NCBI GenBank assembly: GCA_026003475.1
Contig: BPHJ01000001.1
Span: 1,301,189-1,365,188 of the forward strand
DNA from: Candidatus Kapaibacterium sp.
Lineage (GTDB): Bacteria > Bacteroidota > Ignavibacteria > Kapaibacteriales > NICIL-2
Direction of reading: 5' to 3'
DNA: 64,000 nt
In this document: positions 1 through 64,000 of the stretch, in pieces
How positions within the stretch are numbered: the stretch's first letter is position 1
Layout: each line of letters opens with the position of its first letter
Notes under the pieces: generated by a model
The model's database searches: none
What the model was told of the DNA's origin: nothing
What the model saw: the letters and a program-made list of their open reading frames with translations, nothing else
Translations under genes and position numbers: made by a program

Positions 1-675
1 TCCCACATCGAGCAGCATTGCTGCAAGCGAATGTGCCTGCTCGAGCTGTTCCATGAATGCACCGCGGCCAACTTTGACGTCGAGCACCAACCCACGTGCA
101 CCCTCGGCGATTTTTTTGCTCAAGATGGATGCAACAATCAAGCCCACCGATTCGACAGTTCCCGTCTCGTCGCGCAAGGCGTAGAGAATTCGATCTGCCG
201 GTGCAAGCTGTTCGCTCTGCGCCAGCATGACAGCACCAATCGCTTTCAGTTGTGCACGAATACGCTCCTGATCGAGCTGCGTGCGGAATCCGACGATAGA
301 TTCGAGCTTATCCACAGTGCCGCCGGTGTGTCCTAACCCACGACCGCTCATCATGGGCACCAGTGCACCAGCGCTTGCAGCAATTGGCGCTACCAGCAGC
401 GAAAGTTTATCCCCCACACCACCAGTGGAATGTTTATCCACTGCATACCCAAGGTGCTGCCAGTCGTAGCGGACACCGCTTTGGGCCATTGCGGTTGTCA
501 GTGCAATTGTCTCGTCCCGACTAAGCCCGCGGATGCAGGATGCCATCAGGAATGCAGCCGTTTGTCCTACGGTAATCGTACCCTCAACGACACCACGGAC
601 GAACCACGAAATTTCGTCGGGGCTGAGTACACCTCCATCACGTTTTTTGCGAAGTATTTCTGCGGGAATCACCAT
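1..675 (-). CDS. pdp: pyrimidine-nucleoside phosphorylase (thymidine phosphorylase family), 3' part cut by window edge
   Basis: Phosphorolysis of thymidine/uridine to free base and (deoxy)ribose-1-phosphate in pyrimidine salvage. The reading frame runs from an ATG at 675 down through position 1 without a stop, giving the N-terminal ~225 residues of a ~430-aa enzyme. It shows the family hallmarks: a phosphate-binding stretch KHSTGGVGDKLSL near residue 85, then VPMMSGRGLGHTGGTVDKLE, later YALRDETGTVES and SILSKKIAEG. The glycine-rich and lysine positions match family members that use phosphate. It is transcribed divergently from the methyltransferase at 715, with about 40 bp between the starts. 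DeoA versus Pdp cannot be decided from sequence alone; the fold and reaction class are clear. Confidence 0.93.
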   Translation of the reverse strand, partial: MVIPAEILRKKRDGGVLSPDEISWFVRGVVEGTITVGQTAAFLMASCIRGLSRDETIALTTAMAQSGVRYDWQHLGYAVDKHSTGGVGDKLSLLVAPIAASAGALVPMMSGRGLGHTGGTVDKLESIVGFRTQLDQERIRAQLKAIGAVMLAQSEQLAPADRILYALRDETGTVESVGLIVASILSKKIAEGARGLVLDVKVGRGAFMEQLEQAHSLAAMLLDVG

Positions 676-687
676 TGCAGAGCCAAG

Positions 688-695
688 TATTTTTG
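688..695 (+). promoter_or_regulatory. Bacteroidota-type -7 element TATTTTTG upstream of the TrmH-family gene
   Basis: Exact match to TAnnTTTG, followed by CACC, 20 nt before the ATG at 715, in the short divergent gap. No convincing -33 TTG element is visible at the expected spacing. One of a set of matches in the window with a similar context. Confidence 0.5.
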
Positions 696-714
696 CACCA
701 AACACACTGCAAAA

Positions 715-1488
715 ATGGAACTACCACTCCTGCCCAAATCGCGACAACGCTGGATTAGCCACCTGCACTCGAAGCGCCACCGCGATCGCGAGCGCTGCTT
801 CCTTGCCGAAGGAATCCGCACATTGAGCGAATTGCTCGCTTCGACGTATCGGGCACGGTTTGCCGTCTGTACCGAGGAAACCGCTCGGGAGCATCGCACA
901 ATCGTCGAAGGCTTCATCAAACGTGGTGTGCCCTGTTACGTCACCGATGGGCAAACCCTTGCACGACTGGCACAGACGACATCGCCACAAGGAATGCTTG
1001 CGGTGGTGGAGTATCCCGAACCCGAACCATCGAGCATCCCGGAGGGCTCCGTGGTCGCACTCGATGGGATCAACGATCCTGGCAATGCGGGAACGATTGT
1101 TCGAACTGCACTCTGGTTTGGATATGCCGCAGTAGTCTTCGGACAGGAGAGCGTGGATCGGTACCACCCCAAATTTGTGCGCGCAACGATGGGTGCGCTC
1201 TTCCACCTGCAGCTCATCGAAGCACCAATCGAGACTATCATGCAACAGGTATCGGCTTCACATCGCATCATTGGCACCTGTACAAGCAATGGAATACCAC
1301 TGGCAGCCTACACCGCACCATTGCAGCCGCACGTCCTGGTCATTGGCAGTGAAGCGCATGGATTATCGCCCTCGGTTCGATCGTTGGTGCATGATTGCGT
1401 CACGATCGAAGGGCAGGGTTCGTTCGATTCGCTCAATGCTGCAGTTGCAGCAGCGATTGTGATGTACCACCTCGCTTCGAAGGCATGA
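715..1488 (+). CDS. TrmH/SpoU-family RNA 2'-O-methyltransferase
   Basis: SAM-dependent 2'-O-ribose methyltransferase of the SPOUT (trefoil-knot) class acting on rRNA or tRNA. The 257-aa protein has an N-terminal substrate-binding domain (residues ~10-90) and the three SpoU motifs: NDPGNAGTIVRTA near residue 122, LVIGSEAHGLSP near 205, and a C-terminal SLNAAVAAAIVMYHL. The frame stays open upstream, but the ATG at 715 is chosen because it gives the normal family N-terminus and clears the divergent phosphorylase gene. The stop overlaps the start of rdgB (ATGA), so the two are probably translationally coupled. RlmB-like and TrmH-like target specificity cannot be separated here. Confidence 0.9.
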   Translation: MELPLLPKSRQRWISHLHSKRHRDRERCFLAEGIRTLSELLASTYRARFAVCTEETAREHRTIVEGFIKRGVPCYVTDGQTLARLAQTTSPQGMLAVVEYPEPEPSSIPEGSVVALDGINDPGNAGTIVRTALWFGYAAVVFGQESVDRYHPKFVRATMGALFHLQLIEAPIETIMQQVSASHRIIGTCTSNGIPLAAYTAPLQPHVLVIGSEAHGLSPSVRSLVHDCVTIEGQGSFDSLNAAVAAAIVMYHLASKA

Positions 1489-2081
1489 GGATTGTTCTTG
1501 CAACTGCGAATCCATCGAAGGCAATGGAATTCGAGCAAATCCTTCGCCCGTTGCTTCCGGAGATCGAGATTCTTCCCGCCAGCCTATTCTTAGGCAACGA
1601 TTGGCATGTAGCGGAGACAGGAGCAACACTGGAAGAAAACGCATACCTAAAAGCAACGCATGTCTTCGAGCGCCTCTGGCATCCAACCATTGCCGATGAT
1701 ACGGGATTGGAGGTTGCTGCACTCGATGGTCTGCCAGGGGTACACACAGCGCGATTTGCCGGACCGAACGCAACCGCCGACGAGAATAATGCCCTCTTAC
1801 TGGAACGGCTTGGTGGTTGCATAGATCGCCGCGCTCGGTTCCGAACGGTGCTCTGCTATCGCGACAGGCTCCGCACAATCTTTGCCGAAGGCATCGTCCA
1901 GGGTACGATTGCTGAGCAGCCTCGCGGCATTCACGGCTTCGGCTATGATCCGCTGTTCATTCCCGATGGTTATGATCGTTCCTTCGCTGAGATGGACCCC
2001 CAGGAAAAGCACCGCATCTCACATCGCGGTCGCGCAGCGACATCATTGGTATCGCAACTGATTGCGCTATGGAACCACTAA
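1485..2081 (+). CDS. rdgB: XTP/dITP diphosphatase (RdgB/HAM1)
   Basis: Cytoplasmic nucleotide-pool sanitation: hydrolyses dITP, XTP and ITP to monophosphates, preventing incorporation of deaminated purines. The 198-aa length is standard. Visible family motifs are the N-terminal ATANPSKAMEF (usual form T-x-N-x-x-K), the acidic catalytic stretch ADDTGLEVAALDGLPGVHTARF near residue 70, GFGYDPLFIP near residue 150 and the C-terminal SHRGRA. The ATG overlaps the upstream methyltransferase stop by 4 nt, and the 3' end overlaps the next gene by 13 nt, so this is an operon. Confidence 0.96.
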   Translation: MRIVLATANPSKAMEFEQILRPLLPEIEILPASLFLGNDWHVAETGATLEENAYLKATHVFERLWHPTIADDTGLEVAALDGLPGVHTARFAGPNATADENNALLLERLGGCIDRRARFRTVLCYRDRLRTIFAEGIVQGTIAEQPRGIHGFGYDPLFIPDGYDRSFAEMDPQEKHRISHRGRAATSLVSQLIALWNH

Positions 2082-2731
2082 CCTTTGACCATGTAACCGC
2101 TCGGGCACGAGCGCTTTCGCCACAAGTACTTGCACTGCTCAGCGCAGTCGCAGCAGAAGTTGCCGGCAATCACACCCTGCTTGCGGAGGTGATCGGAGGC
2201 TACTTCCGGCTTGGCGGCAACCCATCGGTGCTCTACGAAGCACTGTTGCAGACGTATCTCTTCGCAGGTTTTCCCGCTGCAATCGAAGCACTCAAGGTTG
2301 CGCACCGCTGCGCAGCCGAACAGGGGCTTGCCATGGGTCCGGTTGCGATCGAGGATTACGACGTGCGGCGATTTATCCCTCGCGGAGAGGCGCTCTTTGC
2401 TCGAGTGTATGGAGAGCAAGCAGGACGGGTACGCGATCGGATGCAGGAACTATCTCCGGAACTTGATGCATGGATGATCACCGAGGGTTACGGCAAAGTG
2501 CTCTCCCGGCCAGGGCCGATTACTTTCGTTGAACGTGAACTCTGCGCTGCAGTTGCGCTTGCTGTTGCCGGATGGTTGCCGCAGCTACGATCACACCTTC
2601 AGGCACTTGCACGCGAAGGCATTCTGTTCGATGCTATATGCGAGGCGCTCGATGTCGCGGCATTGGTTGCATCGCAGGAACACATCAAATCAGCATACCA
2701 TGTTGCAAGGGCAGTATGGCACAGAACGTAG
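2069..2731 (+). CDS. carboxymuconolactone decarboxylase (CMD/AhpD-fold) family protein, two CMD modules
   Basis: The 220-aa all-helical protein carries two CMD-like segments: residues ~45-85 with the typical EALLQTYLFAGFPAAIEAL, and residues ~145-200 ending in an AREG-type helix. Members are either decarboxylases or thiol peroxidase partners (AhpD). The C-x-x-C pair of AhpD is absent: the cysteines present are isolated, so a disulfide-reductase role is unlikely. It overlaps rdgB (13 nt) and the PBP4 gene (16 nt) in the same direction. The true reaction is unknown; the context gives no catabolic partner. Confidence 0.75.
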   Translation: MEPLTFDHVTARARALSPQVLALLSAVAAEVAGNHTLLAEVIGGYFRLGGNPSVLYEALLQTYLFAGFPAAIEALKVAHRCAAEQGLAMGPVAIEDYDVRRFIPRGEALFARVYGEQAGRVRDRMQELSPELDAWMITEGYGKVLSRPGPITFVERELCAAVALAVAGWLPQLRSHLQALAREGILFDAICEALDVAALVASQEHIKSAYHVARAVWHRT

Positions 2732-4260
2732 CACGGTGTATCGCAGGCATCGTTTGCATCGTCCAACTTTGGGCACAGCCACAACCTGCTCCCCAACGGA
2801 AAAATGATTCACTCCGCCATCGCGAAGCGACCGCGGTTGTCCGGTCCCCGATTCGGGAGCTACAAGCAGATCTGGACGCCTTGCTCAAGAACCGTGAGCT
2901 TGCTGCTGCTCATATCGGCATTTGCATTCTCTCGACCGAAACAGGGGAATACCTGTTTCGCTTCAACGATGGGAAAGCGTTCATCCCTGCCTCTCTGCTG
3001 AAGCTGTTCACGACCGCAGCGGCATTGGAACTGCTCGGTCCGGATTTCCGATTCACCACGCGCGTGTACTTGGACGGACGCATCCGTCAGGGTGGGGATT
3101 TCGAGGGCAACATCATCATCCGCGGCAGCGGTGATCCAACCTGGAGCGAAAGTTTTGGAACACCACCCGATTCGGTTTTTGCTGTCTGGATTCGGGCTTT
3201 GGATTCTCTGGGGATCACGACGATCAAGGGCAACATCATCGCCGACGACTCCTACTTCGATGCCGTGCGCTATGGACCCGGCTGGATGTGGGACGATTTT
3301 GTGATGCCATATTCCCCACCGGTCTCGGCATTAGCAGCCAACGATAACTGTGTGCAACTGCTCATCCGACCAGGTGCTGCCGTAGGCGATCCGGCAACGG
3401 TAAGCGTCCTCAATGGGAATGGTATGATCAAAATCGTCAACGATGTGCGTACGACTGCCATTGATCACACCCCCGAGCTGATCCCCTACCGCGATTTTGG
3501 ATCCAGCACCATCGAGCTGCACGGCACTATCCCACTGCCCACCAACACCAGCGAGGGAGGACTGAATCTGAGCGTTCCGGTCGAAAACCCTGCAGCATAT
3601 GTTGCTGCGCTCTTCCGTGATGCTCTCGACCGCCATCGGATTCGCGTTCGCGGAAGCGTCATGACCGCCACCGATTGGGGCGAACCGATTCTCTACAGCC
3701 GCTTACCGGTTCTGGCAGAATACACCTCGATCCCACTGCGGCAAATCCTCACCGTGATGAACCGCACCAGCCATAACCTCTGCGCCGAAATGCTTCTCAA
3801 GACAATCGCCAAAGAAAACAGCGGTAGCGGGAGCTTCGCAGCAGGCACAGAATTCGTTAGCTCCGTTCTCCAACGCAACGGGCTTCCCAGTGAGGAGCTT
3901 TCGATGAGTGATGGTAGCGGGCTGTCGCGCTTGAACTTGTGCACCCCATCTCTGGTAGCGCGCCTGCTGTGGCATCTGTGGCGGAGCCGATTTCGCAATG
4001 ACGTGCTCAGCTCCCTGCCACGACCAGGCGAACCAGGCACACTGCGGACGCGCATGATCGGGACACTTGCTGAGCGGAGTGTTACTGCGAAAACTGGTAC
4101 GCTCAACAATGTCTCCAATCTGGCCGGCTATGTGACCACTCGTGACGGTGAAGTGCTCTCGGTGGTGATCATGACCAACCACCTTCTTGTACCCGAATCC
4201 GTCGCGCGGAACCTGCAGGACCTTATCTGCATGCGACTGGCATCACTAACGCGGCGCTAA
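2716..4260 (+). CDS. dacB: D-alanyl-D-alanine carboxypeptidase/endopeptidase, PBP4 class (peptidase S13)
   Basis: Periplasmic class C low-molecular-weight penicillin-binding protein that trims or cleaves peptidoglycan cross-links. The 514-aa product starts with a signal peptide (residues 1-20, cleavage near WAQPQ). Active-site motifs are in order: S93-L-L-K96 (SxxK), SHN in NRTSHNLCAEMLLK, and KTG in TAKTGTLNNVSN. The insert domain between SxxK and SxN, typical for PBP4, is present. The ATG at 2716 is chosen because it sits directly before the signal sequence; an upstream in-frame extension has no signal-like character. The stop codon overlaps the convergent gene at 4257 by 4 nt. Confidence 0.95.
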   Translation: MAQNVARCIAGIVCIVQLWAQPQPAPQRKNDSLRHREATAVVRSPIRELQADLDALLKNRELAAAHIGICILSTETGEYLFRFNDGKAFIPASLLKLFTTAAALELLGPDFRFTTRVYLDGRIRQGGDFEGNIIIRGSGDPTWSESFGTPPDSVFAVWIRALDSLGITTIKGNIIADDSYFDAVRYGPGWMWDDFVMPYSPPVSALAANDNCVQLLIRPGAAVGDPATVSVLNGNGMIKIVNDVRTTAIDHTPELIPYRDFGSSTIELHGTIPLPTNTSEGGLNLSVPVENPAAYVAALFRDALDRHRIRVRGSVMTATDWGEPILYSRLPVLAEYTSIPLRQILTVMNRTSHNLCAEMLLKTIAKENSGSGSFAAGTEFVSSVLQRNGLPSEELSMSDGSGLSRLNLCTPSLVARLLWHLWRSRFRNDVLSSLPRPGEPGTLRTRMIGTLAERSVTAKTGTLNNVSNLAGYVTTRDGEVLSVVIMTNHLLVPESVARNLQDLICMRLASLTRR

Positions 4261-4673
4261 AAGCGCAACCAGTACTCGACACCGCGGATACGAATCACGC
4301 CGACAACAACCAGCATCAAGATCGCAAGGAGTACCAGCAGAACTCTGGCGGCACGGGCACGAATAGCCTGCGCTTGAGCCATTCGTGGGAGCATGTGTGC
4401 AAGCCCCACAGCGATGAGCATCGTGACTGCATGTTCAATGGGAATCCGTAAGGCGGCAAAGCTCCATTCCGCATCAATTCCCAACCGAATCAGGAGCACC
4501 GCCCCCAGCAGCAATTGGAGCGTGAGCAGGATGGCGATGCTCCGGAGAACACCAGCGTGCAATCGCGACCAACGCTGTTGCACTAATGCGATGAATGCAA
4601 GCGCAATTCCACCAACAAGCGCAAGGGCAACCAACCACCGAATGCTCCCATGCAACTCTGTTAGGAAATCCAT
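4257..4673 (-). CDS. four-helix integral membrane protein of unknown function
   Basis: A 138-aa hydrophobic protein with four predicted transmembrane helices at about residues 10-32, 42-64, 78-98 and 106-130, separated by short Arg-rich loops. A conserved-looking histidine lies in helix 3 (IPIEHAVTM) and another near its end (GLAHMLPR), as in small cytochrome-b-like Bacteroidota proteins, but no haem motif can be proven. It is the downstream partner of gcvH (27-bp gap, same strand) and overlaps dacB tail to tail by 4 nt. I do not recognise a specific function. Confidence 0.7.
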   Translation of the reverse strand: MDFLTELHGSIRWLVALALVGGIALAFIALVQQRWSRLHAGVLRSIAILLTLQLLLGAVLLIRLGIDAEWSFAALRIPIEHAVTMLIAVGLAHMLPRMAQAQAIRARAARVLLVLLAILMLVVVGVIRIRGVEYWLRF

Positions 4674-4700
4674 TTCAGCCGGCGGTGAGTGTTGAACTGG

Positions 4701-5090
4701 TTATTGCGGTGGAACACCGATGAATTGGCGATACGCCGCCGCATCCATCAAACCATCGAGTTCGGCGGGGTTGTCCAGTTCGATTTTGAGTATCCATCCG
4801 TTGCCGTAGCAATCGTTGTTGATGATTTCCGGCGAGGTGGCAATGGCAGGGTTGACTTCGAGCACCGTACCACTGCATGGTGCATAGAGATCAGCAACAG
4901 TTTTGACAGCTTCAATGGTACCGAAGACCTTGCCCTGCTCGATGTGGTGGAGATTTGCAGGAATGTCAACAAAGACAATGTCGCCCAATTCGCTCTGAGC
5001 GTGATCGGTGATGCCAATCCATCCGGTGGTGCCTTCGATGCGAATCCATTCGTGTTCGCGAGTATAGCGCAACTGCTCTGGAACCTTCAT
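4701..5090 (-). CDS. gcvH: glycine cleavage system H protein
   Basis: Lipoyl carrier protein of the glycine cleavage complex, shuttling the aminomethyl group between P and T proteins. The 129-aa length is standard. The lipoylation site is K63 in TIEAVKTVADLYAP, and the N-terminal YTREHEWI and later GYGNGWI-like block (CYGNGWILKI) are family signatures. Start: the frame is open further upstream, but the ATG at 5090 is preceded by a clear ribosome binding site (AGGAG about 10 nt upstream) and gives the canonical N-terminus. gcvT and gcvP are not in the window, so the cleavage system genes are dispersed. Confidence 0.96.
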   Translation of the reverse strand: MKVPEQLRYTREHEWIRIEGTTGWIGITDHAQSELGDIVFVDIPANLHHIEQGKVFGTIEAVKTVADLYAPCSGTVLEVNPAIATSPEIINNDCYGNGWILKIELDNPAELDGLMDAAAYRQFIGVPPQ

Positions 5091-5171
5091 CAGCACAAAC
5101 TCCTGTGGTGAAAGTGTTGCTCGAAATGGCGCGCGAAAATCAGAAATAATGCATTGCAAACCAAATATTTT

Positions 5172-5387
5172 TTACGCCTCCGACGATGATGGGTTCGCAG
5201 CAGTGCGCTTAAGCTCTTCGATGTGCTGGAGGATACGTTGCTTCATTGCTTCCTCAACTTCTTGATGGCTTGTCCCCTTGATCATCTCCCCCAACTGGGG
5301 ACAATAGGATGCGTAGCGATTGCCCATGTCGTAGCGCCGGATCAAGATTTCGTAATCGAGCGGATTGGTGCTAGTTGATCGTTGCAT
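5172..5387 (-). CDS. HicB-like domain protein (orphan)
   Basis: A 71-aa protein with the short beta-beta-beta-alpha pattern of the partial RNase H fold found in HicB antitoxins: YEILIRRYDMGNRYASYCPQL, then a GTSHQEVEEAMKQRILQHI helix. There is no HicA-type mRNA interferase beside it, and no DNA-binding tail is visible in the charged C-terminus. It lies upstream of gcvH on the same strand with an 81-bp gap. It could be a stand-alone regulator rather than an antitoxin. Family assignment rests on pattern only. Confidence 0.55.
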   Translation of the reverse strand: MQRSTSTNPLDYEILIRRYDMGNRYASYCPQLGEMIKGTSHQEVEEAMKQRILQHIEELKRTAANPSSSEA

Positions 5388-5441
5388 TGTCTGGAGGGAG
5401 TGAATACGACAAGCTCAGCTCTGAAGACGAACGACCAGGTG

Positions 5442-6062
5442 CTACGATTGCTCCAGGAGCACAAACCCCGCCCTGGCATTGGTCGCATCGGCAAGATCTC
5501 TTGCAAAGTGCTCGAGCGCATCCTCGCGTATCCGGGCGCTGAACTCTACTGCATCGCGGTACTCGGCATCGAAGTCGAGTGCATGGCGATCGAGAATACG
5601 GACGACAGCATCAACGTCCGGATACCCACAGAACACCCGCACCCGTACATACCGAACCACCGCTACGCGCTCAGCACCGGAGAGTGCCATTTCCGTTGCA
5701 TGAGCATAGGCACGTGCCAATCTGGCCAGGCCGAGTTTGGTGCCGCCGAAATACCGCGTGACGACAACCAGCACGTCGCTGAGGCGATACTTTTGAATCA
5801 CAAACAGAATGGGTTTCCCCGCACTTCCTTTTGGTTCACCGTCGTCCCAGGTACGAAAGTCCAATCCATCCGCACCGAGTCGGTAGGCGTAACAGTAATG
5901 GGTCGCACCGGGAAACAACTGGCGCACACGCTCAAGATGGATCAATGCGTCTTCTTTGCTTGCCACCGGCACTGCGGTGGCGATAAAGCGCGAGCCATTG
6001 ATCACGATCTCCTGGCGCGATTCGCCCGAGAGCGTGTAGTAGAGAACCCTTGTTTCACTCAT
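5442..6062 (-). CDS. yigZ: YigZ/IMPACT family protein
   Basis: A 206-aa member of the UPF0029/IMPACT family; relatives interact with translation factors or act as proline-dipeptidase-like proteins, and the bacterial role is unsettled. The N-terminal IMPACT domain shows KSRFIA-like NGSRFIATAVPV, DDGEPKGSAGKPIL and the signature VVVTRYFGGTKLGLARLARAY (residues ~95-120). A C-terminal DUF1949-like segment follows. The ATG at 6062 is preferred over an upstream extension because the extension would run into the divergent bshA gene. Only 14 bp separate the two divergent start codons. Confidence 0.88.
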   Translation of the reverse strand: MSETRVLYYTLSGESRQEIVINGSRFIATAVPVASKEDALIHLERVRQLFPGATHYCYAYRLGADGLDFRTWDDGEPKGSAGKPILFVIQKYRLSDVLVVVTRYFGGTKLGLARLARAYAHATEMALSGAERVAVVRYVRVRVFCGYPDVDAVVRILDRHALDFDAEYRDAVEFSARIREDALEHFARDLADATNARAGFVLLEQS

Positions 6063-6076
6063 CGTCGAGGTTTTGC

Positions 6077-7219
6077 ATGAACATCGGTATGGTCTGTTAT
6101 CCGACGTACGGGGGTAGCGGCGTGGTCGCAACGGAACTCGGTATGGCACTGGCACACCGGGGCTGGCGCGTGCACTTCATCACGTATGCCTTGCCATCAC
6201 GATTGGATCGTTTTCGCGCCAACATTGCATTCCATGAAGTCGACATCCCGAGCTATCCACTCATGGAACACCAGCTTTATACGCTTGCTCTGGCTGGCAA
6301 AATTATTGACGTTGCCCGATACGAACAGCTCGACGTTCTCCATGTTCACTACGCAATCCCCCATGCTGTCAGCGGCTACTTGGCAAAGCAGGTTCTGCAA
6401 CAACAGGGCATTCCTTTGAAACTGGTAACCACACTGCACGGCACCGACATCACACTTATCGGACTCGATCCAGGCTTCCATCCCTTGGTCAAGTTCTCGA
6501 TCGAAGAATCGGATGCCGTCACGTGCGTGTCGGCATATCTGCGTGACCGGACAATGCAATTATTCACCGACCGCAATAACATCGAGGTCATCCCCAACTT
6601 CATTGACCCAACCGTGTATGATCGCTCGCTCTACGATGGTGCCGCGATTCGGCGTCAGATTGCCGGTGATGCTGAACTGGTGCTCATCCACATTTCGAAT
6701 TTCCGCCCCGTCAAGCGCGTCACCGATACCATCCGCATTCTGGCAGCGGTACGGGAGCATGGGATAGATGCACACCTTGTGCTCGTTGGCGATGGACCCG
6801 ATCGCGCCGAAGCAGAACAGTTGTGCCGAACGCTGGATTTATGCTCAGCAGTGCGCTTTGTCGGGAAGGTGTTGGCGACGGCAGAACTTCTTGCCGCTGC
6901 CGACATCGCACTGTTGCCCAGCCAAAACGAAAGCTTCGGTCTTGCTGCTTTGGAAGCCATGAGCTGCGGAGTACCTGTCGTTGCATCCAACGTTGGCGGC
7001 ATCCCTGAAGTGGTCACCCACGGCGAAAACGGCTACCTTGCAGAGCCTGGTGACATCGAGCGTATGGCGCGATATTGCGTCGAACTTGCCACACATCGCA
7101 AAAAATGGCAGCGCTTCAGCACCGCTGCGCGTGCCGTGGCAATCGAACGGTATTCAACGGACCGCATTGTTCCGCTCTACGAAGAGCTCTACCGGCAGCT
7201 TACGGGGAAGGATATGTAA
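6077..7219 (+). CDS. bshA: N-acetyl-alpha-D-glucosaminyl L-malate synthase
   Basis: First step of bacillithiol biosynthesis: transfer of GlcNAc from UDP-GlcNAc to L-malate. The 380-aa GT4 (GT-B fold) protein begins MNIGMVCYPTYGGSGVVATE, which is characteristic of BshA rather than of generic GT4 enzymes; HGTDITLIG follows near residue 120, and the nucleotide-sugar-binding E-x7-E motif lies in ESFGLAALEA near residue 284. The start at 6077 has GAGG about 8 nt upstream. Bacillithiol is widespread in Bacteroidota/Chlorobi; bshB and bshC are not in the window. The gene is divergent from yigZ and is followed 32 bp later by a T9SS cargo gene. Confidence 0.92.
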   Translation: MNIGMVCYPTYGGSGVVATELGMALAHRGWRVHFITYALPSRLDRFRANIAFHEVDIPSYPLMEHQLYTLALAGKIIDVARYEQLDVLHVHYAIPHAVSGYLAKQVLQQQGIPLKLVTTLHGTDITLIGLDPGFHPLVKFSIEESDAVTCVSAYLRDRTMQLFTDRNNIEVIPNFIDPTVYDRSLYDGAAIRRQIAGDAELVLIHISNFRPVKRVTDTIRILAAVREHGIDAHLVLVGDGPDRAEAEQLCRTLDLCSAVRFVGKVLATAELLAAADIALLPSQNESFGLAALEAMSCGVPVVASNVGGIPEVVTHGENGYLAEPGDIERMARYCVELATHRKKWQRFSTAARAVAIERYSTDRIVPLYEELYRQLTGKDM

Positions 7220-7251
7220 TTTGCCGCACCATCATCGGCTCAGTGGACACT

Positions 7252-10200
7252 GTGCGCAACCTTTGCTCGAACTTGTGCGCCATTGTTCTTTTGGTTGGGT
7301 GTGCGTATGCCCATCCTTCCGCGCTGTTGTTTCAGCATGGCTTTATCGAAGCACCCCCTGCCAGTCCGTACCGGTATCACGCACGGAGTGGCGCCCTCCA
7401 TCTCTACTGCCGTTCATCAGGCATCAGCCTTGTTGCTGCTCACGTGGCCGATACACTTGTCCGCGCACACCGTGTGGACCTGGATTTTGCAACCTGGCAA
7501 CCAACAATTACTGCCCACCAGCAACGGAGCGAGCAATATCACTTCACCAATGCAACAGCTCGTTATGATCTCCGTGCATTCGAGGTCGTACGATACGAGA
7601 ACGTTGCTCCAGGCGTTGACGTTTTCCTCCGCTGGAATCCAACGCAGGTCAAATACGACGTTGTTGTCCATCCGGGTGGGCAGCTCGACCAGTTCCGTTT
7701 CACCGTGCGTGGTGGACGCATCGAGCGAACCCGTGGTGGTGCTCTCCGCATCCGCTGCGGTACGGAAGAATTCCTCGATGCACCACCGGTGGCGTTCCAG
7801 GAATCCCCCGACGGAACACGCGTGCCGGTGATGGTGGAGTACGCCATCCTCAGCGATACAGTGTTCGGTTACCGCATCTATGGCGCCTTCGATGCGCGCC
7901 GAGAAGTGGTGATTGATCCAGCAATTGTTTGGTCCACGTACCTGGGTGGGTCACAGGAAGATGCAGCCAATGATATTGCCACCGATGGAGCTGGCACTAT
8001 CTACGTGGCGGGCAACACACGGAGCATTGATTTCCCGCTGCGTGGCGCAACGTTCAATCGCGGACGTCAAAACATGGTCATCGCAAAGTTCACTGCCAAT
8101 GGCCAGCATCTGTGGTCAACATATTTCGGAGGTGAACAAGATGAGGTTGCAAAAGCAATTGTCGTCGATCCCCGCAGCGGTATGCTCTACGTTGGCGGCT
8201 GGTCGAGCAGTCCATCGGTGATTCTCGACCAACCCTACCCGAATCGAGCTGGTGGTGCATTCGATGCGGTGGTATTAGCATTCAGCAGCACCGACGGCAC
8301 CTTCGTTCGCGGCACATTCCTCGGCGGCAGTCGGGAGGAACTCATCAACGCTCTGGCAGTGCGCCAAGATGGAAGCCTCATCGCCGTCGGACGAAGCAAC
8401 AGCAACGACTTCCCGGTCGCGCAAGCCCAGCAAGCAACACTTGCAGGCGACAACGATATCACAATCACGGCATTGTCGCTGCCGACGCTCCAGGTGCTCT
8501 GGTCAACGTACTACGGTGGCAGTGCTTTCGACGAAGCCTACGGTGTGGCGGTTAGTCCCGGTGGCAGCGTGTTTGTAACGGGTGTTACCGTCAGCGCTGA
8601 TTTCCCGACAGCCAATGCATATCAAGGTCGCCCGCCGATGCTCGATAACGCCTTCGTCCTTGCACTCAACAGTTCTGGACGTCGCACCTGGGCAACATAC
8701 CTCGGCGGCAACGACTATGACTTAGGCAACCGTCTGGTGTATTGGAACGGCTTGCTCTTCGTTGCAGGCACGACCTCCAGCGCAGATTTTCCGATCCAAG
8801 GTGATAGCATCGCCCAACGCAGCAAAAGCGGCTTCAATGACGCATTCCTGACATGCATGAGCGAGAGCGGTACGCTCCAGTGGTCAACATACTGGGGTGG
8901 GCAACTGGCAGAGTCCGGTTTTGGTGTAGCTGCGCTCAGCGATGGACAGATTCTGCTGGCTGGCAGTACATCCTCGCCTGATTTTCCTCGTCGGCGAAGT
9001 ATCCTTACAACTGCACGCGGCGGAGACGACATCTTTGTCGCACTCTTTCGCGATGGGAGCAATCGCTGGTCAGCAACGTTCGGTGGCTCCGCCGATGACA
9101 TCCTCTACGCAGTTGCGGTGCTCCCATCGGGTGATATTGTGGGCACCGGCGAAACCCGCAGTCGCGATGTTGAGCCGCTTGTTGCTCCGCAGTACACTCC
9201 GAGCACATCCCCATCGAATCGCACCGACTGTTTCCTGTTCCGCCTGTGCACGTTCACTCCGTCCATCGTTGCGTCATCACCACGGCGGGTCCTGTGCAAC
9301 GGTGAAAGCCTTGAACTCTGGGCAAGCGACTCCGCAGCAATGGCAACAATCCTCTGGAGCACCGGCGATACCCAACATCGGATCACTGTTCGTACAGCAG
9401 GAGAGTATTGGTTCACCGCCATATCCAATAGTGGATGTACTGTTTCAAGCGACACCGTCCGCATTGCCATTGTCAACAACGAACCTGTCTTGCTCGACAC
9501 CATCGCACCTCGTCGCACATTGCAGCTTTGCGAGGGTGAGCGCGTTGGGTTCACTCTCCGGGGACGATACCGCAGTCATGCCTGGTTCGATGAACGTGGC
9601 GAACTGATCACTACTGATGATACCCTCTGGGTAACGACAGCCGGCCGATACCATACCATCGTCGAAGACACCAATGGATGCGTGCTCCAATCAGCTCCAC
9701 AGCGAGTGGAAGTTATTGGACGACCTGCACTGCGATACCTGCACCGGATTGGTGCGCAATTACTACCGGTTCCTTCTGACACTATCACAGCGTGCATGGG
9801 CACTGCGATCGCAGTGGACATCGAACGTCCAGCAGCAGCGCAGTGTCTCTGGTCGGATGGGGTCACAACCTGTCAACGGGTGTTCACTGCCCCAGCTCGA
9901 GTGAATGCAGCCGTCACGGACTCGCTGGGCTGTCGCTGGGTGATGTCCGATCTGGTTGTCCGTTTCGAGGAACGAATCACACCGACACTGCAAGCTCCCG
10001 ACACGGTCTGCATGGGAACAGCATTCACCGCTCGCAGTAGCGGACAGGCGCGCTGGGAAGTTTCCACCGGCATGAGGATAACCAATGCCGATCCAGATAG
10101 CGCAACCGTGACGCTTGTGGCCTCTGCAAGCGGGACGTACCGGCTTCGCACGTGGATAGGCAACGCCTGTAGCGACACACTCCAACAGCTCGTTACTATT

Positions 10201-11421
10201 GTTGCACCGCCGCGCATTCGTATTCGCCCCTCGCAGCTATGGCTCTGCCCAGGGCAACAAGCTATCCTCACAGCTCCAAGCGGCTTTGTTTCCTATCGCT
10301 GGAACCAAGCTCTCGGTGACTCGGTGCTCATCGTCTCCGACTCTGGATGGTATCAGCTCGAAGTGCGCGATCGTTTTGGATGCATCGCGGTTGACTCGAT
10401 CTACTTGGGACGACGCCAGCCCCTTACCACGACGACTGTGACCGTGGATTTTGGTGCGCTCCAGGTCGGGCAATCATCGTCACAGAGCATCGCACTGGTC
10501 AACAGTGCAGATACTGCGGCCTCTACAGCGCTTGTTTTCCGTGCAGGCACCGCCTTTACAGCTCAGCCATCCTCAGCGGAAATCCCACCGAGCCAAACCC
10601 TTGATGTTGTCATCACCTTCCGTCCAAGCAGTGAAGGTCAATTCCAAGACACGCTCATCATCGTGCAAATGACACCCTGTGCAGAAACGCTCCGGATTGT
10701 CGTGACCGGTCGAGCAACAAGAAGCAATCCCCAGCCAATCTCGGTCACGTTCGACATTGAGGATGTGGATGTTTCGCCCCTGGACCAACAAGTTTTGATT
10801 CCGCTCTATGCTTGGAGTGCCAGTGCCAGTCGGATTGACACGCTCTGGCTCGACCTGAGCTACAATCCCACGATGCTCATGCCTGTGGACATTCTTCCTG
10901 GTCGAATCGAGCCGCTTCCTCCTATCGGCGACCGCGCAGTGGTGCGGGCAGCAATTCCACTGGACACCCTCCCGCCCCAACCGCGAACGGTTGCAATTGC
11001 AATCCTCCGGGCCACGGTCCTTCTTGGCGACCGAGAAGAGGACAGTATTCTGCTCGAACGCGCAACCGCCAGACAACCACTCCTCTACGAGCCAGCCGAT
11101 GGCAGAGTGCGCTACACCAATCTTTGTCGCATTGGTGGTGTGCGCCTACTTGGGCGCAGTACGCCCACAGTCCTCCTGCACGTAGCACCGAACCCGGCCG
11201 ATGGTGATGCTATCGCGCTGGCAACTGCCGTGGATAATGGCCCGGCATGCCTTGAGCTTTTCGCAAGTAATGGGCAAATGGTCTGGCAGCTCCAATTTGC
11301 AGCAAAAGCAGGCACCACCTACGCTGCGCCATTGCCATTGGTTGGGGCGGGCACGTACTTCCTCCGTTTCCGGACTGCCTCGGGATGGACAACGTGGACC
11401 CCGCTTATCGTCCTGCGCTGA
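7252..11421 (+). CDS. large secreted T9SS cargo: DUF7948-like domain, SBBP repeats, Ig/PKD-like and anchor-D domains, C-terminal sorting domain
   Basis: A 1389-aa exported protein. Order: signal peptide (residues 1-22, ending CAYAH), a ~200-aa DUF7948-like N-terminal domain, about seven SBBP beta-propeller repeats (from residue ~225, each with W-S-T-Y-x-G-G and A/S-DFP motifs), several ~80-aa Ig/PKD-like repeats with CNGE/GC pairs, a choice-of-anchor-D/ASPM-like domain near residue 1065, a cohesin-like module, and a T9SS type A sorting domain beginning at VAPNP near residue 1307. The start is a GTG at 7252 directly before the signal peptide; a GTG at 7243 is an alternative. Such proteins are exported by T9SS and attached to or released from the cell surface; the ligand is unknown. 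Confidence 0.87.
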   Translation: MRNLCSNLCAIVLLVGCAYAHPSALLFQHGFIEAPPASPYRYHARSGALHLYCRSSGISLVAAHVADTLVRAHRVDLDFATWQPTITAHQQRSEQYHFTNATARYDLRAFEVVRYENVAPGVDVFLRWNPTQVKYDVVVHPGGQLDQFRFTVRGGRIERTRGGALRIRCGTEEFLDAPPVAFQESPDGTRVPVMVEYAILSDTVFGYRIYGAFDARREVVIDPAIVWSTYLGGSQEDAANDIATDGAGTIYVAGNTRSIDFPLRGATFNRGRQNMVIAKFTANGQHLWSTYFGGEQDEVAKAIVVDPRSGMLYVGGWSSSPSVILDQPYPNRAGGAFDAVVLAFSSTDGTFVRGTFLGGSREELINALAVRQDGSLIAVGRSNSNDFPVAQAQQATLAGDNDITITALSLPTLQVLWSTYYGGSAFDEAYGVAVSPGGSVFVTGVTVSADFPTANAYQGRPPMLDNAFVLALNSSGRRTWATYLGGNDYDLGNRLVYWNGLLFVAGTTSSADFPIQGDSIAQRSKSGFNDAFLTCMSESGTLQWSTYWGGQLAESGFGVAALSDGQILLAGSTSSPDFPRRRSILTTARGGDDIFVALFRDGSNRWSATFGGSADDILYAVAVLPSGDIVGTGETRSRDVEPLVAPQYTPSTSPSNRTDCFLFRLCTFTPSIVASSPRRVLCNGESLELWASDSAAMATILWSTGDTQHRITVRTAGEYWFTAISNSGCTVSSDTVRIAIVNNEPVLLDTIAPRRTLQLCEGERVGFTLRGRYRSHAWFDERGELITTDDTLWVTTAGRYHTIVEDTNGCVLQSAPQRVEVIGRPALRYLHRIGAQLLPVPSDTITACMGTAIAVDIERPAAAQCLWSDGVTTCQRVFTAPARVNAAVTDSLGCRWVMSDLVVRFEERITPTLQAPDTVCMGTAFTARSSGQARWEVSTGMRITNADPDSATVTLVASASGTYRLRTWIGNACSDTLQQLVTIVAPPRIRIRPSQLWLCPGQQAILTAPSGFVSYRWNQALGDSVLIVSDSGWYQLEVRDRFGCIAVDSIYLGRRQPLTTTTVTVDFGALQVGQSSSQSIALVNSADTAASTALVFRAGTAFTAQPSSAEIPPSQTLDVVITFRPSSEGQFQDTLIIVQMTPCAETLRIVVTGRATRSNPQPISVTFDIEDVDVSPLDQQVLIPLYAWSASASRIDTLWLDLSYNPTMLMPVDILPGRIEPLPPIGDRAVVRAAIPLDTLPPQPRTVAIAILRATVLLGDREEDSILLERATARQPLLYEPADGRVRYTNLCRIGGVRLLGRSTPTVLLHVAPNPADGDAIALATAVDNGPACLELFASNGQMVWQLQFAAKAGTTYAAPLPLVGAGTYFLRFRTASGWTTWTPLIVLR
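7915..9190 (+). repeat. tandem SBBP repeats within the 1389-aa T9SS cargo gene
   Basis: About seven imperfect coding repeats of 150-200 nt. Each encodes a W-S-T-Y-[LFYW]-G-G start, a glycine/alanine blade strand and a closing [SD]-x-DFP turn. At DNA level the units keep a tggtcaac/gtact core but are diverged, so this is an old beta-propeller array rather than recent slippage. Confidence 0.75.
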
Positions 11422-11474
11422 CAATACCAGGCCGGTGATTGCGTTTGTAGCACCGGCACATTTCCGCTGATTGC

Positions 11475-12647
11475 ATGCTCCATCGAACACACCGTTTTCT
11501 ACTCAGACTCTTTTTCTTCTCAACGCTTACCATCACTCCTGCGCTCGGACAATGGGCGCTCCTCCGCACCGATGCTGATAGCCTTATCCGCATCGGGCGC
11601 GACCACATCTACGGTGCGCGGTTCGACCAAGCTCGGCAGGTCTTTGCTCAGGTGATCGAGCGATACCCGCACCATCCTGCAGGCTATTTCCTCGACGCCA
11701 TGATTGAATGGTGGCAAATGCAACTGGACCGACGCAATAGTGCACGCTACGAGGCGACCTTCCTGGCAAAGATTGACCGCGTGCTGGCCGTTTGCGACTC
11801 GATTCTGGAGCACAACCCCTACGACATTGCCGGACTCTTTTTCAAAGGTGGTGCGCTCGGCTATCGAGGGCGATACTATGCCACCGTCCAAAGTTGGCTC
11901 AAAGCAGCCAACGACGGCAGACTCGCCCTCGATATCTTGATCAAATGCAACCAACTAGCGCCAAGCAACCACGACATCATGCTCGGCACGGGCATCTACA
12001 ACTACTACGCTGCCGCCCTGCCGGAAAAGTACCCCGTTCTCAAACCCATTATGGTCTTCCTACCCAGCGGCGACAAACGTATCGGCATTCTCCAATTAGA
12101 AGCTGCTGCGCGCAATGCAACCTATGCCGACATCGAGGCGAAGGTGCTCCTCCAGCAGGTCTACGGCGCACAGTTTGAGAACCAACCCCACGACTACCTT
12201 CGCATAAGTCAGGAACTCTACGAACGCTATCCGACCAATCCCCTCTTCCATCGTCGGTATGCGGTCGCACTCTTGCAGGTGGGTAATTACGACAGCAGCA
12301 TCGCCCACTGGCACCGCATCCTGGATGCCTACCGCGCAAAAGCGCCCTACTACGACGCCTATGCAGCGCGTGAGGCGCTCTACTACATCGGCTGGCATTT
12401 GTTCATAAGTGGCAAGTACGACCAGGCCCTTGCCTACTTCTACAAGTGCGACGAAGCCTGCCGCCTACTCGACGAGGATCCCTCGGGATTCATGGTCAAG
12501 CTCAATCTCTACGTTGGGAAAATCTACGACCTCCAGGGCAAACGCGACTTGGCCATCATGCAGTACAAAAAAGTGCTCCGTTGGCAGGACGTGCAAAATG
12601 CCCACGCCGAAGCAGAACAGTACCTGAAAACCCCGTACTCGAAGTAA
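11475..12647 (+). CDS. exported TPR-repeat protein
   Basis: A 390-aa protein with a signal peptide (residues 1-25, ending ALGQW) followed by helical repeats. TPR-like units are visible around residues 45-75 (YGARFDQARQVFAQVIERYP), 260-295 (YAVALLQVGNYDSSIAHWHRI) and 330-385 (SGKYDQALAYFYKC and later DLAIMQYKKVL). The central region with an NHDIMLGTGIYNYYAAALP stretch is conserved-looking but not assignable. It follows the T9SS cargo gene by 53 bp on the same strand and precedes lon by 55 bp. Probably a periplasmic or outer-membrane-associated scaffold; no enzymatic motif is seen. Confidence 0.72.
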   Translation: MLHRTHRFLLRLFFFSTLTITPALGQWALLRTDADSLIRIGRDHIYGARFDQARQVFAQVIERYPHHPAGYFLDAMIEWWQMQLDRRNSARYEATFLAKIDRVLAVCDSILEHNPYDIAGLFFKGGALGYRGRYYATVQSWLKAANDGRLALDILIKCNQLAPSNHDIMLGTGIYNYYAAALPEKYPVLKPIMVFLPSGDKRIGILQLEAAARNATYADIEAKVLLQQVYGAQFENQPHDYLRISQELYERYPTNPLFHRRYAVALLQVGNYDSSIAHWHRILDAYRAKAPYYDAYAAREALYYIGWHLFISGKYDQALAYFYKCDEACRLLDEDPSGFMVKLNLYVGKIYDLQGKRDLAIMQYKKVLRWQDVQNAHAEAEQYLKTPYSK

Positions 12648-12702
12648 TATCCCGACGCGCCGTTCGTCGCACAAGCACTCCTCGTGTTACCACGATTGAA
12701 TT

Positions 12703-15162
12703 ATGACCATGCCCAAAACAAAAGCAGAACAACAGTGGATTGTCCCTGTTCTCCCCCTGCGGGAGGAGGTCCTACTCCCGACGCAAAAAATCTGGACGAT
12801 GGTCGGGCGTCCGACCTCGATTGCTGCCGTCGAGTATGCGTTGCAGCACGACCAGGTCATCGCTGTGGTGATGCAGCGTCATGATACCGATACACCGACC
12901 TTCGACGATCTGCATTCGGTTGGGACAATCGCGCGCATTCAAGCTGCCGCACACATGCCCAATGGATTGCTGCGCGTCAAACTCTCCGGCACAGAGCGTA
13001 TCCGCATCGCTCCTCGCAAAAGCTCGCATCCGTTCCTGATGGTTACGGCAACGACCTATGCCCAGAAGGGTAAATTCACCAATCGCGAGCACGCCAAGCT
13101 TTTCGATTGGTTCAACGAACGTTTCAAGGACGTGGACCCAGAACACAAGGGGCGCGTCCGCAATGGTGTGCTCATGACAAACATCCTCCACAGCGTGTAC
13201 CCTCTGCTCTACGAGTGGACAGGAGAATTCCCCGATCGCATTCAGGCGATTCTCGAAATTGAAAGCTTGAAGGATCAGCTGGCACAGGCAATCACTCTGC
13301 ACGAGGAAATCGCCGCACGGCTTCACGTCGAAGAAGAAGTTATCGAAAAAGTCACTTCCACGCTCCACAACACGCAGCGCCAGCACTTCATTCGGGAGCA
13401 AATCCGCGCCCTCCAAAAAGAGCTTGGCGAAGACGAAGAATCGCTCCACTCTGGCGACATCGAGAAGTTTCGCCAGCGGATCGAAGAGGCCGGGATGCCC
13501 GCTCTTGTGCGCGATCGCGCCCTCGAAGAACTCGAGCGCTTGCGGAAAACATTTCCCCTCTCGCCAGAATACGGTGTGACACGCACCTATCTGGAGTGGC
13601 TGACAGACTTGCCGTGGTCGGTCCGCTCCGAAGACAACCTGGACGTTACCGCAGTCCGTGAGGTCCTCGACGCCGACCACTACGACCTGGAAAAACCAAA
13701 AGCCCGCATCCTTGAGTACATTTCCGTCCTGAATCTGACCGGCTCGATGCGGGGACAAATTCTCTGTTTTGTTGGTCCGCCGGGCGTTGGCAAAACCTCG
13801 CTTGCATCGTCCATCGCACGTGCCTTGGGACGGCGCTTTGTTCGCATCTCCCTCGGCGGTGTGCGGGACGAAGCAGAAATTCGCGGACATCGGCGGACAT
13901 ACATCGGCGCAATGCCCGGCAAGATCATCCAAGCGATGAAACGCGCCGGCACGATCAACCCCGTCATTCTGCTCGACGAAGTGGATAAGCTTGGCACCGA
14001 TTTCCGCGGTGATCCAGCCGCAGCGCTTCTGGAAGTGCTCGACCCTGAACAAAACCGCGCCTTCAACGACCACTTCCTCGAAGTGGATTACGACCTGTCG
14101 CAGGTGCTCTTCATCGCAACCGCCAACGTGATCTACGACATTCCCCCGCCTCTGCTCGATCGGATGGAAATCATCGAAATCCCATCCTACCTCGACGGCG
14201 ATAAGCTCGAAATCGCCAAACGCCACATCATCCCCAAGCAAATCGCTCAGATGGGACTTGAGGATCTCGACATCAGCTTTACCGACGAAGCTATCGTTAC
14301 CATCATTCGAGAATACACTCGCGAAGCTGGCGTCCGGAATTTGGAACGAGAAATCAGCCGCATCCTGCGGAAAATTGCTCAACAGGTAGTCGAGCGTTTC
14401 AGCGCTAAGGCGAACAAGCCTACATCATCGGTGCGTTCGCTACCGACCTTCCGGCGCTTTGTCCGAACGCACCACTTCATCATTGACACGGCAATGGTTC
14501 GCCAGTTGCTCAAAGCACCGCGCTTTCGAAGCTCCGCAACCGATCACAGCGATCGCATCGGCGTTGCCGTCGGATTGGCGTGGACGAGCACCGGAGGTGA
14601 CCTGCTCCCTGTCGAAGTCACCATCATGCCAGGAACGGAGAAACTTCTCCTGACTGGTAAGCTCGGTGAAGTGATGAAAGAATCTGCTCATGCAGCACTA
14701 TCGTATGTGCGCAGCAATGCAGCACTCTTTGGCATCCCGGAAAACTTTGCTACCGGCAAGGACATCCACATCCACGTGCCCGAAGGTGCGATCCCTAAAG
14801 ATGGGCCAAGCGCGGGAATTACCATGACCATTGCGTTGATCTCTGCCGCACGAGGCATTCCCGTCCGAGGTGACGTAGCGATGACGGGCGAGGTCACCCT
14901 CCGCGGCATGGTGTTGCCTGTTGGTGGGCTCAATGAAAAACTCCTGGCAGCCAAGCGGCATGGGATTACCCACGTCATCGTCCCAACCGACAACCGCAGC
15001 GACATCGAGGAATTGCCCTCCCACCTAACCGGAGACATGACCATCTGGTACATCAGCAGCATCCAAGAGGCATTGCCGCTGGTATTCCGTTCGTCGCTGA
15101 CTTCCGAAAGCAATGGAACAGCAGCCGTCACCACAACGACGACCGGCCATGCAGCGCGGTAG
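12703..15162 (+). CDS. lon: ATP-dependent Lon protease
   Basis: Cytoplasmic AAA+ serine protease degrading misfolded and regulatory proteins. The 819-aa length fits LonA. The N-terminal substrate-binding domain starts with VPVLPLREEVLLP. The AAA+ module has Walker A GPPGVGKT with K364, and Walker B ILLDEVDK near residue 427. The protease domain has catalytic S703 in PKDGPSAG and K746 in GGLNEKLL, 43 residues apart as in characterised Lon enzymes. The first ATG at 12703 is used; the second Met, two codons on, is also possible. The C-terminal tail is rich in threonine. The stop overlaps the following lipoprotein gene by 14 nt. Confidence 0.97.
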   Translation: MTMPKTKAEQQWIVPVLPLREEVLLPTQKIWTMVGRPTSIAAVEYALQHDQVIAVVMQRHDTDTPTFDDLHSVGTIARIQAAAHMPNGLLRVKLSGTERIRIAPRKSSHPFLMVTATTYAQKGKFTNREHAKLFDWFNERFKDVDPEHKGRVRNGVLMTNILHSVYPLLYEWTGEFPDRIQAILEIESLKDQLAQAITLHEEIAARLHVEEEVIEKVTSTLHNTQRQHFIREQIRALQKELGEDEESLHSGDIEKFRQRIEEAGMPALVRDRALEELERLRKTFPLSPEYGVTRTYLEWLTDLPWSVRSEDNLDVTAVREVLDADHYDLEKPKARILEYISVLNLTGSMRGQILCFVGPPGVGKTSLASSIARALGRRFVRISLGGVRDEAEIRGHRRTYIGAMPGKIIQAMKRAGTINPVILLDEVDKLGTDFRGDPAAALLEVLDPEQNRAFNDHFLEVDYDLSQVLFIATANVIYDIPPPLLDRMEIIEIPSYLDGDKLEIAKRHIIPKQIAQMGLEDLDISFTDEAIVTIIREYTREAGVRNLEREISRILRKIAQQVVERFSAKANKPTSSVRSLPTFRRFVRTHHFIIDTAMVRQLLKAPRFRSSATDHSDRIGVAVGLAWTSTGGDLLPVEVTIMPGTEKLLLTGKLGEVMKESAHAALSYVRSNAALFGIPENFATGKDIHIHVPEGAIPKDGPSAGITMTIALISAARGIPVRGDVAMTGEVTLRGMVLPVGGLNEKLLAAKRHGITHVIVPTDNRSDIEELPSHLTGDMTIWYISSIQEALPLVFRSSLTSESNGTAAVTTTTTGHAAR

Positions 15163-15442
15163 GATTATCGCCCTCGGGTTTATGGTATTTGCTCTGGCAA
15201 ATTGCAATCAGCAGGATGAGCGTTTTCTCGATACCTACACCGACATCCTGATCATCCGCATGAGCGAATCAGACTCCACGGCAGCACAGCGCAAAGTTGC
15301 CGCTGCATTGGCACAGCATGGATACAGCGAGGCAGATTTCCGGCGGGAGTTTTTCGATCGAGCACGGGAGCCTGAGAACTTGCGCGTGTTGATAGACTCT
15401 GCGCGAGCTCGGGCTCTGCGTCAGGTAGCTGCTCAGAAGTGA
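15149..15442 (+). CDS. small lipoprotein of unknown function
   Basis: A 97-aa protein with a lipoprotein signal peptide: MQRGRIIALGFMVFALANC, lipobox LANC, Cys19. The mature part is about 79 aa, charged and helical (DERFLDTYTDILIIRMSE, then two helices with an ADFRREFF centre). The ATG at 15149 is chosen because it precedes the signal peptide; it overlaps lon by 14 nt. The 3' end overlaps the convergent DUF5723 gene by 10 nt. The short helical layout resembles small DUF4296-type lipoproteins of Bacteroidota, but the match is not firm. Confidence 0.68.
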   Translation: MQRGRIIALGFMVFALANCNQQDERFLDTYTDILIIRMSESDSTAAQRKVAAALAQHGYSEADFRREFFDRAREPENLRVLIDSARARALRQVAAQK

Positions 15443-16875
15443 AAGCGCGCAAGTGCAACCGCAGCGGATAGGACCGGACGCTTCGGCAGGATCAATGACG
15501 CCACATCTTGCGACGAAATGCCAAGTTCCCAGCGTCCATCCCAGAGCGAAAGCTGGATTGCAAGCGGAAGCGCCCAGCCGGCAATCGTCCCCAGACGGAT
15601 CCCAGCACTGACGATCAGCTGCGCATTGATCCAATAGCGCGTGCCAAGGGTTACGTAGAACGGCGGCGCGCCGGGTGCTGTTGGTTCCAGCGGGATAGTA
15701 GCCTCGACTCCAATATCGCGCTCAATCCCGATAGCGCGGCTCAGCGCCAATCGCAATCTCGTCGGCAGTTGCCGCCGCACACCCCGAAGACCCGACCACT
15801 TGAAATACCCGCCCTCGCCAGTGATGTTCTGCGCTTCGGCAAAGATGTTGAAGCTCGAAAATCCCGTCGTAATCATCCCATTGAGCACAGTATCGAGAAC
15901 GGTAAACACATTGCCATCCCAATACACCGACCCAATATCGAGCATTGCCAGCGCTGCACGCCAGGTGTTATGGAGCTCCACCGTAAAGCCAACATCGGCG
16001 CCATACCCGCTCCCGACAGGTAGAAGCCCGCTACCAGGTCGTAGTGATGGTGTCGTCGCTTTGCCGTAGTTGACGTTGAAATAGGGTGAGATTGCCGAGT
16101 ATGCGGTAATCGTGCGATTGTCAATGCGTCCATCGAGCAGAATATACCCCTCGATCAAGCGCAGAGTAACACCACCATAGAGCTGAAGGCCAGACCCGCT
16201 AACCAGCCGCACACCGTAACCGATGGCATAGTCTCGCAACCAACTCATCGTGATTCGGCTTGAATCGAACAGTTCCGAATACCGTTTCGGTTGGCGTGCA
16301 TAGCCTACTGTGTCGCCTTGCCAGTTGAGTGCCGTGGAATCGAAGTAGGAATCGAGTCTACCTAAGAATGCAATCCGCGACAGCACTGAGTTCAAGCGGA
16401 ATTCCGCACTCATGCGGTCGCGTACGCTGAGAGCAATGCCGCCCCAACCGGAGCTTTGGTACGCAACGCCCAGCAGCAGTGCGTCAATGTTGAAGGCGAT
16501 CCCACGACCAGCAAATTGATTGGCAAGTTGGCGCTTGTCCTCCAGGGAAAATCGCTCGGTACCCACTTGCAGCACGATCGAGCGAAGTTGATCGGTACGC
16601 AGCGCATCCGACGCGATGCTGGCGCCCAACTCGCCGGCACCAATACTCCAATGGCGCTGGGTGATGTATTCACCGTATTCCATCGGCGAGCCAAGCGTGA
16701 AGGTAATCGTCTCCGGCACAAAACCAAGGTTAGCAGGATTGCACCAGAGCGCTTGGTAGTCACTGGTAAACAGCGGTGCCAGCACTACCGCGCCGGACCG
16801 TGGCGAATCGCTCAGCTCAACTTGCCCATAGCAAACAACGCTTAGACCAATCCATGCCACAAGTACACGCATCAT
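15433..16875 (-). CDS. DUF5723-like outer-membrane beta-barrel protein
   Basis: A 480-aa exported protein: signal peptide at residues 1-17 (ending CYGQ), then a long series of amphipathic beta strands ending in a terminal phenylalanine (ALARFHF), typical of outer-membrane barrels. Early residues QALWCNPANLGF match the NPA(N/S)-type motif seen in DUF5723 and PorV/FadL-like proteins. It is last in the XerC-Gfo/Idh operon; its ATG overlaps the oxidoreductase stop (ATGA). The ligand or role is unknown; DUF5723 proteins are common in T9SS-containing phyla. Confidence 0.78.
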   Translation of the reverse strand: MMRVLVAWIGLSVVCYGQVELSDSPRSGAVVLAPLFTSDYQALWCNPANLGFVPETITFTLGSPMEYGEYITQRHWSIGAGELGASIASDALRTDQLRSIVLQVGTERFSLEDKRQLANQFAGRGIAFNIDALLLGVAYQSSGWGGIALSVRDRMSAEFRLNSVLSRIAFLGRLDSYFDSTALNWQGDTVGYARQPKRYSELFDSSRITMSWLRDYAIGYGVRLVSGSGLQLYGGVTLRLIEGYILLDGRIDNRTITAYSAISPYFNVNYGKATTPSLRPGSGLLPVGSGYGADVGFTVELHNTWRAALAMLDIGSVYWDGNVFTVLDTVLNGMITTGFSSFNIFAEAQNITGEGGYFKWSGLRGVRRQLPTRLRLALSRAIGIERDIGVEATIPLEPTAPGAPPFYVTLGTRYWINAQLIVSAGIRLGTIAGWALPLAIQLSLWDGRWELGISSQDVASLILPKRPVLSAAVALARFHF

Positions 16876-17873
16876 TGTACCGGCAACGATGACAACCGCT
16901 CGGCAACACGTTGTTCGATTTCTTGCGCAAGTCGGAGTGCAGCGATGCCATCGGCAAGACCGACGACAGCCGGTGCACCATTGAGAATGCTTGCCACAAA
17001 CGCTCGGTGCTCTTCCATGATTGCATTGGTAGGTTCCAGCTGCGGATGGTCATAGAGGATCGTTTTAGAACCGAAGCCTGGAACTTCGATACCAGCCTGA
17101 TCGGAGGAGGAAAGTGCCTGTTCACCCTCGGCAACGAGACGATAGACTTCCAAGTCCGGAGCGGAAAAATCCAGCGACAGATATGCATTCGGTTGGAAGA
17201 GCCGCAGCTTGCGCAACGGCTTCGGCGTCAGCCGTGATGCCGTTAGGTTAGCAATGCACCCACCAGCAAATTCAATGCGAGCATTGGCAATATCCACCGA
17301 ATCACTGACGACTGCAACCCCGTGCGCCTCGACACGTAAAGCAGGCTCGCCTACCAACGCTACCACAAGGTCCAGATCGTGGATCATCAAATCGCCGATC
17401 ACCGACACATCGGTACCGCGAATGCGAAACGGACTGAGTCGGTGCGCTTCGATAAAGAGGGGCCTGGTCACATAGCGTCGCGCTGCGACGAATGCTGCAT
17501 TGTACCGTTCAACGTGCCCAACATGGACCACTGTCCCTGCACGTGCAGCAGCTTGTGCAATGTCTTCTGCTTCGGCAACCGTTGCAGCCACAGGCTTCTC
17601 GATGAGCACATGCTTGGCTCGAGCGAGCGCAGCCAATACCACTTCCGCATGGCTGCTGGTCGAGACGGCTACCGTAACAGCATCGCTGGCATCGAGTGCA
17701 TCGCTGAGTGTGGGAAATGCCGTTACGCCAAGCTCCCGCGCAAGCTCCTGGGCACGCTCTGGGACGAGGTCGTACACTCCGACTAATCGTGCTGCTGGTT
17801 GCTGCATCCAGAGCCGTGCGTGAATGCTACCGAGATACCCACAGCCAATAACGGAAACACCGAGCATGCTCAT
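16872..17873 (-). CDS. Gfo/Idh/MocA family NAD(P)-dependent oxidoreductase
   Basis: A 333-aa two-domain oxidoreductase acting on a sugar or inositol-like substrate. The N-terminal Rossmann fold has VIGCGYLGSIHARLW (G-x-G-x-x-G type, residues 8-20), and the family signature LIEKPVA near residue 90 carries the conserved lysine. The second catalytic region, IGDLMIHDLDLV, contains the expected D-x-x-x-H-D arrangement near residue 165. Homologues in this phylum are often found near envelope biosynthesis genes, where they act in nucleotide-sugar or lipid A sugar metabolism. Here the neighbours are a recombinase (4-nt overlap upstream) and DUF5723 (4-nt overlap downstream), which do not reveal the substrate. 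Confidence 0.88.
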   Translation of the reverse strand: MSMLGVSVIGCGYLGSIHARLWMQQPAARLVGVYDLVPERAQELARELGVTAFPTLSDALDASDAVTVAVSTSSHAEVVLAALARAKHVLIEKPVAATVAEAEDIAQAAARAGTVVHVGHVERYNAAFVAARRYVTRPLFIEAHRLSPFRIRGTDVSVIGDLMIHDLDLVVALVGEPALRVEAHGVAVVSDSVDIANARIEFAGGCIANLTASRLTPKPLRKLRLFQPNAYLSLDFSAPDLEVYRLVAEGEQALSSSDQAGIEVPGFGSKTILYDHPQLEPTNAIMEEHRAFVASILNGAPAVVGLADGIAALRLAQEIEQRVAERLSSLPVQ

Positions 17874-18874
17874 GAGCGGGTCGTTGATAGTTGGTTGGAC
17901 GTTGCTGGAAGCTCTGAAGCAGGATTCGTGTGCGCAGCTCTTGGTGACTGCTTTTTCTCATCGTGAGCCCGGGGATGGGCTTGTTGGTATGCTGCGCGCA
18001 GTCGTTCGATGGACACATGTGTATAGACTTGCGTCGCGCGCAGCGATGCGTGTCCTAACAGTTCGGAGACAGCTTGCAGGTCAGCGCCACGATCGAGAAG
18101 ATGCGTGGCAAAACTGTGCCGGAAGATATGGGGTGAGCGCCGGGGAGCATCGCTGATACCTGTCAGCAGTGCATTGATTGCTCGCCATGCCTGGGGCTGG
18201 CGGAGTGGTTTGCCTCGCGGTGAGACAAAGAGAGCTTGCTCTGCCGGCGACGCCGCAAGCTCGTGCCGGCGCGCCAGATATTGTTCGATAGCATCAAGAG
18301 CACGGCGACCGAGGAGAACAATTCGTTGCCGGCCTCCCTTACCAATCACACGAACCGAGAGTGTGGCTCGATCAATCGAATCGCAGCGGAGACTGAGCGC
18401 CTCGCTGATCCGCATGCCACTGCTGTAGAGAAGTTCCACCAGCGCCGCAAGACACAGTCCCCACGGTGTCGAGCGGTCAATGCACTCGAGTGCCCTGGTA
18501 ACTTCGTCCTGTTGGAGCACAGCGGGGAGCGGCTTATCGAGCTTCGGCATGCTGATCGCTGCTGCAGGATTGCGCCGGCACCACTGGTGCTGCTGGCAGT
18601 ATCGGAAAAATCGCCGCGCTGCACTGAGTTTGGTCGCGATCGTCCGCTTTGCATTTCCTTTCTGGTACAGGCTGGCAACGAAGCTGCGTATGTGCTGTGG
18701 CGTTACCTGCTCCAGGTCAATTGATACACTTGCGGACTCTACCAAGAAAGACACCAGTTCTGCAACGGTATCACAATAGCGTTTCCGGGTGTGGGGTCGG
18801 TATCGGCTGCTTGCCAGCCAGATCGCAAAGCGCTCCTGCGCAGTCTGGATGTCCATCGGGGGATGGGATGTCAA
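17870..18874 (-). CDS. xerC: tyrosine recombinase, XerC/XerD type
   Basis: Site-specific recombinase that resolves chromosome dimers at dif. The 334-aa protein has an N-terminal SAM-like core-binding domain (residues ~10-95) and a catalytic domain with the full set R-K-H-R-H-Y: R in SSGMRISEAL, K in GKGGRQR, H-x-x-R in HIFRHSFATHLL, H in LLGHASL, Y in TQVYTHV. A ~35-residue polar tail follows the tyrosine, longer than usual. The start could also be the ATG at 18856. The gene leads a minus-strand operon rather than sitting by mobile DNA, which favours a housekeeping role. XerC and XerD cannot be distinguished here. Confidence 0.9.
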   Translation of the reverse strand: MTSHPPMDIQTAQERFAIWLASSRYRPHTRKRYCDTVAELVSFLVESASVSIDLEQVTPQHIRSFVASLYQKGNAKRTIATKLSAARRFFRYCQQHQWCRRNPAAAISMPKLDKPLPAVLQQDEVTRALECIDRSTPWGLCLAALVELLYSSGMRISEALSLRCDSIDRATLSVRVIGKGGRQRIVLLGRRALDAIEQYLARRHELAASPAEQALFVSPRGKPLRQPQAWRAINALLTGISDAPRRSPHIFRHSFATHLLDRGADLQAVSELLGHASLRATQVYTHVSIERLRAAYQQAHPRAHDEKKQSPRAAHTNPASELPATSNQLSTTRS

Positions 18875-18945
18875 TGGTAGAACAGCTGCAAAGCAAAATA
18901 CAACTGTCGTGCCATCGCCCGAGCACCATCACCGCAGCGTTTGAG

Positions 18946-18953
18946 TATCTTCG
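18946..18953 (+). promoter_or_regulatory. near-consensus -7 element (TATCTTCG) upstream of the aldehyde dehydrogenase gene
   Basis: One mismatch from TAnnTTTG (C for the third T), followed by CTGC, 30 nt before the ATG at 18983, in the divergent xerC/aldehyde dehydrogenase gap. Listed only because its context resembles the exact matches elsewhere. Confidence 0.3.
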
Positions 18954-18982
18954 CTGCAGCAAGAACACCACCGCATGCGCCG

Positions 18983-20416
18983 ATGGAACAGCTCTGCCAC
19001 TACATTGATGGCAGCTTCCTTCCCACATCCGACTGGATTGATGTCTATGAGCCTGCCACCGGAAGTGTCTATGCTCAAGTTGCCCGTGGCACCCAAACGG
19101 AAGTTTCCCGCGCTGTTGCTGCGGCAGAGCAAGCGTTTCCCGCATGGTCTCAGCGTCCTGCAACCGAACGTGCCGCGATTCTTTTTCGCATTGCCGATCT
19201 CCTCGAAGAACGCCTCGAAGCATTTGCCCATGCCGAGTCCCTCGATCAAGGAAAGCCCCTGTGGCTTGCGCGAACGCTCGATATTCCACGCTCGATAGCG
19301 AACCTGCGATTTTTTGCGGCAGCGGCTCTCCACGTTTGGTCTGAAACACATGCAGCGCCTGGCCTGCTCAACTACACCCTCCGCCATCCATTGGGAGTTG
19401 TCGGCTGCATTTCGCCCTGGAACTTGCCCCTGTACCTGTTCACGTGGAAAATTGCCCCAGCGCTTGCCTTCGGCAATACGGTCGTCGCGAAGCCATCCGA
19501 GCTGACGCCACTGACCGCGACGCGTTTTGCCGAATTGTGCCAAGAGTGCGGATTGCCTCCAGGAGTGCTCAATATCGTGCACGGCTACGGTCCCGAAGCT
19601 GGCGCTGCCATCGTGGAACATCCGAGCATTCGCGCAATTTCGTTTACGGGCAGCACTGCAACCGGTGAGTACATCGCACGCACAGCAGGACCACGGTTCA
19701 AGAAGCTCTCGCTCGAACTCGGTGGCAAGAACCCCACGATCGTGTTTGCCGATGCAGACCTCGATCGTGCCATTCCAGAGATTGCCCGCGCTGCCTTCCT
19801 CAACCAAGGCGAAATTTGCTTGTGCGGATCGCGCTTGCTTGTGGAACGAACAATCGCTGACGACGTGCTACTGCGGCTACGCGAGCATGTGCGTACGTAT
19901 CGCGTCGGTGACCCCTTCGATGAGCAGACAACGATTGGTGCGCTCGTTTCCGAAGGACACTACCACAAAGTACTCGGTGCAATCGAGCAGGCTCAGCGCG
20001 ATGGTGGCACGATCGTTGTCGGTGGCAAAGCAGTACACCCTTCGGGGCGATGCGCCAAGGGATGGTTTGTCGAACCCACGATAATCACTGGTCTGGAGCC
20101 AACGTGTGCTGCCAATCAAGAAGAAATCTTCGGACCTGTTGTAACGGTCATGCCTTTTGCGTCCGACGAGGAGGCTATCGCACTGGCTAACAATGTCCGC
20201 TACGGCTTAGCTGCGAGCGTCTGGACTCAACACCTAAGCCGTGCACACAGCGTTGCAGCGCGCCTTGCCGCGGGAATTGTCTGGGTCAACTGCTGGATGG
20301 TGCGCGATCTTCGTACACCCTTCGGCGGCACCAAGGATAGTGGCATCGGTCGCGAAGGTGGCTGGGAAGCATACCGCTTTTTCACAGAGCCTCAGAACAT
20401 ATGCATCAAACTGTGA
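18983..20416 (+). CDS. aldehyde dehydrogenase, likely 2-aminomuconate/2-hydroxymuconate semialdehyde dehydrogenase type
   Basis: NAD-dependent oxidation of an aldehyde to an acid. The 477-aa protein has the ALDH core: PWNLPLYLFTWKIAPALAFGN (NAD site), FTGSTATGEYI, general base E245 in LELGGKNP and nucleophile C279 in NQGEICLCGSR. The GEICLC form of the nucleophile motif is typical of the ALDH8/hydroxymuconic-semialdehyde subgroup rather than of betaine-aldehyde dehydrogenases. About 2.1 kb downstream on the same strand lies a RidA protein of the 2-aminomuconate deaminase type, which would take the product of this enzyme. The ATG at 18983 is preferred over an upstream in-frame one because it gives the usual N-terminus. 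Confidence 0.85.
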   Translation: MEQLCHYIDGSFLPTSDWIDVYEPATGSVYAQVARGTQTEVSRAVAAAEQAFPAWSQRPATERAAILFRIADLLEERLEAFAHAESLDQGKPLWLARTLDIPRSIANLRFFAAAALHVWSETHAAPGLLNYTLRHPLGVVGCISPWNLPLYLFTWKIAPALAFGNTVVAKPSELTPLTATRFAELCQECGLPPGVLNIVHGYGPEAGAAIVEHPSIRAISFTGSTATGEYIARTAGPRFKKLSLELGGKNPTIVFADADLDRAIPEIARAAFLNQGEICLCGSRLLVERTIADDVLLRLREHVRTYRVGDPFDEQTTIGALVSEGHYHKVLGAIEQAQRDGGTIVVGGKAVHPSGRCAKGWFVEPTIITGLEPTCAANQEEIFGPVVTVMPFASDEEAIALANNVRYGLAASVWTQHLSRAHSVAARLAAGIVWVNCWMVRDLRTPFGGTKDSGIGREGGWEAYRFFTEPQNICIKL

Positions 20417-20441
20417 ACATGTCGAACATAGAGCCTGTGCC

Positions 20442-22544
20442 ATGATCTACCGCCTGTGGACCGTTGTTGCCGTTGCCACGCTCCTTGCAACTTATTTGCC
20501 GGCACAGTGGCAACTGCTGGCACGAAAAGACGGTGCTGACGTTGGTCGTTTCTTCCAAAGCTCCTCGGGTACGCTCTTTGCGCAACTGTCGAGCCAAACA
20601 AAGATTTTCCGTTCGTTCGATGGGGGCATAACATGGTCACCAGTAGAGCTACCCCCGCTTCAGGGCATCATTCACTTTGCCCCTTGCACTGATTCGCTGG
20701 GGTTGGAAGCGCTCGTTGTCGTTACGGGGGGAGCCTTTTATCGCTCGACCGACAACGGATTATCGTGGCAGCAGATTCCGCCTCCAAGTGGGATCACATC
20801 GGGCGAATCCATCCTGAGCATTGAAGGGTTGCGGTACGGCGAATTGATCATTCTTACCGAAACGGCAGGTGGCAATGCTGTGTACGTGTCGCGGGATCGC
20901 GCCGAATCGGTAATGCGGATTGGCGACATTCCCTCTGCACCGTGGCGCTTTGCTCAACTGCACGACTCGGCAATCTACTGCTACGGCAGTGCCGGACTCT
21001 ACCGCATCAACTGGCGCATGCAAACGATCGCCCGTGTTGCGACTGAGCACGTAACTGCACTGGTTTCAAACCAGGAATACAGCGGCGCACCGGTCATCTA
21101 CTGGGCGATTCGTAACCAAACTGTTGTGCGTTCAACCGATGGTGGCACCAGTTGGACCGATGCCCATGCTGGATTATCCATGCTGAGTTCGTCGGCTCTG
21201 CTGTTGCCCGCTCGTGAGGGAACGATGTTCTGCTTCAACCCATTGGGAGATTCAACAATCGTGTACCGTCGTTTTGCCAGTTCGACCCAATGGGCACTTC
21301 TGACGCGTCAAGGATTCGCCGCCACCGATGCTATTGCAACGCTGAGTGGCGCGCTGATGGTTGCCACGTCGGGTGGTGTGTTCCGCTCTGAAGAAAGTGG
21401 CATGTTCTGGTCGAATTCCTCCAGCGGTATCCAAGGCGTCAGCATCATCTGTGCATCGTATGTGCCCAGCGTTGCGCTGGTGGCAGCCTCCCAACGCGGT
21501 GAGCTGTTCCGCTCGGTCAATGCTGGGTTGAGCTGGACGACCATTGCCAAACTACCTGCTGGCACCACGCCAACCGACCTGTGGGTAAGCCCCAACGGTC
21601 TTGTCCTGGTCGGCACTACCAACGGCGCTTGGTGCTCCACCGATGGCGGCGCCACCATCCGTCAATGCTCGACAGCAACCGGTGCGATTAGCGACACAAT
21701 CGTCAGCGTTGGTACATTCAAAGGCACGGCGGTCGCTGCAGCCCGGTCGCGGGCATACGTTTCCTTGAATGGCGGACTTTTATGGCTTGAGCTCGGGCTG
21801 CCGATGATAGGCTCCAACCAGATCATCAGCTTTCGGTCGAACGACTCCTTGGCGATTGTTGCAACAACAAGCAGTGTCATTGCTATCGAATCGGTTGCGC
21901 AACAACCAGTGTACCGAACGATCGCAACCTTTGGCCAACCAATTGTTGGGTGCGACATCGCCGCTGATGGTTCAATTGGCGTGATAACTGACTCGAGTGC
22001 TACGCTGGTTTATCATCGCTACCGCACCGATGGTCAGCTCGAAGCCCGTGTTGTTCTTCCGACGGGAACATTGCACAGCATAGCACTCTCGCGTGGAGGG
22101 TTTGCGCATATTGCAGCCGATGCTGCGCTCGCACTCTACACCATCGGTCGTCGGGATACAGACTATCGGACCGACACCAGCATCGCTGAACTTGTGCTCT
22201 ACCTGCGCCGTCAATCCTCCGGTGAGATGATTGCGACGACATCCGACGGCGGCATCTACCGTGCTGCTGCTGATTCTATCCTGTCCGTCGAACGGGCTCG
22301 CACCGATATTGTGACGCTGTGGCCCAATCCAACTGCCGAAGAGCTGCACATTGAAGCAGGCACCAGCGCTATTTGGGGCGTCCACATCTGCGACGGACTG
22401 GGCAGAAGTGTCCTCAGCTTATCCATGGCAATTCCTCAACAGTCGCTTCACCTGAAACTGCCGACGATTGCACCGGGTTATTACATCGCCGCCGTTCGAA
22501 CAGCGAAGAGCGTGATTGTGCGACCACTTGTGATCATTCGCTAA
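20442..22544 (+). CDS. secreted beta-propeller protein (BNR/sortilin-like repeats) with T9SS sorting domain
   Basis: A 700-aa exported protein. Signal peptide at residues 1-23 (ending LPAQW). The body has repeated BNR/Asp-box motifs of S-x-D-G-G-x-x-W type: RSFDGGITW, RSTDNGLSW, RSTDGGTSW, FRSEESGMFW, RSVNAGLSW, CSTDGGATI, SLNGGLLW. This pattern marks a sialidase- or Vps10-like propeller of the photosynthesis-assembly/sortilin class; no catalytic sialidase residues are identifiable. The last ~80 residues form a T9SS type A domain (LWPNPTAEELHIEAG). It begins 25 bp after the aldehyde dehydrogenase stop and ends 4 bp before the RidA gene. Confidence 0.86.
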   Translation: MIYRLWTVVAVATLLATYLPAQWQLLARKDGADVGRFFQSSSGTLFAQLSSQTKIFRSFDGGITWSPVELPPLQGIIHFAPCTDSLGLEALVVVTGGAFYRSTDNGLSWQQIPPPSGITSGESILSIEGLRYGELIILTETAGGNAVYVSRDRAESVMRIGDIPSAPWRFAQLHDSAIYCYGSAGLYRINWRMQTIARVATEHVTALVSNQEYSGAPVIYWAIRNQTVVRSTDGGTSWTDAHAGLSMLSSSALLLPAREGTMFCFNPLGDSTIVYRRFASSTQWALLTRQGFAATDAIATLSGALMVATSGGVFRSEESGMFWSNSSSGIQGVSIICASYVPSVALVAASQRGELFRSVNAGLSWTTIAKLPAGTTPTDLWVSPNGLVLVGTTNGAWCSTDGGATIRQCSTATGAISDTIVSVGTFKGTAVAAARSRAYVSLNGGLLWLELGLPMIGSNQIISFRSNDSLAIVATTSSVIAIESVAQQPVYRTIATFGQPIVGCDIAADGSIGVITDSSATLVYHRYRTDGQLEARVVLPTGTLHSIALSRGGFAHIAADAALALYTIGRRDTDYRTDTSIAELVLYLRRQSSGEMIATTSDGGIYRAAADSILSVERARTDIVTLWPNPTAEELHIEAGTSAIWGVHICDGLGRSVLSLSMAIPQQSLHLKLPTIAPGYYIAAVRTAKSVIVRPLVIIR

Positions 22545-22548
22545 GCAC

Positions 22549-22971
22549 ATGGAGCAACACATCATCCGCAGCAGAAACGCCCCTGAACCAGTCGGTGCCT
22601 ATCCCCATGCACGGAGGGTTGGAGGCTTTGTGTTTCTCTCGGGGGTTGGGCCGCGACTTCCCGGCAGTGGCGAGATTCCCGGCACCCAATTCGATGAGCA
22701 GGGGAACGTCGTCGCATACGACATCACAGCTCAGGTGTTATCGGTTTTTCGCAATGTTCGCGCAATCCTCGAAACTGCTGGCGCACGGTGGGAGGACATC
22801 GTGGACGTGACCGTGTTTTTGACAAACATGAAGCGCGACTTCCCTGTGTTCAACAAACTCTGGCAAGAGCATTTCGAAGGAGTCAATGCTTGCCGGACCA
22901 CGATTGAAGTTGGCTCCCTACCGACACCTATTGCCGTCGAACTGAAAGTTATCGCCTATGTTGGTACGTAG
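22549..22971 (+). CDS. amnD: RidA-family protein, 2-aminomuconate deaminase-like
   Basis: The 140-aa protein has the RidA (YjgF) chorismate-mutase-like fold. The block RNAPEPVGAYPHARRVGG, then FLSGVGPRLPGS and IPGTQFDEQGNV, closely fits 2-aminomuconate deaminases of kynurenine and 2-aminophenol pathways, which convert 2-aminomuconate to 2-oxo-3-hexenedioate and ammonia. ACRTTIEVGSLP carries the RidA-family arginine. A generic enamine/imine deaminase role is the alternative. The gene name is by similarity only. The upstream aldehyde dehydrogenase would supply the substrate; the dioxygenase and decarboxylase of the pathway are not in the window. It overlaps the next T9SS cargo gene by 14 nt. 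Confidence 0.78.
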   Translation: MEQHIIRSRNAPEPVGAYPHARRVGGFVFLSGVGPRLPGSGEIPGTQFDEQGNVVAYDITAQVLSVFRNVRAILETAGARWEDIVDVTVFLTNMKRDFPVFNKLWQEHFEGVNACRTTIEVGSLPTPIAVELKVIAYVGT

Positions 22972-25900
22972 TCTTCTGCTTGCTTTCGGCCTGGCATGGA
23001 TCCTAACCGGCGCCCTGCCAGCACAGCCAGTTCTGTCGTACCTCATACCCGACATCGGCGCACCGGGAATGGCGGTGTACGTTGAAATTATCGCGCCGAA
23101 CACAGCGGACGTTGACGGTACAAACTTCAGTGCCAGCGACGGCATCTATTTGAACAATCCTGCCGATCCCTTTCGCATTGAGCTTGTTCGTCCAGAAGAT
23201 TCCACGAAGATCGTTTTTGGTCCCTGCATTGTCTCGTGGTATGGGCGACTGGTCAGCACGATTGTGTTCATCTCTCCGGATGCAACACCCAATTCATGGG
23301 ATTGGCGTCAGCTTCTTCCCCAATGGCGCATCCCGTTTCGGATTCGCACGCCGAATGGCGTAACCCCTACCGACACGTTCTACATCGTCCAGCCGATTCC
23401 CGGTGGCGACTTTCGGACCGAAAGTCAAACTGTGTTAGGACGCCCTCCGTTTGGGGTACGATCGCGGCGTGGAGCCTTGCTCTTCGATAGTTTGATTTTG
23501 GGCGCGCGAACCTATACAGTTTCGACCGACGATCCAGACCAGAACGCTGCAAACGGTAATCAAGGGTATTTGCCGCTGGTCTTGCTCTCGCGCGGACCGA
23601 TACGCGGAATTTCCGAATCCCAGACGCGGCTGAGTCTGGATGCGAGCGGTATTGATGGCGGTCCCGGTGGCGGGGGCGGTGGTGGCGAATTTTGCGACAT
23701 CGTCGGCGGTGGTTCGGCTGGGGGGAGCGGCTACACCGGCGGCGGTCGTGGTGGAAACAATTCCCCCAACAGCTACCGCGCAACCGGTACGGGCAGCGGA
23801 CTCAACGGCGCCTCTCTCAACCAGACAGGTCCCGGCACCGATGGCGGAGCGTATGAATCCTCCGGTGGAGGGACAGGACATCCTTTCGGTGCAAGCGGTG
23901 TCGGATGCAGCAGTGGTCCGAATTGCTCCCCCGATGGTGCCCGCGGTGGTGCAAGTGGCGTCTCCGATAACCGCGATGGTGCCGGCGGCGGATACGCAAC
24001 CGAGGGTAGCTCAACCAGCATTGATGGGAACAACGGCGGCAAAGTCCACGGAGATAGTACGCTCGTTCCATTGGCAGGTGGTTCTGGTGGCGCAGGCGGT
24101 AATCCTCGGAACAGTTCCTTTCCATTCACCGCATGCGGTGGCAGAGGTGGCGGCGGTGGCGGCGCTACTGCGGTCCTCGGATTGAGTATCGAACAGCTTT
24201 CCATCACTGCCAACGGTGGAGATGGATCTGGGAGCGGTTCGACCACTTCTCGACGCGGTGGCAGTGGCAGTGGCGGTGGCATCTACCTTGCCGCCCCACT
24301 CAATGTGCACCAGGTTACGATCCAAGCTCGCGGGGGCGGTCAGTCCGCACCGACGGGCAAAGGTGGCGATGGCAGGACGCGTGTTGATGCAGGAAATCTT
24401 TCAGCCCTATCCACTACCCCATCGCCCTATCGCGGTCCGACCATGGACACGCTCACCATCGCCCGCACCGATTTTGATGTAGAGGGAAGTGGCTTCCCAG
24501 GCAAACGAATTCTGCTCTTTGGCAAACCGTCGAACGGCATCTGGCAGATTCTCGACTCGACAATAGTTGGAAGTGACAGCCGCTGGCGTATTCGCGTGCG
24601 CCTTCCGTCCGGGGCAAGCACGCTGTACCTTGCAGCGGCACAGCGAGAACAACCTTCCATCACTACTCGGTATGTGGCTCGACCCGTTGGCGTCTTTTCC
24701 CATGCCTCTGGACGTATCCTCCGCATTCTTGCTGCACCGATTGAGGCACTCCCTTCACAACTCAACATGGGACGCATCTCCTGTGCCAGCGGCAGCGTTG
24801 CTCTTGATTCGCTCCAGGTGCGAAATCCAGGTGCAGTGCCGATAAGCATCACCGGCGGCGGCTTTCTCAATCCAGCCAGCGGATTTACCATTGTGCGCCC
24901 ACAGCCACTGCAAGCAATACTTGCTCCACTCGGGACGATTCCTATCGTGATCGAATATCGCATTCAACCGTCGCGCTATGGCGTGCAGCGCGATACGCTC
25001 GTTATCCGTGGGGACACACCAGAGCGAGTGTTGGCACGCATTCCGGTCGAGATCACCGTTGACAGTGCTGGCGTGATCTTGACCGATACTGCCACCGTAC
25101 AGGCAATCAGCTTCATTGATTTTGCCGAAGCGTGCCGCGGAATCAGCAAAGACCGCACGTTTGCGCTCCGCCTTGTCGGCAACACACCAACAACAATCAC
25201 CAGCATAACAACGGGAACATCGCTTTTTAGCGTCAGCACACCATCACGCACCACGCTCGGAGTTGGCGATACCGTGCATCTTCACCTGCAAGCAACACCG
25301 CCCGACGTCGGCGATTATTTCGACACACTCACCATCGTCAGCACGGTGTGCAACCAAACACTGCAGATTCCGCTGCATGTCCGCGGTGTTGTCTCCCAAA
25401 TTGTGCGTATCGGTGCTCCTGGCGGTGTTGTGGACTTTGGCAATGTTCGCGTCGGCAACAGCCGAACGCTGCGTATTGGCATTGCTAATCCGAGCAGGAC
25501 CGATTCTGTGATCGTCCAACCGCCGCTGCAACCATCGGCACCTTTTTCGTGGCAGACAGTCCCGCCGGGACTTACCTTCCCACGCGCGATTGGTGCAGGA
25601 GACACACTCTGGATAGATGTCACCTTCGCTCCAACTGCGATGGGAGTTGGAAGCGATTCTCTGGTGTTTTTCACTGTTCCCTTTGGGGTCAGTTGCCCCG
25701 ATACCGCTCGGTTCCTGCTCCTTGGTCAAGCGACAGTGTCGTCGGTTGTCCCAACAAAAACGATGCTTGATTTTGGCATCCTCGAATGTGGCAGGCGGCG
25801 TGATACACTTTGGCTCAAGAATACGGGCAACACGACGGCGGAGGTTTTCTTTCCGGCAACCATCAGCGGCACCGATACACAGTACTTTTCCATCGTCGAA

Positions 25901-27775
25901 GAACCGCCCGCAGTCGTTACACTTCGTGCGGGTGATTCTGTGCGGATCATCATCGAAGCGCGAATCTTCCCCCAAAACCCGGACGGTATCAAAACAGCAA
26001 CGCTTACCGTCACTGTCCGCGATGACTCAACGCGAACACTGACAATTCCTCTCCGTGTGCAGCAGCAGGCACTCGTGCTCGAATTCACGCCGCAACCCTA
26101 CGTCTTGATAGATGTACCCGTCAACTTTACCTCGCAATCACAGCCACCACTGACCGTGCGTAATCTCAGCAGCGTGCTTGCCTGTATCGCTGATGTGCGC
26201 ACCACGCGGCCAGAGATCGTGCCACTGATTCGAACGATCAACATTCCGCCTTATTCAGCCAGCCGCGACCTCTACTTCAACATCACGCCAACATCGCTAA
26301 CGCCGATTGACGATACCATCACGATTATTCTCTCCTGTCCCTGCACGGACACGTTCAAAATTCCAATTCGCATCATTCCGACCATCAATGGTTTGGCAAT
26401 GACTCCGCGCCCTCTCGACTACGGAGCAGTTCCACCTTGCACCACGGTGCGGCGCTTGCTCACGCTCCGGAACAACGATCCAGGTAATACCGCCACCATC
26501 GAGAACGTTTCGATTGGCGGTACCGACAGCAACCTCTTCCGGATCACCGGGGCACCGTGGTCACAGCTTCCCTACAGCATCCCGCCAGGTTTTAGCATCA
26601 CGCTGGAAATTGAGTTCAATCCTGCTGGGACTCGCCCCGGACCAAAGGACGCACACTTTGCCATTCGCTATGTCATCAGCGGTCGGGAAGTTGACGACAC
26701 CGTCCAACTCAGCGGTGAACGAACCGTTCCCATTGATGCTGACTCGCTGCTCGACTTCGGCGAGGTCAAACAAGGAGACTCCAAAACTCTGCCTCTTCGA
26801 CTTGTCAACAACTACACCCGCAGCATGACGTACACATTCGACGTCGCACAGTGGGATAATTACTTTGCCGTCACACCATCGGTGATCAACATTGACGTGA
26901 CGACCAAGAACGGCACCGTGGATGTCGAGTTCAACGCACAGGACCTTGGCCAGTATTGGGATACACTCTGGGTCCGTTTTAGCAGTTTGGGGTTCAACTG
27001 CACCGATAGTATGCCGGTCCTCCTGCATGCGATTTCCCTTCCTGGGATAGGATTTTCAATCTGGCTGGACTCCTTGCAGATTCTCAATCCCCGCGACCGG
27101 GACGTTGCGCTCAACATCTACGCACAACTGGACACAAACCTGGTATTGCCGAACGTTCAGCTCCTGCTGGTACTCGATCTGCCCAATCAAATTTTCATGC
27201 CGCGTGGTGTTCGCGCACGGGGTGGGCGCATTCTTTCGTTCAACAGCCGAACGCATGATCGGCACGTAATCACGATCACTGTTGACACCTTGCTGAACGC
27301 CATCAACAACCAGCCGCAAGTTATCGCACAACTTCTCGGCGATGCAATCCTCGGTGACCGGCAGTGTGATTCAGCGTACATTGCACAGGTACGCTGGACC
27401 AATAGTGGCATCAAGCCTACCACCTGGAATAATCCCTCTTCGGGAAATGGCATGCTCTGCCTGACGCTCTGCGGTGCTGGTGGTGCACGGCTTCTGGGCT
27501 CGCAGCTTCAACTTCCCCTGCTCACGGTAGCACCCAATCCCATAAGCGACGAAGCTACCATCACCATCGCGGCGAACGAGCGCGGCACCTATGCGATCGA
27601 ACTTGTCTCCCTCGATGGTGGTGCGGTGCTGGCAAAACACGCCATTGGCACATTGCAAGCTGGAATGGCTTACCAGTATGTGCTCGACATGAGCCGATAC
27701 ACAACAGGGGTTTATCTACTGCGGCTGTGGACGCCCAGTGGTGTCCGGACAACGCCACTGGTCCGCATACGCTAA
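22958..27775 (+). CDS. giant secreted T9SS cargo: glycine-rich segment, multiple choice-of-anchor-D domains, C-terminal sorting domain
   Basis: A 1605-aa exported protein. Signal peptide at residues 1-23 (ending LPAQP). Residues ~230-480 are extremely rich in Gly/Ser/Asn/Asp with few hydrophobics. From ~600 to ~1360 about six or seven choice-of-anchor-D/ASPM-like beta-sandwich domains follow, each with a D-F-G-x-[VIL] start and a D-T-L-x-[VI] strand. Residues ~1365-1515 form a cohesin-like module ending GGARLLG, and the T9SS type A domain begins at VAPNPISDEATI near 1525 and ends LVRIR. Likely a cell-surface adhesin or matrix protein. Its ATG overlaps the RidA gene by 14 nt, an unusually tight link for a secreted giant. 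Confidence 0.85.
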   Translation: MLVRSLLLAFGLAWILTGALPAQPVLSYLIPDIGAPGMAVYVEIIAPNTADVDGTNFSASDGIYLNNPADPFRIELVRPEDSTKIVFGPCIVSWYGRLVSTIVFISPDATPNSWDWRQLLPQWRIPFRIRTPNGVTPTDTFYIVQPIPGGDFRTESQTVLGRPPFGVRSRRGALLFDSLILGARTYTVSTDDPDQNAANGNQGYLPLVLLSRGPIRGISESQTRLSLDASGIDGGPGGGGGGGEFCDIVGGGSAGGSGYTGGGRGGNNSPNSYRATGTGSGLNGASLNQTGPGTDGGAYESSGGGTGHPFGASGVGCSSGPNCSPDGARGGASGVSDNRDGAGGGYATEGSSTSIDGNNGGKVHGDSTLVPLAGGSGGAGGNPRNSSFPFTACGGRGGGGGGATAVLGLSIEQLSITANGGDGSGSGSTTSRRGGSGSGGGIYLAAPLNVHQVTIQARGGGQSAPTGKGGDGRTRVDAGNLSALSTTPSPYRGPTMDTLTIARTDFDVEGSGFPGKRILLFGKPSNGIWQILDSTIVGSDSRWRIRVRLPSGASTLYLAAAQREQPSITTRYVARPVGVFSHASGRILRILAAPIEALPSQLNMGRISCASGSVALDSLQVRNPGAVPISITGGGFLNPASGFTIVRPQPLQAILAPLGTIPIVIEYRIQPSRYGVQRDTLVIRGDTPERVLARIPVEITVDSAGVILTDTATVQAISFIDFAEACRGISKDRTFALRLVGNTPTTITSITTGTSLFSVSTPSRTTLGVGDTVHLHLQATPPDVGDYFDTLTIVSTVCNQTLQIPLHVRGVVSQIVRIGAPGGVVDFGNVRVGNSRTLRIGIANPSRTDSVIVQPPLQPSAPFSWQTVPPGLTFPRAIGAGDTLWIDVTFAPTAMGVGSDSLVFFTVPFGVSCPDTARFLLLGQATVSSVVPTKTMLDFGILECGRRRDTLWLKNTGNTTAEVFFPATISGTDTQYFSIVEEPPAVVTLRAGDSVRIIIEARIFPQNPDGIKTATLTVTVRDDSTRTLTIPLRVQQQALVLEFTPQPYVLIDVPVNFTSQSQPPLTVRNLSSVLACIADVRTTRPEIVPLIRTINIPPYSASRDLYFNITPTSLTPIDDTITIILSCPCTDTFKIPIRIIPTINGLAMTPRPLDYGAVPPCTTVRRLLTLRNNDPGNTATIENVSIGGTDSNLFRITGAPWSQLPYSIPPGFSITLEIEFNPAGTRPGPKDAHFAIRYVISGREVDDTVQLSGERTVPIDADSLLDFGEVKQGDSKTLPLRLVNNYTRSMTYTFDVAQWDNYFAVTPSVINIDVTTKNGTVDVEFNAQDLGQYWDTLWVRFSSLGFNCTDSMPVLLHAISLPGIGFSIWLDSLQILNPRDRDVALNIYAQLDTNLVLPNVQLLLVLDLPNQIFMPRGVRARGGRILSFNSRTHDRHVITITVDTLLNAINNQPQVIAQLLGDAILGDRQCDSAYIAQVRWTNSGIKPTTWNNPSSGNGMLCLTLCGAGGARLLGSQLQLPLLTVAPNPISDEATITIAANERGTYAIELVSLDGGAVLAKHAIGTLQAGMAYQYVLDMSRYTTGVYLLRLWTPSGVRTTPLVRIR
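23640..24400 (+). repeat. glycine-rich low-complexity coding segment
   Basis: About 760 bp encoding ~250 residues dominated by Gly (runs such as GGPGGGGGGG and GGRGGGGGG) interspersed with Ser, Asn, Asp and Thr. At DNA level it is a dense ggtggc/ggcggt purine-G-rich strand. The repeat units are irregular, so this is compositional bias rather than a tandem array. Confidence 0.8.
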
Positions 27776-27780
27776 TTTTG
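27773..27780 (+). promoter_or_regulatory. -7 element TAATTTTG overlapping the stop of the giant T9SS gene
   Basis: Exact TAnnTTTG match followed by CACT; it shares the TAA stop codon of the upstream gene and ends only 7 nt before the ATG at 27788. If active, transcripts would start at or almost at the start codon (leaderless). Confidence 0.4.
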
Positions 27781-27787
27781 CACTGGC

Positions 27788-28099
27788 ATGAAAACGCTTC
27801 GACCCCAAAACTCCCTGCTTGCTGCTGCGCTCATGGCATGCACGCTTCTGCTGCAGCTGCTGAGCGCATGGCACGTTCACCATTGGCAAGCAGATCCCGT
27901 ACCAGCACTCGACACAGCAGAGCACCAGCACTGTATGCTCTGCCATGTCCCTCTCGTGCTGGTAGAACCTTCCAGTGCTGAAGCGGGCATCCTACTTGAG
28001 CAAACTGTTCCCACTGTGCTCCCAACGAGCGAAGGCGAACAGTACTTACCCGTATCGCCGACATCATCACGTGCCCCGCCCTTCTGCGCTGTCGCCTAA
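27788..28099 (+). CDS. small exported/membrane protein with His/Cys motif (DUF2946-like)
   Basis: A 103-aa protein with an N-terminal hydrophobic helix (residues ~10-27) that could be a signal peptide or anchor. A His/Cys-rich stretch follows: AWHVHHWQ and, 20 residues later, EHQHCMLCHVP. The C-x-x-C with neighbouring histidines resembles DUF2946-type proteins often encoded beside copper or other metal TonB receptors. The polar tail ends CAVA. It is directly upstream of a TonB receptor (45-bp gap), suggesting a shared role. Function is inferred from context only. Confidence 0.6.
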   Translation: MKTLRPQNSLLAAALMACTLLLQLLSAWHVHHWQADPVPALDTAEHQHCMLCHVPLVLVEPSSAEAGILLEQTVPTVLPTSEGEQYLPVSPTSSRAPPFCAVA

Positions 28100-28144
28100 G
28101 CTCTCGACGACATTCAGCGCAGTTCATCATTTCCACTTGCTTCC

Positions 28145-30502
28145 ATGTTGTTACCAATTGCGGTGGCAGTTGCCAGTGCGCACATTGCACTGGCGGCTGA
28201 TAGCCTTCGAAGCGTTCACCTCCACGGCATCGTGCGCGATAGCAGCAGCGGTGCACCGTTGGCAGGTGTCACGGTGGTCATCCGTGGCAGCCGAATCGTT
28301 CGGCGTAGCGCCAGTGACGGGCGTTTCGACGTTGATCATCTTGCACCCGGCACGTATGGGCTGGGATTTCGGCTTTTGGGCTACCGCGATCGGCAGCTGG
28401 ATATTGCTCTTGTGCAGGATACCACCATCGAGGTATTCCTGCTGCCATTGGGCGTCCAGACCGAACCTGTTGTTGTCGAAGCTTCGCGCCCGGGCGGACA
28501 CGGCACCGAACACGTCGAACAACTCGACACGCGCAAACTCGATCGTCACCGTGGACAGACGTTCGGCGAATTGATCGAGCAGGTGCCGCAGGTGTCGCTC
28601 TTACAAACAGGCGCGGCAGTTGCAAAGCCGGTCATCCGTGGCTTCCATAGCCAACGTGTCCTCATCACCAGCAACGGCATCCCGCATCAAGCACAGGAAT
28701 GGGGACTCGACCATGCCCCAGCACTTGATCCCTTCCTACCGGCGAGTATTGCAATCGTCACTGGTGCAGCAAGTATCGAGGATTCGTACGCGGCTGTTGG
28801 TGGCATCGTGCGGATCGAGGAATCACAGTTGGCGTTCCATCGTCCCTGGGAGGGGAAACTCTCGCTTGTCGGTGCAAGCAACAACGGTATGGCGGCAGCT
28901 TCGGTCCTTGTGAAGGGCAGCGATGCTCTCGTCAAAAACACGGCCTACCTGCTGCAGGGCAGCGCGCACATTGCCGGCGATAGTCGCACCCCAGGCTACG
29001 TCCTCTCGAACACTGGCTCTCGTCAACTGAGTAGTCTGGTGACGATCGGCTACGATGCCGGGTCGTGGCAACACTCGGTGAGCTATTCCTTCTTCGCTAC
29101 CGAACTTGGCATCTTAGCTGCCGCGCACGTAGGGAATGCTGCGGATTTGGAGCGAGCCATTGCGAACGGTTCACCGCTCGTCATCCGGCCATGGACCTAT
29201 ACCATCGGCAACCCACGTCAGGAGATTATGCACCAAACGCTCCACGTGACAAGCACCTATTCGGGCGATAACGGTACACTCGAAATTCGTTACGGATGGC
29301 AGCGCAACGATCGCAGCGAATACGACGCTCACAATGCACGCTACCGCGACAGCGCCGCCTTGCAGCAGGCACTCCAAAAACCCGCCATCGCGCTTTCGTT
29401 GGCAACGTATCAACTCGAGGTTCGGTATCGCCAGTCATCCTCGAATGGGAGCACAACGTTTGGAGTTCATTTCCTTCGTCAGAGCAACATCCGCAGTGGG
29501 AATGTCTATCTTGTCCCCGACTACCTCCTCTACGAAGGCGGATTGATTGGCATCCATACCCGAACGGTCGGAGCCTGGATTCTCAGTGCGGGCATCCGTA
29601 GCGATTTTCAGTGGATGCGAGCACGCCCCTACGATCGCACTCGTGGAATCCTTGAGCCAGATTCAACCATGCTCTTTGCAGGCATCGCTGCCCATTGCGG
29701 TGCAGAACGGCTTCTCGGTACCCACACACGGATACAGATCAATCTTGCAAGCCACTGGCGCCCACCCTCTGCCGTCGAGCTATATGCCAACGACCTCCAC
29801 CACGGAACTGCACAGTACGAAATCGGCGACCGTCATCTCGGCGTCGAGCGCTCGGTGACACTCGATCTGCACATGCAAACAATGCTGGGTAATGTCCAAC
29901 TCGATCTGTCTGGATACGCCACGTACTTCCCACGATGGATACAGCTTCTTCCGGAACCGACCCCAACAGTGACCTACCGCGGAGTCTTCCCAACGATGCG
30001 CTACACCCAGCGCCGCGCTGCATTCGTCGGTAGTGAAGCATCGTGTTCGGTTCCACTGACTACAGCAGTACGGCTTGATGCGCAGCTTGCCATCGTCCGC
30101 GGCTTCGACCCCAGCAGCAACGAGTGGCTCCCATTTCTCCCAGCAGACCGCGCACGCATTGCACTCCATGTCCACCTGGACCGCATCAGCAGCGAAACCG
30201 ATTTCTACGGAGAATTTGCTCTCGGCGCAGTTCGTCGCCAAACAGCAGTCTCCAGCGCCACATTCGACTACGCTCCACCTCCGCCAGGCTATGCGACGCT
30301 CGACCTTACTATTGGGGGGACATTCCGCCTTCTTGGCACCACCATGGCTGCCACCGTCAGCGTCACCAATATCCTTGACCAGCCGTATCGCGACTACCTG
30401 AGTCGCTACCGCTATTTTGCGCTCGACCCAGGCAGAAACATCACGTTTCGATTGACGATTCCATTTGGTTTGTATCACCCACTTCGCGAAAGCTCACAAT
30501 GA
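28145..30502 (+). CDS. TonB-dependent outer-membrane receptor
   Basis: A 785-aa outer-membrane active transporter. Signal peptide at residues 1-18 (ending ALAAD), a carboxypeptidase-like regulatory domain (residues ~25-110: GIVRDSSSGAPLAGVTVVIRG, later FRLLGY), a plug domain (KPVIRGFHSQRVLITSNGI, then QEWGLDHAPALD and the IVTGAASIEDSYAAVGGIV strand), and a barrel ending with ITFRLTIPFGLY. The plug wording GLDHAP is common in zinc, copper and cobalamin/siderophore receptors; the neighbours, a His/Cys-rich small protein and a His-rich lipoprotein, favour a metal. The stop overlaps the lipoprotein start (ATGA). No TonB box can be fixed. Confidence 0.9.
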   Translation: MLLPIAVAVASAHIALAADSLRSVHLHGIVRDSSSGAPLAGVTVVIRGSRIVRRSASDGRFDVDHLAPGTYGLGFRLLGYRDRQLDIALVQDTTIEVFLLPLGVQTEPVVVEASRPGGHGTEHVEQLDTRKLDRHRGQTFGELIEQVPQVSLLQTGAAVAKPVIRGFHSQRVLITSNGIPHQAQEWGLDHAPALDPFLPASIAIVTGAASIEDSYAAVGGIVRIEESQLAFHRPWEGKLSLVGASNNGMAAASVLVKGSDALVKNTAYLLQGSAHIAGDSRTPGYVLSNTGSRQLSSLVTIGYDAGSWQHSVSYSFFATELGILAAAHVGNAADLERAIANGSPLVIRPWTYTIGNPRQEIMHQTLHVTSTYSGDNGTLEIRYGWQRNDRSEYDAHNARYRDSAALQQALQKPAIALSLATYQLEVRYRQSSSNGSTTFGVHFLRQSNIRSGNVYLVPDYLLYEGGLIGIHTRTVGAWILSAGIRSDFQWMRARPYDRTRGILEPDSTMLFAGIAAHCGAERLLGTHTRIQINLASHWRPPSAVELYANDLHHGTAQYEIGDRHLGVERSVTLDLHMQTMLGNVQLDLSGYATYFPRWIQLLPEPTPTVTYRGVFPTMRYTQRRAAFVGSEASCSVPLTTAVRLDAQLAIVRGFDPSSNEWLPFLPADRARIALHVHLDRISSETDFYGEFALGAVRRQTAVSSATFDYAPPPPGYATLDLTIGGTFRLLGTTMAATVSVTNILDQPYRDYLSRYRYFALDPGRNITFRLTIPFGLYHPLRESSQ

Positions 30503-31044
30503 AATTTCCTTTTGCCATTGCCAGTGCACTTGTGCTTCTGCTTGCAGTAAGCAGTTGCGAAAAACATTCCACGGACCACGGCGATGAGCACATGGTCCCA
30601 GCAATCTTCCGATTGCTCCTTGTCAGCCAAACAGATACCGCCACAGCAACCTGGTCCGACCTTGATGGTCCCGGAGGCAATCAGCCACAGACGACAACAC
30701 TACAGCTCCGCCCAGGGACCTATCAAGGGAGGCTGGAAATCTTCACCGCCGACGGCGACACACTCACGACTGTGATCAGACAGCAAGGCACCGAGCATCA
30801 ACTGTTCTACACACCAAGCTCCACACTTGCAAACATCGTCACGATAACCATCGCCGACCGTGACGCACGAGGAATGCCGTTGGGGCTGGAGACCTCCTGG
30901 GAAATAAAGCAGGTCCAAGCGCCAATCAGCAGTAGTATTCGCATCCAACTCTACCACTACGAGCCAAACACGAAGGATGGGCAAAGTCCATCTACCGAAA
31001 CCGATGCGGATATTTCCGTGCCCGTCAAAGTAGTGGTTCCCTAA
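30499..31044 (+). CDS. His-rich periplasmic/outer-membrane lipoprotein linked to TonB receptor
   Basis: A 181-aa lipoprotein: signal peptide with lipobox VSSC (Cys20), followed at once by a metal-binding-like stretch EKHSTDHGDEHM. The rest is beta-rich (PAIFRLLLVSQ, TTLQLRPGTYQGRLEIF). The small-lipoprotein-after-TonB-receptor arrangement with an N-terminal His/Asp cluster is frequent in Bacteroidota, where such proteins are thought to assist metal capture. It overlaps the receptor gene by 4 nt and the convergent E1-alpha gene by 4 nt at the stop. The exact ligand is unknown. Confidence 0.68.
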   Translation: MKFPFAIASALVLLLAVSSCEKHSTDHGDEHMVPAIFRLLLVSQTDTATATWSDLDGPGGNQPQTTTLQLRPGTYQGRLEIFTADGDTLTTVIRQQGTEHQLFYTPSSTLANIVTITIADRDARGMPLGLETSWEIKQVQAPISSSIRIQLYHYEPNTKDGQSPSTETDADISVPVKVVVP

Positions 31045-32051
31045 ACGAACACGTTGCGGAAAGCCTCCTCGGGCGGTGGGTAGGGTTGTTCAAGTGCTCG
31101 GTCAATGGCTGCCGTCATCTGGCGTGCAGTCTCAGCATGGAGCTGTTCGAGCGCATCGCTGGTGACCACACCACGCTCGAGGAGGAACGCTTCGTAGCGA
31201 CGGAGAGGGTCGCGCTTATCCCAGTAGGCAAGCAGTTCTCTGGGCACGTAACGGAAGTCGTCGTGCTCGGCATGCCCACGCATGCGCATCGTCACCGTCT
31301 CGATGAGTGCCGGGCCGTTACCTTGCCGTGCCTGTTCGACGTACTGCCGCACGGTGTCAAAGACCAATTCCACGTCGGTACCATCAATGGTCACACCGGG
31401 ACAGCCGTATCCAATAGCACGGTCACTGAGTTGACGGCATGCATATTCGAGTTCGCGCGGGGTAGAGTACGCATACTGATTGTTTTCGATGATGACAATC
31501 AGCGGTAGCTTCTGCACAGCAGCAAAGTTCATCGCCTCATGGAATTCACCCACGTTCGATCCTCCATCGCCGATGGTGGTCAGAACGACGATTTCTTGAT
31601 TTCGCATCCGTGCCGCCAGTGCGTAACCAGCAGCAACGGGCATCATCGCCGCAAGGTGCGAGATGTTGCCATAAATGCGCAAAGTAGGATCGGCGTAGTG
31701 TCCAGTGCCATCGGTCCCGCGCATCTGGCTCCCTTGCCGGGCCAGAAAATTCAGCATAAGTTGGTCGAGCGGCGCACCAAACACAAAGTGCATCCCGATA
31801 TCGCGATGCATGGGAAAAATCACATCCCGCGTACGGTCCAACGCGTAGCTTGCACCGACAGCAGTCGCTTCGTTGCCGATTTGTGCATAGACACCACCAA
31901 AGGCTCGTCCCTGCCGGTAGAGCCGGATCATGGCGTTATCAAACTCACGTGCAGCGATCATGTATCCGAGCAGTGCCAGACGGTCGTCGTCGCTGAGCTG
32001 TTCGGATACGTGCAACGGTGGAACAGGCTCGTCGAGGTTGTAGGTGGTCAT
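31041..32051 (-). CDS. thiamine-diphosphate-dependent 2-oxoacid dehydrogenase E1 component, alpha subunit
   Basis: Decarboxylating subunit of a pyruvate or branched-chain 2-oxoacid dehydrogenase. The 336-aa protein carries the TPP-binding motif GDGGSNVGEFHEAMNFA, closing at ENNQYAYST (residues ~155-190), and the RMRGHAEHD phosphorylation-loop region near 265. FGGVYAQIGNEATAVG near residue 50 is typical of E1-alpha. The ATG at 32051 shares one base with the era stop (TAATG), so the frame extension upstream is rejected. No E1-beta gene is adjacent; downstream is a convergent gene. The substrate (pyruvate or 3-methyl-2-oxobutanoate) is not determined by sequence here. Confidence 0.88.
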   Translation of the reverse strand: MTTYNLDEPVPPLHVSEQLSDDDRLALLGYMIAAREFDNAMIRLYRQGRAFGGVYAQIGNEATAVGASYALDRTRDVIFPMHRDIGMHFVFGAPLDQLMLNFLARQGSQMRGTDGTGHYADPTLRIYGNISHLAAMMPVAAGYALAARMRNQEIVVLTTIGDGGSNVGEFHEAMNFAAVQKLPLIVIIENNQYAYSTPRELEYACRQLSDRAIGYGCPGVTIDGTDVELVFDTVRQYVEQARQGNGPALIETVTMRMRGHAEHDDFRYVPRELLAYWDKRDPLRRYEAFLLERGVVTSDALEQLHAETARQMTAAIDRALEQPYPPPEEAFRNVFV

Positions 32052-32971
32052 TACCGCTGGGTGGGTGGTTTGACGTGGTAACCAAATGCACGAAGGTAGG
32101 TCGGATCGTTGCGCCAATGCTCGCGAACTTTCACGTAGAGGTCCAGATACACCGGCACGCCCAGATGTGCTTCGATTCGCTTACGGGCATCCTCGCCAAT
32201 TCGTTTGATCATCGAACCACTTCTGCCAATGAGGATTTTCTTCTGCGAGTGTCGCTCGACGATGAGTTCGGCAGCAATGTACCAGGGACCATCGGAACGT
32301 TCGGTAACATCGGTGACAACGACCTCGACCGAATACGGTATTTCTTGCTGGCAGTGCCGATAGACTTGTTCGCGGATGTACTCGGCGATGAAGAAGCGCT
32401 CCTGCTGCGAGGAAAGTTGCTCGGGATCGTAGAGAAACTCGCTCTCCGGCAAGTGTTCAATGAGAACGGCAAGAAGCTCATCGAGGAATTTTCGCTTCAG
32501 CGCCGAGACAGCAACACTGGAACTAAACATTCCGCTTGCCATCATCCGCTCGACTATCGGTAGGACGGACGCTTTTTCTTCGACGGCGTCCATTTTCGTG
32601 AGCACCAAGATCGTTGGCTTGCCGCTGGCACGGACGTCTTCCATGATTGGTTCCGCACAGAGTGCGTCCGCCTCGTCCATGCCACCGGTTGCATCGAGCA
32701 GCACGAGCAAAACATCCGCATCAGCGATAGCTTGCCTGATCACGGTCAGCATTTGTTGGTGCAGTTCAAACTTGGGATGGTGTACAATGCCAGGAGTATC
32801 GAGGAACACCATCTGCGCATCACCGCGGGTGAGGATGCCGACAACAGATCGGCGGGTAGTCTCTGGCTTTGGCGAAACGATGGAAAGCGGCTCTCCGATG
32901 AGGGCATTTAGGAGCGTGGATTTACCGGCATTGGGCTTTCCAAGAATGGCAACGAACCCTGCGCGTTTCAT
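32051..32971 (-). CDS. era: GTPase Era
   Basis: Essential GTPase that binds 16S rRNA near the 3' end and assists 30S assembly. 306 aa. G1 GKPNAGKST at residues 11-19, G3 DTPG near 58, G4 TKMD near 124, G5 SAL near 153, and a C-terminal KH domain with the GRSGSMIKRIGEDARKRIE loop. All required elements are intact. It sits between wecB (4-nt overlap) and the E1-alpha gene (1-nt overlap) in a three-gene unit. Confidence 0.97.
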   Translation of the reverse strand: MKRAGFVAILGKPNAGKSTLLNALIGEPLSIVSPKPETTRRSVVGILTRGDAQMVFLDTPGIVHHPKFELHQQMLTVIRQAIADADVLLVLLDATGGMDEADALCAEPIMEDVRASGKPTILVLTKMDAVEEKASVLPIVERMMASGMFSSSVAVSALKRKFLDELLAVLIEHLPESEFLYDPEQLSSQQERFFIAEYIREQVYRHCQQEIPYSVEVVVTDVTERSDGPWYIAAELIVERHSQKKILIGRSGSMIKRIGEDARKRIEAHLGVPVYLDLYVKVREHWRNDPTYLRAFGYHVKPPTQR

Positions 32972-34110
32972 CGTTGCAGCGATGCAAGGTGGTCAACAAT
33001 ACGCTCAGCGGCTCTGCCATCGCCATACGGGTTATGTGCTTGCGCCATGGTGCGGTATGCGTCGTGATCGTGAAGCAGTTGAAGGGTTGCCCCGACGATA
33101 CGTTCAACGTCGGTGCCCACAAGACGTGCTGTTCCTGCCTCGATTGCTTCCGGACGCTCGGTAACATCCCGCATCACCAGCACAGGTTTCCCAAGTGATG
33201 GCGCTTCCTCCTGGATACCACCAGAATCGGTGATGATTATGTGGGCGGCTTGCATCAAGTACGCAAACTCACGGTATGGAAGCGGCTCGAGCAACCGAAT
33301 GTTTGGATACGATGCTAACATGCGCTCAACCGGACCCCGGACGTTTGGATTCAAGTGCACCGGGTACACCAAGAGCACTTCGGGCTCTTCCTGGGCAATC
33401 TGCGCCAGAGCTGTGCAGATTCGTTCGAAGCCATCGCCAAAATTTTCACGCCGATGGCCAGTAACCAAAATGATGGGACGCTCTCCGCATTCGCAGTATT
33501 CGACAAGGTCCGCCGGCAACGCCAACATGCCCCGCCGTTGCTCCCGATCGAGTTTGGCAAGTGTACCGACGATCCAGCCGAGAGCATCAATGGCAGTATT
33601 TCCGGTCACCAGAATGCGATCACTGGGAATACCTTCGCGCAGAAGGTTTTCTTGTGCGCGCGTTGTCGGTGCATAGTGCCAATCGGCAAGGTGGGCTGTG
33701 AGCATACGGTTGATTTCTTCCGGAAACGGTGCATACTTTTGGTGAGTGCGCAGCCCTGCTTCGACGTGGGCGATCGGAATGCGCTCGTAGAATGCAGCCA
33801 GTGCAGCCGCGAACGTGGTTGTCGTGTCCCCTTGGACGATGACCATATCGGGGCGATGGTGTCGAAATTCCTGACCAAGCCCGGCAATGCTCCGTGTGGT
33901 GATGTCGTAGAGACTTTGTCCCGGCTGCATAATCGCAAGATTTGCATCCGGCTTGATCTGGAACACATCGAGCACTTGCTCGAGCATGTGGTTGTGCTGA
34001 CCGGTCACAGTCACCCGAAGTGCACACCATTCGGCAACGTGCAGCCGATGGATGATCGGTGCCAGCTTGATCGCTTCGGGTCTTGTTCCAAAAACAACGG
34101 TGATCTTCAC
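32968..34110 (-). CDS. wecB: UDP-N-acetylglucosamine 2-epimerase (non-hydrolysing)
   Basis: Interconverts UDP-GlcNAc and UDP-ManNAc for surface polysaccharides. 380 aa, two Rossmann-like domains. Signatures: VFGTRPEAIKLAPI at the N-terminus, VQGDTTTTFAAALAAF near 85, HVEAGLRT near 108, TGHRRENFGDGF near 205 and the UDP-binding TDSGGIQEEAPSLGKPVLVMR near 285. The start is a GTG at 34110: an upstream extension would overlap the divergent heparinase-like gene's promoter and lacks homology. An exact TAnnTTTG element lies 46 nt upstream. It heads the wecB-era-E1-alpha unit. Confidence 0.95.
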   Translation of the reverse strand: MKITVVFGTRPEAIKLAPIIHRLHVAEWCALRVTVTGQHNHMLEQVLDVFQIKPDANLAIMQPGQSLYDITTRSIAGLGQEFRHHRPDMVIVQGDTTTTFAAALAAFYERIPIAHVEAGLRTHQKYAPFPEEINRMLTAHLADWHYAPTTRAQENLLREGIPSDRILVTGNTAIDALGWIVGTLAKLDREQRRGMLALPADLVEYCECGERPIILVTGHRRENFGDGFERICTALAQIAQEEPEVLLVYPVHLNPNVRGPVERMLASYPNIRLLEPLPYREFAYLMQAAHIIITDSGGIQEEAPSLGKPVLVMRDVTERPEAIEAGTARLVGTDVERIVGATLQLLHDHDAYRTMAQAHNPYGDGRAAERIVDHLASLQR

Positions 34111-34132
34111 GCGCCAGCAGGATGGGCAATTG

Positions 34133-34140
34133 CACTTTTG
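34133..34140 (+). promoter_or_regulatory. near-consensus -7 element (CACTTTTG) upstream of the heparinase-like gene
   Basis: One mismatch from TAnnTTTG at the first base, with the same CAG continuation seen at the exact sites, 30 nt before the ATG at 34171. Confidence 0.3.
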
Positions 34141-34155
34141 CAGTTGTCTCGGGCG

Positions 34156-34163
34156 CAAAGATA
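34156..34163 (-). promoter_or_regulatory. -7 element TATCTTTG upstream of wecB
   Basis: Exact TAnnTTTG on the minus strand followed by CGCC, 46 nt from the wecB GTG; a TTG lies 18 nt upstream of the TA, the best -33 candidate among the sites. Confidence 0.5.
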
Positions 34164-34170
34164 GCCGCCA

Positions 34171-36297
34171 TTGCTCACCAACAATCCTGGACAACCAACA
34201 GTGAACACGCTTCGGCGGTACCAGCTCCGCATTCTTCCACCGGCAATCCTTGTGCGGAAAGCCTTGCACCGACTTTCGGCACCACTGGTGCACCGATGGC
34301 GCAGCCGCAATGCCTTTCGCAGGCAACCCTACTCGACGGTGTTGGACTTACCGTGGGATGCATCGCACACAATAGCGCGTCACCTGACGCAATCAGTGCT
34401 GACCGACAACGCAACAGATGAGCGTGCGGCAATAGCTGCACACTGCGTGGAAGATCGGCTCCCGGTACTTGGTTGTGGCTGGATGCATCCGTGGCATGGT
34501 GTGGAGGTCCCCGGTTTCGAGGAATATTGTTACCACTACGACGGGATTCGTGCAGGCATGATCGAGCGGGGACAGTGGCTCTGCCAGCTTCTCCCTTCGT
34601 GTGCGGTGCCACGCGCCCAGTGGCTATGGAATTCCATCGAACGCTTGCATCACCGCCCGTTCGATTGGCAGCGGGATTTCAGGAGTGGGTACCGCTGGTC
34701 CGAGGCGTCGTGGCACCAAACAATCGCACTGGACGAAGTCGCCGGTGCAGACCCCAAAGTACCGTGGGAGTTGGGTCGCTTGCAACTACTTCCCCTGCTG
34801 GCGATGGAAGCTGCTGGTACGCATGATGTACCGTATCAGACACGACTCATCGAGCAGATCGAGACGCTCTTGCTCGACTTTGCTGCCCAGAACCCACCGG
34901 GTTTCGGCATCCAGTGGCGGTCGAGTATGGACGTCGCAATCCGACTTGCCAACATCCTCGTCACGCTCGACCTTGCCGCCGATCGTGGTATGCGCCGTTC
35001 AACAATCGAGGCAATGACGCTCTATGCCTACGACCACGCGCGTTTTGTCGCTGCAAACCTGGAGTGGTCCGAGGGGATGCGTGCCAATCATTACCTCGCG
35101 TGTGTTGCTGGGCTGGCCGTCGCAGCATCCTACTTCCCCGACTGCCGATGGACACAGGCGCTGCGCCGGTGGTGTGCCCAGCAACTGATTCGGGAAACAT
35201 TTTACCAGTTTCTGCCAGACGGTGGAAATTTCGAAGCATCCTTGGCCTATCACCGCTTGAGCGCGGAGATGCTTGCGTGGGCATACTGGTACTTGAGTCG
35301 CTTCGATCAAACACGCGCGATGCTCGAATCAACGCCCGGTATGCGCCAGCGGCTCGAGCACATCCTCCAATTCACGCTCGAAACCACCTGGAGCACTTTC
35401 GTTGCGCCCCAGATTGGCGACAATGACAGCGGACGTTTTCTCTGGCTTATCCCAACATGCGAATCGTGGATTCCACCTCATCGTTGGTACGGGATTGAGC
35501 GACCCTACTGCGCACAGCGAAGTCACGAGGAGACCTACCGCGTCCTCGAGGCTGCAGTGAATGCAGATTCATTACCGGTAACGCGAGAACATCGAGAGCA
35601 ACCAGCGAGATCACCGTGTTTTGTCGCACCAGACTTCGGTGTTGCAGTTGTTCGAGCCGGTCCGGCGGAGGTTTTGCTCCGTGCTGGCTCGATCGGTCAG
35701 TACGGAAAAGGCGGACACGCACACAACGATCAGCTCTCGATAACGTTAGCACTCGATGGATCCGAGGTGCTCGTTGATCCAGGCACCTACGTGTATTTAC
35801 CCTCACCTGCACTCCGCAATCGCTTTCGTTCAACGCAGATGCACAACACACTCGCCGTCGAAGGAATGGAGCAAAACGACTGGGCAAGTGGCAGGGGTGA
35901 AGCGCTCTTCTGGCTAACCAGTAACCGAGCCGATGCACGCATTCTCGTAGCGGAACCGACAGACCTCGTTGCCGAACATCGTGCATACGGCGTTCCATGC
36001 CGACGTCGCGTTCATCTCAGCGAGCACCGACTCCTCGTGCAGGATTGGTGCCCTGCACGGCTGGCGCACGTAGCATTCCATTTCCATCCGTCCGTTGAGC
36101 TTCGGCACGAGCGAGAAGCAATCGTTGCCGTCCACACTCACTGGGTTCTCCACTGCTTCTGGCAGGATGCAGCGATCGACGTTAGCCAGACACTCTACAG
36201 TCACTCCTATGGCATCTGTTGCAGCACACCCGTGCTCCGATTTCGACCGCAGGGGACAGCATTGGTGATTGAATTCCGCTGGGAGCGGCGCTCGTAA
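34171..36297 (+). CDS. heparinase II/III-like polysaccharide lyase family protein
   Basis: A 708-aa protein with an alpha/alpha-toroid N-terminal half (residues ~130-440, with WRSSMDVAIRLANIL, NHYLACVAGLAVAA and LPDGGNFEASLAYHRL) and a C-terminal beta-sandwich heparinase II/III domain. The latter contains the lyase-family block GKGGHAHNDQLSITLALDG near residue 515 (catalytic-type His and Asn), then LVDPGTYVYLPSP and TQMHNTLAV. No signal peptide is evident, as for many members located in polysaccharide biosynthesis loci. It lies between wecB (divergent) and a flippase, so it may act in capsule or exopolysaccharide maturation or turnover. The substrate is unknown; the start could also be the GTG at 34201. 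Confidence 0.85.
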   Translation: MLTNNPGQPTVNTLRRYQLRILPPAILVRKALHRLSAPLVHRWRSRNAFRRQPYSTVLDLPWDASHTIARHLTQSVLTDNATDERAAIAAHCVEDRLPVLGCGWMHPWHGVEVPGFEEYCYHYDGIRAGMIERGQWLCQLLPSCAVPRAQWLWNSIERLHHRPFDWQRDFRSGYRWSEASWHQTIALDEVAGADPKVPWELGRLQLLPLLAMEAAGTHDVPYQTRLIEQIETLLLDFAAQNPPGFGIQWRSSMDVAIRLANILVTLDLAADRGMRRSTIEAMTLYAYDHARFVAANLEWSEGMRANHYLACVAGLAVAASYFPDCRWTQALRRWCAQQLIRETFYQFLPDGGNFEASLAYHRLSAEMLAWAYWYLSRFDQTRAMLESTPGMRQRLEHILQFTLETTWSTFVAPQIGDNDSGRFLWLIPTCESWIPPHRWYGIERPYCAQRSHEETYRVLEAAVNADSLPVTREHREQPARSPCFVAPDFGVAVVRAGPAEVLLRAGSIGQYGKGGHAHNDQLSITLALDGSEVLVDPGTYVYLPSPALRNRFRSTQMHNTLAVEGMEQNDWASGRGEALFWLTSNRADARILVAEPTDLVAEHRAYGVPCRRRVHLSEHRLLVQDWCPARLAHVAFHFHPSVELRHEREAIVAVHTHWVLHCFWQDAAIDVSQTLYSHSYGICCSTPVLRFRPQGTALVIEFRWERRS

Positions 36298-36302
36298 GTT
36301 TG
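36295..36302 (+). promoter_or_regulatory. -7 element TAAGTTTG upstream of the flippase gene
   Basis: Exact TAnnTTTG followed by CAGC; it overlaps the stop codon of the heparinase-like gene and lies 28 nt before the ATG at 36331. Confidence 0.5.
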
Positions 36303-36330
36303 CAGCGGCATTTATCACCCTACCACATCC

Positions 36331-37656
36331 ATGCAATTCCGAAAGCACGTACCGTTGCTCTCATGGACCGCAGGCGACAAAGTGCTGTTTTTCGGCTATG
36401 GCATCGTTACGTGGCTCCAGATTCGCGCGCTGGCACCCGAAGAGTACGGCTTAGCAGCGCAACTACTCACGCTGCAGGCATGGATTGCAATTGTTGCTGA
36501 GGGTTCGTTGCTCCAAAGCGTGATTCAATACGGTCAAGACACCACCGAACGCGGCCGCGTAAATTTTCTGGCGTTTGTGCTCCACGGCTGCTTTACACTG
36601 GGGATAGCAACGACAATTGCGCTGGGTGGGAACGTCCTTGCGCGGTTGTTCGACGAGCCGCGTTTTGGTAATGTGGCAGCGGTGCTTCCACTCTACTGCG
36701 CGCTTGGCATCCCACGTTCCTATGCGCTGAAGCTCCTCCAGCGAGAATTGCGCGCGCGGGATGTTTTCTTGACCAACGCTGCGTGGCTGGGAAGCTGCAC
36801 CGCGCTCACGATTGTGATGCTCTGGCGTGGGACACTCGATCGCTTCGAGGATATGGCGCTGATAGCATGCGGTGGTATGGCTATCGGTTCAGCAGTAGGG
36901 TTGATTCTGGCTGCTGATTTGATCCGCTGGTCACTCCAAGGATCGCTCCGTCTGGGCGCGGTGCTTCGCTTTAGTCTTCCCCAAGCGGTGATGATGGCGC
37001 TTGCTACAAGCGTCCGCCAACTCGATCTTTTTCTGGTGCAGCTGTTCTTTTCCACCCGTGCTGCTGGGATGTACAACGCAGCTAAGATGCTCTACCGTGT
37101 CTTCGAGACCGGTGCCGATGCAGCCAGTTGGCTGATGTATCCAACAGCTGTTCGACTTCTCCACCAGGAGCGTCTCGATGAACTCCGCGCCGTGATCGGC
37201 AAGGCGCTGGTTGTGCAGATGGCAATTGCTATTGGCTGCGTGGGCATACTTGAGCTTGGTGGCTCGGCTATAGTGGTAAGCTTTTTGGGAACTCGCTATG
37301 CCGAAACCAGCGCAATGTTCAACGTCATGGCAATTGGGGCGTTGTTCCTTCCGTTTGCAATGCTCCAGTCGGTGCATTTAGCCCTGCATCGGGTTGATCG
37401 CTTGCTTGCGATCACCGCCATTGGTGTTGGCGCAGCACTGGGAGCATATCTGGCCAGCGGCATCGCAGGTGCGCTCTGGCTCATCGGGAGTGGTGTTGTC
37501 GTCTACGCAGCAGTAACAGCACTGTTGTTCTGGTTCACATTGCACAGCGACGGAATCATTCGATCGCGAGACGTTCGGCATGTACTGCTGGATCTTCGCA
37601 ACGACCTGGGCGCAGTGATGCGCCAGCGTCTACGTATCACCCCACGATCGGAGTAA
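36331..37656 (+). CDS. polysaccharide flippase-like membrane protein (Wzx/PST family)
   Basis: A 441-aa integral membrane protein with about 12 transmembrane helices and the MOP-superfamily layout: an N-terminal Arg-Lys-rich start, the EEYGLAAQLLTLQAW segment after helix 1, FSLPQAVMMALATSVRQLDLFLVQLFFS in the middle, and AAGMYNAAKMLYRV following. Members flip lipid-linked oligosaccharides across the inner membrane. The neighbouring wecB and heparinase-like genes support a surface-polysaccharide role. No glycosyltransferase or polymerase is adjacent. It precedes an FtsX-like gene by 6 bp. Confidence 0.83.
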   Translation: MQFRKHVPLLSWTAGDKVLFFGYGIVTWLQIRALAPEEYGLAAQLLTLQAWIAIVAEGSLLQSVIQYGQDTTERGRVNFLAFVLHGCFTLGIATTIALGGNVLARLFDEPRFGNVAAVLPLYCALGIPRSYALKLLQRELRARDVFLTNAAWLGSCTALTIVMLWRGTLDRFEDMALIACGGMAIGSAVGLILAADLIRWSLQGSLRLGAVLRFSLPQAVMMALATSVRQLDLFLVQLFFSTRAAGMYNAAKMLYRVFETGADAASWLMYPTAVRLLHQERLDELRAVIGKALVVQMAIAIGCVGILELGGSAIVVSFLGTRYAETSAMFNVMAIGALFLPFAMLQSVHLALHRVDRLLAITAIGVGAALGAYLASGIAGALWLIGSGVVVYAAVTALLFWFTLHSDGIIRSRDVRHVLLDLRNDLGAVMRQRLRITPRSE

Positions 37657-37662
37657 CGCACG

Positions 37663-38499
37663 ATGATTGCAGTATGGTTTGCTTGGCAGCTTGGGAAGCA
37701 GTATCTCTGGCGCTCCTTCCAAATTGCATTGATGGCAGCAACCATGATCGTTGCTGCGCTTGCTGCCTATGCGTGGCTTGACCATGAGCAGCGAAATCTC
37801 GATGCAGAAAAACGTCGGCTCAGCGTTGCCTTAGTGATCTACCCCACCGAGGGCTCAAGCGGTGCTGGTGAATTGGCCAGCGATCTACGTGCCTTGGCAC
37901 CGGAGTTGGTTGCACGTGTTGAGGTCGACAGCGATTCTGTCCTTGCCGAACGCTTGCAATCGCGCTATGGCATGGCGATAGGCGATATCGCTCAAGACAG
38001 TCTTCTACCGACCGTCCTCCGGGTGTATTTCCATCCGGAGCAGCTCAGTCAAGCATCATTTACGGCGTTCATTGAGCAATGCAATGCGATCACCGAAGTT
38101 GGCACTATGCAGTACCCACTGGCTACGGTCACGCGTATTTTCCAACGGCAGCAGGAGCTGTGGTGGACTCAGGCAGCCCTGGCAAGTGGTTGGCTGGTGC
38201 TGGGCATTTTCGTTTGGTGGCTTCACCTCCGCGTGACGCTTCCCTTGGATGCTCGAAGCAATCGAACGTTGGAGCTTCTCGGCGCACCAGCTGGAATGGC
38301 CCGGCGCGTCCGGATGGTGTATGCTGGAACTGCATCCGTGCTCGGTATTGCTGTAGCAACTGCGATCGTCATCGCAGTGAGCGTTCTCCTTCCACACAGC
38401 CTGCGGCACGGGCTGGGATTCTACGGAGTAGGAAGTGCCATCGCAATAGCAACGCTGGCGATAGTCCTGGCAATCAGCCTAGTCTCGAAGCCAAGCTAA
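37663..38499 (+). CDS. FtsX-like membrane protein
   Basis: A 278-aa protein with one N-terminal transmembrane helix (residues ~18-38), an extracytoplasmic domain of ~130 residues, and three C-terminal helices (about 170-190, 220-245, 255-275). This is the FtsX/MacB-type topology. The periplasmic region with VEVDSDSVLAERLQSRYG and SLLPTVLRVYFHPEQL resembles the FtsX extracellular domain, which regulates peptidoglycan hydrolases with the ATPase FtsE. ftsE is not adjacent, and the cytoplasmic loop is the divergent RTLELLGAPAGMARR. I rate FtsX as likely but not certain; a related permease-fold protein is the alternative. Confidence 0.65.
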   Translation: MIAVWFAWQLGKQYLWRSFQIALMAATMIVAALAAYAWLDHEQRNLDAEKRRLSVALVIYPTEGSSGAGELASDLRALAPELVARVEVDSDSVLAERLQSRYGMAIGDIAQDSLLPTVLRVYFHPEQLSQASFTAFIEQCNAITEVGTMQYPLATVTRIFQRQQELWWTQAALASGWLVLGIFVWWLHLRVTLPLDARSNRTLELLGAPAGMARRVRMVYAGTASVLGIAVATAIVIAVSVLLPHSLRHGLGFYGVGSAIAIATLAIVLAISLVSKPS

Positions 38500-38525
38500 A
38501 GCCCCATGCAGCCCCGTGGGTCGGG

Positions 38526-38972
38526 TTAGCGCTTTTGTCCTTGGCTTTGCTGGGGAGATGCCGAAGCATAGAGCGCCTGCTTGACTGCCTGGAAACGCTC
38601 AGCAGCAGAGCCGGGAATACTGGCACGCTGGAACAGTGTCAGGAAATTATTGGCCGTCAGTAGGTTCATTTCAATCGTCACGGGGTCGGACTCCGTCTTT
38701 TTTGCCTTCTGTGCCTCCTGTGCTGCCTTGACAAGCACGTTCTTGACGTCAAGGAATGCTTCGACCTCGTTGCCCTTGATCTCCACCGTGTTGAGAACGT
38801 TGATGGCAAAGAGCACGTCCCCGAGCGTCATCGTCGGCTTGAGGATGGTGTTTTGTGGTGAAGGTTGCTCTGTCGTCAGTGTTGTCTGTTGCTGTTGTTG
38901 CTGCGCAATGGAAACAGAGGTCAGCACCGTCGCCAGTACGACACTTGCAAGAATTGCACGAAACAGTTGCAT
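38526..38972 (-). CDS. small exported protein of unknown function downstream of PorQ
   Basis: A 148-aa protein with a signal peptide (residues 1-22, ending SIAQ) followed by a glutamine-rich linker (QQQQQQTTL). The mature region is a predicted mix of helices: LGDVLFAINVLNTVEIKGNE, AFLDVKNVLVKAAQEA and MNLLTANNFLTLFQRASI. No family is recognised. It lies 49 bp after the PorQ gene on the same strand, with a possible hairpin at 39003-39018 between them. The ATG at 38972 is chosen because the longer frame has a non-signal N-terminus. It converges on the FtsX-like gene. Confidence 0.6.
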   Translation of the reverse strand: MQLFRAILASVVLATVLTSVSIAQQQQQQTTLTTEQPSPQNTILKPTMTLGDVLFAINVLNTVEIKGNEVEAFLDVKNVLVKAAQEAQKAKKTESDPVTIEMNLLTANNFLTLFQRASIPGSAAERFQAVKQALYASASPQQSQGQKR

Positions 38973-39002
38973 CGAACCAAATACAAGTGGTGAAACAAAT
39001 GC

Positions 39003-39018
39003 TTCCCCAATCGGGGAA
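39003..39018 (-). terminator. short GC hairpin between the PorQ gene and the exported protein gene
   Basis: Perfect 6-bp inverted repeat ttcccc/ggggaa with a 4-nt loop, starting 3 nt after the PorQ stop. There is no downstream T run on the minus strand, so it may be an attenuating or mRNA-end structure rather than a classical terminator. Confidence 0.3.
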
Positions 39019-39021
39019 AAA

Positions 39022-39975
39022 TTACTCGCCAAGGAACGAATCCAGCAACAGTGTACACGAAAGGCGATGCACCAGTGCTGGAGCACTCAAGGTGGTCATC
39101 GTGTAATCGAGCGTCACAGTGCGCAGCACCACGCCCGCTCCGATACCAAAACCGGTCAAGAACGACGCCGTCGCTGACGATTGTGTCGAGCGAATACCGT
39201 TGTCGTATCCCAACCGTAACTGAACGCTTTTGCCGATCGAGAGCTCGCCGCCGAGTGCGAAATTGCGCAACCGCTCACCGAGTGATTGCCCTTGTTCTGC
39301 CAACCGCGTCAAGCTGACGTTGACCAGCAGTGGCAACCCGCGCAAGCGATGGCTGACCCCCAGCCGGACATCGGTCGGCAATGTGGCGTTCTCGCCATTG
39401 GTCGTAGCAAGGTTGACGCCGACATACCGCACCGACAACCCGATCGCGGTCCGAATGCGTGGCAGATCGTAGAACAGTCCGCCACTGACCTGGAGTGCAC
39501 TGGCGGCGCGACGGTCAATCGTTGTCTGCACGTAGCCGAGCGTCACACCGTAGTAGGCATTGGAATCAATCGCATTGGCATAGGACAGATTGAGCGCAAC
39601 CTGTGAGGCACCGAACGTCCCAATGGCATTGCCTACGGCATCAGTTCGAGTGAAAGAGCCAAAGCTGGTGAACGCAACGCTGGTACCCCAGGCTCCACTC
39701 CCAATGCGCCCGACGTATGCAGCCACCCCCGAATTGATGTCGAGCACATGCTTGGTTACCGTCAGCGAAAGTGCATGCTCGGGCACCGTTGGTAGTGTTG
39801 CAGGATTGTAGAGCTGGGCGGAGGCATCTCCACTAATGGCGACAAATGCACCCGCAAGTCCTGCTGCTCGCGCACTCTCGGTGGAACGCAGAAAATCGAA
39901 CGGCGAAAGGGTCTGCGCTCCAAGTGTGCACGTGGCCACCAGGCATACCATACCAACCCAACCAAACACGCTCAT
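39022..39975 (-). CDS. porQ: PorQ-like type IX secretion system outer-membrane protein
   Basis: A 317-aa beta-barrel protein of the PorV/PorQ (FadL-like) family. Signal peptide at residues 1-20 (ending LGAQT), then FDFLRSTESARAAGLAGAFVAISGD and YNPATLP, which are the family signatures, followed by an amphipathic strand series with FGSFTRTDAVGNAIGTFGA near residue 110, characteristic of PorQ. PorQ is a T9SS accessory protein found with PorV and PorZ, which complete cargo attachment. Its presence fits the three T9SS cargo proteins in the window. The start at 39975 overlaps the thioesterase stop (ATGA). PorV cannot be fully excluded. Confidence 0.75.
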   Translation of the reverse strand: MSVFGWVGMVCLVATCTLGAQTLSPFDFLRSTESARAAGLAGAFVAISGDASAQLYNPATLPTVPEHALSLTVTKHVLDINSGVAAYVGRIGSGAWGTSVAFTSFGSFTRTDAVGNAIGTFGASQVALNLSYANAIDSNAYYGVTLGYVQTTIDRRAASALQVSGGLFYDLPRIRTAIGLSVRYVGVNLATTNGENATLPTDVRLGVSHRLRGLPLLVNVSLTRLAEQGQSLGERLRNFALGGELSIGKSVQLRLGYDNGIRSTQSSATASFLTGFGIGAGVVLRTVTLDYTMTTLSAPALVHRLSCTLLLDSFLGE

Positions 39976-40400
39976 TGTATCGTTTGCTGCAATCGTTCGA
40001 AGAACCATCGCGGCGGCCGGACCGCGCGCCGATCACTACGACGGACAAAACTATGGATTGTGTACCCATCGGCAATCAGCACAGTATCCCGTAGAATCCG
40101 ATACTCGAGCCGTAACGTTGCAGCATACTGCACGCGGTAAGTCGTTTCAATCGTCAGCAGATCGTCGTAGAATGCCGGTTGGCGGTAGTTCACATGCGCT
40201 TCGAGCACCGGAAGCAGAAAACCCTCCGCTTCCAACTCAACATACGGCACACCAGCATGCCGCAGCAGCTCCGTCCGACCAATCTCGAAGAGTCGGAGAT
40301 AGTGACCGTTGTACATGTACTCCATGCGATCGGTATCGGCGTAGCGGACGCGGTAGGGATGCTCATTCCGAAGCATGGGTGCGTCGGTAGTACCGCTCAT
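39972..40400 (-). CDS. acyl-CoA thioesterase, hotdog fold (4-hydroxybenzoyl-CoA thioesterase/YbgC-like)
   Basis: A 142-aa single-hotdog protein. YRVRYADTDRMEYMYNGHYLRLFEIGRTELLR (residues ~16-47) holds the catalytic Asp of the YbgC/4HBT class (RYADTD), and the long helix is followed by beta strands VEAHVNYRQPAFYDDLLTI. Members hydrolyse acyl-CoA or help recycle phospholipid acyl groups. It lies between parB (6-bp gap) and PorQ (4-nt overlap). The substrate is not predictable. Confidence 0.88.
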   Translation of the reverse strand: MSGTTDAPMLRNEHPYRVRYADTDRMEYMYNGHYLRLFEIGRTELLRHAGVPYVELEAEGFLLPVLEAHVNYRQPAFYDDLLTIETTYRVQYAATLRLEYRILRDTVLIADGYTIHSFVRRSDRRAVRPPRWFFERLQQTIQ

Positions 40401-40406
40401 CGGGGC

Positions 40407-41384
40407 CTACGGTCGAATCGAACGTTCAATGAGGACAAACAGATCAAGCAGGCGCTCCAAATCCTCGATTGAGTAAAAGTCAATTTCAATCGTGCCAGAG
40501 CCAACCGACGACTTTGTTTTGACGCGAACATTGGTGGCGAAAATGGCGCGGAGCTGGCGCTCGATTTCACCAAGGGTGGATTGCACCTCTGCCGATTCGG
40601 CTGCCACGGTTGGTTTCTTGACAACTTGCTTGCCGTTGTCATACCGAATTTTTCCGAGCTCCACGTCCCGCACCAGTGCTTCCGTTGCGCGGACCGAGAG
40701 ATCCTTGGCGATGATGTCGGCAAGAACTCGTTCTTGCAGAGAGCGATCTCCAAGCGCAAGCAACGCGCGTGCGTGGCCCATCGTGATCTTCTTTGTTCGG
40801 AGAGCATCCTGCACTGGTTCGCTCAGCTTGAGCAAGCGCAGAAAGTTGGTTACGGTCGAACGATCCTTCCCCACTTTGGCAGCAACTTCTTCTTGGGTCA
40901 GGTGGCACTCCTCGATGAGCCGTTGGTAGCCAAGCGCAACTTCGATGGGATTGAGATTTTCCCGCTGAACATTCTCGATGAGCGCCAGCTCGAGCATATC
41001 GGTATCACGCTCGACGTCGAGAATGTAAGCCGGGATCATGGTCAACCCTGCTTCGATTGAAGCACGGACCCGGCGTTCGCCGGCGATGAGTTCGTATCCA
41101 TCATCAACGCGACGCACCGTAATCGGTTGGATGACGCCTTTTTCTTTGATGCTGCGCGTGAGTTCTTCCAGCGCACCGGCATCGAAATCCTGGCGCGGTT
41201 GATAGCGATTCGGGCGCACTTTGGTGATCTCGATCAGCGCCGTTGCTCCCGTGACCGTGCCATCGTCCACAATGAGTGCACCCGGATTCTCGATCGGAGG
41301 CAGTTCACGCGGGATGAGCGCCCCTAAACCCTTCCCCAGACCAATCGGTTTGCTCTTTTTCATGGCAGATGATTGCTCGATCAT
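40407..41384 (-). CDS. parB: chromosome partitioning protein ParB/Spo0J family
   Basis: CTP-dependent DNA clamp that loads at parS and organises the origin region. 325 aa: a basic N-terminus ([14 protein letters not shown]), the ParB N-terminal CTPase domain with [10 protein letters not shown] and [12 protein letters not shown] (the GERR/RxR box), [14 protein letters not shown], a helix-turn-helix segment [23 protein letters not shown], and a C-terminal dimerisation region. The start at 41384 overlaps the parA stop (ATGA); the Met seven codons later is also plausible. No full parS 16-mer was seen near it. GxxGxGxxI is intact. Confidence 0.95.
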
Positions 41385-42187
41385 TGTTGGACGTGTGCAG
41401 CATAGTGGGACGAATGGTGGAGCTGTGGATTTCGCTCCATGATTTCACGAGCAAGGTCGAGGTAGTTCCGCGCTCCAAGGCTAAGCGCATCGTAGAGCAG
41501 CACCGGTTTACCATGGCTTGGCGCTTCCGATAGGCGCACGTTACGGCTGATGACCGTTGTGCAGGCTTTCTCTTGGAAGTGCTTCCGCACTTCTTCGACC
41601 ACTTGGTTCGACAGACGAAGGCGACTGTCGTACATCGTCAGCAACACCCCTTCGATGTCAAGTTGTGGGTTCAAATGCCGACGCACGATCGAGATGGTAT
41701 GGAGCAGTTGCCCCAGTCCCTCGAGTGCGTAGTACTCACACTGCACAGGAATCAAGACCGAATCGGCTGCGGTGAGTGCGTTGAGTGTCAGCAAACCCAG
41801 CGATGGCGGGCAATCAATCAGGATGTAGGTGTACTTGCGGCGCACTTGTTCGAGCGCGTTCCGAAGAATGTTCTCGCGTCGGGGAAAGTCCACTAACTCG
41901 ATTTCTGCACCGACCAGGTTGATATGCGAAGGCACCAGCTCTAAAAAAGGCATCGCAGTCGGTAGCACAACCTCGCTGATAGTTGCGTTTCCCACGAGCA
42001 CGTCGTAAATCGTGCGATCCAGTTGGCGGGTGTCAATTCCTAACCCGTTCGATGCGTTTGCTTGTGGATCAATGTCAATGAGCAACGTCGGTTGCTCTGC
42101 TGCCGCAAGCGATGCGGCAAGGTTGACGGCAGTGGTGGTTTTTCCCACCCCACCTTTTTGATTGGCAATCGTCACAACTTTACCCAT
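41381..42187 (-). CDS. parA: chromosome partitioning ATPase ParA/Soj
   Basis: Walker-type ATPase that moves ParB-bound DNA. 268 aa. The N-terminus [18 protein letters not shown] carries the deviant Walker A motif (KGGVGKT, signature lysine included), followed by [11 protein letters not shown] and [17 protein letters not shown]. Length and motifs fit chromosomal Soj. The frame is open upstream, but the ATG at 42187 gives the canonical start. It overlaps the NUDIX gene by 8 nt and parB by 4 nt. The presence of both parA and parB means the window is from the chromosome or a chromosome-like replicon. Confidence 0.95.
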
Positions 42188-42788
42188 CACTACCTCCATG
42201 TCCATGTTCAACCGGTAGTGCATGAAGCCGAAACAGTGTCCATGCAGCCAAAATGATCGAGTGTTGGATTTGTCCAGTGGCAATATGGCGGTCAACGTCT
42301 TCGGGTGACATCTCGACAACTTCGAGCACCTCATGCGCATCCCACTGCGGCGCGGCAAGCAATTGACAGCCGTACCAAACGTAGGACAAACACCGAGTGC
42401 TCATGAATGCTGGATTGGGCCGTTGGATTCCCAGCAGGTGGAGTGTGCTCGGACTGCCGCAGTAGCCGGTTTCTTCTTGGCATTCACGCATGGCTGCGGC
42501 GGCGGGATCTTCAGCCTCAGCGGCAACACCTCCAGGAAATTCCAGCGTCACCTGGTCAATACCATGGCGATATTGCCGCACCATGACGACTGTGCCTGCT
42601 GTCGTGATGGGAATGACATTGACCCAAACCGGTGTATGCAGCACCAAGAACTCCGCCGTATCGCCATTGATGGGATGCTGCCGCTTGATCCATTCCGCAT
42701 CGAAGAGCCGAAAGTTTCCGATACTCCGCCGCTGGAGCGTCTTCCACTGGAGAGCTGGGAATGAATGTTCGACAGCCGGAGAGTTCAT
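42180..42788 (-). CDS. NUDIX hydrolase, ADP-ribose pyrophosphatase-like
   Basis: Hydrolyses a nucleoside diphosphate linked to another moiety. 202 aa. The Nudix box is at about residues 90-112: [24 protein letters not shown], matching G-x5-E-x7-R-E-U-x-E-E-x-G-U. The upstream [17 protein letters not shown] block is typical of ADP-ribose pyrophosphatases (NudF-like). The ATG at 42788 shares one base with the stop of the DNA glycosylase (TGATG). An exact TAnnTTTG element lies 29 nt upstream inside the glycosylase gene. Confidence 0.85.
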
Positions 42789-43564
42789 CACGGTGTTTGC
42801 ATCAGCGTTGGGCAGTTCAAATTTACAGCGTCGCTTGCACCGCTTCCAAATGCAGCTGCGGCGTGGGGAAAAAATGTCGAAAACCCTGTGCACAACTGGT
42901 GAATCTCCACGGCTCGACGGTGGGCGGAAACTGCAGCAGAGTCGGGGTCAAAAAATCGGAGCAGTGCTTCCTGGTTACGGCTGATGCCAATGCGAGGCGA
43001 AACAGCGACCTGGCAAATCTGCTGCAGATGCGGCACAATCCACACACCGTCCCTTGTGCAGGGGCGATTGTTGTCGTCGAGGTCGAACCCAAAGGCACTC
43101 GCAAGATTGGCTGGTCCGGAAAGCAAACCTTCTTGCCGAGCGGAACGGCCTCGCCGAGCCTGCATGTGCGTAATGCCGGCCAGTGGTTCTGCAGCACGCA
43201 GCAATACGGCCGCTCCTTCTCCGGCAAGTCCTGTTACGATATTGACGCAACGGTGCACACCGTAGATGCGGTACACGTACAGGCAACCACCTGCTTCAAA
43301 CATGGCGCGGTTCCGATGCGTCTGCCCACGCCACGAATGGCTTGCAGGATCGTTGGGTAGATACGCTTCCGTCTCGACAATCCGTGCTGCGAGGATACTG
43401 CTGTCGGACTCGTGTCGGCGGACAAGCACACATCCAACAAGCGCTCGAGCAATGGCGATGGTATCTCCGGCATACCAGGCCGCTGGGATTGCCATTGCAT
43501 CGAGTTCTTCATCCGAGGCCGAGAAAAGGCGTTCCACCGGTAGTGGAGGCTGCGTAACTTGCAT
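42788..43564 (-). CDS. DNA-3-methyladenine glycosylase (AAG/MPG family)
   Basis: Removes alkylated and deaminated purines (3-methyladenine, hypoxanthine) in base excision repair. 258 aa from an ATG at 43564. The family motifs are ARALVGCVLVRR, the catalytic-glutamate block RIVETEAYLPNDPASHSWRG, NRAMFEAGGCLYVYRIYGVH and a C-terminal SGPANLASAFG segment. The start is uncertain: 43564 overlaps the start codon of the divergent flippase gene (CATG), while the ATG at 43495 would still include the whole domain. It is first in the run towards parAB. Confidence 0.85.
   Translation of the reverse strand: MQVTQPPLPVERLFSASDEELDAMAIPAAWYAGDTIAIARALVGCVLVRRHESDSSILAARIVETEAYLPNDPASHSWRGQTHRNRAMFEAGGCLYVYRIYGVHRCVNIVTGLAGEGAAVLLRAAEPLAGITHMQARRGRSARQEGLLSGPANLASAFGFDLDDNNRPCTRDGVWIVPHLQQICQVAVSPRIGISRNQEALLRFFDPDSAAVSAHRRAVEIHQLCTGFSTFFPHAAAAFGSGASDAVNLNCPTLMQTP
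42818..42825 (-). promoter_or_regulatory. -7 element TAAATTTG upstream of the NUDIX gene
   Basis: Exact TAnnTTTG on the minus strand, inside the 3' end of the glycosylase gene, 29 nt before the NUDIX ATG. A TTTG lies 21 nt upstream of the TA, near the -33 spacing. Confidence 0.4.
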
Positions 43565-44807
43565 GCTGTCTTTCGAAACGATCAACGTGATCCGGCGCGC
43601 AATACTACGAACGACACTGTGGCTGAGCATTGCAGACGCACTCACGCTGCTCGCATTTGCAGCCGTCTCGATCGTTATCGCGCGTCGGCTTGGTGCAGAG
43701 CAGCTCGGCGCATACTCGCTTGCAACAACACTCGGTGGAATCGTTCAGATCGTTGCCGATGCTGGATACAGCATTTGGCTTCCGCGTGCAGTCGCGCAGA
43801 ACCCGTCGCAGTTGAGCATTGTACTGGCAAGCGCAATTGCGACGAAGGTGCTGTTGTGGTTTGCAGCATTTCCGGTAGCGCTGGTCATCGCCGTAACACA
43901 GAGCGATACGGCTGCGGTGTTGACCTGGTTGGTTGCTGTGGATGTGCTGGCAAGCTGCATCAGCTTCTCCGTTCTGGCTGCACTGCGCGGCATCGAGTGG
44001 TACATCGGGCCCAGTCTGCTGAGCAGCACCTACAGCATAGTTGCAGCTGCGGGAATGGTTATTGCGATCGTTACTGGTGCACCGCTGTGGTGCGCTGTCG
44101 GTGTGATGGTGGCTGCTGGATTTGCGCGATCAGTTCACTTAGTAGCGCTGCTCCACCGCAGAACTCGTCAGCACCTGACGATTGCACATCTGTGGACGCA
44201 TGCTCATCCGGCGACGATTGTCAATCAGCTTCGCGCGCAATGGCAACTGTGGACGGTCAATGTCTTCAGCACTATCCTCCACCGCGGGCCGCTGGTTGTG
44301 CTCGGCATGCGAGGTCTGCCCAGCGAGCTTGGCTACTATGCTGCAGCATTCCGCATCTACAGTGCGTTGCGGATCATTCCTGGATCGCTGTTCAATGCAG
44401 TGTTGCCCCAGCTTTCGTCACGGCAGCACGATGCTCGTCTGCGAACTGGGATTCTTTCGGTTGGATTCGCCGTTAGCTTGATCGTTGCCGGCATGCTGTG
44501 GCTCAGTAGCACGCCACTGATTCGAGCCACATTCGGATTCGAACAAGCGATTCGTCCGCTGGAACTGATGGCAATCGCATTTGCTGGACTGTCGCTGAAA
44601 ACAACAGTCGAAGCGGTCCTGATTGGCAGACGTCACGATCGCCTCGTTGCAGTAAGCGTGATGGTGGTTGCAGCGTGCACCATAGCAGTATCTTGGATCG
44701 TTCCGCCTTTGGCATCTTCCTTTGCGATTGTTTGTGTCGGTAGCGAATGGTGTCTATTCGTTCTCTTGTTTGGTTGGCTTCTACGCAAGCGATCACTTGC
44801 GTTGTAG
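43563..44807 (+). CDS. second polysaccharide flippase-like membrane protein (MOP superfamily)
   Basis: A 414-aa integral membrane protein with about 12 helices. The layout is that of Wzx/PST flippases: SIVIARRLGAEQLGAYSLATTLGGIVQI after the first helix, GYSIWLPRAVAQN next, and RGLPSELGYYAAAFRIYSALRIIPG in the central part. It probably flips a lipid-linked glycan intermediate; rmlC lies downstream. The ATG at 43563 shares CATG with the glycosylase start if that gene begins at 43564. The 3' end overlaps the next gene by 61 nt in another frame. Confidence 0.82.
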   Translation: MLSFETINVIRRAILRTTLWLSIADALTLLAFAAVSIVIARRLGAEQLGAYSLATTLGGIVQIVADAGYSIWLPRAVAQNPSQLSIVLASAIATKVLLWFAAFPVALVIAVTQSDTAAVLTWLVAVDVLASCISFSVLAALRGIEWYIGPSLLSSTYSIVAAAGMVIAIVTGAPLWCAVGVMVAAGFARSVHLVALLHRRTRQHLTIAHLWTHAHPATIVNQLRAQWQLWTVNVFSTILHRGPLVVLGMRGLPSELGYYAAAFRIYSALRIIPGSLFNAVLPQLSSRQHDARLRTGILSVGFAVSLIVAGMLWLSSTPLIRATFGFEQAIRPLELMAIAFAGLSLKTTVEAVLIGRRHDRLVAVSVMVVAACTIAVSWIVPPLASSFAIVCVGSEWCLFVLLFGWLLRKRSLAL

Positions 44808-46405
44808 GCGCATGCTTCCTTGGTGGATGTGCTGTCGTGTTACCACCATCGGGTGGTCCTGAGGATCGCACACCGCCGCAAGTCGAAGAATGCAGCCTTC
44901 CACCGAATGCAACACAGGTTGAGCGCCAGCTCACCATTGAGGTCAGTTTCTCCGAGTACGTCGAGCGCTCGGATGTTGAGCAAAGTATCCTGGTGACGCC
45001 AAGTGCACCGCACACACTCGATTGGAGCGGACGCACTCTCACGATACGGTTGGACAGTCTTCAACTCTCGACAACCTATCGGCTGAGCATCAGCGCGGGC
45101 TACCGTGATCTTCGCGGCAATCGAGCACCAAACCCTTTTTTGCTGCTATTTACCACGGGCGAGCGACTCGATAGCTGCACACTTGGCGGCTCCCTCACCG
45201 CACCACAAGGAAGCAGACTCTTTGCGCTGCTGATACCAACTGATACGACCTCACCCGTCCGCTACCTTGTGCCGGTCGCTGCCGATGGACGCTTTACTGC
45301 CGCAGGGCTGCCGTGCATACAATTCACGGTCGCTGCATTTGCCGATGCCAACAGCAACCACACCCCCGATGCTGGGGAAGACTGTGCTGTCGCTCATCAT
45401 GCAGTTCAAGCACGCCTTGATCCCTTGGAAGAGGTCCGGCTTTGGCTCCGCAAACCACCAACAGCCACACCGCTCGAAATCATCAGTGCCAGAGCAGTAT
45501 CGAACCGTCGCATACGTGTGCTACTATCACGTGCACCCACCAGCGCCAGCCCATCGCAGTGGCAGCTCGTGGATCGCTCCGAGACGCGCACTGTTGCACT
45601 GCGCGCAGCATTCGGTGCGGAACAATTGGAACTCATTACAGCCGATTTGCTGCAACCTGGGCATCAATACGTGCTTTTACCCATCGCACCGATCCGCGAC
45701 TCTCTGGGCAACACGCTCCCCGATACAGCAGCCATTGCAATCGAAGGAGTCAGCACCAACGATAGCGTTGCTCTCCACATTGCCGACGTTTTTCCGCCAC
45801 ACGACACAACCCGCAATGAGTCGCTCCGCCCGCTATTCCGCATCCGGTGGAGTGATGCCATCGCAGCAGCACCAGTCGTCCAATTGATTGAGCCAAGCAG
45901 CGGTAGCGCTCTTCGGCTCGATGTTGTGCGGCTCGACGATGCAACGATTCTGGCTCAGCCGCTGGACTCACTTCGTCCCACGACGCTCTACCAGTGGCGT
46001 CTCCGGCTCGATAGTATTCGATCCTGGAGTGGCGCTCCCAGTACTGACACAGGCATGCTCGTGCGCACCATTATCACGCTCGACACGCGCAACGGCGGAA
46101 GTATCAGTGGTGTGGTCGAGGATTCATGTTGCCAATGCCGAAATCGTCATGTCCTCGTACGCTCACCGCGTGGCGATGTGCTGGGCACGGTCGCAGCAGA
46201 TTCCAGCGGGCGTTTTTTCATTTCGTACCTGCCCGAAGGGAACTACGAACTGGATGCATTCTGTGACGACAATGGTAACAGACGCTACGATGCAGGCAGC
46301 ATTGATCCCCTGCGTCCCGGGGAGCGCTTGGCTGAGGAGCCAGTGCCGGTTGCCGTCAAAGCACGTTGGCAGAACACAGGTATCATTCTTCGGCTGCAGC
46401 AGTGA
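44747..46405 (+). CDS. Ig-like (SbsA/Big_5-type) domain lipoprotein
   Basis: A 552-aa lipoprotein. Signal peptide with lipobox LGGC (Cys28), then AVVLPPSGGPEDRTPPQV, a typical beginning of Bacteroidota Ig-like lipoproteins. Residues ~40-135 form an Ig-like SbsA/Big_5 domain (IEVSFSEYVE, LTIRLDSLQLSTTYRLSIS), further beta-rich regions follow, and the last ~100 residues form a carboxypeptidase-regulatory-like domain (SISGVVEDS, DGSGRFFISYLPEGNYELDAFCD-type turn). The start lies inside the flippase gene (61-nt overlap); shorter starts would remove the signal peptide. Probably an outer-membrane surface lipoprotein of unknown partner. Confidence 0.8.
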   Translation: MVSIRSLVWLASTQAITCVVGACFLGGCAVVLPPSGGPEDRTPPQVEECSLPPNATQVERQLTIEVSFSEYVERSDVEQSILVTPSAPHTLDWSGRTLTIRLDSLQLSTTYRLSISAGYRDLRGNRAPNPFLLLFTTGERLDSCTLGGSLTAPQGSRLFALLIPTDTTSPVRYLVPVAADGRFTAAGLPCIQFTVAAFADANSNHTPDAGEDCAVAHHAVQARLDPLEEVRLWLRKPPTATPLEIISARAVSNRRIRVLLSRAPTSASPSQWQLVDRSETRTVALRAAFGAEQLELITADLLQPGHQYVLLPIAPIRDSLGNTLPDTAAIAIEGVSTNDSVALHIADVFPPHDTTRNESLRPLFRIRWSDAIAAAPVVQLIEPSSGSALRLDVVRLDDATILAQPLDSLRPTTLYQWRLRLDSIRSWSGAPSTDTGMLVRTIITLDTRNGGSISGVVEDSCCQCRNRHVLVRSPRGDVLGTVAADSSGRFFISYLPEGNYELDAFCDDNGNRRYDAGSIDPLRPGERLAEEPVPVAVKARWQNTGIILRLQQ

Positions 46406-47481
46406 TTTTCGTTGATCGAACAATTCCATTGCTTGCACAACTGCTTTCCTCCGCGGGGCCGGTCGAGCTATTCGATCATCACCAGGTGGATGCAACGATG
46501 TTAGCACGAGCTGGGTGCACGGCGCTCTTTTTCCGTTCGACCCTGCGCGTCACACCTGCCTTGCTCGAGGGAACAGCAGTTACCTTTCTTGGCTCGGTTA
46601 CCAGCGGCAGCGATCACATAGCGCCAGAGATTCTCGCCAATCCTCAGTGGACGGTTGCGCTTGCCAGTGGTGCCAATGCAAACGCTGTTGCAGAGTATGT
46701 TCTGACAAGCGTGCTGCTGTGGTGTTGGCACAACCACGTTGACCCGGCAGACCTGACAGTAGGCATCATCGGTTTTGGGAACATTGGTCGAAGGGTTGCA
46801 TGGTACATGCACGCGCTTGGCTTGCGGGTAGTGGTCAATGATCCGCCGTTGGTTGAATCTGGTTTTGCGTTTCCTCCCCAGGTGCACGTCGAACCCCTCG
46901 ATGAGCTGCTCGGCACATGCACTGTTATCACCAACCACGTTCCACTGACAACAACGGGACAGTATCCGACACGGGGTCTTCTTTGCACACAACAGCTCCG
47001 CCGCTGTCCAGCTCGATTGATCGTGCATACCTCGCGTGGCGGCATTATTGTCGAACGAGCCTTGCACGATGCTGTGCGCCGTGGTATTGCCGTCGCTGTT
47101 GATGTTTGGGAACGTGAGCCGAACATCTCACCGATGCTGGCGACACGTGCACTGCTGGCAACACCCCACATCGCCGGACATTCTGCCAATGCCAAGACAT
47201 CGGCAGCAATCAGTATTGCTCGACAGTACGCTCTGTGGCGACAAATCAGACTTGAACTCCCCTCGGTTGCTATTCCACGACGCGAACTGTTCCGAGCCGA
47301 TCTTGCCCCGTCGCTTGTACTCAAGCGCTTATTGGAGGCACGCTGCTTCGACCGGGACACCGACTTTCTGCGGCGCATGGCACACCGCCCACCGAAGCAG
47401 CGTTGTGCCGCTATTGAGCATTTTCGCGCGACCTATCCACCGCGATACGAAGTATTCCGCACACCATACGACCAGGAATAA
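46402..47481 (+). CDS. pdxB: erythronate-4-phosphate dehydrogenase-like (PdxB family) D-2-hydroxyacid dehydrogenase
   Basis: In PdxB this is the second step of DXP-dependent pyridoxal phosphate synthesis, oxidising 4-phosphoerythronate. 359 aa from a GTG start. It starts VIFVDRTIPLLAQLL, followed by RSTLRVTPALLEG and GSVTSGSDHIAPEIL and ASGANANAVAEYVL, matching PdxB rather than generic D-hydroxyacid dehydrogenases. The NAD site is IGFGNIGRRVAWYM; catalytic R in HTSRGGIIVE, E in WEREPNIS, H in TPHIAGHS. The GTG at 46402 overlaps the preceding stop (GTGA) and is preferred over the ATG at 46366. The C-terminal dimerisation domain is present but short. Confidence 0.82.
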   Translation: MIFVDRTIPLLAQLLSSAGPVELFDHHQVDATMLARAGCTALFFRSTLRVTPALLEGTAVTFLGSVTSGSDHIAPEILANPQWTVALASGANANAVAEYVLTSVLLWCWHNHVDPADLTVGIIGFGNIGRRVAWYMHALGLRVVVNDPPLVESGFAFPPQVHVEPLDELLGTCTVITNHVPLTTTGQYPTRGLLCTQQLRRCPARLIVHTSRGGIIVERALHDAVRRGIAVAVDVWEREPNISPMLATRALLATPHIAGHSANAKTSAAISIARQYALWRQIRLELPSVAIPRRELFRADLAPSLVLKRLLEARCFDRDTDFLRRMAHRPPKQRCAAIEHFRATYPPRYEVFRTPYDQE

Positions 47482-48068
47482 TGGCGCGATTCGACGTTGA
47501 ACTGACCGCTCTCGACGGCATTGTTGTCCTCCGTCCAACCATCTTCCGCGACGCACGTGGTTATTTCCTCGAAAGCTACAACAAGCGTGAATTCGAGCGG
47601 ATCGGTTTGCCTACCGAATTTGTCCAAGACAACCTGTCGCAGTCACAGCGTGGGGTTATTCGCGGGTTGCATTTCCAATGGGACCCACCCCTTGGAAAGT
47701 TGCTCCGGGTTATCGTGGGACGGATTCAACTCGTCGAGCTCGATATTCGTCCGGGCTCACCATACTTGGGCAACCACCTGACGCTCGAGCTTTCCGATGA
47801 CAACCATCGCACCGTGTGGATTCCTCCTGGCTTTGCCAACGGATTTTTAGTGCTCAGCCAGACAGCAATCGTGCAGTACAAGTGCAGTGCGTTCTACAAT
47901 CCACAAGCGGAAGGCTCGATTCGCTGGAACGATCCAGTGCTTGGGATCCCCTGGCAACTGGATGGGGAGCCGATCGTCAGCGATAAAGACGCCAACGGTA
48001 TGACGCTCTCGGAGTGGTTAGCGCATCCGGCAGCAAACCATTTTGCGTACCACCATCACCAAACCTGA
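47481..48068 (+). CDS. rfbC: dTDP-4-dehydrorhamnose 3,5-epimerase
   Basis: Third step of dTDP-L-rhamnose synthesis (RmlC). 195 aa cupin. Conserved features: PTIFRDARGYFLESYNKREF, DNLSQSQRGVIRGLHFQW (catalytic His in GLHFQ), VELDIRPGSPYLGNHLT, and VWIPPGFANGFLVLS (catalytic-type residues and Tyr-containing YKCSAFYNPQAEGSIRWNDP). All expected motifs are present. Other rml genes are not in the window; it shares a base with pdxB (start at the pdxB stop) and lies 1 bp upstream of the endonuclease gene. Confidence 0.95.
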   Translation: MARFDVELTALDGIVVLRPTIFRDARGYFLESYNKREFERIGLPTEFVQDNLSQSQRGVIRGLHFQWDPPLGKLLRVIVGRIQLVELDIRPGSPYLGNHLTLELSDDNHRTVWIPPGFANGFLVLSQTAIVQYKCSAFYNPQAEGSIRWNDPVLGIPWQLDGEPIVSDKDANGMTLSEWLAHPAANHFAYHHHQT

Positions 48069-48069
48069 C

Positions 48070-49011
48070 ATGCCCACGCCCTACACACGCTCCCTCCGCC
48101 GACAATCGCGACGCAATCGGCGACAACTTCTCTGGAGCATCCTTGCCCTGCTGATCGGGTATGCAATCGTTTGGTTCAACAATCACCATCAGGCAACACC
48201 TGCCGGGCAATCCGTTCGCGACAGCATTGCCTCAGCGGACACGACACAATTCCTTGCTGAACGCTCCGTGGGCGATCCGACTATACACGTTGCTCTGGGA
48301 GTCCCTACCGACGCAACACCCGATAATGACGTTCTCCTTAGGCGTACACAGTATGTGCTTTCCTACAACCCCACGACGCGGTGTGCTAACTGGGTCGCAT
48401 GGAATCAGAGTGCTTGGTGGTACGGATCAGCGCCGCGGTATCGCGGCCAATTTCTGCCCGATCCACTGCTACCACCAGAGTTTCAACCAGTACTGCATCG
48501 CGACTACGTCGGGAGTGGTTTCGATCGCGGACACCTTGTTCGATCCGAAGAGCGAACACGGAGCGCAAGCGACAACCGTACGACGTTCTACACCACAAAC
48601 ATCCTCCCACAGTACCATGCTCTCAATGCTGGGCCCTGGCTTCGGTTGGAGGAATACGTCGAACATCTCTGCAAGCAGAACAGCCGCGAATTGTTCATCA
48701 TCGCTGGACCAATTTACCACGACACATCCCGCACTACAATCGGGCGCGGCGTTCGCGTGCCGGCTGAATGCTTCAAGATCATTGTCGTACTCCCCAAGGG
48801 ACGAGCGAAGGAATCAGTGACAAGCAACACGCCAGTGATTGCAGTGCGTATGCCCAATCTCCCCGACATTACTGGCTCGTGGGAGCAGTTTGCAACTACC
48901 GTCTCTGACATTGAACGTGCAACAGGCTACCGCTTCTTTACTGCACTCCCAGACTACGTAGCACGTGCCCTCAAGGAACAACGATTGCAGACTGGCGTGC
49001 TTTCCTTCTGA
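48070..49011 (+). CDS. DNA/RNA non-specific endonuclease (NucA/EndA-like), membrane-anchored or secreted
   Basis: A 313-aa nuclease of the beta-beta-alpha-metal fold. An N-terminal Arg-rich stretch is followed by one hydrophobic helix (residues ~22-40), so it is exported or anchored. The catalytic motif is FDRGHLVRSEERT near residue 150 (DRGH, histidine as general base) with the metal-binding Asn in FYTTNILPQYHALNAGPW near 180. Members degrade DNA and RNA for nutrient uptake, competence or defence. The ATG at 48070 is chosen 1 bp after the rfbC stop. A 10-bp hairpin at 49020-49048 lies 8 bp after the stop. Confidence 0.88.
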   Translation: MPTPYTRSLRRQSRRNRRQLLWSILALLIGYAIVWFNNHHQATPAGQSVRDSIASADTTQFLAERSVGDPTIHVALGVPTDATPDNDVLLRRTQYVLSYNPTTRCANWVAWNQSAWWYGSAPRYRGQFLPDPLLPPEFQPVLHRDYVGSGFDRGHLVRSEERTRSASDNRTTFYTTNILPQYHALNAGPWLRLEEYVEHLCKQNSRELFIIAGPIYHDTSRTTIGRGVRVPAECFKIIVVLPKGRAKESVTSNTPVIAVRMPNLPDITGSWEQFATTVSDIERATGYRFFTALPDYVARALKEQRLQTGVLSF

Positions 49012-49019
49012 AACACAAC

Positions 49020-49048
49020 GAGCGCCAGCAGAGATGACGCTGGCGCTC
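49020..49048. terminator. 10-bp perfect hairpin between the endonuclease gene and tRNA-Pro
   Basis: Inverted repeat gagcgccagc/gctggcgctc with a 9-nt loop, between the convergent ends of the endonuclease gene (+) and tRNA-Pro (-). No T run follows on the + strand and only a weak one on the - strand, so it is a likely bidirectional transcription end but not a textbook terminator. Confidence 0.55.
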
Positions 49049-49060
49049 GAGCCGACAGAG

Positions 49061-49135
49061 TCGGGGTGGTGTGATTCGAACACACGACCCCCTGCTCCCA
49101 AAGCAGGTGCGCTAACCAGGCTGCGCTACACCCCG
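49061..49135 (-). tRNA. tRNA-Pro (anticodon TGG)
   Basis: Read on the minus strand: 7-bp acceptor stem CGGGGTG/CACCCCG, D arm, 5-bp anticodon stem CCTGC/GCAGG with loop TTTGGGA (anticodon TGG), variable region, 5-bp T stem GTGTG/CACAC with loop TTCGAAT, and discriminator A. CCA is not encoded. A -7 element TATTTTTG ends 9 nt before the 5' end. Confidence 0.97.
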
Positions 49136-49144
49136 AAGTGGCTG

Positions 49145-49152
49145 CAAAAATA
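49145..49152 (-). promoter_or_regulatory. -7 element TATTTTTG upstream of tRNA-Pro
   Basis: Exact TAnnTTTG on the minus strand followed by CAGC; its distance to the mature tRNA 5' end (9 nt between) fits a transcription start just before the tRNA. This site has no coding constraint, so it is the cleanest support for the motif. Confidence 0.6.
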
Positions 49153-49236
49153 ACACCAACTCGAACCGATGGTGAAACAAAAGTCGGTGCCGCTGCATTA
49201 TTGTGGACGACGACAGTCACGGAATGGAGAAGGACC

Positions 49237-49689
49237 ATGGCATTTGTTTCGTACAACAGCACGTACTGCGTCGCTCTTCGCCGTACGCTTCGCGTACCGA
49301 TTGAGCGCGTGTGCCGAGCCATCGAAACCGAGGCTGAGCGCGCACTCTGGCTTGATCCACCACTCCGATTTGAGTGGACCCAAGGCGGCCGCATTTACAC
49401 CAACGACGGCATGCCGATTGCAGAATTCATTGAATACGTTCCGCGTCAGCGATGGGTGCTGCGGTGGATTAGTCCGCTCAACAGCACCGGCAGCAAAGTG
49501 GTGGTCGAAATCGTCCGTGCTGGACGGTCGAGCACTCGCATCGTGCTCCGCCATTGGCACATCAAGACGAAAAAGGACTACCACGAGCTTACTGCCGGCT
49601 GGCTCTGGTTCCTCGACAGCCTCGAGCGATACTTCACCTCCGACAAATACCTCGAATACGACTACCCCGACGTCTACGGCAAGGCGTGA
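49237..49689 (+). CDS. START/AHSA1-like (SRPBCC) domain protein
   Basis: A 150-aa protein of the START-like SRPBCC fold. The strand-helix pattern YCVALRRTLRVPIERVCRAIET, the GGRIYTNDGMPIAEFIEYVPRQRWVLRWI stretch and STRIVLRHWHIKTKKDYHELTAGWLWFLDSLERYF match activator-of-Hsp90-like proteins. Ligand unknown. The ATG at 49237 is preferred because it has an excellent ribosome binding site (GGAGAAGG about 5 nt upstream); the longer frame starts near the tRNA promoter. Its stop abuts the convergent ferritin stop with no gap. Confidence 0.78.
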   Translation: MAFVSYNSTYCVALRRTLRVPIERVCRAIETEAERALWLDPPLRFEWTQGGRIYTNDGMPIAEFIEYVPRQRWVLRWISPLNSTGSKVVVEIVRAGRSSTRIVLRHWHIKTKKDYHELTAGWLWFLDSLERYFTSDKYLEYDYPDVYGKA

Positions 49690-50178
49690 TCAGCTCGTTC
49701 GCCGGCCCAACTCTTGATCGAGCAAGTACAAACTCGAACCCGTCTCGCCTACCATTGCGATCTTGTCGAGAATCGTCCGAACAGTCTCCTCTTCTTCCAC
49801 TTGCTCCTCGATGAACCACTGCAGGAGCGGAAGGAGTGGATAGTCATGTTCGCGCTGTGCCTGCTCATAGAGAGCATGAATGCGAGCGGTGATCGAGCGT
49901 TCATGGTCGAGAACCGCACGGAACAAATCGCCGATGGTATTCCAGGAGACCCGCTTTATATGAACGTCGCGAAGCGATACCGATTGCCCTCGGGCGTGAG
50001 CGTGCTCGATGAACTTCATGGCATGACCGCGCTCCTCGTCGTACTGGACCATGAGCCAGTGCGCAACACCAGGCAACCCGCGATCCTTGCACTCCAACGC
50101 TAACGCAAAGTACAAGTATGCTGATTCTAACTCGGCTTGAATCTGCTCTTGAATGGCAGCGAGTATCTCTTTGGTCAT
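49690..50178 (-). CDS. ftnA: non-haem ferritin (FtnA-like)
   Basis: Iron storage and detoxification: ferroxidase that assembles into a 24-mer. 162 aa, four-helix bundle. Ferroxidase ligands are visible in ELESAYLYFALALECKDRG (Glu), then HWLMVQYDEERGHAMKFIEHAH (E-x-x-H), ERSITARIH and WFIEEQVEEEETV (E-x-x-E type). The ATG at 50178 has GAGGA about 8 nt upstream. The leader contains a TGTTTCAC motif. Abutting stop codons with the AHSA1-like gene (TGATCA) leave no room for a terminator. Confidence 0.95.
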   Translation of the reverse strand: MTKEILAAIQEQIQAELESAYLYFALALECKDRGLPGVAHWLMVQYDEERGHAMKFIEHAHARGQSVSLRDVHIKRVSWNTIGDLFRAVLDHERSITARIHALYEQAQREHDYPLLPLLQWFIEEQVEEEETVRTILDKIAMVGETGSSLYLLDQELGRRTS

Positions 50179-50303
50179 TGCAGTTCCTCACATGGAAGAG
50201 TGAAACAAACTCTGGCACTGGTGACGGATAACCGCAGCTCTTCGTTTTGGGGTTCCGCTGCACTCGTGGCGGCAAAGACACTGCTCACGGCAAGCCACCA
50301 CTA
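50179..50303. other. intergenic region between ferritin and the M1 aminopeptidase gene
   Basis: 125 bp, the upstream region of ferritin. It contains AGAGT-loop-ACTCT, a weak 5-bp hairpin around the TGTTTCAC motif on the minus strand, and nothing resembling a Fur box palindrome. No small gene is seen. Confidence 0.5.
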
Positions 50304-52742
50304 CTATTGCAGTTCGTCCTCGAGTTGTTCGCGTTGCCAGCGTTCAGGTAGTCCATCAAGCTGCCGCTGGAAGAGTGAGCGATATTGCGCTTGCCGTGCA
50401 AAGAAAGCAATGACGTCCCTGGCAACACCTGCCAGCCGCTGATTGAAATGAAAGCGAGCCTCGATTAGATACCCTGCGAGAGTGCTGTCACACCAGTTGA
50501 GTGCCCGCAGTGCATTCATCGCCTGGTCGCGCGTTGTGAATTCAAAGCTTGGCGAAGCATGATCGACAAGTCGCAAGAGTGCACTCCTATCGCCCCGCTC
50601 AGCACGGATGCGGTCGGCAACAATACTGACGCGGGCCTTTCCGTTACACGCACGCTCAGCACGGTCGGCATAGTCGAGCGCACGGTCAGGGTTGGCTACC
50701 GCAAGACGCTCCAGCGCAAGCGCAACCACCGCATACGACGAATCTGCCAGCAATGCCTCAACGCGGGGACGCAGCCAGTCCGGAACAACACGAAGCGACG
50801 TAATCGCAGCACGGCGCACTTCGACGTCGCGATCGCTGATCGCTTCACCGAGCACAGCACGAGCAACATCAAATCGCTGCAACGCTTGGCTCCGTGCAAT
50901 GGTTCGGACCACCAAAGCACGGGGAGCATGGAAACGCTCGGCACGAAACCGTTCAGCAAGAACATGCACCTTGAGGGAATCACCGATGGTGCTATCAGCT
51001 GCAAGCGCTTCGAGTGCATCGTAGCGATCAATCATGCGTGGAGCAAGGCGTGCTTGGGCGATCAATTCGTCAGCAGATTTGGGAAAGTCAATCCGCTTGA
51101 GGATGATCGAGCCAGGGTCGAAGAGCGCGAATGCAACGTCCTGCTTCTGTGGATTGGGTACCCGTACATGCTCGGTACGGTTAGCAATCCATGCCCGTAC
51201 ACGCTGACTTGATCCATCGCTGTAGTGCACTTCCAGAACAACCGGCATGCGGAACAGGGGCTGCAGGGCATCGTTCACCTGCGTTTGTTCAACGGTGAAC
51301 TCCACCGACTGCTGACCAGTTTGCGGGTTACTTACCGGCTGGTAGCGAATACGGTAGGACGGTTCCCCGCCGCGGTAGAGCCACTGATCGAAAAACCATT
51401 GCAGATTCATGCCCAACGCATCGGCGAATGCCTGTTCAAAATCCCGTGTCTCGACAGTCCCATAGGCATGGTGGCGAAGGTAATGCTGAATCGCACGATG
51501 GAACTCCTCTTCTCCAACCACATCCATGAGCATATCAAGCACTGCCGATCCTTTCGAGTAAATCCGCGCAGTTCCAGCATTGCGATGGAGGATGGGGAGC
51601 GCATTATTGTTACCAGCCCCCAAGGCAGCATTCTGTTCCCCACGGCGCATCCATTGGTAGATGTCCTCACCAAAAAATTGTCGGAAGAACAACTTGGGAT
51701 AGAACGTCGCAAAGCTTTCATGCAGCCAAATGCTCCGCTCATCCCGCTGCGTGATGAAATCGCCAAACCATTGATGGGTCAGTTCGTGCATGTTGACGCC
51801 TATGTAGGGTCGGTCGAGCATCGAACGGATGTCGCCGTGGAAGAAATCTCCGAAGACGGTCGCGGTTGTGTTCTCCATGGCACCAGCAATGTAGTCTTGA
51901 ACGGGCACCTGTGCATAGCTATCCCAAGGGTATGGCACTCCCAAAAGCTTTTCGAGAAAATCTACCATCTCTGCAGAGTAGCGATAGGTTGGTTCGGCCC
52001 ACTCAGGGTGATCGGCGTAGTAGTGCAGCCGAAGCGGAATTCCACGTCCGGTGCGGCGTTCGAGTACCCCATACTTGCCGATGGCAAGCATGATAAGGTA
52101 GGTCGCATGCGGCTTGGTCATTTCGTAGTGCCAAGTAATCGTACCATCAGAGTTGCGGCGCTTGCTGCGGAGCACACCATTCGAGAGAACTGTGTAGGCA
52201 GAGTCGAATGTGATGATGGTTTCCGTCATTGCTTTGTCGTTGGGGTAATCGTAGATCGGGACCCAGTGACGGGTATCAAACGGTTGACCTTGAGTCCAGA
52301 TTTGCTTTCGCTTTCGGTTCGTTGGGTCATCCCAACCCGGGAAGTACAAGCCGCGGCGAGGAATGCACTCGTAGTCCAGCGTGACGGAATCGCGATTCGG
52401 ATACTCCCACCGGCCGTAGACAACCACGGTCGAGTCGGTTGTTTGTACTCGAAGCGGTTGCGTACCTCGACGGGCACTGGTGACGCTCATGCGGACTCCA
52501 TCGAGCACAATCGAATCGACCACCGTGCGGAGGGGTAGAAAGAAATAGGTGACGCGCCCCATTACACGCTTGTGAGCAGGATCGAAACGCACGGCAATGC
52601 GAATGCGCTCAAAGTCCACGACGCGCTCGCGCTCTGTCGAGGGCAATTCGTAACGACTGATAATTCGCTCAGGATCGGAGGTTTGGCTTCGGAGAGCCAG
52701 CGCCATCAGAGCAAGAGCAACAAGGACAACAAACTGTTTCAC
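50304..52742 (-). CDS. M1-family zinc aminopeptidase with C-terminal HEAT-like repeats
   Basis: Periplasmic or surface metallopeptidase removing N-terminal residues. 812 aa from a GTG at 52742. Signal peptide VKQFVVLVALALMALALRSQ (residues 1-20). The aminopeptidase N domain is followed by the exopeptidase motif GAMENTTA near residue 305 and the zinc site HELTH at ~345 with the third ligand Glu 18 residues later (WLHESFATF). The last ~270 residues are helical HEAT-like repeats with Ala-Leu-rich turns. The start is GTG at 52742 because an upstream ATG would overlap the divergent peroxiredoxin gene and lose signal-peptide geometry; an ATG at 52784 is the alternative. Confidence 0.9.
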   Translation of the reverse strand: MKQFVVLVALALMALALRSQTSDPERIISRYELPSTERERVVDFERIRIAVRFDPAHKRVMGRVTYFFLPLRTVVDSIVLDGVRMSVTSARRGTQPLRVQTTDSTVVVYGRWEYPNRDSVTLDYECIPRRGLYFPGWDDPTNRKRKQIWTQGQPFDTRHWVPIYDYPNDKAMTETIITFDSAYTVLSNGVLRSKRRNSDGTITWHYEMTKPHATYLIMLAIGKYGVLERRTGRGIPLRLHYYADHPEWAEPTYRYSAEMVDFLEKLLGVPYPWDSYAQVPVQDYIAGAMENTTATVFGDFFHGDIRSMLDRPYIGVNMHELTHQWFGDFITQRDERSIWLHESFATFYPKLFFRQFFGEDIYQWMRRGEQNAALGAGNNNALPILHRNAGTARIYSKGSAVLDMLMDVVGEEEFHRAIQHYLRHHAYGTVETRDFEQAFADALGMNLQWFFDQWLYRGGEPSYRIRYQPVSNPQTGQQSVEFTVEQTQVNDALQPLFRMPVVLEVHYSDGSSQRVRAWIANRTEHVRVPNPQKQDVAFALFDPGSIILKRIDFPKSADELIAQARLAPRMIDRYDALEALAADSTIGDSLKVHVLAERFRAERFHAPRALVVRTIARSQALQRFDVARAVLGEAISDRDVEVRRAAITSLRVVPDWLRPRVEALLADSSYAVVALALERLAVANPDRALDYADRAERACNGKARVSIVADRIRAERGDRSALLRLVDHASPSFEFTTRDQAMNALRALNWCDSTLAGYLIEARFHFNQRLAGVARDVIAFFARQAQYRSLFQRQLDGLPERWQREQLEDELQ

Positions 52743-52744
52743 TG

Positions 52745-52752
52745 TAGTTTTG
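52745..52752 (+). promoter_or_regulatory. -7 element TAGTTTTG upstream of the peroxiredoxin gene
   Basis: Exact TAnnTTTG followed by CAGC, in the 46-bp divergent gap, 36 nt before the ATG at 52789. TGTTTCAC lies just upstream (2 nt before the TA). Confidence 0.55.
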
Positions 52753-52788
52753 CAGCGTAAATGTTGAACATCATTGGCGGTCATTCCT

Positions 52789-53265
52789 ATGTCTGTTTCG
52801 ATTGGCAATCGCGCACCAGATTTTACGCTCTACGATGCAGACCGCACCAAGCGCTCGCTGAGCGAGTTTCTCGGCACGCCGGTTGTGCTTGCCTTTTTCC
52901 CGGGAGCCTTCACCGGTGTATGCGATACCGAAATGTGCACGCTCCGCGATTCGATGCACCGCTTTGCCGAGGCGAAAGCGCAGGTCATCGGTATCAGTGT
53001 TGATTCGCCATTTGTTCTCAAAGAATTTGCGACCAAGTATTCACTGCCGTTTGTGTTACTGTCGGATTTCGATCGCCACGTCACGCAGCAGTACGGCATT
53101 CTCTTCGAAAATCTTGGCGGAGTCGAAGGCTATCACACCAGCAACCGCGCCGTGTTCATTCTCGACCGCGATGGCATGATCCGGTACAGTTGGATCGCTT
53201 CACCGAACCCCGGCGTCGAACCGCCGTACGACGAGGTGATTGCCCAAGCAAATGCCATCGCCTGA
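52789..53265 (+). CDS. peroxiredoxin (AhpC/TSA family, AhpE/BCP-like)
   Basis: Thiol peroxidase that reduces H2O2 or organic hydroperoxides. 158 aa. The peroxidatic Cys is in PGAFTGVCDTEMC (P-x-x-x-T-x-x-C, with a second Cys four residues on), and FVLLSDFDRHVTQQYGI follows. The short form with C-x-x-x-x-C resembles the Prx-Q/BCP or AhpE groups, and the second Cys may be the resolving one. The ATG at 52789 gives the canonical MSVSIGNRAPDF. The gene is divergent from the M1 peptidase and its stop abuts the convergent beta-propeller gene. Confidence 0.92.
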   Translation: MSVSIGNRAPDFTLYDADRTKRSLSEFLGTPVVLAFFPGAFTGVCDTEMCTLRDSMHRFAEAKAQVIGISVDSPFVLKEFATKYSLPFVLLSDFDRHVTQQYGILFENLGGVEGYHTSNRAVFILDRDGMIRYSWIASPNPGVEPPYDEVIAQANAIA

Positions 53266-54483
53266 CTACGGGCAAAACAGCAAGTAGAGTCGCCCTTGGA
53301 CGATGCCAAGCGCTTCGTACCGATTGCGACGGCGGTTGTACACTGCCGGCAATACTGCATCGCACATACGGCTGTAGGTGAAGGCGGCTTTGTCAATCCG
53401 TCGCACGAAAAGATTGGTCGGCGTGCTGTAGGCAAAGGTCTGTGAGTGGGGACGGCGTGCCACAACCAGCGCTGTGCTCAAATCTTGTCCGAGTGGATAC
53501 CGCCGCCCATCGAGCATGAGGAAGCAATCCACGTCGCATCCAATCGCGTAGAGCTCGCTGCCATCGGGTGTAAAGGTAAGCTCACCGAGTGGGTAGCGAC
53601 CGACGCCGTACTCGGTCCCCGTATGCAGCAGGAAGTAGGTGTTCTGTCGCACCGCCACTGCACCGTACTGGGGCAAGTATGGGTGACACACGACCGACCA
53701 GATGCTATCGTACTGCTGGCTTGGGAGCGGACGCGCAAAGTCATCGCTGATGAGCAGGATTTGTTGCCAGGGTTGTTGGTGGACATGCACAACAGCAGCG
53801 GTGCCGAAGCGGTTGACTACCACATGCCCCACATCAGTAAATGGACCGGCAAGCTCTTCGGTGCCCCGGAAGGGCCGCCACTGCGCGCCTGCTCGGTACG
53901 CATAGAGCAGTTGCCCGTTCTGCCAGAACCCACCGAGGCGAATCGCGTCGCCAGTGACGATTTCGCGTCCGTCGAGCATCAACCGTTGTTGAGCTTGCAC
54001 CTGTTCAACCCACGCAAGGTGACTACCATCGGGAGAGAGGGCAACATCCCCCACTCGCCGAAACACAGTGTACTGCGCGTTGCCATGAGCGATGACCTCG
54101 ACGCTGCCATCATAGCACGAGGCAACCAGTACTGGAGCATTGGGAGCAAAAGCAAGGATACCCGGCGACACGCACTGTACGGGAAGAGCTGTCGTATCAA
54201 CCAGAAGTTGCCACATGCCCGCACGCTGTGCCCACGTCGCCCAATGATTGCCGTCACGCGAAAGGACTGGCGGCAGTATTCGGTCGTAAGCTGCCGTCCG
54301 ATACCCCCCGACAATAAGGCGCTGCTGTCCAGCATATGGTGCGACAAGGGCCCACCAAAGGCCCGTGGTATCGAGCCCAGCTTCAATGAGCTGCTCGCTA
54401 CCATCGAGAAGAAGCTCATCACTGCACTGCGCCGGCGCGACTGCTGGTAACACCAAAAGCACGAAAAGCACGCACGCAATCAT
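53266..54483 (-). CDS. exported beta-propeller (WD40-like) protein of unknown function
   Basis: A 405-aa protein with a signal peptide (residues 1-18, ending APAQC). Repeated beta-strand blades with LSPDGSHLAW and FTPDGSELYAIG are typical of PD40/TolB-like propellers, and four or five more diverged blades can be traced. No catalytic motif. It is the last gene of the mazG-to-propeller run, overlapping the cyclo-ligase stop by 4 nt, and abuts the peroxiredoxin gene tail to tail. Possibly a periplasmic scaffold. Confidence 0.7.
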   Translation of the reverse strand: MIACVLFVLLVLPAVAPAQCSDELLLDGSEQLIEAGLDTTGLWWALVAPYAGQQRLIVGGYRTAAYDRILPPVLSRDGNHWATWAQRAGMWQLLVDTTALPVQCVSPGILAFAPNAPVLVASCYDGSVEVIAHGNAQYTVFRRVGDVALSPDGSHLAWVEQVQAQQRLMLDGREIVTGDAIRLGGFWQNGQLLYAYRAGAQWRPFRGTEELAGPFTDVGHVVVNRFGTAAVVHVHQQPWQQILLISDDFARPLPSQQYDSIWSVVCHPYLPQYGAVAVRQNTYFLLHTGTEYGVGRYPLGELTFTPDGSELYAIGCDVDCFLMLDGRRYPLGQDLSTALVVARRPHSQTFAYSTPTNLFVRRIDKAAFTYSRMCDAVLPAVYNRRRNRYEALGIVQGRLYLLFCP

Positions 54484-55046
54484 CGTCGCACCACTCCAAG
54501 CTCGGTGACCACAGCATCAAGCGGCACATCGTGTGGTTCAACGGGAAAATCCTCGACGTACTGCAACGCATACGCCAACCCGAAGCGTCGGAAGGGTACT
54601 CGTGCTAAAAAGCGATCGTAGTATCCCTTGCCGTAGCCGATCCGGTACAGCCGCCCGCCGAACGCCACCAAGGGCACAAGGACGAGCGGGCCGAGTTCGG
54701 CAAGTTCTCTGTCGCCAAGGAATGCGCACTCGGCTGGTTGTGGAATTCCGTACTGGCCCACTTCCAGGCGCATATCTTCAGCATAGAGAGCGTGCTGCAG
54801 CTCGCGCTCACCCGGAAGCACGACGGGGACGACAACACGCTTCCCCTCCTTCCATGCCCGTTCGATGATGGGCTGGGTGTCCACTTCACCGCGAATTGGC
54901 AAATACACGTGGATGGCAGGAGCAACAAGGTATTCCGGCTGCGCCCAAAGATGCTCGGCAATTGCAATAGCTGCCTGCTGCTGCTGCTGCAAAGACAACG
55001 CCGCACGTTCGGCAAGTTTGAGTGCGCGGATCTCTGCTTTGGTCAT
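54480..55046 (-). CDS. 5-formyltetrahydrofolate cyclo-ligase
   Basis: Converts 5-formyl-THF to 5,10-methenyl-THF using ATP (MTHFS, YgfA). 188 aa, standard length. Signatures: basic N-terminal MTKAEIRALKLAERAALS, PIRGEVDTQPIIERAWKEGK, and RLYRIGYGKGYYDRFLA (catalytic glycine/tyrosine box) near residue 132. A run of five glutamines (SLQQQQQAAI) lies near residue 20, encoded by CAG repeats. Overlaps EamA (4 nt) and the propeller gene (4 nt). Confidence 0.94.
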   Translation of the reverse strand: MTKAEIRALKLAERAALSLQQQQQAAIAIAEHLWAQPEYLVAPAIHVYLPIRGEVDTQPIIERAWKEGKRVVVPVVLPGERELQHALYAEDMRLEVGQYGIPQPAECAFLGDRELAELGPLVLVPLVAFGGRLYRIGYGKGYYDRFLARVPFRRFGLAYALQYVEDFPVEPHDVPLDAVVTELGVVRR

Positions 55047-55963
55047 CGTCGGACACCTCCAGCAGTCAGCGCAGGCAGCATCGCGGCTGTAACAATCATG
55101 CTGGCACCGAGCATCTCCATCGGTCGCAATCGCTCATCCTGTGCGACGATGCCGAGAATCGTTGCAAAGACCGGTTCGAGCGCAAAGATGAGAGCAACGC
55201 GTGCTGCAGAAATGCCCGGTTGCACCCGCGTTTGAATGTAGGTTGTCACCACCGTTGCCAACACGCTCGTATAGAACAGGGCAATCACCACATCACCATT
55301 CCACACAATCGCAAATTTGCCCAGGAAGTGTTCATCGGCAGAATGCAGACCGTACGCAAGCAGATGGAGAGCACCACCAAGCGTAGCGGTCACGCCACAC
55401 TGAATCACGACGAGTGCACCGGTTCCGACACTGCCCAGCGTTTCGATCCCAGCATAACTCATGTAGCCCATGTAGTAAGACCACACTAATGCTCCACCGA
55501 GCGTTGCCCAGTCACCCGCATTGAGGCTTCCCGCTTCAGGCCGCGCCAGCAGAGCAATGCCCAGCATCCCGAGCACTGCTCCCCACCATTCACGCCGGGT
55601 TGGATGACGCCGCCAAATCCACCGTTGGACAATCGGAACAAATACCACGAAGGTCCCCGTAAACAATGCACTCCGGGCAATGGTGGTCCGCTCTAATCCC
55701 CAGGTCTGCAGAAAAAAACCGATCGCGTACGTGATCCCAAGCACGGCGCCATGTTTCCAGAGGTGACGATCCGTGCGACGACGAATGGATGCATGCCAGA
55801 CAACAACGGCAACCACACTAGCAAGCGCAAAACGTAGCGTCACAAAAGCGATCGGATCGCACCACGGTAACGCACGCTTGATGAGCAGGAATGTTCCTGC
55901 CCACAGCATGGTCACTCCCACCAGAGCAAGCTCAGCACGGAGAGAACGAGGCTCCACGCGCAA
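55043..55963 (-). CDS. EamA-family (DMT superfamily) transporter
   Basis: A 306-aa inner-membrane transporter with two EamA repeats and ten predicted helices. The first repeat starts LVGVTMLWAGTFLLIKRALP and the second WATLGGALVWSYYMGYMSYAG. DMT proteins usually export or import metabolites, often amino acids or drugs; no specificity can be read here. The apparent start is TTG at 55963 (GTG at 55957 also possible); both overlap the M20 peptidase stop by 26-32 nt, so translation coupling is likely. Confidence 0.85.
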   Translation of the reverse strand: MRVEPRSLRAELALVGVTMLWAGTFLLIKRALPWCDPIAFVTLRFALASVVAVVVWHASIRRRTDRHLWKHGAVLGITYAIGFFLQTWGLERTTIARSALFTGTFVVFVPIVQRWIWRRHPTRREWWGAVLGMLGIALLARPEAGSLNAGDWATLGGALVWSYYMGYMSYAGIETLGSVGTGALVVIQCGVTATLGGALHLLAYGLHSADEHFLGKFAIVWNGDVVIALFYTSVLATVVTTYIQTRVQPGISAARVALIFALEPVFATILGIVAQDERLRPMEMLGASMIVTAAMLPALTAGGVRR

Positions 55964-57311
55964 GCTCCTCGAAAAAGTAGATCACCGCATCGGTGCCACG
56001 ATGGAAATTTGCCAGGTGAAAATGTTCATTCGGTGAGTGGGCACCATCGGTGTGGAGACCGAATCCCATCAACACCACGGGCACACCAAACTCTCGCACA
56101 AATGTAGTGACCACAGGGATTGAGCCTCCCTCCCGCTGATAGACAGGCGCCCGACCGAACGATTGCTCCAATGCTCGCGCTGCTGCCATCATCGGTGGGG
56201 AAGTTCGATCAACGAGCACGGGCTCAGCACCGTGGAGCGTCTGCACCTGCACACGCACACCAGCGGGTGCACACTGCTCGAGGAAACGTGCAACCTGCTG
56301 GGCAATCTGATCGGGCTGTTGCTCCGGTACCAGTCGCATCGAAATTTTGGCATGTGCTGTCGCCGGTAGCACGGTCTTTGCTCCCGTCCCCGTGAAGCCA
56401 CTCCACATGCCGTTGACGTCCAACGTTGGTCGTGCACCAATGCGCTCGAGAACGCTATAGCCTTCTTCACCACCGAGGGCGGGAACATCGAGTTCTTGGC
56501 GGTATGCCTCCTCGTCGAACGGCAATGCTGCCAAGAGCTGGCGCTCCTGCTCTGAGAGCGGAAGGACAGCATCGTAGAACCCTGGCACAGCAACACGTCC
56601 GTGCTCATCGTGTAGCGCAGCGATCATTGCTGCCAATGCGTTTGCTGGATTGACGACTGCCCCACCATAGGAGCCACTGTGCAAGTCCCGACGGGGTCCG
56701 CGAACGTGCACTTCCACGTACGCCAGCCCACGCAACCCATACACCAACGACGGAATATCCGGTGCAAACATCGCGGTATCGCACACCAGCACCGCATCGC
56801 ATGCCAATCGCTGCTGATACGCTCGGATAAACGTGCCCAGATGCGTCGAGCCAATTTCTTCTTCCCCCTCGATGAGGAGCTTGACATTGCACGGCAGATG
56901 CCCGACTGACCGAAGCCACGATTCGATGGCACTGATCACCAGCCAGACCTGCCCTTTATCATCGGTCGCACCACGAGCATAGATTTTGCCGTCGCGGAGG
57001 GTTGGTTCAAATGGTGGTGTCTGCCACTGGTCGAGTGGGTCAACTGGCTGAACGTCGTAATGACCGTAAAAGAGCAAGGTTGGCCCGTTGGCTCCGAGCC
57101 ACTCGGCATAGACGATCGGGTGTCCATCGGTGGGAACACACTCGACCGTTTGCATCCCAATCGAACGAAGGTGTGATGCAAGCCAATCGGCTGCATTGGC
57201 AACATCGGTTTTGTGCTCGGGGAGCGTGCTAATGCTCGGATAGCGGAGAAATTCGAAGAGCTGATCAAGAAAGCGCTGCCGCGAGGATGCGGCATAGTCG
57301 AGTGGATTCAC
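55932..57311 (-). CDS. M20 family dipeptidase/metallopeptidase
   Basis: A 459-aa zinc amidohydrolase-type peptidase. The zinc-binding motif FYGHYDVQP (H-x-D) near residue 82, the ARGATDDKGQ motif (D-D-K-G) near 115, the EGEEEIGS motif (E-E-E-I-G) near 145, and the dimerisation domain with a later SPNEHFHLANF (His ligand) are all present; the pattern is that of the CNDP/DapE-like group. Start is GTG at 57311. Between it and the LCP gene there are 66 bp with an exact TAnnTTTG, so it may have its own promoter inside the run. Confidence 0.93.
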   Translation of the reverse strand: MNPLDYAASSRQRFLDQLFEFLRYPSISTLPEHKTDVANAADWLASHLRSIGMQTVECVPTDGHPIVYAEWLGANGPTLLFYGHYDVQPVDPLDQWQTPPFEPTLRDGKIYARGATDDKGQVWLVISAIESWLRSVGHLPCNVKLLIEGEEEIGSTHLGTFIRAYQQRLACDAVLVCDTAMFAPDIPSLVYGLRGLAYVEVHVRGPRRDLHSGSYGGAVVNPANALAAMIAALHDEHGRVAVPGFYDAVLPLSEQERQLLAALPFDEEAYRQELDVPALGGEEGYSVLERIGARPTLDVNGMWSGFTGTGAKTVLPATAHAKISMRLVPEQQPDQIAQQVARFLEQCAPAGVRVQVQTLHGAEPVLVDRTSPPMMAAARALEQSFGRAPVYQREGGSIPVVTTFVREFGVPVVLMGFGLHTDGAHSPNEHFHLANFHRGTDAVIYFFEELARGASFSPC

Positions 57312-57343
57312 GCCTGCACAGACAAGAACAATTCAACACGTGG

Positions 57344-57351
57344 CAAAAATA
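57344..57351 (-). promoter_or_regulatory. -7 element TATTTTTG upstream of the M20 peptidase gene
   Basis: Exact TAnnTTTG on the minus strand followed by CCAC, 33 nt before the GTG at 57311. It lies between the LCP gene and the M20 gene. A TTG is 16 nt upstream of the TA. Confidence 0.5.
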
Positions 57352-57377
57352 CCGGTGATGATACTGCCAATGCCGTA

Positions 57378-58586
57378 TCAATGCAAGTGTGCTGGTTCGG
57401 CTGGTTGTCCGCCCACGCCAAGATTGAGGTACATCGGCACTCCCATTTGAGCCAGGAAATAGCGCACGTCGTCCGCTTTGAGGATGTTGCCCGTTGCCGA
57501 GTATGCTTCGATGAGCGTTGCACACATCAGCTCCATGAAGTGCTGGCGTCCACGCTCTTCGGGCAGTTGCAGCCAGGCGCGTTGCTCATAGGGACGTTCC
57601 AACAGCGCAATTGCTCGCGCTGGTTGATTGCGATCGAGCGCACGAGCAGCTTCGACAATCATGCGGTGCAGGCGCTGCTGATAGGTTTCCACACGGAAGG
57701 TTGGTTTGCGGGGCAGTGCACCACGCGCTTGCAGCTTACGGTCGAGCTTCTTGCCAAGGGATACAACCTTCGCGGGCGAGGAAAGATCGAACTGCTGGGG
57801 ACGGTGGCGCCGCGGACAGAGCGTGATGCTGATATCCCGCTCATTGCGAGGGAAACCTTTCGATCGCAACGCGGCCAGGATCATTTGTGCTACATCGTAA
57901 CGGAGATTGGTTTCGGCAATTGCCAATGCTCCGCGGAGCGCGACTGCATCGAGGGCGCCTTCGGATCGAGGAAAGTGTTTGAGAATCATCTGCCGAATGA
58001 ACTGTGCTTGGTTATAGCAGCGCTGATGGTCGCCGATCCCAAATGCCTTGCGCGTGCGCAGAACGTGGAGCGTCGTTGCCGCCGAACCGCGGAAGCCAAG
58101 CAGTTCGAAGATGCCCATCGCTTGGGAAAACCCAACCTCGATGTAGTAGTCAATCCTGCCGACGCCCGTCATTTCGGCAAGTTTGCGCAGATAGGCTTCC
58201 CGGCCTTTCCGAGCGCGGTAGTTGGCAATAATGTTGAGCGATGCAGACGAAAAGCCAGCATCAGCATGCGTGCCGCGGGGAACGCTCAAAATCTCGATCT
58301 TCCCTTGGTCGAGCCAGATGCGGAGGACGTGGTTTGCATCAGCATGCGCTTGTTTGACACCGAGCCGCGAATCAATACCGCTGATCGCAATCGTCACCGA
58401 GCGTCCCCAGTACCGCTGGGCATCAGTTTGATCGGATCCGGTATCGGCAGCAGGTGCTTTGCTTGCTCCCCGCGGCTTGTGGGTTGGCACCGCACCCAGC
58501 GACACACAAACCAGTGCGACTGCACCAAGAACACCAAGCAAGGATCTCCATGCTACAATTCTTGCTGTTTTGCCTGATTCCACCAC
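57378..58586 (-). CDS. LytR-CpsA-Psr (LCP) domain protein with helical C-terminus
   Basis: In Gram-positive bacteria LCP proteins attach polymers to the cell wall; in didermic bacteria their targets are mostly unknown. The 402-aa protein has an N-terminal transmembrane/signal helix (residues ~14-32) and an LCP-type domain: SVTIAISGIDSR, HADANHVLRIWL, IEILSVPRGTHADAG, then LNIIANYRARKGREAYL and IDYYIEVGFSQAMGIFELLGF. The order and spacing fit LCP, and the PRGTHAD stretch replaces the usual IPRDT. Residues ~300-390 look like TPR-type helices. The start is a GTG within the mazG 3' end (34-nt overlap). A divergent but recognisable member. Confidence 0.75.
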   Translation of the reverse strand: MVESGKTARIVAWRSLLGVLGAVALVCVSLGAVPTHKPRGASKAPAADTGSDQTDAQRYWGRSVTIAISGIDSRLGVKQAHADANHVLRIWLDQGKIEILSVPRGTHADAGFSSASLNIIANYRARKGREAYLRKLAEMTGVGRIDYYIEVGFSQAMGIFELLGFRGSAATTLHVLRTRKAFGIGDHQRCYNQAQFIRQMILKHFPRSEGALDAVALRGALAIAETNLRYDVAQMILAALRSKGFPRNERDISITLCPRRHRPQQFDLSSPAKVVSLGKKLDRKLQARGALPRKPTFRVETYQQRLHRMIVEAARALDRNQPARAIALLERPYEQRAWLQLPEERGRQHFMELMCATLIEAYSATGNILKADDVRYFLAQMGVPMYLNLGVGGQPAEPAHLH

Positions 58587-59350
58587 GTATCGAGTTGCTC
58601 CAAGGTGAATGCATCCAGTGGCTTTCCGTGCTGGCGTGCTTGCTGCTCGATATAACGAAAGCGTCGCTGAAACTTATCGTTGGCCTGCTGCAGGGTGGTT
58701 TCTGCCACCAGACCAGCATGCCGCGCCGCATTGACGAGTGCGAACAGGAGATCGCCGAATTCCTCCGTCACTGCATGGTGGTCCCGACCCGCAGCGCTCC
58801 GAAGCTCGGCAAGTTCCTCGCCGACTTTGTCCCAGACCTCTTGGCTTGTCTTCCAATCGAAGCCAACGTGTGCAACCTTTTCCTGCATCCGTTGCGCACG
58901 CAGCAATGCCGGTAAATGCCGTGGCACGCCAGCAAGAATCGAATCGCGCCCCTCTTGCATTTTGATCTGTTCCCAATTCTGCATCACCTGATCGGCATCG
59001 GTGACGGCAACATCGCCAAACACATGCGGATGGCGCCGGACCAACTTGCTGGCAACGTGCTCAATCACATCAGCCAACTTGAAGGCACCACGCTCTTCAG
59101 CAATGACTGAGTGCATGATCACATGCAGCAACACATCGCCGAGCTCTTTTTTGAATTCGGCATCGTCGCCGCGCTCGATGGCATCGAGCGTTTCGTACGA
59201 TTCCTCAATGAGCAGATGGGAAATGCTCTCGTGGGTCTGCTCGCGATCCCACGGACATTCACGGCGCAACAGGCGCACAATTTCGACCAGCGCCAGGAAT
59301 TGATCACTGAGCGCCGATGGATCAGCCGGCGTTGGGACAGGATGCGGCAT
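58553..59350 (-). CDS. mazG: nucleoside triphosphate pyrophosphohydrolase MazG
   Basis: House-cleaning hydrolase of canonical and aberrant NTPs. 265 aa with two MazG domains: ECPWDREQTHESISHLLIEE and EESYETLDAIERGDDAEFKKELGDVLLHVIMH (metal-binding E-x-x-E and E-x-x-D), then a second module with EELAELRSA and EEFGDLLFALVNAARH. The ATG at 59350 is preferred over an open upstream extension, which would run across the divergent M42 promoter region. First gene of a six-gene run ending at 53266. Confidence 0.95.
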   Translation of the reverse strand: MPHPVPTPADPSALSDQFLALVEIVRLLRRECPWDREQTHESISHLLIEESYETLDAIERGDDAEFKKELGDVLLHVIMHSVIAEERGAFKLADVIEHVASKLVRRHPHVFGDVAVTDADQVMQNWEQIKMQEGRDSILAGVPRHLPALLRAQRMQEKVAHVGFDWKTSQEVWDKVGEELAELRSAAGRDHHAVTEEFGDLLFALVNAARHAGLVAETTLQQANDKFQRRFRYIEQQARQHGKPLDAFTLEQLDTWWNQAKQQEL

Positions 59351-59508
59351 GGCAGTCGTTTCAGCAACGATGGTGAAGCAAAACCAGCGCCCGGTGCCAC
59401 GATGCAAAGCTCGCACCGTTACACCCCACAGCGCAATACGCAATTGTACGGATATGCTGTGCGTAGATTGCAATTGTGATGGTCTACAAACAAATGGTTG
59501 TTGCATCC
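59351..59508. other. divergent intergenic region mazG/M42 peptidase
   Basis: 158 bp. On the minus strand it has a TTTGCTTCACC motif (CGATGGTGAAGCAAAA at 59368-59383, nearly identical to 49167-49182) and a GAGCTTTGCATC; on the plus strand a TAGATTGCA sits near 59465. No complete promoter consensus and no small gene is evident. Confidence 0.4.
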
Positions 59509-60546
59509 ATGTCCCTCGAACTTCTCCGAACACTCTGCGCGCTCCCCGCACCACCGGGGCAAGAAGAAACCTTCCGCCAATTCATGATTGAGCATCTTTC
59601 CCCCTATGCCGACGAGGTACGCACCGATGCTCTTGGGAATGTGTTCTTTTTCCGCAAGGGGAAAAGTAGCTCGCCGCGAACGATCATGTTGGCAGCACAC
59701 ATGGATGAGATCTCCTTCCTGGTCCGCCACATTTCGAAGGAGGGTTTCCTCTACGTGCAACCGTTAGGTGGCTTCGATCCACGCGTGCTCGATGCACAGC
59801 GCGTTTGGGTTCATGGCCGCCAACGTCTCCTCGGTGTTTTTGGTACCAAACCAACCCACTTTACCAGCCCCGAAGAACGCACAAAAGCAGTTCCACTGGA
59901 AGACATGTTCATTGATGTTGGGCTTCCGGCCGAGTCGGTTACCGAACTTGTCGGTATCGGAGATGCTGTCACGCTGGAGCGAGAGTTGGTAGAGATGGGA
60001 CACTGCTACACCGGCAAAACACTCGACGACCGCATCGGTATCTACGTCATGATTGAAGCCTTCAAGCGCTTCGCAGAAAGTCAGGACACCATCGTCGCTG
60101 CAGCAACTGTCCAGGAAGAAGTTGGTGTCCGCGGTGCACACGCTGCAGCCTTTGGGATCGAGCCTGATATCGGGATTGCCATTGACATCACCATTGCTGC
60201 CGATATTCCCGGTATCGAAGAGCGAAACTGGTGCGTTCGGCTTGGCGGAGGTACTGCGATCAAGATCATGGATGCGCGCTCGATTTCCGATCGTCGGCTG
60301 GTGCAGTTTTTCCGAACACTTGCCAGCGAAAGCGCTATCACCCACCAGATGGAGATTCTCCCGCGCGGTGGTACCGATGCTGCCGGAATGCAGCTTGCGC
60401 GAAATGGTATCCCTGTTTGCACAATCTCGATTCCCTGCCGGTATGCGCATTCGGTCGTGGAGTCCGTCCATCGCGACGACGTCGCTGCCAGCATCGAGTT
60501 AGTGCGAATCTTCTGCGAACAGTCGCACCGCTTTACGACGACGTAG
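59509..60546 (+). CDS. M42 family metalloaminopeptidase
   Basis: A 345-aa dodecameric-type glutamyl/leucyl aminopeptidase. Metal ligands in order: AAHMDEIS (H-x-D) near 65, KTLDDRIGIYVM (bridging Asp) near 170, VQEEVGVRGAHAA (catalytic E and E) near 203, ADIPGIEERN (Asp region), and CRYAHSVVESVHRDD (His) near 320. Start: ATG at 59509 gives the usual MSLELLRTL; an ATG 33 nt upstream is in frame. It overlaps the convergent accC-type gene by 14 nt at the stop. Confidence 0.92.
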   Translation: MSLELLRTLCALPAPPGQEETFRQFMIEHLSPYADEVRTDALGNVFFFRKGKSSSPRTIMLAAHMDEISFLVRHISKEGFLYVQPLGGFDPRVLDAQRVWVHGRQRLLGVFGTKPTHFTSPEERTKAVPLEDMFIDVGLPAESVTELVGIGDAVTLERELVEMGHCYTGKTLDDRIGIYVMIEAFKRFAESQDTIVAAATVQEEVGVRGAHAAAFGIEPDIGIAIDITIAADIPGIEERNWCVRLGGGTAIKIMDARSISDRRLVQFFRTLASESAITHQMEILPRGGTDAAGMQLARNGIPVCTISIPCRYAHSVVESVHRDDVAASIELVRIFCEQSHRFTTT

Positions 60547-61990
60547 GTCCCCAGGGCGGCATGCGTCGTTGCGCGTAGTCGTCGTACACCGCTGCAGCAG
60601 CAGCTGCGAGGAGTTCGGGATCGTCGAAGGTGGGCTGGTCGTGATTCCAGTAGTCCCGCACGTAGTGTGTCGAGTAGTTCCCGCTGCGGAAGGACTCGGA
60701 GCCAAGCACTGCATGGCAGAATGGGATCGTCGTTCGTACACCTGCAATGACGTACCGATCAAGCGCTGCTTGCGTCCGCTCGATGCACTCATCCCGTGAT
60801 GGTGCCCAAACGATCAGCTTCGCAATCATGGGGTCGTAGTACACCGAGACGATCGAGCCTTCCTCGACGCCGCAGTCGTTGCGGATGCCTTCTCCTTCGG
60901 GAAGCACAAGGCGGCGAATGGTCCCCGTGTCCGGCAGGAAATCGTTGAAAACATCCTCGGCAGCAATCCGGCATTCGATGGCGTGCCCGTTGGGAACAAT
61001 GATCTGGTCCTGGTCAAGCAGGAGCTTTTCGCCGGCGGCGATGCGAAGTTGCTGCTCGACAAAGTCCACGCCAGTGATCATTTCTGTCACGGGATGTTCG
61101 ACCTGGAGTCGGGTGTTGACCTCCATGAAGTAGAACGATCCATCGGCATCGAGGAGAAATTCGACGGTTCCAGCGTTGGTGTACCCTGCTGCAGCGATCA
61201 GGCGTGCTGCTGCTTGGCCGATGATTCGTCGCTGTTCGGGGCCGACAGCAGCCGAGGGCGATTCCTCGATGACCTTCTGATGACGGCGCTGAATCGAGCA
61301 CTCGCGTTCAGGAAAGTAGAGCACCGTTCCGTATGCATCGGCGAGCACCTGAATCTCGATATGCCGTGGCATCGTAATGAAGCGCTCGATGAAAACCCGG
61401 CCATCCCCGAAAGCACTGAGCGCCTCCCGCTGAGCAGATGCAAAGAATTCCTCGAGTTGCTCCGACCGTTCGACCAAGCGCATTCCCTTCCCGCCACCAC
61501 CAGCAGCAGCTTTGATCAACAGCGGATAGCCGATTGCATCGGCAACAGCACGTGCCTGGTCGAGCGACTCAACTGCGCCATCAGAGCCTGGAGCAACCGG
61601 CACTCCCAACTCTATGGCCAATTGGCGTGCTGCAGTTTTGTCCCCCAGCATGCGGATCGCTTCGGCAGATGGTCCAATGAAGACGATGCCTTGCCGTGCG
61701 ACTTCCTCGGCGAAGTGCTCGTTTTCGGATAGGAAGCCATATCCTGGGTGGATTGCATCTACACCAGCACGCCGAGCAACATCTAAGACTTTTTCGATGA
61801 CAAGGTAGCTCTCCCGTGGTGTTGTGCCGCCAATTGGATAAGCCTCGTCGCACGCTCGAACATGGGGTGCATGGACATCCGCGTTCGAATAAATAGCAAC
61901 CGTCTTGATGCCCAATCGCCGGCAGGTACGTGCAATGCGGATGGCGATTTCACCGCGGTTTGCAATGAGAATTTTCGAAAACATCTGCAC
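60533..61990 (-). CDS. accC: biotin carboxylase (acetyl/propionyl-CoA carboxylase subunit)
   Basis: ATP-dependent carboxylation of the biotin carrier protein. 485 aa. The N-terminal KILIANRGEIAIRIARTCRRLGIKTVAIYS is canonical; ATP-grasp motifs GGGGKGMRLV near residue 168 and FIERFI, and EVNTRLQVEHPVTEMITGVD near residue 292 (catalytic Arg) are intact. About 450 aa is usual for stand-alone AccC; the extra ~35-aa tail (YAQRRMPPWGPTSS) fits an acyl-CoA carboxylase alpha subunit. The start may be either of two Met codons, 61990 or 61984. No carboxyltransferase or carrier is adjacent. Confidence 0.95.
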   Translation of the reverse strand: MQMFSKILIANRGEIAIRIARTCRRLGIKTVAIYSNADVHAPHVRACDEAYPIGGTTPRESYLVIEKVLDVARRAGVDAIHPGYGFLSENEHFAEEVARQGIVFIGPSAEAIRMLGDKTAARQLAIELGVPVAPGSDGAVESLDQARAVADAIGYPLLIKAAAGGGGKGMRLVERSEQLEEFFASAQREALSAFGDGRVFIERFITMPRHIEIQVLADAYGTVLYFPERECSIQRRHQKVIEESPSAAVGPEQRRIIGQAAARLIAAAGYTNAGTVEFLLDADGSFYFMEVNTRLQVEHPVTEMITGVDFVEQQLRIAAGEKLLLDQDQIIVPNGHAIECRIAAEDVFNDFLPDTGTIRRLVLPEGEGIRNDCGVEEGSIVSVYYDPMIAKLIVWAPSRDECIERTQAALDRYVIAGVRTTIPFCHAVLGSESFRSGNYSTHYVRDYWNHDQPTFDDPELLAAAAAAVYDDYAQRRMPPWGPTSS

Positions 61991-62012
61991 ACGTTGTCGT
62001 AGTTTGGCTGTG

Positions 62013-62020
62013 CGAAAATA
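62013..62020 (-). promoter_or_regulatory. near-consensus -7 element (TATTTTCG) upstream of the biotin carboxylase gene
   Basis: One mismatch from TAnnTTTG (C for the third T) on the minus strand, followed by CACA, 22-28 nt before the candidate starts. Same mismatch as at the aldehyde dehydrogenase site. Confidence 0.3.
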
Positions 62021-62035
62021 GACCTATCGTCACCG

Positions 62036-63253
62036 ATGAAACTGGAAGCCTCGATCGCCTTTCGCTACCTGCGGAATCAGCGCGCGGTTCAATTTAGCGG
62101 GCTGATCGCTGGTCTTGCGCTGATCGGCATTACGATCGGTGTTGCAGCGGTCGTGTGTGTTGCTTCGATCTTTTTGGGGTTCCGTCAACTGTTCGAGGAG
62201 CTCATGCTCCGCATTGATCCGCATGTTCGCATTGTCGGGCGCCAGGGGAAATATCTTCCTGCACTGGATTCGTTACGGCACACACTTCAACAGGCAACGA
62301 CGGGTGTCGTCGCAGCGGTGCTCGACGGTCGTGCCTTGGCAATGCACCGGGGCGCAATGCACGTCCTCCAAGTCCGTGGTTACGATGATTCGTCGCTGGT
62401 GCGCCTTCGCTCGCTTGGCAGCGTTATCCTGGTTGGCACCATGACGCAGAGACCCGACGAAATCATTCTCGGTACAGGCGCTGCCGATCGGTTGGGCGTT
62501 CTACCGGGTGACACCATTGACCTTGTTTCTCCGGAGTTCATCCACTCGGCTGCGGTAGGGTTTGGGCTGCTCAACTGGCGCCCGGTGCGTGTGGTAGGCC
62601 TTGCTCTCACGGGCGATCGCACCTACGACAACTCCCTTGCACTGACAACGCTCAGCACAGCAGCTAGTCTGTTTGCGACCACCGAAAGCAACGCAACCGC
62701 GCTTGAGGTGTTCTGCCCTGACCGCGAGCAGGGCACTGCACTTGTCGAGCATCTTCGCAAACGGTTAGACCAACGCTACCGCGTCCTGAGTTGGTATGAT
62801 CTCCACCGTCCGATGTATGCCGTCATGGAGTGGGAGCGCATTGCATCGTTTCTGCTGCTTTCGCTCATCATTTTGCTGGCGGTCTTCAACATTGTGGCAA
62901 TGCTCACGATGACGGTTGTTTCAAAGCAGCGTGACATTGCCATCCTGCGGACAATGGGAGCGCCCGCCGGCACGGTTAGTCGGATTTTTCGGCTTGAAGG
63001 AGCAATGGTGGGCGCAATCGGCACCACGCTCGGTGCTGCACTGGGAATTGTGCTCTGTCTTGGACAGCAGCACTTCCACTGGATTCTACTCGATACAGAC
63101 GTGTACGTGATGCAAGAACTCCCCGTTGCACTCGATTGGGGTGCAGTGGCGGCAGTCGTTCTCATCAGCATGGGCACATCGCTCCTTGCGTCGGTACCAC
63201 CAGCACGTCGCGCCATGCACACACCGATTGCGGAATCACTCCGGTTCGAATGA
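62036..63253 (+). CDS. LolC/LolE-type lipoprotein-releasing ABC transporter permease
   Basis: Inner-membrane permease extracting lipoproteins for transfer to the outer membrane. 405 aa: N-terminal cytoplasmic segment MKLEASIAFRYLRNQ (the classic LolC/E start), transmembrane helix 1 at ~25-50, a large periplasmic domain, and three C-terminal helices (about 275-300, 320-345, 365-390) with FtsX-like VVSKQRDIAILRTMGAPAGTVSRIF. LolD is not adjacent. It overlaps the YraN start by a few bases (ATGATG). Confidence 0.9.
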   Translation: MKLEASIAFRYLRNQRAVQFSGLIAGLALIGITIGVAAVVCVASIFLGFRQLFEELMLRIDPHVRIVGRQGKYLPALDSLRHTLQQATTGVVAAVLDGRALAMHRGAMHVLQVRGYDDSSLVRLRSLGSVILVGTMTQRPDEIILGTGAADRLGVLPGDTIDLVSPEFIHSAAVGFGLLNWRPVRVVGLALTGDRTYDNSLALTTLSTAASLFATTESNATALEVFCPDREQGTALVEHLRKRLDQRYRVLSWYDLHRPMYAVMEWERIASFLLLSLIILLAVFNIVAMLTMTVVSKQRDIAILRTMGAPAGTVSRIFRLEGAMVGAIGTTLGAALGIVLCLGQQHFHWILLDTDVYVMQELPVALDWGAVAAVVLISMGTSLLASVPPARRAMHTPIAESLRFE

Positions 63254-63609
63254 TGGATACCAGCGCAGCAGGGAGACAGGGCGAGGCAATCGCGGAAGAG
63301 TACCTCCGTAGCCTTGGTTATCGAATCGTGGGACGGAATTTCCGACTGGGACGACACGGGGAAATTGACCTGGTCGCTTTCGACGGTACAACGCTGGTCT
63401 TTGTCGAGATCAAGTATCGGCGAAACCGCTCTTATGGTGCACCCGAAGATTCAATCACGGAGCGGAAACGCGCTCAGCTTCGCCGCGTTGCGGAAGGATT
63501 CCTCTTTGTGCATCCCCACGCCGCCAGCGAATACCGCTTCGATGTTATAGCCATCGAGGGTTCACCGGCAGAACCAACGATTCGCCATTGGAAGAATGCC
63601 TTCTGGTGA
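63250..63609 (+). CDS. YraN/UPF0102 family endonuclease-like protein
   Basis: A 119-aa restriction-endonuclease-fold protein. Conserved EEYLRSLGYRIVGRNFRLGRHGEIDLVAFDGTTLVFVEIKYRR holds the PD-(D/E)xK-type core (E-I-D-L and V-E-I-K). The function is unproven in bacteria, though related to Holliday junction or Cas4-like nucleases by fold. The start is ATG at 63250 (or the second ATG at 63253) overlapping the permease stop. Confidence 0.9.
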   Translation: MMDTSAAGRQGEAIAEEYLRSLGYRIVGRNFRLGRHGEIDLVAFDGTTLVFVEIKYRRNRSYGAPEDSITERKRAQLRRVAEGFLFVHPHAASEYRFDVIAIEGSPAEPTIRHWKNAFW

Positions 63610-63611
63610 CC

Positions 63612-64000
63612 TTATGCCCTGTGCATGGTGATGACAACTTCGATACCGGGATCATGGTGCACAAATTCCAGTACATCAACCAATGAGCGCATCAAGAACA
63701 CTCCACGCCCTCCTTCACGGAGGAGATTTTCTCGCCGCCGGGGATCGGGAAGCGCTTGCGGATCGAAACCGCTCCCATAATCGCGCACATGAACCGTGAT
63801 TGCATCGTTGTCTTCGTCCACCCAAATCTCAACATTTTTTTCGGGGTTGGACTTGTTGCCATGGACAATAGCATTGGTAACAGCCTCCATGGTTGCAACG
63901 ATGAGGTTGAACCGTCGCTCTGGGCTCAGTTCTTCGACAGCAGGAATGCTGCGCAGAAACGACTCGATGCGCGGGATAATTGCTCGATCACTTGGTTCGA
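63612..64000 (-). CDS. anti-sigma factor/serine-protein kinase ATPase domain (RsbW-like), 5' part beyond window
   Basis: GHKL-type histidine-kinase-like ATPase, in the RsbW/SpoIIAB group a switch that binds a sigma factor and phosphorylates an anti-anti-sigma protein. The frame is open from 64000 to a stop at 63612-63614 (129 residues seen). N box: RRFNLIVATMEAVTNAIVHGNK (E-x-x-x-N), G1: VRDYGSGFDP (D-x-G-x-G), and a later GGRGVFLMRSLVDVLEF (G-x-G) segment. The start codon is outside the window. The partner is unknown. It is convergent to the YraN gene with a 2-bp gap. Confidence 0.85.
   Translation of the reverse strand, partial: EPSDRAIIPRIESFLRSIPAVEELSPERRFNLIVATMEAVTNAIVHGNKSNPEKNVEIWVDEDNDAITVHVRDYGSGFDPQALPDPRRRENLLREGGRGVFLMRSLVDVLEFVHHDPGIEVVITMHRA

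Follow-up and report, generated by a model that had tools for sequence, protein, structure and literature searches.

The aldehyde dehydrogenase (ALDH) and the RidA-family protein encoded in the window, which here denotes the whole 64,000-nt stretch of DNA analyzed and which sits within the single 2.16-Mb contig of the source genome, are interpreted, with a probability of roughly 0.87, as the 2-aminomuconate-6-semialdehyde dehydrogenase (AMSDH) and the 2-aminomuconate deaminase (AMD) that act in tryptophan degradation via 3-hydroxyanthranilate (the kynurenine route). According to this reading, a beta-propeller gene was inserted between the two in family f1, and the exported proteins encoded at the locus are most likely passengers of the operon. 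The observations that underlie it are homology, key residues, clade membership, co-occurrence, and gene order, from which the reactions, the co-transcription, and the passenger role are predicted.

Layout of the locus and its exported proteins

The AMSDH-type ALDH (477 aa) is encoded on the + strand at 18983..20416, with an ATG at 18983 and a stop at 20416. It is followed after 25 bp by the gene of a 700-aa beta-propeller (Asp-box/Sortilin-Vps10-like) that carries a signal peptide and a putative T9SS-type C-terminal domain (20442..22544, + strand) and, after a further 4 bp, by the gene of the kynurenine-type RidA-family protein (140 aa; 22549..22971, + strand). The motifs GEICLC in the ALDH and GAYPHARRVGG and FLSGVGPR in the RidA protein are all found, and the coordinates and sequence thus agree with a sequence-only reading of this DNA that had described the three genes, their strand, their spacings, and these motifs. 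That reading omitted a fourth gene on the + strand (22958..27775), which starts inside the end of the RidA gene with a 14-bp overlap and encodes a secreted choice-of-anchor-D/ASH-repeat protein of 1605 aa with a T9SS-like tail. The spacing suggests that the ALDH, propeller, and RidA genes are co-transcribed. A terminator scan gave no match on the + strand within the intergenic gaps; promoter matches numbered 10 where 5.8 were expected (sd 2.4), and for terminators there were 14 matches where 11.2 were expected (sd 2.8). Close behind on the same strand (27788-30502) lie genes for a 103-aa protein with no Pfam match and a TonB receptor with a carboxypeptidase-regulatory domain, which may extend the operon. 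Upstream of the AMSDH gene, at 15433-18874, divergent DUF5723, GFO/IDH/MocA, and XerC-like genes are present, and their order is kept in families f1 and f2.

The propeller passes the Pfam cut-offs for Sortilin-Vps10 and BNR. Its T9SS tail scores 21.4 against a cut-off of 23 (NCBIfam) and 24.3 against 27 (Pfam), and two orthologues exceed the NCBIfam cut-off (29.6 and 24.8 versus 23). A propeller gene lies between those of AMSDH and AMD in all 8 genomes of family f1 (six of genus g1, one of g2, and one of g3), including one g1 genome (G002) in which the contig ends inside the propeller. In families f2 and f5, the AMSDH and AMD genes mostly lie within a few bases of each other or overlap, with about 100 bp between them in one f2 genome; they are followed by the ASH-repeat gene, and there is no propeller between them. 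Propeller sequences are 46-53% identical within the genus and ~25% identical to those of other genera, compared with 76-79% and 61-63%, respectively, for AMSDH. The window holds no propeller paralogue, and AMSDH loci in other phyla showed no propeller. Linkage between the ASH-repeat and deaminase genes extends over families f1, f2, f5, and f6 and is thus broader than that of the propeller; the start of the ASH-repeat gene mostly overlaps or nearly touches the deaminase gene, and the two genes also lie together in genome G012, where AMSDH is encoded elsewhere.

Assignment of the dehydrogenase and the deaminase

The ALDH matches PF00171 with 577 bits, and its closest relatives in the PDB are 2-aminomuconate-6-semialdehyde dehydrogenases (4u3w, 1.5e-138; 4i1w, 4.5e-137). 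Read from an alignment to 4i1w, residues R103, N147, E245, C279, and R441 of the window protein correspond to Arg120, Asn169, Glu268, Cys302, and Arg464 of the Pseudomonas enzyme, and all five are invariant in alignment A1 with relatives. Glu268 and Asn169 we take, from general knowledge of ALDHs, to be catalytic, so that the window protein unites the ALDH fold with the catalytic Cys302, Glu268, and Asn169 and with both arginines that contact the substrate. In the Pseudomonas enzyme, Arg120 and Arg464 have been reported to hold the substrate, and the role of Cys302 is described in the same work (PMC4286809).

Curated models and phylogeny place the protein near, and outside, the 2-hydroxymuconate-semialdehyde dehydrogenases (HMSDHs). 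On TIGR03216, the model named for 2-hydroxymuconic semialdehyde dehydrogenase, it scores 569.7 bits, below the curated cut-off of 693.25. An AMSDH homologue of Myxococcus whose gene belongs to a full kynurenine operon likewise stays below it (605), whereas proteobacterial AMSDHs exceed the cut-off (858 and 861), indicating that the model misses the clade of the window protein and fails to separate AMSDH from HMSDH. The NCBIfam ALDH models are without a family for this widespread AMSDH clade. In a tree of 57 rows, the window protein belongs to a 45-row clade (support 100/99) made up of Kapaibacterial ALDHs and of ALDHs of other bacteria that were picked for their kynurenine-gene neighbours; many members, from several phyla, lie within kynurenine operons. 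AMSDHs of the CnbC and NbaE types group with HMSDH in the sister group of this clade and hence do not share it with the window protein, which is not decisive since the proteobacterial AMSDHs are themselves near HMSDH. Collectively, these data indicate that the window ALDH is very probably an AMSDH, with a predicted activity of NAD-dependent oxidation of 2-aminomuconate semialdehyde. As a separate observation, AMSDHs of the genus group with those of Rhodanobacter/Lysobacterales and not with those of the sister genera, a pattern in which the deaminase differs; horizontal replacement of AMSDH in the genus was considered and dropped, as an AU test failed to reject a single clade (p 0.09).

The RidA protein matches PF01042, and its closest relative in the PDB is the 2-aminomuconate deaminase AmnE (6izh, 1.3e-22). 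When aligned to 6izh, it keeps Arg117, Glu133, and Lys135 of AmnE, while Glu88 is replaced by Asp (residues as given in PMC6742747); the PF01042 fold is thus present along with the RidA arginine and glutamate. A tree of 50 rows unites the window protein and deaminases of kynurenine operons in a clade of 43 rows (99/100), which excludes generic RidA as well as the divergent RidA encoded on the 2-aminophenol plasmid pCNB. Genomes of the order likewise carry two classes of RidA, one of the window type with E below 1e-48 and a generic one with bit scores of ~80 or less. An in-frame TGA was flagged in the deaminase genes of two genomes (G041 and G046), and the case in G041 is a normal stop at the gene's end. 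The window RidA protein is therefore very probably a 2-aminomuconate deaminase, an activity predicted from its sequence relationships.

The distribution of the two genes points in the same direction. Of 61 genomes surveyed in the order, 40 encode AMSDH and 39 of these also encode AMD (Fisher p 2e-15), and HAAO is present in all 39 AMD genomes, with genomes counted in both cases without correction for relatedness. The sole genome with AMSDH only is an 86%-complete assembly in which the contig stops just after AMSDH, inside the propeller gene. Complete AMSDH-AMD-HAAO-ACMSD-KYNU-KMO operons are found in Myxococcus, another Myxococcaceae genome, and a planctomycete (L219, L228, and L229), and a second planctomycete (L284) has all members except KMO within the stretch examined. 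Within the order to which the window belongs, families f8 and f10 have AMSDH near HAAO, ACMSD, KYNU, and KMO (L167-L170), and Burkholderiales plasmids (Mycetohabitans, Caballeronia) have the gene order ALDH-RidA-HAAO-ACMSD. Pathway genes other than AMSDH occur within the stretch examined at 36 of 80 named AMSDH loci and are lacking there at the other 44; dispersed pathway genes, as in the source genome, are therefore also common. Co-occurrence, the operons of relatives, and HAAO and ACMSD in the source genome itself consequently link the window ALDH to the pathway. The suggestion in the sequence-only reading that the two form a functional AMSDH-AMD pair is well supported by the nearest PDB relatives, key residues, RidA clade, operons, and 39/40 co-occurrence, and the phylogeny that might have contradicted it instead places the RidA protein inside the kynurenine-type AMD clade and the ALDH in a strongly supported sister of the CnbC/NbaE/HMSDH cluster.

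Two further genes were noted in kynurenine operons of other lineages. The complete operons of Myxococcus and Flaviaesturariibacter contain or adjoin a gene for an SDR oxidoreductase (L219 16070-16807 and L230 9097-9882, respectively), which may act on a later intermediate. A PF04199 cyclase-family gene inside the planctomycete operon (L229 13571-14317) is a possible kynurenine formamidase.

The remainder of the pathway in the source genome

Genes for HAAO (252 bits, cut-off 146) and ACMSD (human ACMSD is the nearest solved structure, 3e-117) adjoin each other with an 18-bp gap at 351.6-353.2 kb of the contig, ~970 kb from the window pair. KMO is encoded at 77.5-78.9 kb (best PDB relative KMO, 1e-109), and the end of its gene overlaps the start of nadC, encoding quinolinate phosphoribosyltransferase, by ~23 bp (L006 1198-1220), an arrangement that is likely to represent a coupled kynurenine-to-NAD unit. 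A TDO homologue at 467.6-468.7 kb passes Pfam and scores 158.7, below the NCBIfam equivalog cut-off of 390.7. TDO (with this reservation about its score), KMO, HAAO, and ACMSD are thus all represented in the source genome, each pathway gene found there having an open frame. The earlier expectation that the dioxygenase and decarboxylase must be encoded elsewhere, or else the pathway is partial, holds in its first part; as to the second, the upstream enzymes are present save for kynureninase, which was not found in this assembly.

In the proposed scheme, HAAO would open the ring of 3-hydroxyanthranilate derived from tryptophan to yield ACMS, and ACMSD would decarboxylate ACMS to 2-aminomuconate semialdehyde. 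AMSDH would then oxidize the semialdehyde with NAD+ to 2-aminomuconate, from which AMD would release ammonia by hydrolysis to form 4-oxalocrotonate. ACMS that escapes ACMSD can undergo ring closure to quinolinate and feed NAD synthesis. Such a leak fits the overlap of KMO and nadC in the source genome, and the KMO-nadC unit hints that some of the flux can pass via quinolinate to NAD.

Alternative readings and comparison with known systems

The pair could instead comprise an HMSDH of catechol meta-cleavage, or another semialdehyde dehydrogenase, and a generic RidA that deaminates 2-aminoacrylate or imines, the nearness of the two genes being due to chance. AMSDH and HMSDH are indeed closely related, crystallized AMSDH binds 2-hydroxymuconate semialdehyde too (PMC4286809), and proteobacterial AMSDHs cluster with HMSDH in the ALDH tree. 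Yet such a pairing by chance is very unlikely given the tight co-occurrence of AMSDH with HAAO and AMD, the many members of the ALDH clade in a kynurenine operon context, and the placement of the RidA protein apart from generic RidA, a second RidA-like match being encoded elsewhere in the source genome. A different question is raised by kynureninase, which searches of the source assembly with TIGR01814, KYNU_C, and Aminotran_5 failed to find. The Aminotran_5 search gave eight matches, two of which were read by eye and judged to be a cysteine desulfurase of the NifS/IscS type and an isopenicillin-N-epimerase-like protein. Were the enzyme truly lost, the pathway would be broken, and the pair would use only 3-hydroxyanthranilate supplied by neighbours or would be decaying. 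Set against this are the presence of kynureninase in each of the five congeneric genomes (the copy in G005 scores 413 against a cut-off of 246) and the open frames of the pathway genes that were found. The gene that adjoins kynureninase in three congeners (G005, G001, and G002) is also absent from the source genome, an empty search that by itself shows nothing. Moreover, the source genome is 95.3% complete, and its single contig starts within a CRISPR array (L183 1-3300) and ends inside a clpC-like gene (L186 19800-20000), so that the chromosome is not closed. With kynureninase in all congeners, its neighbour missing as well, and an open-ended contig, the absence is more likely due to a gap in the assembly than to loss, and a broken pathway is regarded as rather unlikely.

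Continuing with the reading of an AMSDH-AMD pair, the place of the exported proteins has still to be weighed. The simplest reading of the gene orders is that the propeller is an insertion, specific to family f1, into an older AMSDH-AMD unit that left transcription and translation of the operon running; the opposite course, in which f2 and f5 lost the propeller, is less favoured given that loci of other phyla lack it. An old and closely spaced pair would thus have received a fast-evolving exported propeller in f1, with a giant exported repeat protein encoded behind it. Conceivably, the propeller, perhaps joined by the ASH-repeat protein, acts in the same process as the pair, for example in surface capture of peptides or aromatics, and is co-regulated with tryptophan catabolism, as might be argued from the position of the propeller in 8 of 8 f1 genomes of three genera (one cut by a contig end), the mostly tight spacing on both of its sides, and the tie between the ASH-repeat and deaminase genes in four families. 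The pair nevertheless lacks a propeller in f2 and f5, none was seen at AMSDH loci of other phyla, the ~25% identity between genera implies little constraint on its sequence, and neither protein has a domain suggestive of a role in aromatic metabolism, making a shared process distinctly unlikely. A stronger version, that the two proteins are tryptophan- or peptide-scavenging parts and that co-expression of capture and catabolism was selected in Kapaibacteria, appears highly improbable. As the propeller is family-specific and the pair is mostly adjacent in sister families, the odd combination is more likely an operon insertion than a functional link, and the propeller and ASH-repeat protein are most likely passengers. 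The secreted protein within the pair that the sequence-only reading had found odd is thus a real arrangement, stable in f1, that is limited to one family and weakly constrained.

The pathway itself is already well known, and the case is mostly ordinary: an uncultured bacterium of a little-studied lineage carries a pathway familiar from elsewhere. What the case adds is the Kapaibacteria, for which little metabolism has been described, as a further group with a kynurenine catabolic pathway that is nearly complete, and in which the KMO-nadC unit points to NAD synthesis. The propeller, in turn, is a small but clear example in which an unrelated exported protein entered a catabolic operon and stayed across three genera.

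Among known systems, the 2-hydroxymuconic semialdehyde dehydrogenases of the XylG/NahI/DmpC type (TIGR03216) share the ALDH branch and the active-site residues of the window protein, which differs in falling below the cut-off of that model and in belonging to a separate sister clade; at the locus, no catechol 2,3-dioxygenase gene lies beside it. The 2-aminophenol route (pCNB/AmnE) includes the same two reactions, and AmnE (6izh) is the best PDB match of the window RidA. The RidA of pCNB, however, is 25% identical to the window protein and lies outside its clade, and no 2-aminophenol dioxygenase gene adjoins the pair at the locus. The bacterial 3-hydroxyanthranilate/kynurenine route of the nba/kyn type (Colabroy and Begley, 2005, as cited in PMC4433059) shares AMSDH, a RidA-type AMD, HAAO, and ACMSD with the source genome. 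Elsewhere, these form one AMSDH-AMD-HAAO-ACMSD operon (L181, L219, and L228), whereas in the source genome they are split into two pairs ~970 kb apart, one of which, unlike operons of the nba/kyn type, houses an exported propeller.
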